From Lachnospira sp. (GTDB taxonomy: Bacteria > Bacillota > Clostridia > Lachnospirales > Lachnospiraceae): a stretch of 11,909 nt of DNA. This document shows, in pieces, positions 1-11,909 of the stretch (within the stretch, counting starts at the first letter, position 1; each line of letters opens with the position of its first letter). The translations under genes and the position numbers were made by a program. Location: assembly GCA_017626275.1 (NCBI GenBank), contig JAGAJD010000242.1, positions 1 to 11,909 on the forward strand, read 5' to 3'. Below the pieces are notes generated by a model, which was not told the origin of the DNA, searched no databases, and saw only the letters and a program-made list of their open reading frames with translations.

Positions 1-1307
1 TAATTGTCAAACATTCCCCAGCTTGCACATGCCGGTGACAATAATACGGCATCTCCGCTGACAGCCTCTCTCGCACATATATCAACTACCTCTTTTAGAG
101 ACTCTGCTTTAATAATATTTGTAAATCCGTATTTATGTGCCGTTGCCTCGATTTTGTCACTCGTCTGTCCGAGCAGCACCAAAAGTTTTACCTTGCCCTC
201 AAATGCCTTGACGTACATATCAAACTCTGAGCCTTTGTCATAACCTCCGCCTATAAGAATCGTCGGTCTGCTCATTGCCTCTATTGCCTTTACTGCTGCC
301 TCAGGATTTGTTCCCTTAGAATCATTATAATAAATAACTCCGTTTTTTTCGGCAACGAACTCAATTCGGTGTTCCACCGCCTTAAAATTTTTCACATCAT
401 TAATAATAATATCATCAGGTATTCCTGCCGCCTTAGCTATACATATTGCCGCCATTACATTTTCATAGTTGTGGGCGCCTATTAAGTTCATTTCATGTAC
501 ATTAAGAAGCTTCTGTACATTCATTCCGTCAGTGTAGCAGATAATTTCACCCTCAAGGAATGCTCCTCTGTCAGGTCTTGTAAATCTTGAAAACCATATA
601 ACTGAAGCTCCGCATCGTTCACCGAAGTCCCTCAAATAATCGTCATCAAAATTCAGAATACAAAAATCCCTCTTATTCTGATTCATTGCAATCTTTTCTT
701 TAGTTCCGGCATAGCACTCCATTGTATAATGTCTGTTCAAATGGTCAGGCGTTATATTAAGGATTGCGCTTACGACAGGGTGAAACTTATGCACCGTCTC
801 TAACTGAAAGCTGCTTATTTCCGCAACGGTATAAGAATCATTAGTCGTATTCATAGCTTCTTTAGTGTATGAATTACCGATATTTCCGACAACAAACGTC
901 TTATCCTCATAAGACTTTACTATCTGGCCTACAAGCGCCGTTGTAGTTGTCTTTCCGTTTGTTCCCGTAATGGCTATAACCTTTCCCTTATCGTAGTGGT
1001 AGGCAAGCTCTACCTCGCCCCACACAGGAACACCTTCTCTTTCAAATGCCTTTACAACATCACTGTCAATAGGTACTCCCGGACTTATAACCAGCAAATC
1101 AGTCCACTCAACCAGACTGTTATCAAGCACCCCAAGTATAACCTCTGCCTGACACGTTCCTAATTTTTTCTTTACTTCTTCTATGTTTAACTTATCATTG
1201 CCATCGTATAATATAACCTTAGCTCCGGCTTTATTTAACAGGCTTACAGCCCCTATTCCGCTTATTCCTGTACCTACAACCGTAACGTGTTTCCCTGTAA
1301 GTTCCAT
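1..1307 (-). CDS. murD: UDP-N-acetylmuramoylalanine--D-glutamate ligase MurD, 3' end cut by window edge
   Basis: Cytoplasmic Mur ligase that adds D-glutamate to UDP-MurNAc-L-Ala using ATP, an early step of peptidoglycan precursor synthesis. The reading frame is open from ATG at 1307 to the window edge (435 residues seen; the family is about 450, so only some 15 residues are missing). Visible family marks are the N-terminal nucleotide-binding segment VTVVGTGISGIG (residues 8-19), the ATP loop GTNGKT (115-120), the mid-domain AEISSFQLETV, HNYENVMAAI, YNDSKGTNP, and the C-terminal LLSPACASWGMF. The start is set by GGAGG with a short spacer (GGAGGGTGAA-ATG). It lies 46 bp after the stop of the PBP fragment and is very likely transcribed from the same operon. 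No terminator is seen inside the insertion upstream, so read-through into murD may persist even with the element in place. Confidence 0.96.
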   Translation of the reverse strand, partial: MELTGKHVTVVGTGISGIGAVSLLNKAGAKVILYDGNDKLNIEEVKKKLGTCQAEVILGVLDNSLVEWTDLLVISPGVPIDSDVVKAFEREGVPVWGEVELAYHYDKGKVIAITGTNGKTTTTALVGQIVKSYEDKTFVVGNIGNSYTKEAMNTTNDSYTVAEISSFQLETVHKFHPVVSAILNITPDHLNRHYTMECYAGTKEKIAMNQNKRDFCILNFDDDYLRDFGERCGASVIWFSRFTRPDRGAFLEGEIICYTDGMNVQKLLNVHEMNLIGAHNYENVMAAICIAKAAGIPDDIIINDVKNFKAVEHRIEFVAEKNGVIYYNDSKGTNPEAAVKAIEAMSRPTILIGGGYDKGSEFDMYVKAFEGKVKLLVLLGQTSDKIEATAHKYGFTNIIKAESLKEVVDICAREAVSGDAVLLSPACASWGMFDN

Positions 1308-1353
1308 TTCACCCTCCATGTTTTCCATTTTCAGTTTGTATTTCATTTTACTA

Positions 1354-1998
1354 TCAATTACCGCATATTTCAAGGTATGGAAGTATATTTTCAAAAAGTT
1401 CCCTGATAACAGGCGCAGCGATAGTTCCTCCATAATATACCCCCTGTGGCTCATCAATAAGACACATCGCAATGACCTGCGGATTATCAACGGTAGAAAA
1501 GCCGACAAAGGAAGATATATATTTTCCCGAACCTCTCGGCAGCTTCTGCGAAGTCGCTGTCTTTCCGCCTATTGAAAATCCCTCAATATACGCATTTTTT
1601 CCGCCGCCTCCCTCTACTACCTGTCTTAAAATATCTTTCATTGTGCTGCTCGTTTCTTCTGTAATTGCATCTTCCTGTATTTCATATGCAAATTCCTGCA
1701 CAGTCTCCCCATTATTACCGACTGTCTTAACTCCAAAGTGTGGCGTCACAAGTTTTCCTCCATTAACGATAGCCGATGCCGCACGAAGCATTGTAATCGG
1801 TGTAATCTGAAATGACTGTCCAAAGGACATCGTTGCAAGCTCTACTTCTCCCACATTTTCTATTTTGTGAATAATAGTTGAAGCCTCACCGGGAAGGTCT
1901 ATTCCTGTTTTACCGAGTATTCCCAATTTGCCGAGATACTGGTAAAACCGTTCCGTTCCGACACGCCTTCCCCATTCGATAAATGCCGGATTACAGCT
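1354..1998 (-). CDS. spoVD: 3' part of interrupted class B PBP gene (SpoVD type): SxN and KTA motifs
   Basis: C-terminal 214 residues of a transpeptidase that would cross-link peptidoglycan outside the membrane. It begins at the SCN motif (SCNPAFIEWGRRVG, residues 389-402 of the joined protein). It continues with KTGIDLPGE, then the third active-site motif as GGKTATSQ (K534-T-A), and ends SSFVGF...DEPQGVYYGG...LPYLEICGN. It lacks the membrane anchor and the SxxK serine, which lie about 2.95 kb away in the 5' part. The frame runs open upstream to 2067 into the recombinase 3' end, but there is no credible ribosome binding site there, so I do not regard it as an independent gene. No stop or frameshift is present, which argues against long-term decay. 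The KTAT version of KTGT is, from memory, common in Lachnospiraceae SpoVD-like proteins. Confidence 0.9.
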   Translation of the reverse strand, partial: SCNPAFIEWGRRVGTERFYQYLGKLGILGKTGIDLPGEASTIIHKIENVGEVELATMSFGQSFQITPITMLRAASAIVNGGKLVTPHFGVKTVGNNGETVQEFAYEIQEDAITEETSSTMKDILRQVVEGGGGKNAYIEGFSIGGKTATSQKLPRGSGKYISSFVGFSTVDNPQVIAMCLIDEPQGVYYGGTIAAPVIRELFENILPYLEICGN

Positions 1999-2005
1999 AT
2001 TTATG
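1999..2005 (-). repeat. Putative attachment core, recombinase-side junction
   Basis: Minus strand CATAAAT, immediately before the SCN codons of the PBP 3' part. It matches the other junction (CATGAAT) at 6 of 7 positions. Element sequence on its outer side carries CCGTCTG (plus strand, 2014-2020), the inverse of CAGACGG at the other end. Confidence 0.6.
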
Positions 2006-2038
2006 CCTGCTTCCCGTCTGCCCGGTTTAATTTGTCCT

Positions 2039-3772
2039 TTAATCAGAAATTTTCCAGTATCCGCCATTTCTTCCCCGGCTTACAAAGCATATTGCACTTT
2101 TTCCCTTTAATTCCTTAAGCTTTAAAAGTACATTTCCGTGTGACAGCCCCGATTTTTCTGAAAGCTGTTCCGTTGTCATTTCACCTGCTTCTTTTATATA
2201 ATTATAAAGTTCTTCCGTCTTTGTCTCTTTTTGCAATGTCTTTTTGTTCCTGTGAAAATATTGCATCTGAACCTTTTCCTCTATGTCAGCACGATAAATA
2301 TTTAAAATTCCTTTTGGTTTTACCTCAATTCCTTGTATCTGCCGACAGCAGTAACACCGAAATATTTTTTCTTTTGTATCTTTTTTTGTCATGAACTGTT
2401 TAATGGTATTTAAACGTATATCAATATTATTTTGTGCTTCCCGACTTTTTCGTATCTCTTTTTGCAGAAACTGCCGCTGTATTTCCAACTCTTTGTTCAT
2501 AAGCTGAAAATCTCCGTCGCTGATAATCTCATCAGCCAGTTTATTCAGCAACCGCTTCTTCTTATCCTCAAGCGCTTTTTCTTTTTGCATATATATTGCC
2601 TGTATACCAGTGTCCTCTTTTAATACGCATTTTAACAATTCATACAGCACTTCTTCCTGCTTCTCATATAAATCGTTCTCATCAGGCATTTTTAAGCTGC
2701 CGGTTACTATATTTTTCAGCATATTCTCAAGTTCAGTTTCATATACAATAGTATTTTTACATTTTCCCTGCTGCTGTCCGCTGCATATAAAAAACGATTC
2801 TCCTGACGCACTTACTTTTCTGTAAAACGGCTTATTACAGATACCGCAGTATATTTTCCCTGACAGGCTGCTTTCCTGAAAAACACAAGCCTCTTCCTTA
2901 TGCTTTTGTGTTGTTTTTCTTTTTTCCATTTCTTTATTGGCGGCCTGCCAAAGCTCTTCCGTGACAATTGCCGGAACTCTGCCCTTATGATATATCCACT
3001 CTTCTTTGGGATTTTTGATTGTCTTTTTCCGCTCAAAATCATAATGCGTTTTATTCATGACAACCGTTCCCATATATAGCGGATTTCGTATAATTCTGCG
3101 TATTGTCACAGCACTTATTTCACCGCCGCTTTTTCCTCTAAAGCCTGTTTCTGACAATTTTTTTGCAATTTTTCTGCTTCCGATGCCGTTTGCAGACATA
3201 CAATATATTTGCCTTATGTATTCTGCTTCTGTCTCATTTACTATAAATTCGTCCTGTCTTTTTTCATATCCATATACATGTGAGACAAGTGTAAGTCTTC
3301 CATTCTCAAGTCTTTGACGCCTTTTATGTGCATTATTTACTTTCTGACTTAATTCTCTGGAATACTGCTCCGCTATCAGTGCTTTAATTCCTGAAAGAAA
3401 TGCGTCCTCCGGCTCATAAAATTTTCTTTCGAGATACAAATACAGACGCACGCCTTTCACTGTAATAAGATTAACAAATTCATGCCAGTCGCCTGCATTT
3501 CGCATCAGGCGGTCAATGGATTTAACTACAATGCAGTCAATCCTTCCGCTTGACACATCAGCCAGCAATTCACTGTACAGGCTTCTTTTTTTAGTACTTG
3601 TTCCGCTTTCCTGCTCAACATACTGCTTATACAGAATCCCTCCCATTCCGGCAACCAGCTCCCTTGATTCCGCCGCCTGAACTTCAATAGCTCTGTTCTG
3701 CGTTTCCTCCGTAGTAGAGCAGCGGTTATAAATATCACACACAAGCCCCTCAAGCAGTCTCTCATCATGCAT
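2039..3772 (-). CDS. Large serine recombinase (site-specific integrase/excisionase), 577 aa
   Basis: Catalyses strand exchange between short attachment sites and is presumed to integrate and excise the surrounding element. Order of parts: N-terminal resolvase domain (about 10-150) with YNRCST, giving catalytic S19 beside R17, and KSIDRLMRN (85-91, the SxDRxxR signature); recombinase domain (about 160-285, with YGYE, GIGSRKIAKKL and RNPLYMG); zinc ribbon with C309, C312, C330 and C338; a charged coiled-coil (about 395-455); and a C-terminal winged-helix-like tail (about 518-577, MTTEQLSEKSGLSHGNVLLK). ATG at 3772 is chosen because AAGGAG lies 7 nt upstream. It overlaps the small gene before it by 8 bp, suggesting translational coupling. 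The length and layout match TnpX/TndX/SpoIVCA-type enzymes. It ends next to an element junction, as integrases usually do. Confidence 0.93.
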   Translation of the reverse strand: MHDERLLEGLVCDIYNRCSTTEETQNRAIEVQAAESRELVAGMGGILYKQYVEQESGTSTKKRSLYSELLADVSSGRIDCIVVKSIDRLMRNAGDWHEFVNLITVKGVRLYLYLERKFYEPEDAFLSGIKALIAEQYSRELSQKVNNAHKRRQRLENGRLTLVSHVYGYEKRQDEFIVNETEAEYIRQIYCMSANGIGSRKIAKKLSETGFRGKSGGEISAVTIRRIIRNPLYMGTVVMNKTHYDFERKKTIKNPKEEWIYHKGRVPAIVTEELWQAANKEMEKRKTTQKHKEEACVFQESSLSGKIYCGICNKPFYRKVSASGESFFICSGQQQGKCKNTIVYETELENMLKNIVTGSLKMPDENDLYEKQEEVLYELLKCVLKEDTGIQAIYMQKEKALEDKKKRLLNKLADEIISDGDFQLMNKELEIQRQFLQKEIRKSREAQNNIDIRLNTIKQFMTKKDTKEKIFRCYCCRQIQGIEVKPKGILNIYRADIEEKVQMQYFHRNKKTLQKETKTEELYNYIKEAGEMTTEQLSEKSGLSHGNVLLKLKELKGKSAICFVSRGRNGGYWKISD

Positions 3773-3878
3773 TGCATTTCTCCTTAAGAAGCTGTTTTAT
3801 ACGAAATAATTCCTCCTGTGTGATATATTTTTCCCTGCAAAGTATCTCTGCCATTACAGGCAGTAAATTTATTCTCAT
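3765..3878 (-). CDS. 37-aa small protein overlapping recombinase start; candidate directionality factor
   Basis: ATG at 3878 follows AAGGCGGTG with a short spacer, and TGA ends at 3765, overlapping the recombinase ATG by 8 bp. The protein begins MRINLLPVMAEILCREK and continues YITQEELFRIKQLLKEK. The second half is an amphipathic, basic helix reminiscent of SHOCT-type helices (xITQEEFxxxKxxLL). There is no membrane segment or signal peptide. The recombinase's own AAGGAG lies inside this frame, so the two are translated as a pair. Recombination directionality factors of large serine recombinases are often small proteins encoded beside the recombinase. That this is one is inference from position and size, not homology. 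It could equally be a coupling leader peptide or a recombinase cofactor. Confidence 0.6.
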   Translation of the reverse strand: MRINLLPVMAEILCREKYITQEELFRIKQLLKEKCNA

Positions 3879-3882
3879 ACTT

Positions 3883-3920
3883 ACACCGCCTTAATATATT
3901 TTCTACATTTTATGCGGTGT
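3883..3920 (-). repeat. Inverted repeat covering the small gene's ribosome binding site
   Basis: ACACCGC (3883-3889) and GCGGTGT (3914-3920, plus strand) are perfect 7-bp arms with a 24-nt AT-rich loop. On the minus-strand transcript the second arm contains the GGCGGTG ribosome binding site ahead of the ATG at 3878, so pairing would hide it. No U-run follows on the minus strand. T's follow on the plus strand, but no plus-strand gene ends here, and the loop is long for a terminator. Confidence 0.5.
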
Positions 3921-3934
3921 TTTTTGATATATTC
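3907..3934 (-). promoter_or_regulatory. Sigma-E-like (mother cell) promoter candidate for small protein and recombinase
   Basis: On the minus strand, GAATATA (3934-3928) fits the sigma-E -35 pattern KMATATW as I recall it. CATAAAAT (3914-3907) fits the -10 pattern CATACAMT with one difference. The spacer is 13 nt, one short of the usual 14-15. Transcription would start near 3900, about 20 nt before the small gene, and downstream of one arm of the local inverted repeat. The call rests on eye-matching in AT-rich DNA and is tentative. Confidence 0.4.
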
Positions 3935-3958
3935 GCCTGAAACCCATGTATTATTTCT

Positions 3959-4882
3959 TTAATGATGAACCGGTCTAGTATCCTTAGTGATAGGAAGAAT
4001 CTCATAACCTCTTTTCTTTAAGCCTTCAATAATTCCGGGAAGGGCCTCCACGGTAGTTGACTTTGCTGCCGCATCATGCATTAACACAACGTATTCACCG
4101 CCATCACCGACTCCCGAAAGAACATTTTCAACAATTTCTTCTTTTGGGACATTGTTATATTTTGCATCGCCTGAATCCACATTCCAGTCAAAATATGTAA
4201 ATCCCTCTTCCTTCAAAAAGTTCTTACATTCCTCGATATCGCATTTTGCCTTTTTATTGCTTGAGCCTCCCGGAAATCTGTAAAACCATGTCTCATAGCC
4301 CGTATGGTCATATATATACTGCTGCATGCCAAGCACATCTTCCTTAAAGCTGTCCAGAGAAGCATATATCTGTGAATATTCGTGTGATACGGAATGTATC
4401 GCTATTGTATTTCCGCTTTCTATTATACGGTTCATGCTTTCAATATCTCTAGGTCTTGTATTACATATAGTAAAAAACGTTGCTTTTACACCATACTCGT
4501 CCAAAATATCAAGTATCTTTGATGTATTAGCACTTGGTCCGTCATCAAATGTTAAATAAACCTTTTTCTTTCCTGAGACAGCTTCCAACTTTGTTTCATT
4601 TTCCTTTTCAGTTTCCGTCGTCACCTCGGCAAGTGAACTTCCTTCCTTATTTGTTTCACTCTCTGTCTCAGCTTCCGTCGTTTCCTCAGCAGATGCATTT
4701 TCTTCCGGCTGCTCCTGTGTTTCTTCCTCTGACGCACCGGCTGCAGCCTCGACATGTTTTTTACTGCTTTTACTTTCCAGCGCAAACGCCAGTATAACAA
4801 GCAGCAGCGCAATAACTGATAATACTATTATTACAGACTTTTTTTTCAGTCTGGTTCTACATTTTTTACTAAAATTTACCAT
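3959..4882 (-). CDS. Membrane-anchored polysaccharide (peptidoglycan) deacetylase, NodB fold, 307 aa
   Basis: Likely removes N-acetyl groups from GlcNAc or MurNAc residues of peptidoglycan outside the membrane. A short basic N-terminus leads into one membrane segment (about 16-36). A long Glu/Thr/Ser-rich linker (about 44-100) follows, then the catalytic domain with all five NodB motifs: TFDDGP (D113, D114), HSVSH (H163, H167), RFPGG (202-206), DWNVDSGD (232-239) and LMHD (267-270). The metal-binding Asp-His-His and both catalytic residues are therefore present. The frame is open 18 codons further up to 4936, but ATG at 4882 follows AAGGA at good spacing and begins directly before the basic/membrane anchor. 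It lies just inside the element's end, downstream of the truncated PBP 5' part, and so is probably read by operon transcription while the element is integrated. A PdaA-like cortex role is possible but not shown. Confidence 0.92.
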   Translation of the reverse strand: MVNFSKKCRTRLKKKSVIIVLSVIALLLVILAFALESKSSKKHVEAAAGASEEETQEQPEENASAEETTEAETESETNKEGSSLAEVTTETEKENETKLEAVSGKKKVYLTFDDGPSANTSKILDILDEYGVKATFFTICNTRPRDIESMNRIIESGNTIAIHSVSHEYSQIYASLDSFKEDVLGMQQYIYDHTGYETWFYRFPGGSSNKKAKCDIEECKNFLKEEGFTYFDWNVDSGDAKYNNVPKEEIVENVLSGVGDGGEYVVLMHDAAAKSTTVEALPGIIEGLKKRGYEILPITKDTRPVHH

Positions 4883-4950
4883 CTTTGGTTCCTTCTTTCT
4901 AATTCTAATTTTTTTACATAAGCTAACATTTTCCAAATGTATACAGACGG

Positions 4951-4957
4951 ATTCATG
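4951..4957 (-). repeat. Putative attachment core, deacetylase-side junction
   Basis: Minus strand CATGAAT, encoding the Met-Asn that ends the PBP 5' part, partner of CATAAAT at 1999-2005. It sits within an inverted repeat: CAGAC (4944-4948) and GTCTG (4961-4965), plus strand. Element-side CAGACGG (4944-4950) is the mirror of CCGTCTG at 2014-2020. Confidence 0.6.
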
Positions 4958-6114
4958 ACTGTCTGGGTAAAGGTCTGTGTTCCGTGTCCTGTCGTCTTAT
5001 GGCAGCGTATTGTTCTGTCTCCCACGCGCGTACTGCCGCCGCAGGTATAGGAATCACTCAAAGATGCTGCTCCTGTCTCCAAAGCCGCTGTTGCCGTTAC
5101 CATTTTAAATACGGAGCCCGGCTCATATGTATCGTTAATACAGAAGTTTCGCCACATGTTATTAAGTAAATCCATTTTTGACTTTCCGCTGTCTTCCTCT
5201 GTAACCTCGTAATTTAATTCATACGGATTATTAAGGTCATATTCAGGAGCGTTAACCATTGCAAGAATTTCACCGTTCTGTGGATTCATCACAATAATTG
5301 AAACTCTTTTTGCACCCTTTGCCTCTAACGTTCTCTCTGCAAGCTGCTGTGCATAAGACTGAATGTTATAATCAATGCTTATATATAAATCATCTCCTGC
5401 CTCCGGTTCGTCACGGTTTTCTTCTGCACCTTCAAGCTCTACGCCCCATGCGTCCGTCAAAGTAAGAATCTGACCGTTAGTACCCGAAAGACATGCTTCA
5501 TATTTTGCTTCCAATCCAAGTATCCCCTGATTATCGCTGCCTGTAAAGCCTAACACCCTTGATGCCAGCGTGACATACGGATAATATCTTTTATAGTCCT
5601 CATCAACCTTTACTCCTGCCAGATTATATTCTCTTATCTTATCTCCAACCTCTTTGTCCACATTAGTTTTTATTCTTTCAATAGAGGATACTTTTTCCAC
5701 GCGTTTCCGCACATCAGCTTCCTCCATGCCAAGTTCTTTGGTAAGCATTTGTATAACCTGCTCTTTATCTTCTATCTGACTGTGAATAACTGAGATTGTA
5801 CATACTGTTTTATTATCGGCAAGCACAACTCCGTTAGTGTCAAATATCCTTCCTCTTGACGCTTTAATGCTTCTTTCCCTTTCATGCAGCTCGTCAGCCC
5901 TTGCAAGATAATACTCAGACTGAAAAATCATAACATATCCAAGTCTTCCTATCAGCATAACCATGGCCATAATCACGCAGATTCCACAAATCATCACCTT
6001 CTTTCTATGTCTTGTGTGCAGGCTTCCCATAGGGTTATTCTTCCGTTTTTGAATAATTTCCCAACGTTTATCCCTCACTGTTTCCTCTTTTATTTTTTCT
6101 TTAAAATTCAACAT
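4951..6114 (-). CDS. spoVD: 5' part of interrupted class B PBP gene (SpoVD type): anchor, dimerisation domain, SxxK
   Basis: N-terminal 388 residues of the split transpeptidase. Basic N-terminus, one membrane anchor (about 40-62), the PBP dimer domain beginning SRGRIFDTNGVVLADN (86-101) and including GFTGSDNQGILGLE (189-202), then the start of the transpeptidase domain with YEPGSVFK (S334-K337), which carries the nucleophile, ending QTVMN. While the element is integrated, the frame reads 24 foreign residues to a stop at 4876, giving a protein without SxN or KTG motifs, presumably inactive. Joined to 1354-1998 it gives 602 aa, close to SpoVD length (about 640) but without a PASTA domain. The start is ATG 6114 with GGAG 8 nt upstream. 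Assignment as SpoVD rather than FtsI rests on order (second of two tandem class B PBPs, as in Bacillus pbpB-spoVD) and on the first copy being intact. Confidence 0.88.
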
Positions 6115-6120
6115 ATAAAT

Positions 6121-6167
6121 AACTCCGGCTCTGCGTTACTACATTTTATTAACGCACAGCCGAAGTT
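6121..6167 (-). repeat. Strong inverted repeat between the two PBP genes, covering the spoVD ribosome binding site
   Basis: 18-nt arms at 6121-6138 and 6150-6167 with an 11-nt loop. In the minus-strand RNA only one pair is a true mismatch (G-G) and one is a G-U wobble, so the hairpin is better on the transcribed strand. The GGAG serving spoVD lies within the 3' arm. The sequence after it (AUUUAUAUG) is too poor in U for a convincing terminator. Attenuation or translation control are both possible. Confidence 0.65.
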
Positions 6168-6171
6168 ATAC
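6143..6171 (-). promoter_or_regulatory. Weak sigma-E-like promoter candidate for spoVD
   Basis: Minus strand GTATAAC (6171-6165), a 14-nt spacer, then AATAAAAT (6150-6143) in the hairpin loop. Both boxes deviate from the sigma-E consensus (the -35 is poor). The loop shares the 11-mer ATAAAATGTAG with the promoter candidate inside the element (3903-3913), which is why it is noted. B. subtilis spoVD has its own sporulation promoter. Confidence 0.2.
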
Positions 6172-6182
6172 ACTTGTTTTTG

Positions 6183-8099
6183 TTATTCGCCGGAATTATT
6201 ATTAGGGATATCAATATCTACCATTCCCTCTACTTCACTATCTGTAGTATCAACCGGTTCTGCCTGAACATCTTTAAAAATATTCATATACGGCAACAGC
6301 TCTTCAAATATATCATGTGCTAAAAGCAAATTATCTACTGTACTTCCCGAAGTTCCTGTTGTCTCATAAGGCTCATCAAGCAACACATAAATCATAACCT
6401 GAGGATTCTCTGCCGGTGCACAGCCGATAAACGAAACAACCCATTTCAAATCATTTCTGTTTCCCTTTTGTGCAGTACCTGTTTTTCCTCCAATAGAATA
6501 TCCGGTCACTGACGCTTTCTTTGCAAGTCCTTCATCTACAGTAGACCTAAGATACTGTCTTAAAAGCTTTGATGTCGAACTTGTTACCGTCTGTCTGACT
6601 AATGTTGGTTCAAAATTTTTAACAACCTCTCCCGATGCTTTTTCAATCCGCTTTACAATATGCGGCTGATAATAATCTCCGCCGTTAATCAATGAACAAA
6701 ATGCTGCTCCCATCTGTATCATTGTAACATTGATATTCTGCCCGAAAGCATTTGTTGCAACGTCAGTTTCCGACATGTCAGATTTCTTTGTAATACCGTT
6801 TTCCTCTGCCGGAAGGTCTATACCCGTTTTACTTCCAAAGCCAAACAACCTCTGATACTGTGCAAACTTAACGCCGCCCAGTCTTGCAGCTATCTGCATC
6901 ATGGTAGGATTACATGACTGCATTAATCCCTGCTCAAGTGAAATTTCTCCATGTGAGCCCGTTTTATTATACACATGACATCTTATCGTGTAACCTCCTA
7001 TTGCCTCAAATCCTGCACAATAAAATGTATCCCCGTCATGAGTCACACCCTCTTCCAGACCTGACGCAACCGTAAAAGGCTTAAATGTTGAACCGGGTTC
7101 ATAAGTCTGAGAAATGCAGTAATTACGCCACAATGAATACATTGTATTTGACTTCTGCTCATCAGTCATTCCGGACAATTCTTCTTCTGAGTAGATTCCC
7201 TCAAGACTTCTTGGATTGTTTAAATCAAAAAACGGATAACTCGCCATGCCAAGCACTTCTCCGTTATTAGGATTCATAACCAAAACTGCCGTTGCATTTG
7301 ACGGCCTTTCCTCATTATATTCCGCTATCTTTCTCTCAATAATACTTTGAACATTATAATCAATTGTTGTTATAATATTATTGCCGTCTACTGCGTCCTT
7401 ATTAGTCTGCTGTACATCTAAATTCTCATCTACATAGCTGTACGAAACACCGTCTGTTCCTGACAGTTCATCGTCATAATAGCTTTCGAGTCCCAATTCA
7501 CCTCCGTTTGCTGCACTTGCAAACCCCACAACATCACATGCAAGCGTTGAAAATGGATATTTTCTGATGTAAGATTCTTCAAACCACACGCCCTTAATAT
7601 TCGGGTTATTCTTAGTATCCTGTACCAATGCTTTAAATTCCGCAATCTCATCAGATGTAAGTTCTTTTAAAAGCTTCTCATAGTGGCTGTCGGGCTTAGT
7701 TCTTAATATCTCCTCAAGATTGCTTCGCTCAAGCCCGAAACATGTAACCAACGCATTAATTGTCGGTTCTTTATAATCCGAATCGGAAAGAACAAGCTTA
7801 GGATCAAAAATGAGATTATATACTCTCTCGCTGTAAGCAAGTATTGTCCCGTTAGAGGTAAGAATTTCACCTCTTTTATTGGGAATTGTAGTAGATGTAT
7901 AAGACTGATGATCAAGCACCGCTTTAGAATAAGTATCACCATGACTGTAATTAATCATGGCTATTCTTCCTGCCAGTACCAAAAGCATAACTGCAATAAC
8001 ACAAAAGGCAATGCCGGCTTTCTTATGGGCTCTTTTCAGCATTGCCTTTTTTCTTCTGTACTTATTCCTTTTTGCTCTATTATCGCTATTCTCTGCCAT
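6183..8099 (-). CDS. pbpB: Intact class B penicillin-binding protein, FtsI/PBP2B type, 638 aa
   Basis: Septal peptidoglycan transpeptidase anchored in the membrane with its catalytic domain outside. Lys/Arg-rich cytoplasmic tail (1-28), one membrane segment (about 29-50), PBP dimer domain from PNKRGEILTSNGTILAYS (73-90) to GGELGLE (199-205), then the transpeptidase domain with all three active-site motifs: STFK (S337-K340), SCN (395-397) and KTGT (539-542). There is no PASTA domain; the tail is short and acidic. ATG 8099 is chosen over the TTG one codon upstream because GGAGAG lies 6 nt before it. It is 30 bp after ftsL and 68 bp before the second PBP. Position matches Bacillus pbpB, whose product works with FtsL/DivIC in the divisome. 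Because this copy is whole, interruption of the next one should be tolerated in growth. Confidence 0.93.
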   Translation of the reverse strand: MAENSDNRAKRNKYRRKKAMLKRAHKKAGIAFCVIAVMLLVLAGRIAMINYSHGDTYSKAVLDHQSYTSTTIPNKRGEILTSNGTILAYSERVYNLIFDPKLVLSDSDYKEPTINALVTCFGLERSNLEEILRTKPDSHYEKLLKELTSDEIAEFKALVQDTKNNPNIKGVWFEESYIRKYPFSTLACDVVGFASAANGGELGLESYYDDELSGTDGVSYSYVDENLDVQQTNKDAVDGNNIITTIDYNVQSIIERKIAEYNEERPSNATAVLVMNPNNGEVLGMASYPFFDLNNPRSLEGIYSEEELSGMTDEQKSNTMYSLWRNYCISQTYEPGSTFKPFTVASGLEEGVTHDGDTFYCAGFEAIGGYTIRCHVYNKTGSHGEISLEQGLMQSCNPTMMQIAARLGGVKFAQYQRLFGFGSKTGIDLPAEENGITKKSDMSETDVATNAFGQNINVTMIQMGAAFCSLINGGDYYQPHIVKRIEKASGEVVKNFEPTLVRQTVTSSTSKLLRQYLRSTVDEGLAKKASVTGYSIGGKTGTAQKGNRNDLKWVVSFIGCAPAENPQVMIYVLLDEPYETTGTSGSTVDNLLLAHDIFEELLPYMNIFKDVQAEPVDTTDSEVEGMVDIDIPNNNSGE

Positions 8100-8129
8100 C
8101 AAAAACTCTCCAAAGTACTCTGTTTAATA

Positions 8130-8615
8130 TTATTTGCTGCCCGGAATATCCTGATACTGCTTTACATATTCGCTCTCGCCTGCCTCATAACGGATTACCT
8201 GACTTCTTTCAGGGTATACCATTCCAAGCTCGTTTACTGCTGTTTCATAGATAGCATCATAGTCTATTCCTGCATTAATTTCAACCTCTAATTCATCATT
8301 TTCCGCAGTTAATGTGTTTAACTTTGCTTCCAGCTCAGCTACCTGTGCCGCATTATTTTTCACGGCAGTCTGCAGATTAAGATACTGATAGCAGATTGCA
8401 AAAATCACTGCCACAACAGTTGTGACTGCTGCCGTATATATGAAATTAATCTTGTTGGCACGATGAATTCTTCTCTGCTGCTCTTTTCTTAGCTGACGCT
8501 CCTGTTCTGACTGTTCAAGCTTTCTCTCTCTGTTTGGATATGCCTCCGCCGTCTGAAGCTTTCTTACGGTATTGCCCTGAACATAGGCTGTTTTTCCTCT
8601 ATAATCTTTACGCAC
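8130..8615 (-). CDS. ftsL: FtsL-like divisome protein (161 aa)
   Basis: Small bitopic membrane protein of the septum, expected to bind a DivIC/FtsB partner and the PBP encoded next. Long basic cytoplasmic part (about 1-58, rich in Arg/Lys/Gln/Glu), one membrane helix (about 59-79, INFIYTAAVTTVVAVIFAIC), then an extracytoplasmic coiled-coil (about 82-112: AAQVAELEAKLNTLTAENDE) and a short tail with the FtsL-like AVNELGMVYPERSQVI. The start is GTG at 8615, with GGAGGG 6 nt upstream. A TTG at 8657 extends the frame into the end of rsmH but has no ribosome binding site. FtsL sequences are poorly conserved, so the name depends mostly on topology and position between rsmH and the PBP gene. Confidence 0.85.
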   Translation of the reverse strand: MRKDYRGKTAYVQGNTVRKLQTAEAYPNRERKLEQSEQERQLRKEQQRRIHRANKINFIYTAAVTTVVAVIFAICYQYLNLQTAVKNNAAQVAELEAKLNTLTAENDELEVEINAGIDYDAIYETAVNELGMVYPERSQVIRYEAGESEYVKQYQDIPGSK

Positions 8616-8640
8616 TGCTTTCCCTCCATTAGCTTTATCA

Positions 8641-9579
8641 TTAAGTCCTGCGTTCAAACACCCTAAGCTTTGAACTCTTCGACCTTTTATTTTCTTCCAG
8701 TTCTTCTTCTGACGGAAGAATCGGTTTTCTTGTAATCACTTTCCCTTTAGATTTATTTCCGCACACACACACAGGAAAATCCGGTGGGCATGTACATGGA
8801 TTTTCATTATTTTTAAATCTTACCTTAACAATTCTGTCCTCTAACGAATGAAATGTTATTATACAGAATCTCCCCATATCATTAAGGTGATTTATCATCA
8901 TATCAATAGAATCATTCAGCACATCAAGTTCATGATTTAACTCAATGCGGATTGCCTGAAATGTTTTCTTTGCCGGATGCCCTCCAACCGCCCTGAATTT
9001 CATCGGAATAGCAGCCTTAATTATCTCATTGAGTTCAAATGTAGTCTCTATCGCTTTTTGTTGCCTTGCTGCCACAATATGCTTTGCGATATTCTTTGCA
9101 AATTTATCTTCACCATAATCCCGAATAATGCGGTAAAGTTCCATTTCGCTGTAATTATTTATTATATCTTTGGCAGTCATCTGCTGCCTTCTGTCCATTC
9201 TCATATCAAGAGGTGCATCTGTCTTATATGTAAAACCTCTCTCTGCCGTATCCAACTGATAAGACGACACTCCCAAATCCAAAACAATTCCGTCAACTTT
9301 TTCTATTCCCAGTTCTTTTAAAACAACGTCCATATTGCGGTAATTATTACGGACAATAGTCACTCTGTCCGCAAACGGTTGTAAACGTTCACCCGCCGCA
9401 TGAATTGCATCTTCGTCCTGGTCAATTCCGATAAGCCGCCCCCCATTTGAAAGTCTTTTTGCGATTTCAAAGGAATGTCCACCTCCGCCCAATGTCCCGT
9501 CTACATAGATTCCATCAGGCTTTATATTCAGATTGTCGATAGTCTCCTGTAATAACACATACTTATGCTTAAATTCCAT
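8641..9579 (-). CDS. rsmH: 16S rRNA (cytosine-1402 N4)-methyltransferase RsmH (MraW), 312 aa
   Basis: Cytosolic SAM-dependent enzyme that methylates the N4 of C1402 in the decoding centre of 16S rRNA. Visible marks: the N-terminal [18 protein letters not shown]-binding [10 protein letters not shown] (27-36) and GIDQDEDAI (51-59), [16 protein letters not shown] with RGFTY and APLDMRMD following, [10 protein letters not shown], a Cys-rich loop ([13 protein letters not shown]), and the closing [11 protein letters not shown]. Start: ATG 9579, because AAGGGTG is 6 nt upstream. Codons up to a TTG at 9600 are open but would place the start on top of that ribosome binding site. Length is normal for the family. 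It is separated from mraZ by an unusual 270-bp gap holding a MITE-like repeat. Confidence 0.97.
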
Positions 9580-9599
9580 ATCCATCACCCTTATGTACA

Positions 9600-9823
9600 A
9601 TAATCTGCTAACAATTCAGCCATGCGAAATTATATGTGCAATGTTGAACAACGTGAACAAGTTCACGTGAAAGCTTGCTTACAAAGAGCAAATTGCACAT
9701 ATAATTTTATAGGGCGGACGCCCAACATGAATAATTTGCCAGCCAAAATTAAAATTATTTTTTAATAATGTATATTCCGGCAAATTATGAATGGCATGGC
9801 TGAATAGTTATATAATCTGCTAA
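9600..9823. mobile_element. MITE-like non-coding insertion between mraZ and rsmH, with direct repeats
   Basis: The exact 12-nt direct repeat ATAATCTGCTAA at 9600-9611 and 9812-9823 has the look of a target-site duplication. Just inside are terminal inverted repeats of 17 nt with one mismatch: TAACAATTCAGCCATGC (9609-9625) against 9794-9810. Within lie further perfect inverted repeats: 16 bp at 9627-9642/9692-9707, enclosing 8 bp at 9651-9658/9661-9668; 5 bp GGGCG/CGCCC at 9712-9723; and 10 bp at 9731-9740/9779-9788. There is no reading frame of note. It is inside the dcw transcription unit and its RNA should fold strongly. No transposase is visible nearby, so it is probably a non-autonomous element. 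Confidence 0.7.
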
Positions 9824-9850
9824 ACATGACGTTATGGAGTTTTATGCATA

Positions 9851-10288
9851 CTATATTGAAAATCCAAGACTTTCCATATTCTCTGCAACCTCGTCCATAT
9901 CATCATCATAGCTGTCGATACATTCCTGCCAGCGTTCTTTACTCCATATTTCCACTCTGTTTGCAACTCCAACCAAAACTACGTCCTTTTCAAGTCCCGC
10001 AAAATCACGCAATACCTGTGGAAGCAGAATTCTTCCCTGCTTATCCACCTCGCATGTCGCAGCTCCTGCAAGAAAGAAACGTGCAAACTGTCTGGAATTT
10101 TTATTGGTAAGCGGCAGCGATTGAAGCTTTTCCTCAAATGCCTGCCACGCATCAGGTGCGTAGACAAAAAGACAGCCGTCAAGTCCTTTGGTAATCACAA
10201 ATTCCTCTCCTAAGGCTTCCCGGAACTTAACAGGAACAATTACTCGTCCCTTGGCATCAATTATATGGTTGTATTCACCCATAAACAT
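9851..10288 (-). CDS. mraZ: Transcriptional regulator MraZ, 145 aa
   Basis: DNA-binding regulator of its own dcw operon, a ring-forming protein of two SpoVT/AbrB-like halves. Both halves are visible: MGEYNHIIDAKGRVIVPVKF near the N-terminus and CEVDKQGRILLPQVLRDF in the second half, each with the D-x-x-GR-[IV]-x-[LV]P signature. The start is ATG 10288 (MFMGEYNH, as in Bacillus), preceded by GGAGG 10 nt upstream. A GTG at 10312 is open in frame but lies in the operator region before the ribosome binding site. Length is normal for the family. It is the first gene of the minus-strand cluster, directly downstream of a promoter and four tandem MraZ boxes, so autoregulation is likely. Confidence 0.97.
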   Translation of the reverse strand: MFMGEYNHIIDAKGRVIVPVKFREALGEEFVITKGLDGCLFVYAPDAWQAFEEKLQSLPLTNKNSRQFARFFLAGAATCEVDKQGRILLPQVLRDFAGLEKDVVLVGVANRVEIWSKERWQECIDSYDDDMDEVAENMESLGFSI

Positions 10289-10305
10289 GATTTTCGTTCC
10301 TCCGT

Positions 10306-10345
10306 CTACCACTTTTCACCATTTGCTACCACTTTCCACCACTTT
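10306..10345 (-). promoter_or_regulatory. Four tandem 10-nt MraZ-binding boxes
   Basis: Minus strand, read in order: AAAGTGGTGG (10345-10336), AAAGTGGTAG (10335-10326), CAAATGGTGA (10325-10316), AAAGTGGTAG (10315-10306). The exact 10-nt period and GTGG/ATGG cores match the MraZ operator design known from other bacteria (repeats about one helical turn apart, AAAGTGG in mollicutes). They lie between the probable start of transcription and the mraZ ribosome binding site, a position suited to repression. The third box is degenerate. Confidence 0.85.
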
Positions 10346-10352
10346 AGAGTCA

Positions 10353-10381
10353 ATTCTATACTTATTTTCATAAAATTACAA
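10353..10381 (-). promoter_or_regulatory. Sigma-A-type promoter of the dcw operon (mraZ)
   Basis: Minus strand TTGTAA (10381-10376), a 17-nt spacer, then TAGAAT (10358-10353). Transcription would start near 10346, right at the first MraZ box. It is the best -35/-10 pair upstream of mraZ. Confidence 0.65.
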
Positions 10382-10427
10382 GTGTTTTTTTCATAAATAA
10401 ACTGGTACAAAATGCCTATTATTGTTA

Positions 10428-10515
10428 CTGTTCACACGGTATCTTGTATACAAGTGTACATTCGTCGAGCTGGCTCGTAAAAATGTGCACTTGTATGCAA
10501 GATTCTGTGTAACAG
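10428..10515. repeat. Long imperfect hairpin between mraZ promoter and the rpn gene
   Basis: Core arms of 22 nt (10441-10462 and 10482-10503) differ at two positions, both G-U wobbles in plus-strand RNA (C-A mismatches on the minus strand). The apex adds CGAGC-TG-GCTCG (10466-10477). The stem extends outward with a few mismatches and one bulge to about 10428/10515. No T-run, reading frame or clear target duplication was found. It may be a small palindromic mobile repeat or an RNA structure. Apart from this, the promoters and the rpn leader stem, I see nothing in 10382-10811. Confidence 0.6.
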
Positions 10516-10673
10516 AATAACCTATTTTTCGGCAACTTCAAACATTCCTACTATATTTAGCAGTAACATATTATAAGTTCACAATATATGGTTTTTATTT
10601 AAAATTAATTACTCTATGGCTCATTTGATTAACTTCATCATGTCTACTAAAACATTCTTTTGTATTTTATTAC

Positions 10674-10702
10674 TTGACTTTTCTTCCATTATGTATTAGT
10701 AT
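10674..10702 (+). promoter_or_regulatory. Sigma-A-like promoter candidate for the rpn gene
   Basis: TTGACT (10674-10679), a 17-nt spacer, then TAGTAT (10697-10702), giving a leader of about 100 nt before the ATG at 10812. The surroundings are AT-rich, so other pairs are possible. Confidence 0.45.
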
Positions 10703-10751
10703 ATTAACAGAATATTTTTTATCATATAATAATATCACAGCTTTTTGTGAA

Positions 10752-10795
10752 GAGAATGCCGCAAAGAGTCTGCTCACTACTGCAACTGCATTCTC
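10752..10795 (+). repeat. Stem-loop in the rpn leader
   Basis: GAGAATGC (10752-10759) and GCATTCTC (10788-10795) form a perfect 8-bp stem with a 28-nt loop, ending 6 nt before the GAGG ribosome binding site of the rpn gene. It is not followed by a T-run, so it is not a terminator. Confidence 0.45.
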
Positions 10796-10811
10796 AGAAT
10801 TGAGGTACTTT

Positions 10812-11909
10812 ATGAAAAATGAGATGACTGAAATGACTTACAGCAATAAAGACAACACAAATAATCCACACACCTTAGATGAAACCAAGCAAATCCAAAA
10901 AAAATTCCACAAAATTTTTGACAAGACCTTTAAATGTGTTACTACTTTATCTTCTAAAGCTGTTGTAAATATGATTAACGGACTGTATGGCACTGATTAT
11001 CCTCCCGACAGCAAAGTAACCTACCCCGCTACCGACAGTGTTAATTCCAATTTAGACGAGCGGTATGCCGATGTCTTCATCACGATTAATGATACATATA
11101 CATACCATATGGAAGCACAGATGACAGAAGACCAATCCATAATTTTCCGCGTTTTTGAGTATGGATTTATGTATGCTCACAAACACCGCTTTGAAAATAT
11201 TCTGCGGTTTCCTGAGCCAAAAATCCTATACCTGTATTCCGAAAAAGAAATTCCTGAAAATTATGTACTGAAATTGCAATTTGGTTCTAACAGAACAATA
11301 GAATATCCCATAAGTACTTTTAACTTCATTGCTACCGATACCGAGGAACTAAACCAAAAGAAATTAATTCTCCTTATTCCGTTCCAGCTTCTAAAAATAC
11401 GCAAATTATTGCAGAAAGACCGCAGTCTTAATAATCTCAATAAATTGAAAAAGCTGTTGGTTTATGATATATTAGAACCAATAGAAGCAAACTATCGTGT
11501 TGGGAATATTGAGCTGGCAGACGCAGAAGTATTGAAGGAATTAACCAGGAAAATGTACTATGATTTATACGCCGGCTATTCCGAAATGGAAGAGGGAGGT
11601 ATCAATGATATGGTAGACGATATTATGGATTTGGAGTGTCTTAAAATAATCGAGAAACTGCGCCAACAGGTTGTGAAGGAAGTTCATGAAGAAATGCTTG
11701 ATGACATTGCTAAGCAGGCTGCTCAGGAATTCAATGACAGACTTGCTCAGGAGCTTACCGACAAAATCACTCAGGAAGTCACTGACAAAGTCACTCAGGA
11801 AGTCACTGACAAAGTCACCCAGGAAGTCACTGACAAAGTCACCCAGGAAGTCACTGACAAAGTCACCCAGGAAGTCACTGACAAAGTCACCCAGGAAGTC
11901 ACTGACAAA
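10812..11909 (+). CDS. Rpn family PD-(D/E)XK nuclease/putative transposase-like protein, 3' end beyond window
   Basis: 366 residues are visible from ATG 10812 (GAGG 6-7 nt upstream) with no stop before the edge. After a polar N-terminus, the region about 35-200 resembles Rpn/YhgA-type recombination-promoting nucleases (the PD-(D/E)XK transposase-like family), which nick or cut DNA. Visible catalytic marks are D87 in ERYADVFI and E101-x-Q103 in YHMEAQMTED, with the following FRVFEYGFMYAHK helix, then YPISTFNFIATDT and LLIPFQLLKIRKLL. The rest is a long helical, charged tail that turns into perfect DKVTQEVT repeats from about residue 317. It is transcribed divergently from the dcw cluster and unrelated to it. 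Members are usually multi-copy in Clostridia genomes. Roles in recombination or defence are proposed for the family and are not shown here. Confidence 0.85.
   Translation, partial: MKNEMTEMTYSNKDNTNNPHTLDETKQIQKKFHKIFDKTFKCVTTLSSKAVVNMINGLYGTDYPPDSKVTYPATDSVNSNLDERYADVFITINDTYTYHMEAQMTEDQSIIFRVFEYGFMYAHKHRFENILRFPEPKILYLYSEKEIPENYVLKLQFGSNRTIEYPISTFNFIATDTEELNQKKLILLIPFQLLKIRKLLQKDRSLNNLNKLKKLLVYDILEPIEANYRVGNIELADAEVLKELTRKMYYDLYAGYSEMEEGGINDMVDDIMDLECLKIIEKLRQQVVKEVHEEMLDDIAKQAAQEFNDRLAQELTDKITQEVTDKVTQEVTDKVTQEVTDKVTQEVTDKVTQEVTDKVTQEVTDK
11760..11909 (+). repeat. 24-bp tandem repeats in the rpn coding region
   Basis: Six full in-frame 24-bp units (11760-11903) plus 6 nt of a seventh reach the window edge. 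The first two differ by single bases; the last four are identical. Each encodes DKVTQEVT (first DKITQEVT), itself a doubled 4-residue pattern with Val every fourth position. The total number of copies cannot be seen. Identity at synonymous sites indicates recent expansion. Confidence 0.95.

What the first reader, a model, noticed from the sequence alone, without database searches (positions are those of the whole stretch)
1354..6114. A sporulation-type PBP gene (spoVD) split by an in-frame excisable element: a candidate new skin-like developmental switch
Seen: a class B PBP gene is divided within its transpeptidase domain, SVFK in one part and SCN/KTA in the other, about 2952 bp apart. Both parts are stop-free, in the same frame and on the same strand, and a 7-nt near-repeat marks both junctions. 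Deleting one period gives the canonical MN-SCN-PAF junction and a 602-aa protein. The insert has its own large serine recombinase at one end. Known: skin in B. subtilis sigK, and prophage-like elements in other sporulation genes, are excised in the mother cell by such recombinases. Inference: this element excises precisely, probably in sporulation, to restore SpoVD for cortex synthesis. I am not aware of spoVD as a described host gene for such an element, but could not search. The preserved 3' part, which has no start of its own, argues for selection on the joined form.
Basis: partly seen in the sequence, partly recalled or inferred. Interest (0 to 1): 0.93.

Follow-up and report, generated by a model that had tools for sequence, protein, structure and literature searches.

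The report
Self-excising insert splitting a spore gene
In many related gut bacteria a gene needed to build the spore wall is cut in two by a DNA insert carrying its own cutting enzyme, and the sequence evidence says the insert is regularly and exactly removed to rebuild the gene, probably during spore formation.

Summary
A spoVD-type gene is split at 4951/1998 (minus strand) by a 2952-bp element with a large serine recombinase (LSR). The parts match TIGR02214 at positions 7-343 and 343-560, an exact cut.

The split is not unique. A named-genome scan with an LSR alignment gave 60 loci; 37 have spoVD's 3' part beside the LSR, and 33 of those have both parts on one contig, elements 3.4-38.7 kb. 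In 36 of 36 junctions computed, joining at a shared AA restores NSCNPVF, the catalytic SxN motif. In 12 pairs of carrier species both halves are under strong purifying selection (median dN/dS 0.040 and 0.035) while LSR dS is similar to host dS: selection acted on the joined gene.

The window's LSR lineage and att core (9 bp upstream) differ from the main clade's, suggesting repeated targeting of the same codons. Precise DNA excision is very likely; mother-cell timing is inferred. No reads or wet data were available. Seven paper searches found no spoVD-intervening element. New variant of a known kind.

The parts
4951..6114 (-). spoVD 5' part (388 codons, PBP dimer domain and SVFK half of the transpeptidase)
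   Evidence: TIGR02214 positions 7-343; Pfam PBP_dimer and Transpeptidase; 64-78% identical to the uninterrupted genes of 18 species of the genus
4951..4957 (-). att core next to the 5' part, CATGAAT (codons M-N)
   Evidence: sequence; N-tails of seven metagenome relatives diverge right after MN
4876..4950 (-). element-encoded tail of the truncated 412-aa ORF
   Evidence: relative P0121 has a similar tail, others have different tails
3959..4936 (-). cargo: polysaccharide deacetylase (TTG start at 4936, in-frame ATG at 4882)
   Evidence: Pfam PF01522 1.6e-27; closest NCBIfam models PgdA2- and PdaB-like, below cut-offs
3907..3934 (-). promoter-like sequence GAATATA-N13-CATAAAAT upstream of the small ORF and LSR (exploratory)
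   Evidence: the -10-like part recurs in 31 of 38 spoVD-type loci against 10 of 23 other LSR loci
3765..3878 (-). 37-aa small ORF overlapping the LSR start; candidate recombination directionality factor or regulator (inferred)
   Evidence: similar small ORF before the LSR in 29 of 38 spoVD-type loci, by a pattern made after seeing the window
2039..3772 (-). large serine recombinase, 577 aa
   Evidence: Pfam Resolvase, Recombinase, Zn_ribbon_recom
1999..2005 (-). att core next to the 3' part, CATAAAT
   Evidence: sequence; only copy of this junction in the genome bin
1354..1998 (-). spoVD 3' part (SCN and KTA half of the transpeptidase)
   Evidence: TIGR02214 positions 343-560; Pfam Transpeptidase 3e-42

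Best explanation
A gene-intervening element of 2952 bp sits inside the catalytic SxN region of spoVD. The serine recombinase that it encodes excises it precisely as a circle by recombination between the two CAT[G/A]AAT cores, restoring a 602-aa SpoVD. Shown here: exact split, open halves, conserved junctions in relatives, and selection on both halves in relatives that carry the element. Inferred: that recombination is done by this LSR, that the small ORF before it helps set direction, and that excision occurs in the mother cell during sporulation (a terminal cell, so the germ line keeps the insert), where SpoVD builds the spore cortex (role of SpoVD recalled).
For: Exact split in TIGR02214. 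18 of 21 other genus species uninterrupted. Seven of the eight best metagenome relatives of the 412-aa protein are cut at the same place at 80-96% identity. One contig length, 14,995 bp, is shared by P0124 (5' part, 87%), P0006 (LSR, 51%) and P0244 (3' part, 91%). In named genomes 37 of 60 LSR loci lie beside the spoVD 3' part, and 33 have both parts on one contig and strand. AA on both sides and in-frame NSCNPVF after joining in 36 of 36 junctions computed. In 12 carrier-carrier pairs median dN/dS is 0.040 (5' part) and 0.035 (3' part), and LSR dS (0.53-1.29) is of the same order as spoVD dS (0.48-1.07 for the 5' part). LSR and SpoVD distances correlate (Mantel r 0.54, 0 of 2000 permutations as high). 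In the genus the three species without spoVD (each 99% complete) also lack SpoIVA and any SigE/SigK-type match; all six split genomes checked have both. Metagenome protein P0241 is a joined form.
Against: No read, PCR or expression evidence of excision in any strain. P0241 may be an assembly chimera, since P0129, P0147 and P0264 mix the same species with others. The window's own bin holds only the interrupted junction. The selection test was made on the main clade, not on the window's lineage: dS within the window's genus is saturated in most comparisons shown, though the window's dN to its genus is not raised (rank 1, lowest, and 5 of 19). The 12 pairs are not independent. The promoter-like motif and small ORF were found after looking; a looser two-box promoter pattern does not separate spoVD-type loci (14 of 38) from other LSR loci (7 of 23). 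L158's genome has a spoVD-like 5' match in an open frame of 607 with one stop, unresolved.
Confidence: 0.8

Rival explanations
1. The element excises, but at random or on general stress rather than on a sporulation signal; the gene is kept because a fraction of cells always has it joined (as partly described for yin in C. botulinum).
For: The yin element was found excised in cultures at all time points (PMC10747680, passages). The promoter-like motif is only exploratory and a looser two-box pattern is no commoner than in other LSR loci (14 of 38 against 7 of 23).
Against: spoVD presence follows SpoIVA and late sigma factors in the genus; the -10-like motif is commoner before spoVD-type LSRs than before 23 other LSRs (31 of 38 against 10 of 23).
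Confidence: 0.13
2. The two parts are made as separate polypeptides that assemble into a working transpeptidase, with no DNA excision.
For: Both parts are open and conserved.
Against: In the unexcised state 16 of 27 5' parts read SCK and 23 of 27 3' parts read T at the Ser position, so in many loci neither side holds a whole SxN motif; joining gives NSCN in 36 of 36.
Confidence: 0.03
3. Insertion inactivated spoVD and both halves are decaying pseudogenes in a line that no longer sporulates.
For: The window's bin is only 59% complete, so sporulation capacity cannot be fully checked.
Against: 27 of 27 complete splits are open on both sides; dN/dS about 0.04 in carriers; all six split genomes checked keep SpoIVA.
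Confidence: 0.03
4. Assembly artefact joining unrelated contigs.
For: The window is from a fragmented bin (298 contigs).
Against: Same arrangement in a one-contig 4.08-Mb genome (G739), in cultured isolates and on 33 contigs with matching junctions.
Confidence: 0.01

Closest known systems
skin element in sigK (B. subtilis, C. difficile)
   Same: Insert with its own site-specific recombinase inside a sporulation gene; excision joins the gene (PMC517825 passages; PMC10747680 passages).
   Different: Host gene is spoVD (a cell-wall enzyme, not a sigma factor); insert is 3.0 kb here and 3.4-38.7 kb in relatives (skin 48 kb in B. subtilis), with metabolic cargo; several LSR lineages use nearly the same codons.
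gin element in gerE (B. cereus ATCC10987)
   Same: Non-phage intervening element with serine recombinase and an additional factor (PMC5595907, abstract and introduction).
   Different: gin is 28.6 kb with three recombinases in a regulator gene of a Bacillus; the window's insert has one LSR in 3 kb, another bacterial family, and a catalytic motif as site.
yin in yabG (C. botulinum V73), vfbin in spoVFB, SP-beta in spsM
   Same: Sporulation genes interrupted by excisable elements (PMC10747680, passages).
   Different: Described there as prophage or prophage-like; yin is called unique to one strain, whereas many spoVD splits diverge together with their hosts across species.
fdxN element recombinase XisF (cyanobacteria)
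   Same: Best or second-best NCBIfam hit of the three LSRs scanned; developmental excision (function recalled).
   Different: Far below the family cut-off (73 against 375 bits for the window's LSR); other organism, gene and cell type.

Membership tests
Sporulation gene-intervening elements (skin/gin/yin kind) | Interrupts the reading frame of a sporulation gene whose two parts stay open | tested here: met
   TIGR02214 split 7-343/343-560; 27 of 27 complete splits open on both sides
Sporulation gene-intervening elements (skin/gin/yin kind) | Encodes a site-specific (serine) recombinase | tested here: met
   Pfam Resolvase, Recombinase and zinc ribbon
Sporulation gene-intervening elements (skin/gin/yin kind) | Short repeats at both ends whose recombination restores the frame | tested here: met
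   CAT[G/A]AAT in the window; AA core and NSCNPVF in 36 of 36 junctions computed in relatives
Sporulation gene-intervening elements (skin/gin/yin kind) | Excision and reconstituted gene observed | tested here: inconclusive
   One joined metagenome protein, P0241, possible chimera; only the interrupted junction in the own bin
Sporulation gene-intervening elements (skin/gin/yin kind) | Excision is tied to sporulation / mother cell | not testable with these tools
   Only indirect: promoter-like motif and co-occurrence with sporulation genes
Sporulation gene-intervening elements (skin/gin/yin kind) | Recombination directionality factor | tested here: inconclusive
   Small ORF before the LSR in 29 of 38 loci; function unknown
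skin proper | Host gene is sigK | tested here: not met
   Host gene is spoVD
Prophage | Carries phage structural or lysis genes | tested here: inconclusive
   None in the window element or among the nine cargo products with a Pfam hit, of ten searched; the other 75 of 85 cargo ORFs and the 11-39 kb elements were not annotated
fdxN element XisF | LSR over the NF041201 cut-off | tested here: not met
   73.4 bits against 375

The most novel reading that the evidence does not exclude
Programmed excision at spoVD is a standing, largely vertically inherited part of the sporulation programme of dozens of Lachnospiraceae-type species. It arose at least three times from different LSR lineages that converged on the same few catalytic codons, so that the active-site SxN motif of the transpeptidase is itself put together by DNA recombination in the mother cell. 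The inserts have become stable carriers of ordinary metabolic genes (tryptophan-type ABC transporter, DnaK, glycerol kinase) that the mother cell discards.
Probability: 0.6. Interest if true: 0.9.

Novelty: new variant of a known kind. Interest (0 to 1): 0.83.

Why it matters
The earlier cases named in the passages read here come from Bacilli and from Clostridium or C. difficile. This adds a new host gene (a cell-wall enzyme), another group of gut bacteria and dozens of species, including cultured isolates. It suggests repeated targeting of the same catalytic codons by different recombinase lineages, and shows long maintenance of the split under strong selection. That makes the open question of why sporulation genes are hot spots for such inserts, and whether the inserts serve the host, testable by comparison and in culture. 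Practically, SpoVD will be called broken or missing in such genomes when it probably is not.

Tried and rejected
Rejected: in-frame length of the insert as evidence (element lengths 0/1/2 mod 3 in 8/10/9 of 27). Rejected: AATCCG (six shared bases) as alternative core of the window element, because it would drop the SC of SxN and because other truncated relatives do not read P after MN. Rejected: the lower-scoring LSRs as spoVD elements; 26 of the 30 loci fetched there show no spoVD within about 1.5 kb. Of the 23 named loci without spoVD, 13 by eye lie beside an ABC permease gene. G024 has a short spoVD frame but is not split at SxN. G733 ends at the contig edge and was not counted. Viral contigs gave nothing. 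SigE-like two-box patterns: strict 8 of 38 against 0 of 23 other LSR loci, but six of the eight carry a sequence that looks like a reverse-strand ribosome site; loose 14 of 38 against 7 of 23; so not used as support. P0241 is not used as proof of excision. In the small-ORF count L183 was dropped by eye (97 aa, unlike the rest), so 29 rather than 30 of 38.
Full report
The observation. The window carries a cell-wall cluster on the minus strand: mraZ, rsmH, ftsL (these three named from recall, no call), a first PBP (6183-8102), then a second PBP gene in two parts, then murD. The 5' part (6114-4951) ends ...FTQTVMN and the 3' part (1998-1354) begins SCNPAFIEWGRR; together 602 codons. TIGR02214 (stage V sporulation protein D) matches the 5' part at positions 7-343 and the 3' part at 343-560. 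Between them lie a polysaccharide deacetylase gene, a 37-aa small ORF and a 577-aa large serine recombinase, LSR. The near-repeat is CATGAAT at 4951-4957 and CATAAAT at 1999-2005, 2952 bp apart.

The host genus and sporulation. The window lies in a bin of 1.58 Mb, 59% complete. In 22 genomes of the genus, 19 have the 5' part at 1e-60; the 18 others than the window's have it in a frame of 572-625 aa, and 17 of those alignments run through residue 388 (G021's stops at 315). The three without a match (G001, G003, G008, each 99% complete) also lack SpoIVA and any SigE/SigK-type match at 1e-25. SpoIVA was found in 24 of 28 genomes searched; the fourth miss, G020, 85% complete, has spoVD and two sigma matches. 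The sigma search found 25 of 28, only two of them over the SigK cut-off, so it does not tell SigE from SigK. All six split genomes in that set (G000, G115, G173, G463, G624, G739) have SpoIVA and a sigma match. So this spoVD follows sporulation capacity.

The window's own lineage. In the large protein database (best-scoring part of the candidates only) the best relatives of the truncated 412-aa protein are themselves truncated: P0121-P0124 and P0126-P0128, 80-96% identical, diverging immediately after TVMN; P0125 among the top eight is an untruncated protein with an internal duplication. Three clusters with the same single contig length, 14,995 bp, are a 5' part (87%), an LSR (51%) and a 3' part (91%). 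That the spoVD parts are far more conserved than the LSR fits selection on the split gene. P0241 (397 aa) joins a 5' stretch that by eye matches the truncated P0127 to SCNPAF... exactly at the predicted junction, but P0129, P0147 and P0264 are mixtures involving the same species, so P0241 may be an assembly chimera and I do not rest on it.

How widespread. In 145 genomes of the family, 99 have the 3' part at 1e-50; it lies in a frame under 450 aa in four: the window, G115, G173 and G024. G024 is not split at this site; for G115 and G173 both parts were found on one contig. In the genus of G463, 57 of 61 genomes match and two are split (G463, G739), while G767 is cut by a contig end. G739 is one contig of 4.08 Mb with an insert of about 10.4 kb and an LSR only 26% identical to the window's; its core was not computed. 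In 397 family genomes, 30 have an LSR hit with alignment A2, and the four best-scoring are beside the spoVD 3' part; the other 26 loci fetched are not. In 392 genomes of the order, 20 have a hit with A1 and two of these (the window, G463) are beside spoVD. In 391 genomes of the class, hits with A3 at 1e-90 were the window, G064 and G1124; G064's locus showed no spoVD nearby, G1124's was not examined. These are rough prevalences of a few per cent.

Named genomes. A scan of named genomes with LSR alignment A4 gave 60 loci; this set is enriched for spoVD carriers by construction, since A4 was built from LSRs found at spoVD or close to the window's. In 37 of 60 the spoVD 3' part starts beside the LSR 3' end; 27 of these have the 5' part within 10 kb on the same strand. 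For the other ten, the 5' part is on the same contig in six, giving elements of 10.9-38.7 kb, on another contig in three (L178, L183, L196), and unresolved in one (L158). Most titles say Lachnospiraceae; some say only Clostridia, Bacillota or bacterium. Carriers include Roseburia hominis An869, Parablautia intestinalis D8-82, Parablautia muri D42-62, Lachnospiraceae bacterium 10-1, 1XD21-87 and IMSAGC_005, and Bacterium 1xD42-87 (record titles). G173, G624, G463 and G115 are the same sequences as L174, L179, L177 and L155, so the window's family is Lachnospiraceae by inference.

Junctions. In 36 of 36 junctions computed (27 plus 9; L158, G739 and the window not among them), both sides carry AA at the Asn codon of SxN, and joining there gives NSCNPVF in frame. 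In the unexcised state the 5' side reads SCK in 16 and SCN in 11 of 27, and the 3' side reads T at the Ser position in 23 of 27 and C, R or G at the middle position in 22, 3 and 2. This fits drift of the bases that joining removes. The AA crossover was inferred after seeing the alignment. The window type uses the Asn codon of MN, nine bases upstream.

Selection. For 12 pairs of carriers with usable dS, median dN/dS is 0.040 for the 5' part, 0.035 for the 3' part and 0.164 for the LSR (pairs are not independent). In L185/L202, dS is 0.48, 0.54 and 0.53 for the three, so element and host diverged together. LSR and SpoVD distances correlate (Mantel r 0.54; 0 of 2000 permutations as high); the nearest neighbour agrees in 14 of 27, which leaves room for exchange or noise among the more distant ones. 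Intact 3' parts in one genus have median dN/dS 0.096 over 197 pairs (another genus, so a loose yardstick), so carriers are not relaxed. For the window itself dS is saturated in most comparisons shown, and its mean dN to the genus is ordinary (rank 1, lowest, and 5 of 19).

Origins. In a tree of 68 LSRs (midpoint root, no support values read), 35 of the 37 spoVD-type named LSRs form one clade; the window with P0002, P0006 and P0012 forms another, on the side of the LSRs not at spoVD; G739's LSR and the pair L182/L183 stand apart. With the shifted core this suggests at least three independent arrivals.

Parts that may regulate. A small ORF precedes the LSR in 29 of 38 loci, by a pattern written after seeing the window (a 30th hit, L183, was dropped as unlike); 0 of 23 other LSR loci fit the same pattern, though similar ORFs can be seen by eye in some (L151, L093). 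A -10-like [G/A/C][A/C]ATANA[A/T/C]T box lies 60-400 bases upstream in 31 of 38, against 10 of 23 other LSR loci and a Markov mean of 8.3 (maximum 17 in 300 simulations). A loose two-box pattern gave 14 of 38 against 7 of 23. The box resembles the sigma-E type (recalled; PMC517825 passages give layout and spacing only). All this is exploratory.

Cargo. Eighteen of 27 elements carry the same three-gene ABC transporter (a TrpX-like binding protein below cut-off, a permease, an ATPase); others carry DnaK and a chemotaxis receptor (R. hominis An869), a carbohydrate kinase of the glycerol kinase type (name recalled) with two FAD oxidoreductases (RGIG4733), or a sodium symporter. No phage gene was seen among the proteins searched, which are ten of 85 ORFs plus the window's.

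Literature. Seven searches (four with spoVD as a term) listed no paper on a spoVD-intervening element. Known host genes named in the passages read are sigK, spsM, spoVFB, gerE and yabG (PMC5595907 introduction; PMC10747680 passages). spoVD occurs as a secondary site of ICEBs1 in B. subtilis, where excision was undetectable (PMC3715440 passages). The library holds open-licence papers only, without bioRxiv.

Verdict. The sporulation timing is likely but unproven.

Noticed in passing
window 10674-11909 (+): Open-ended ORF with a run of 24-bp tandem repeats (8-aa unit QEVTDKVT) at its 3' end, 11722-11889; looks like a recombination-promoting-nuclease type protein (recalled).
   Followed up: no
L143, L145, L147, L150, L151, L153, L157, L159, L160, L165, L168, L170, L201: A related LSR clade lies, in these 13 of 23 loci by eye, beside an ABC permease gene (often ending IIYGSQVF), apparently another conserved attachment site.
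   Followed up: partly
genomes G001, G003, G008: Three 99%-complete species of the window's genus lack spoVD, SpoIVA and SigE/SigK-type matches together: probably lost sporulation.
   Followed up: partly
L072 (G024): The spoVD match lacks residues 1-196 of the 5' part although SxN is uninterrupted: frameshift, other start or another event.
   Followed up: no
L174, about 5821-9335: A DnaK (over the PRK00290 cut-off, under that of TIGR02350) and a chemotaxis receptor sit inside the spoVD element of Roseburia hominis An869, so the mother cell would discard them.
   Followed up: no
P0129, P0147, P0264: Metagenome SpoVD proteins that by eye mix the P0126/P0127 species with others: chimeric assembly or real recombination.
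   Followed up: no
window 10434-10510: 29-nt inverted repeat (86%) in the intergenic stretch upstream of mraZ.
   Followed up: no
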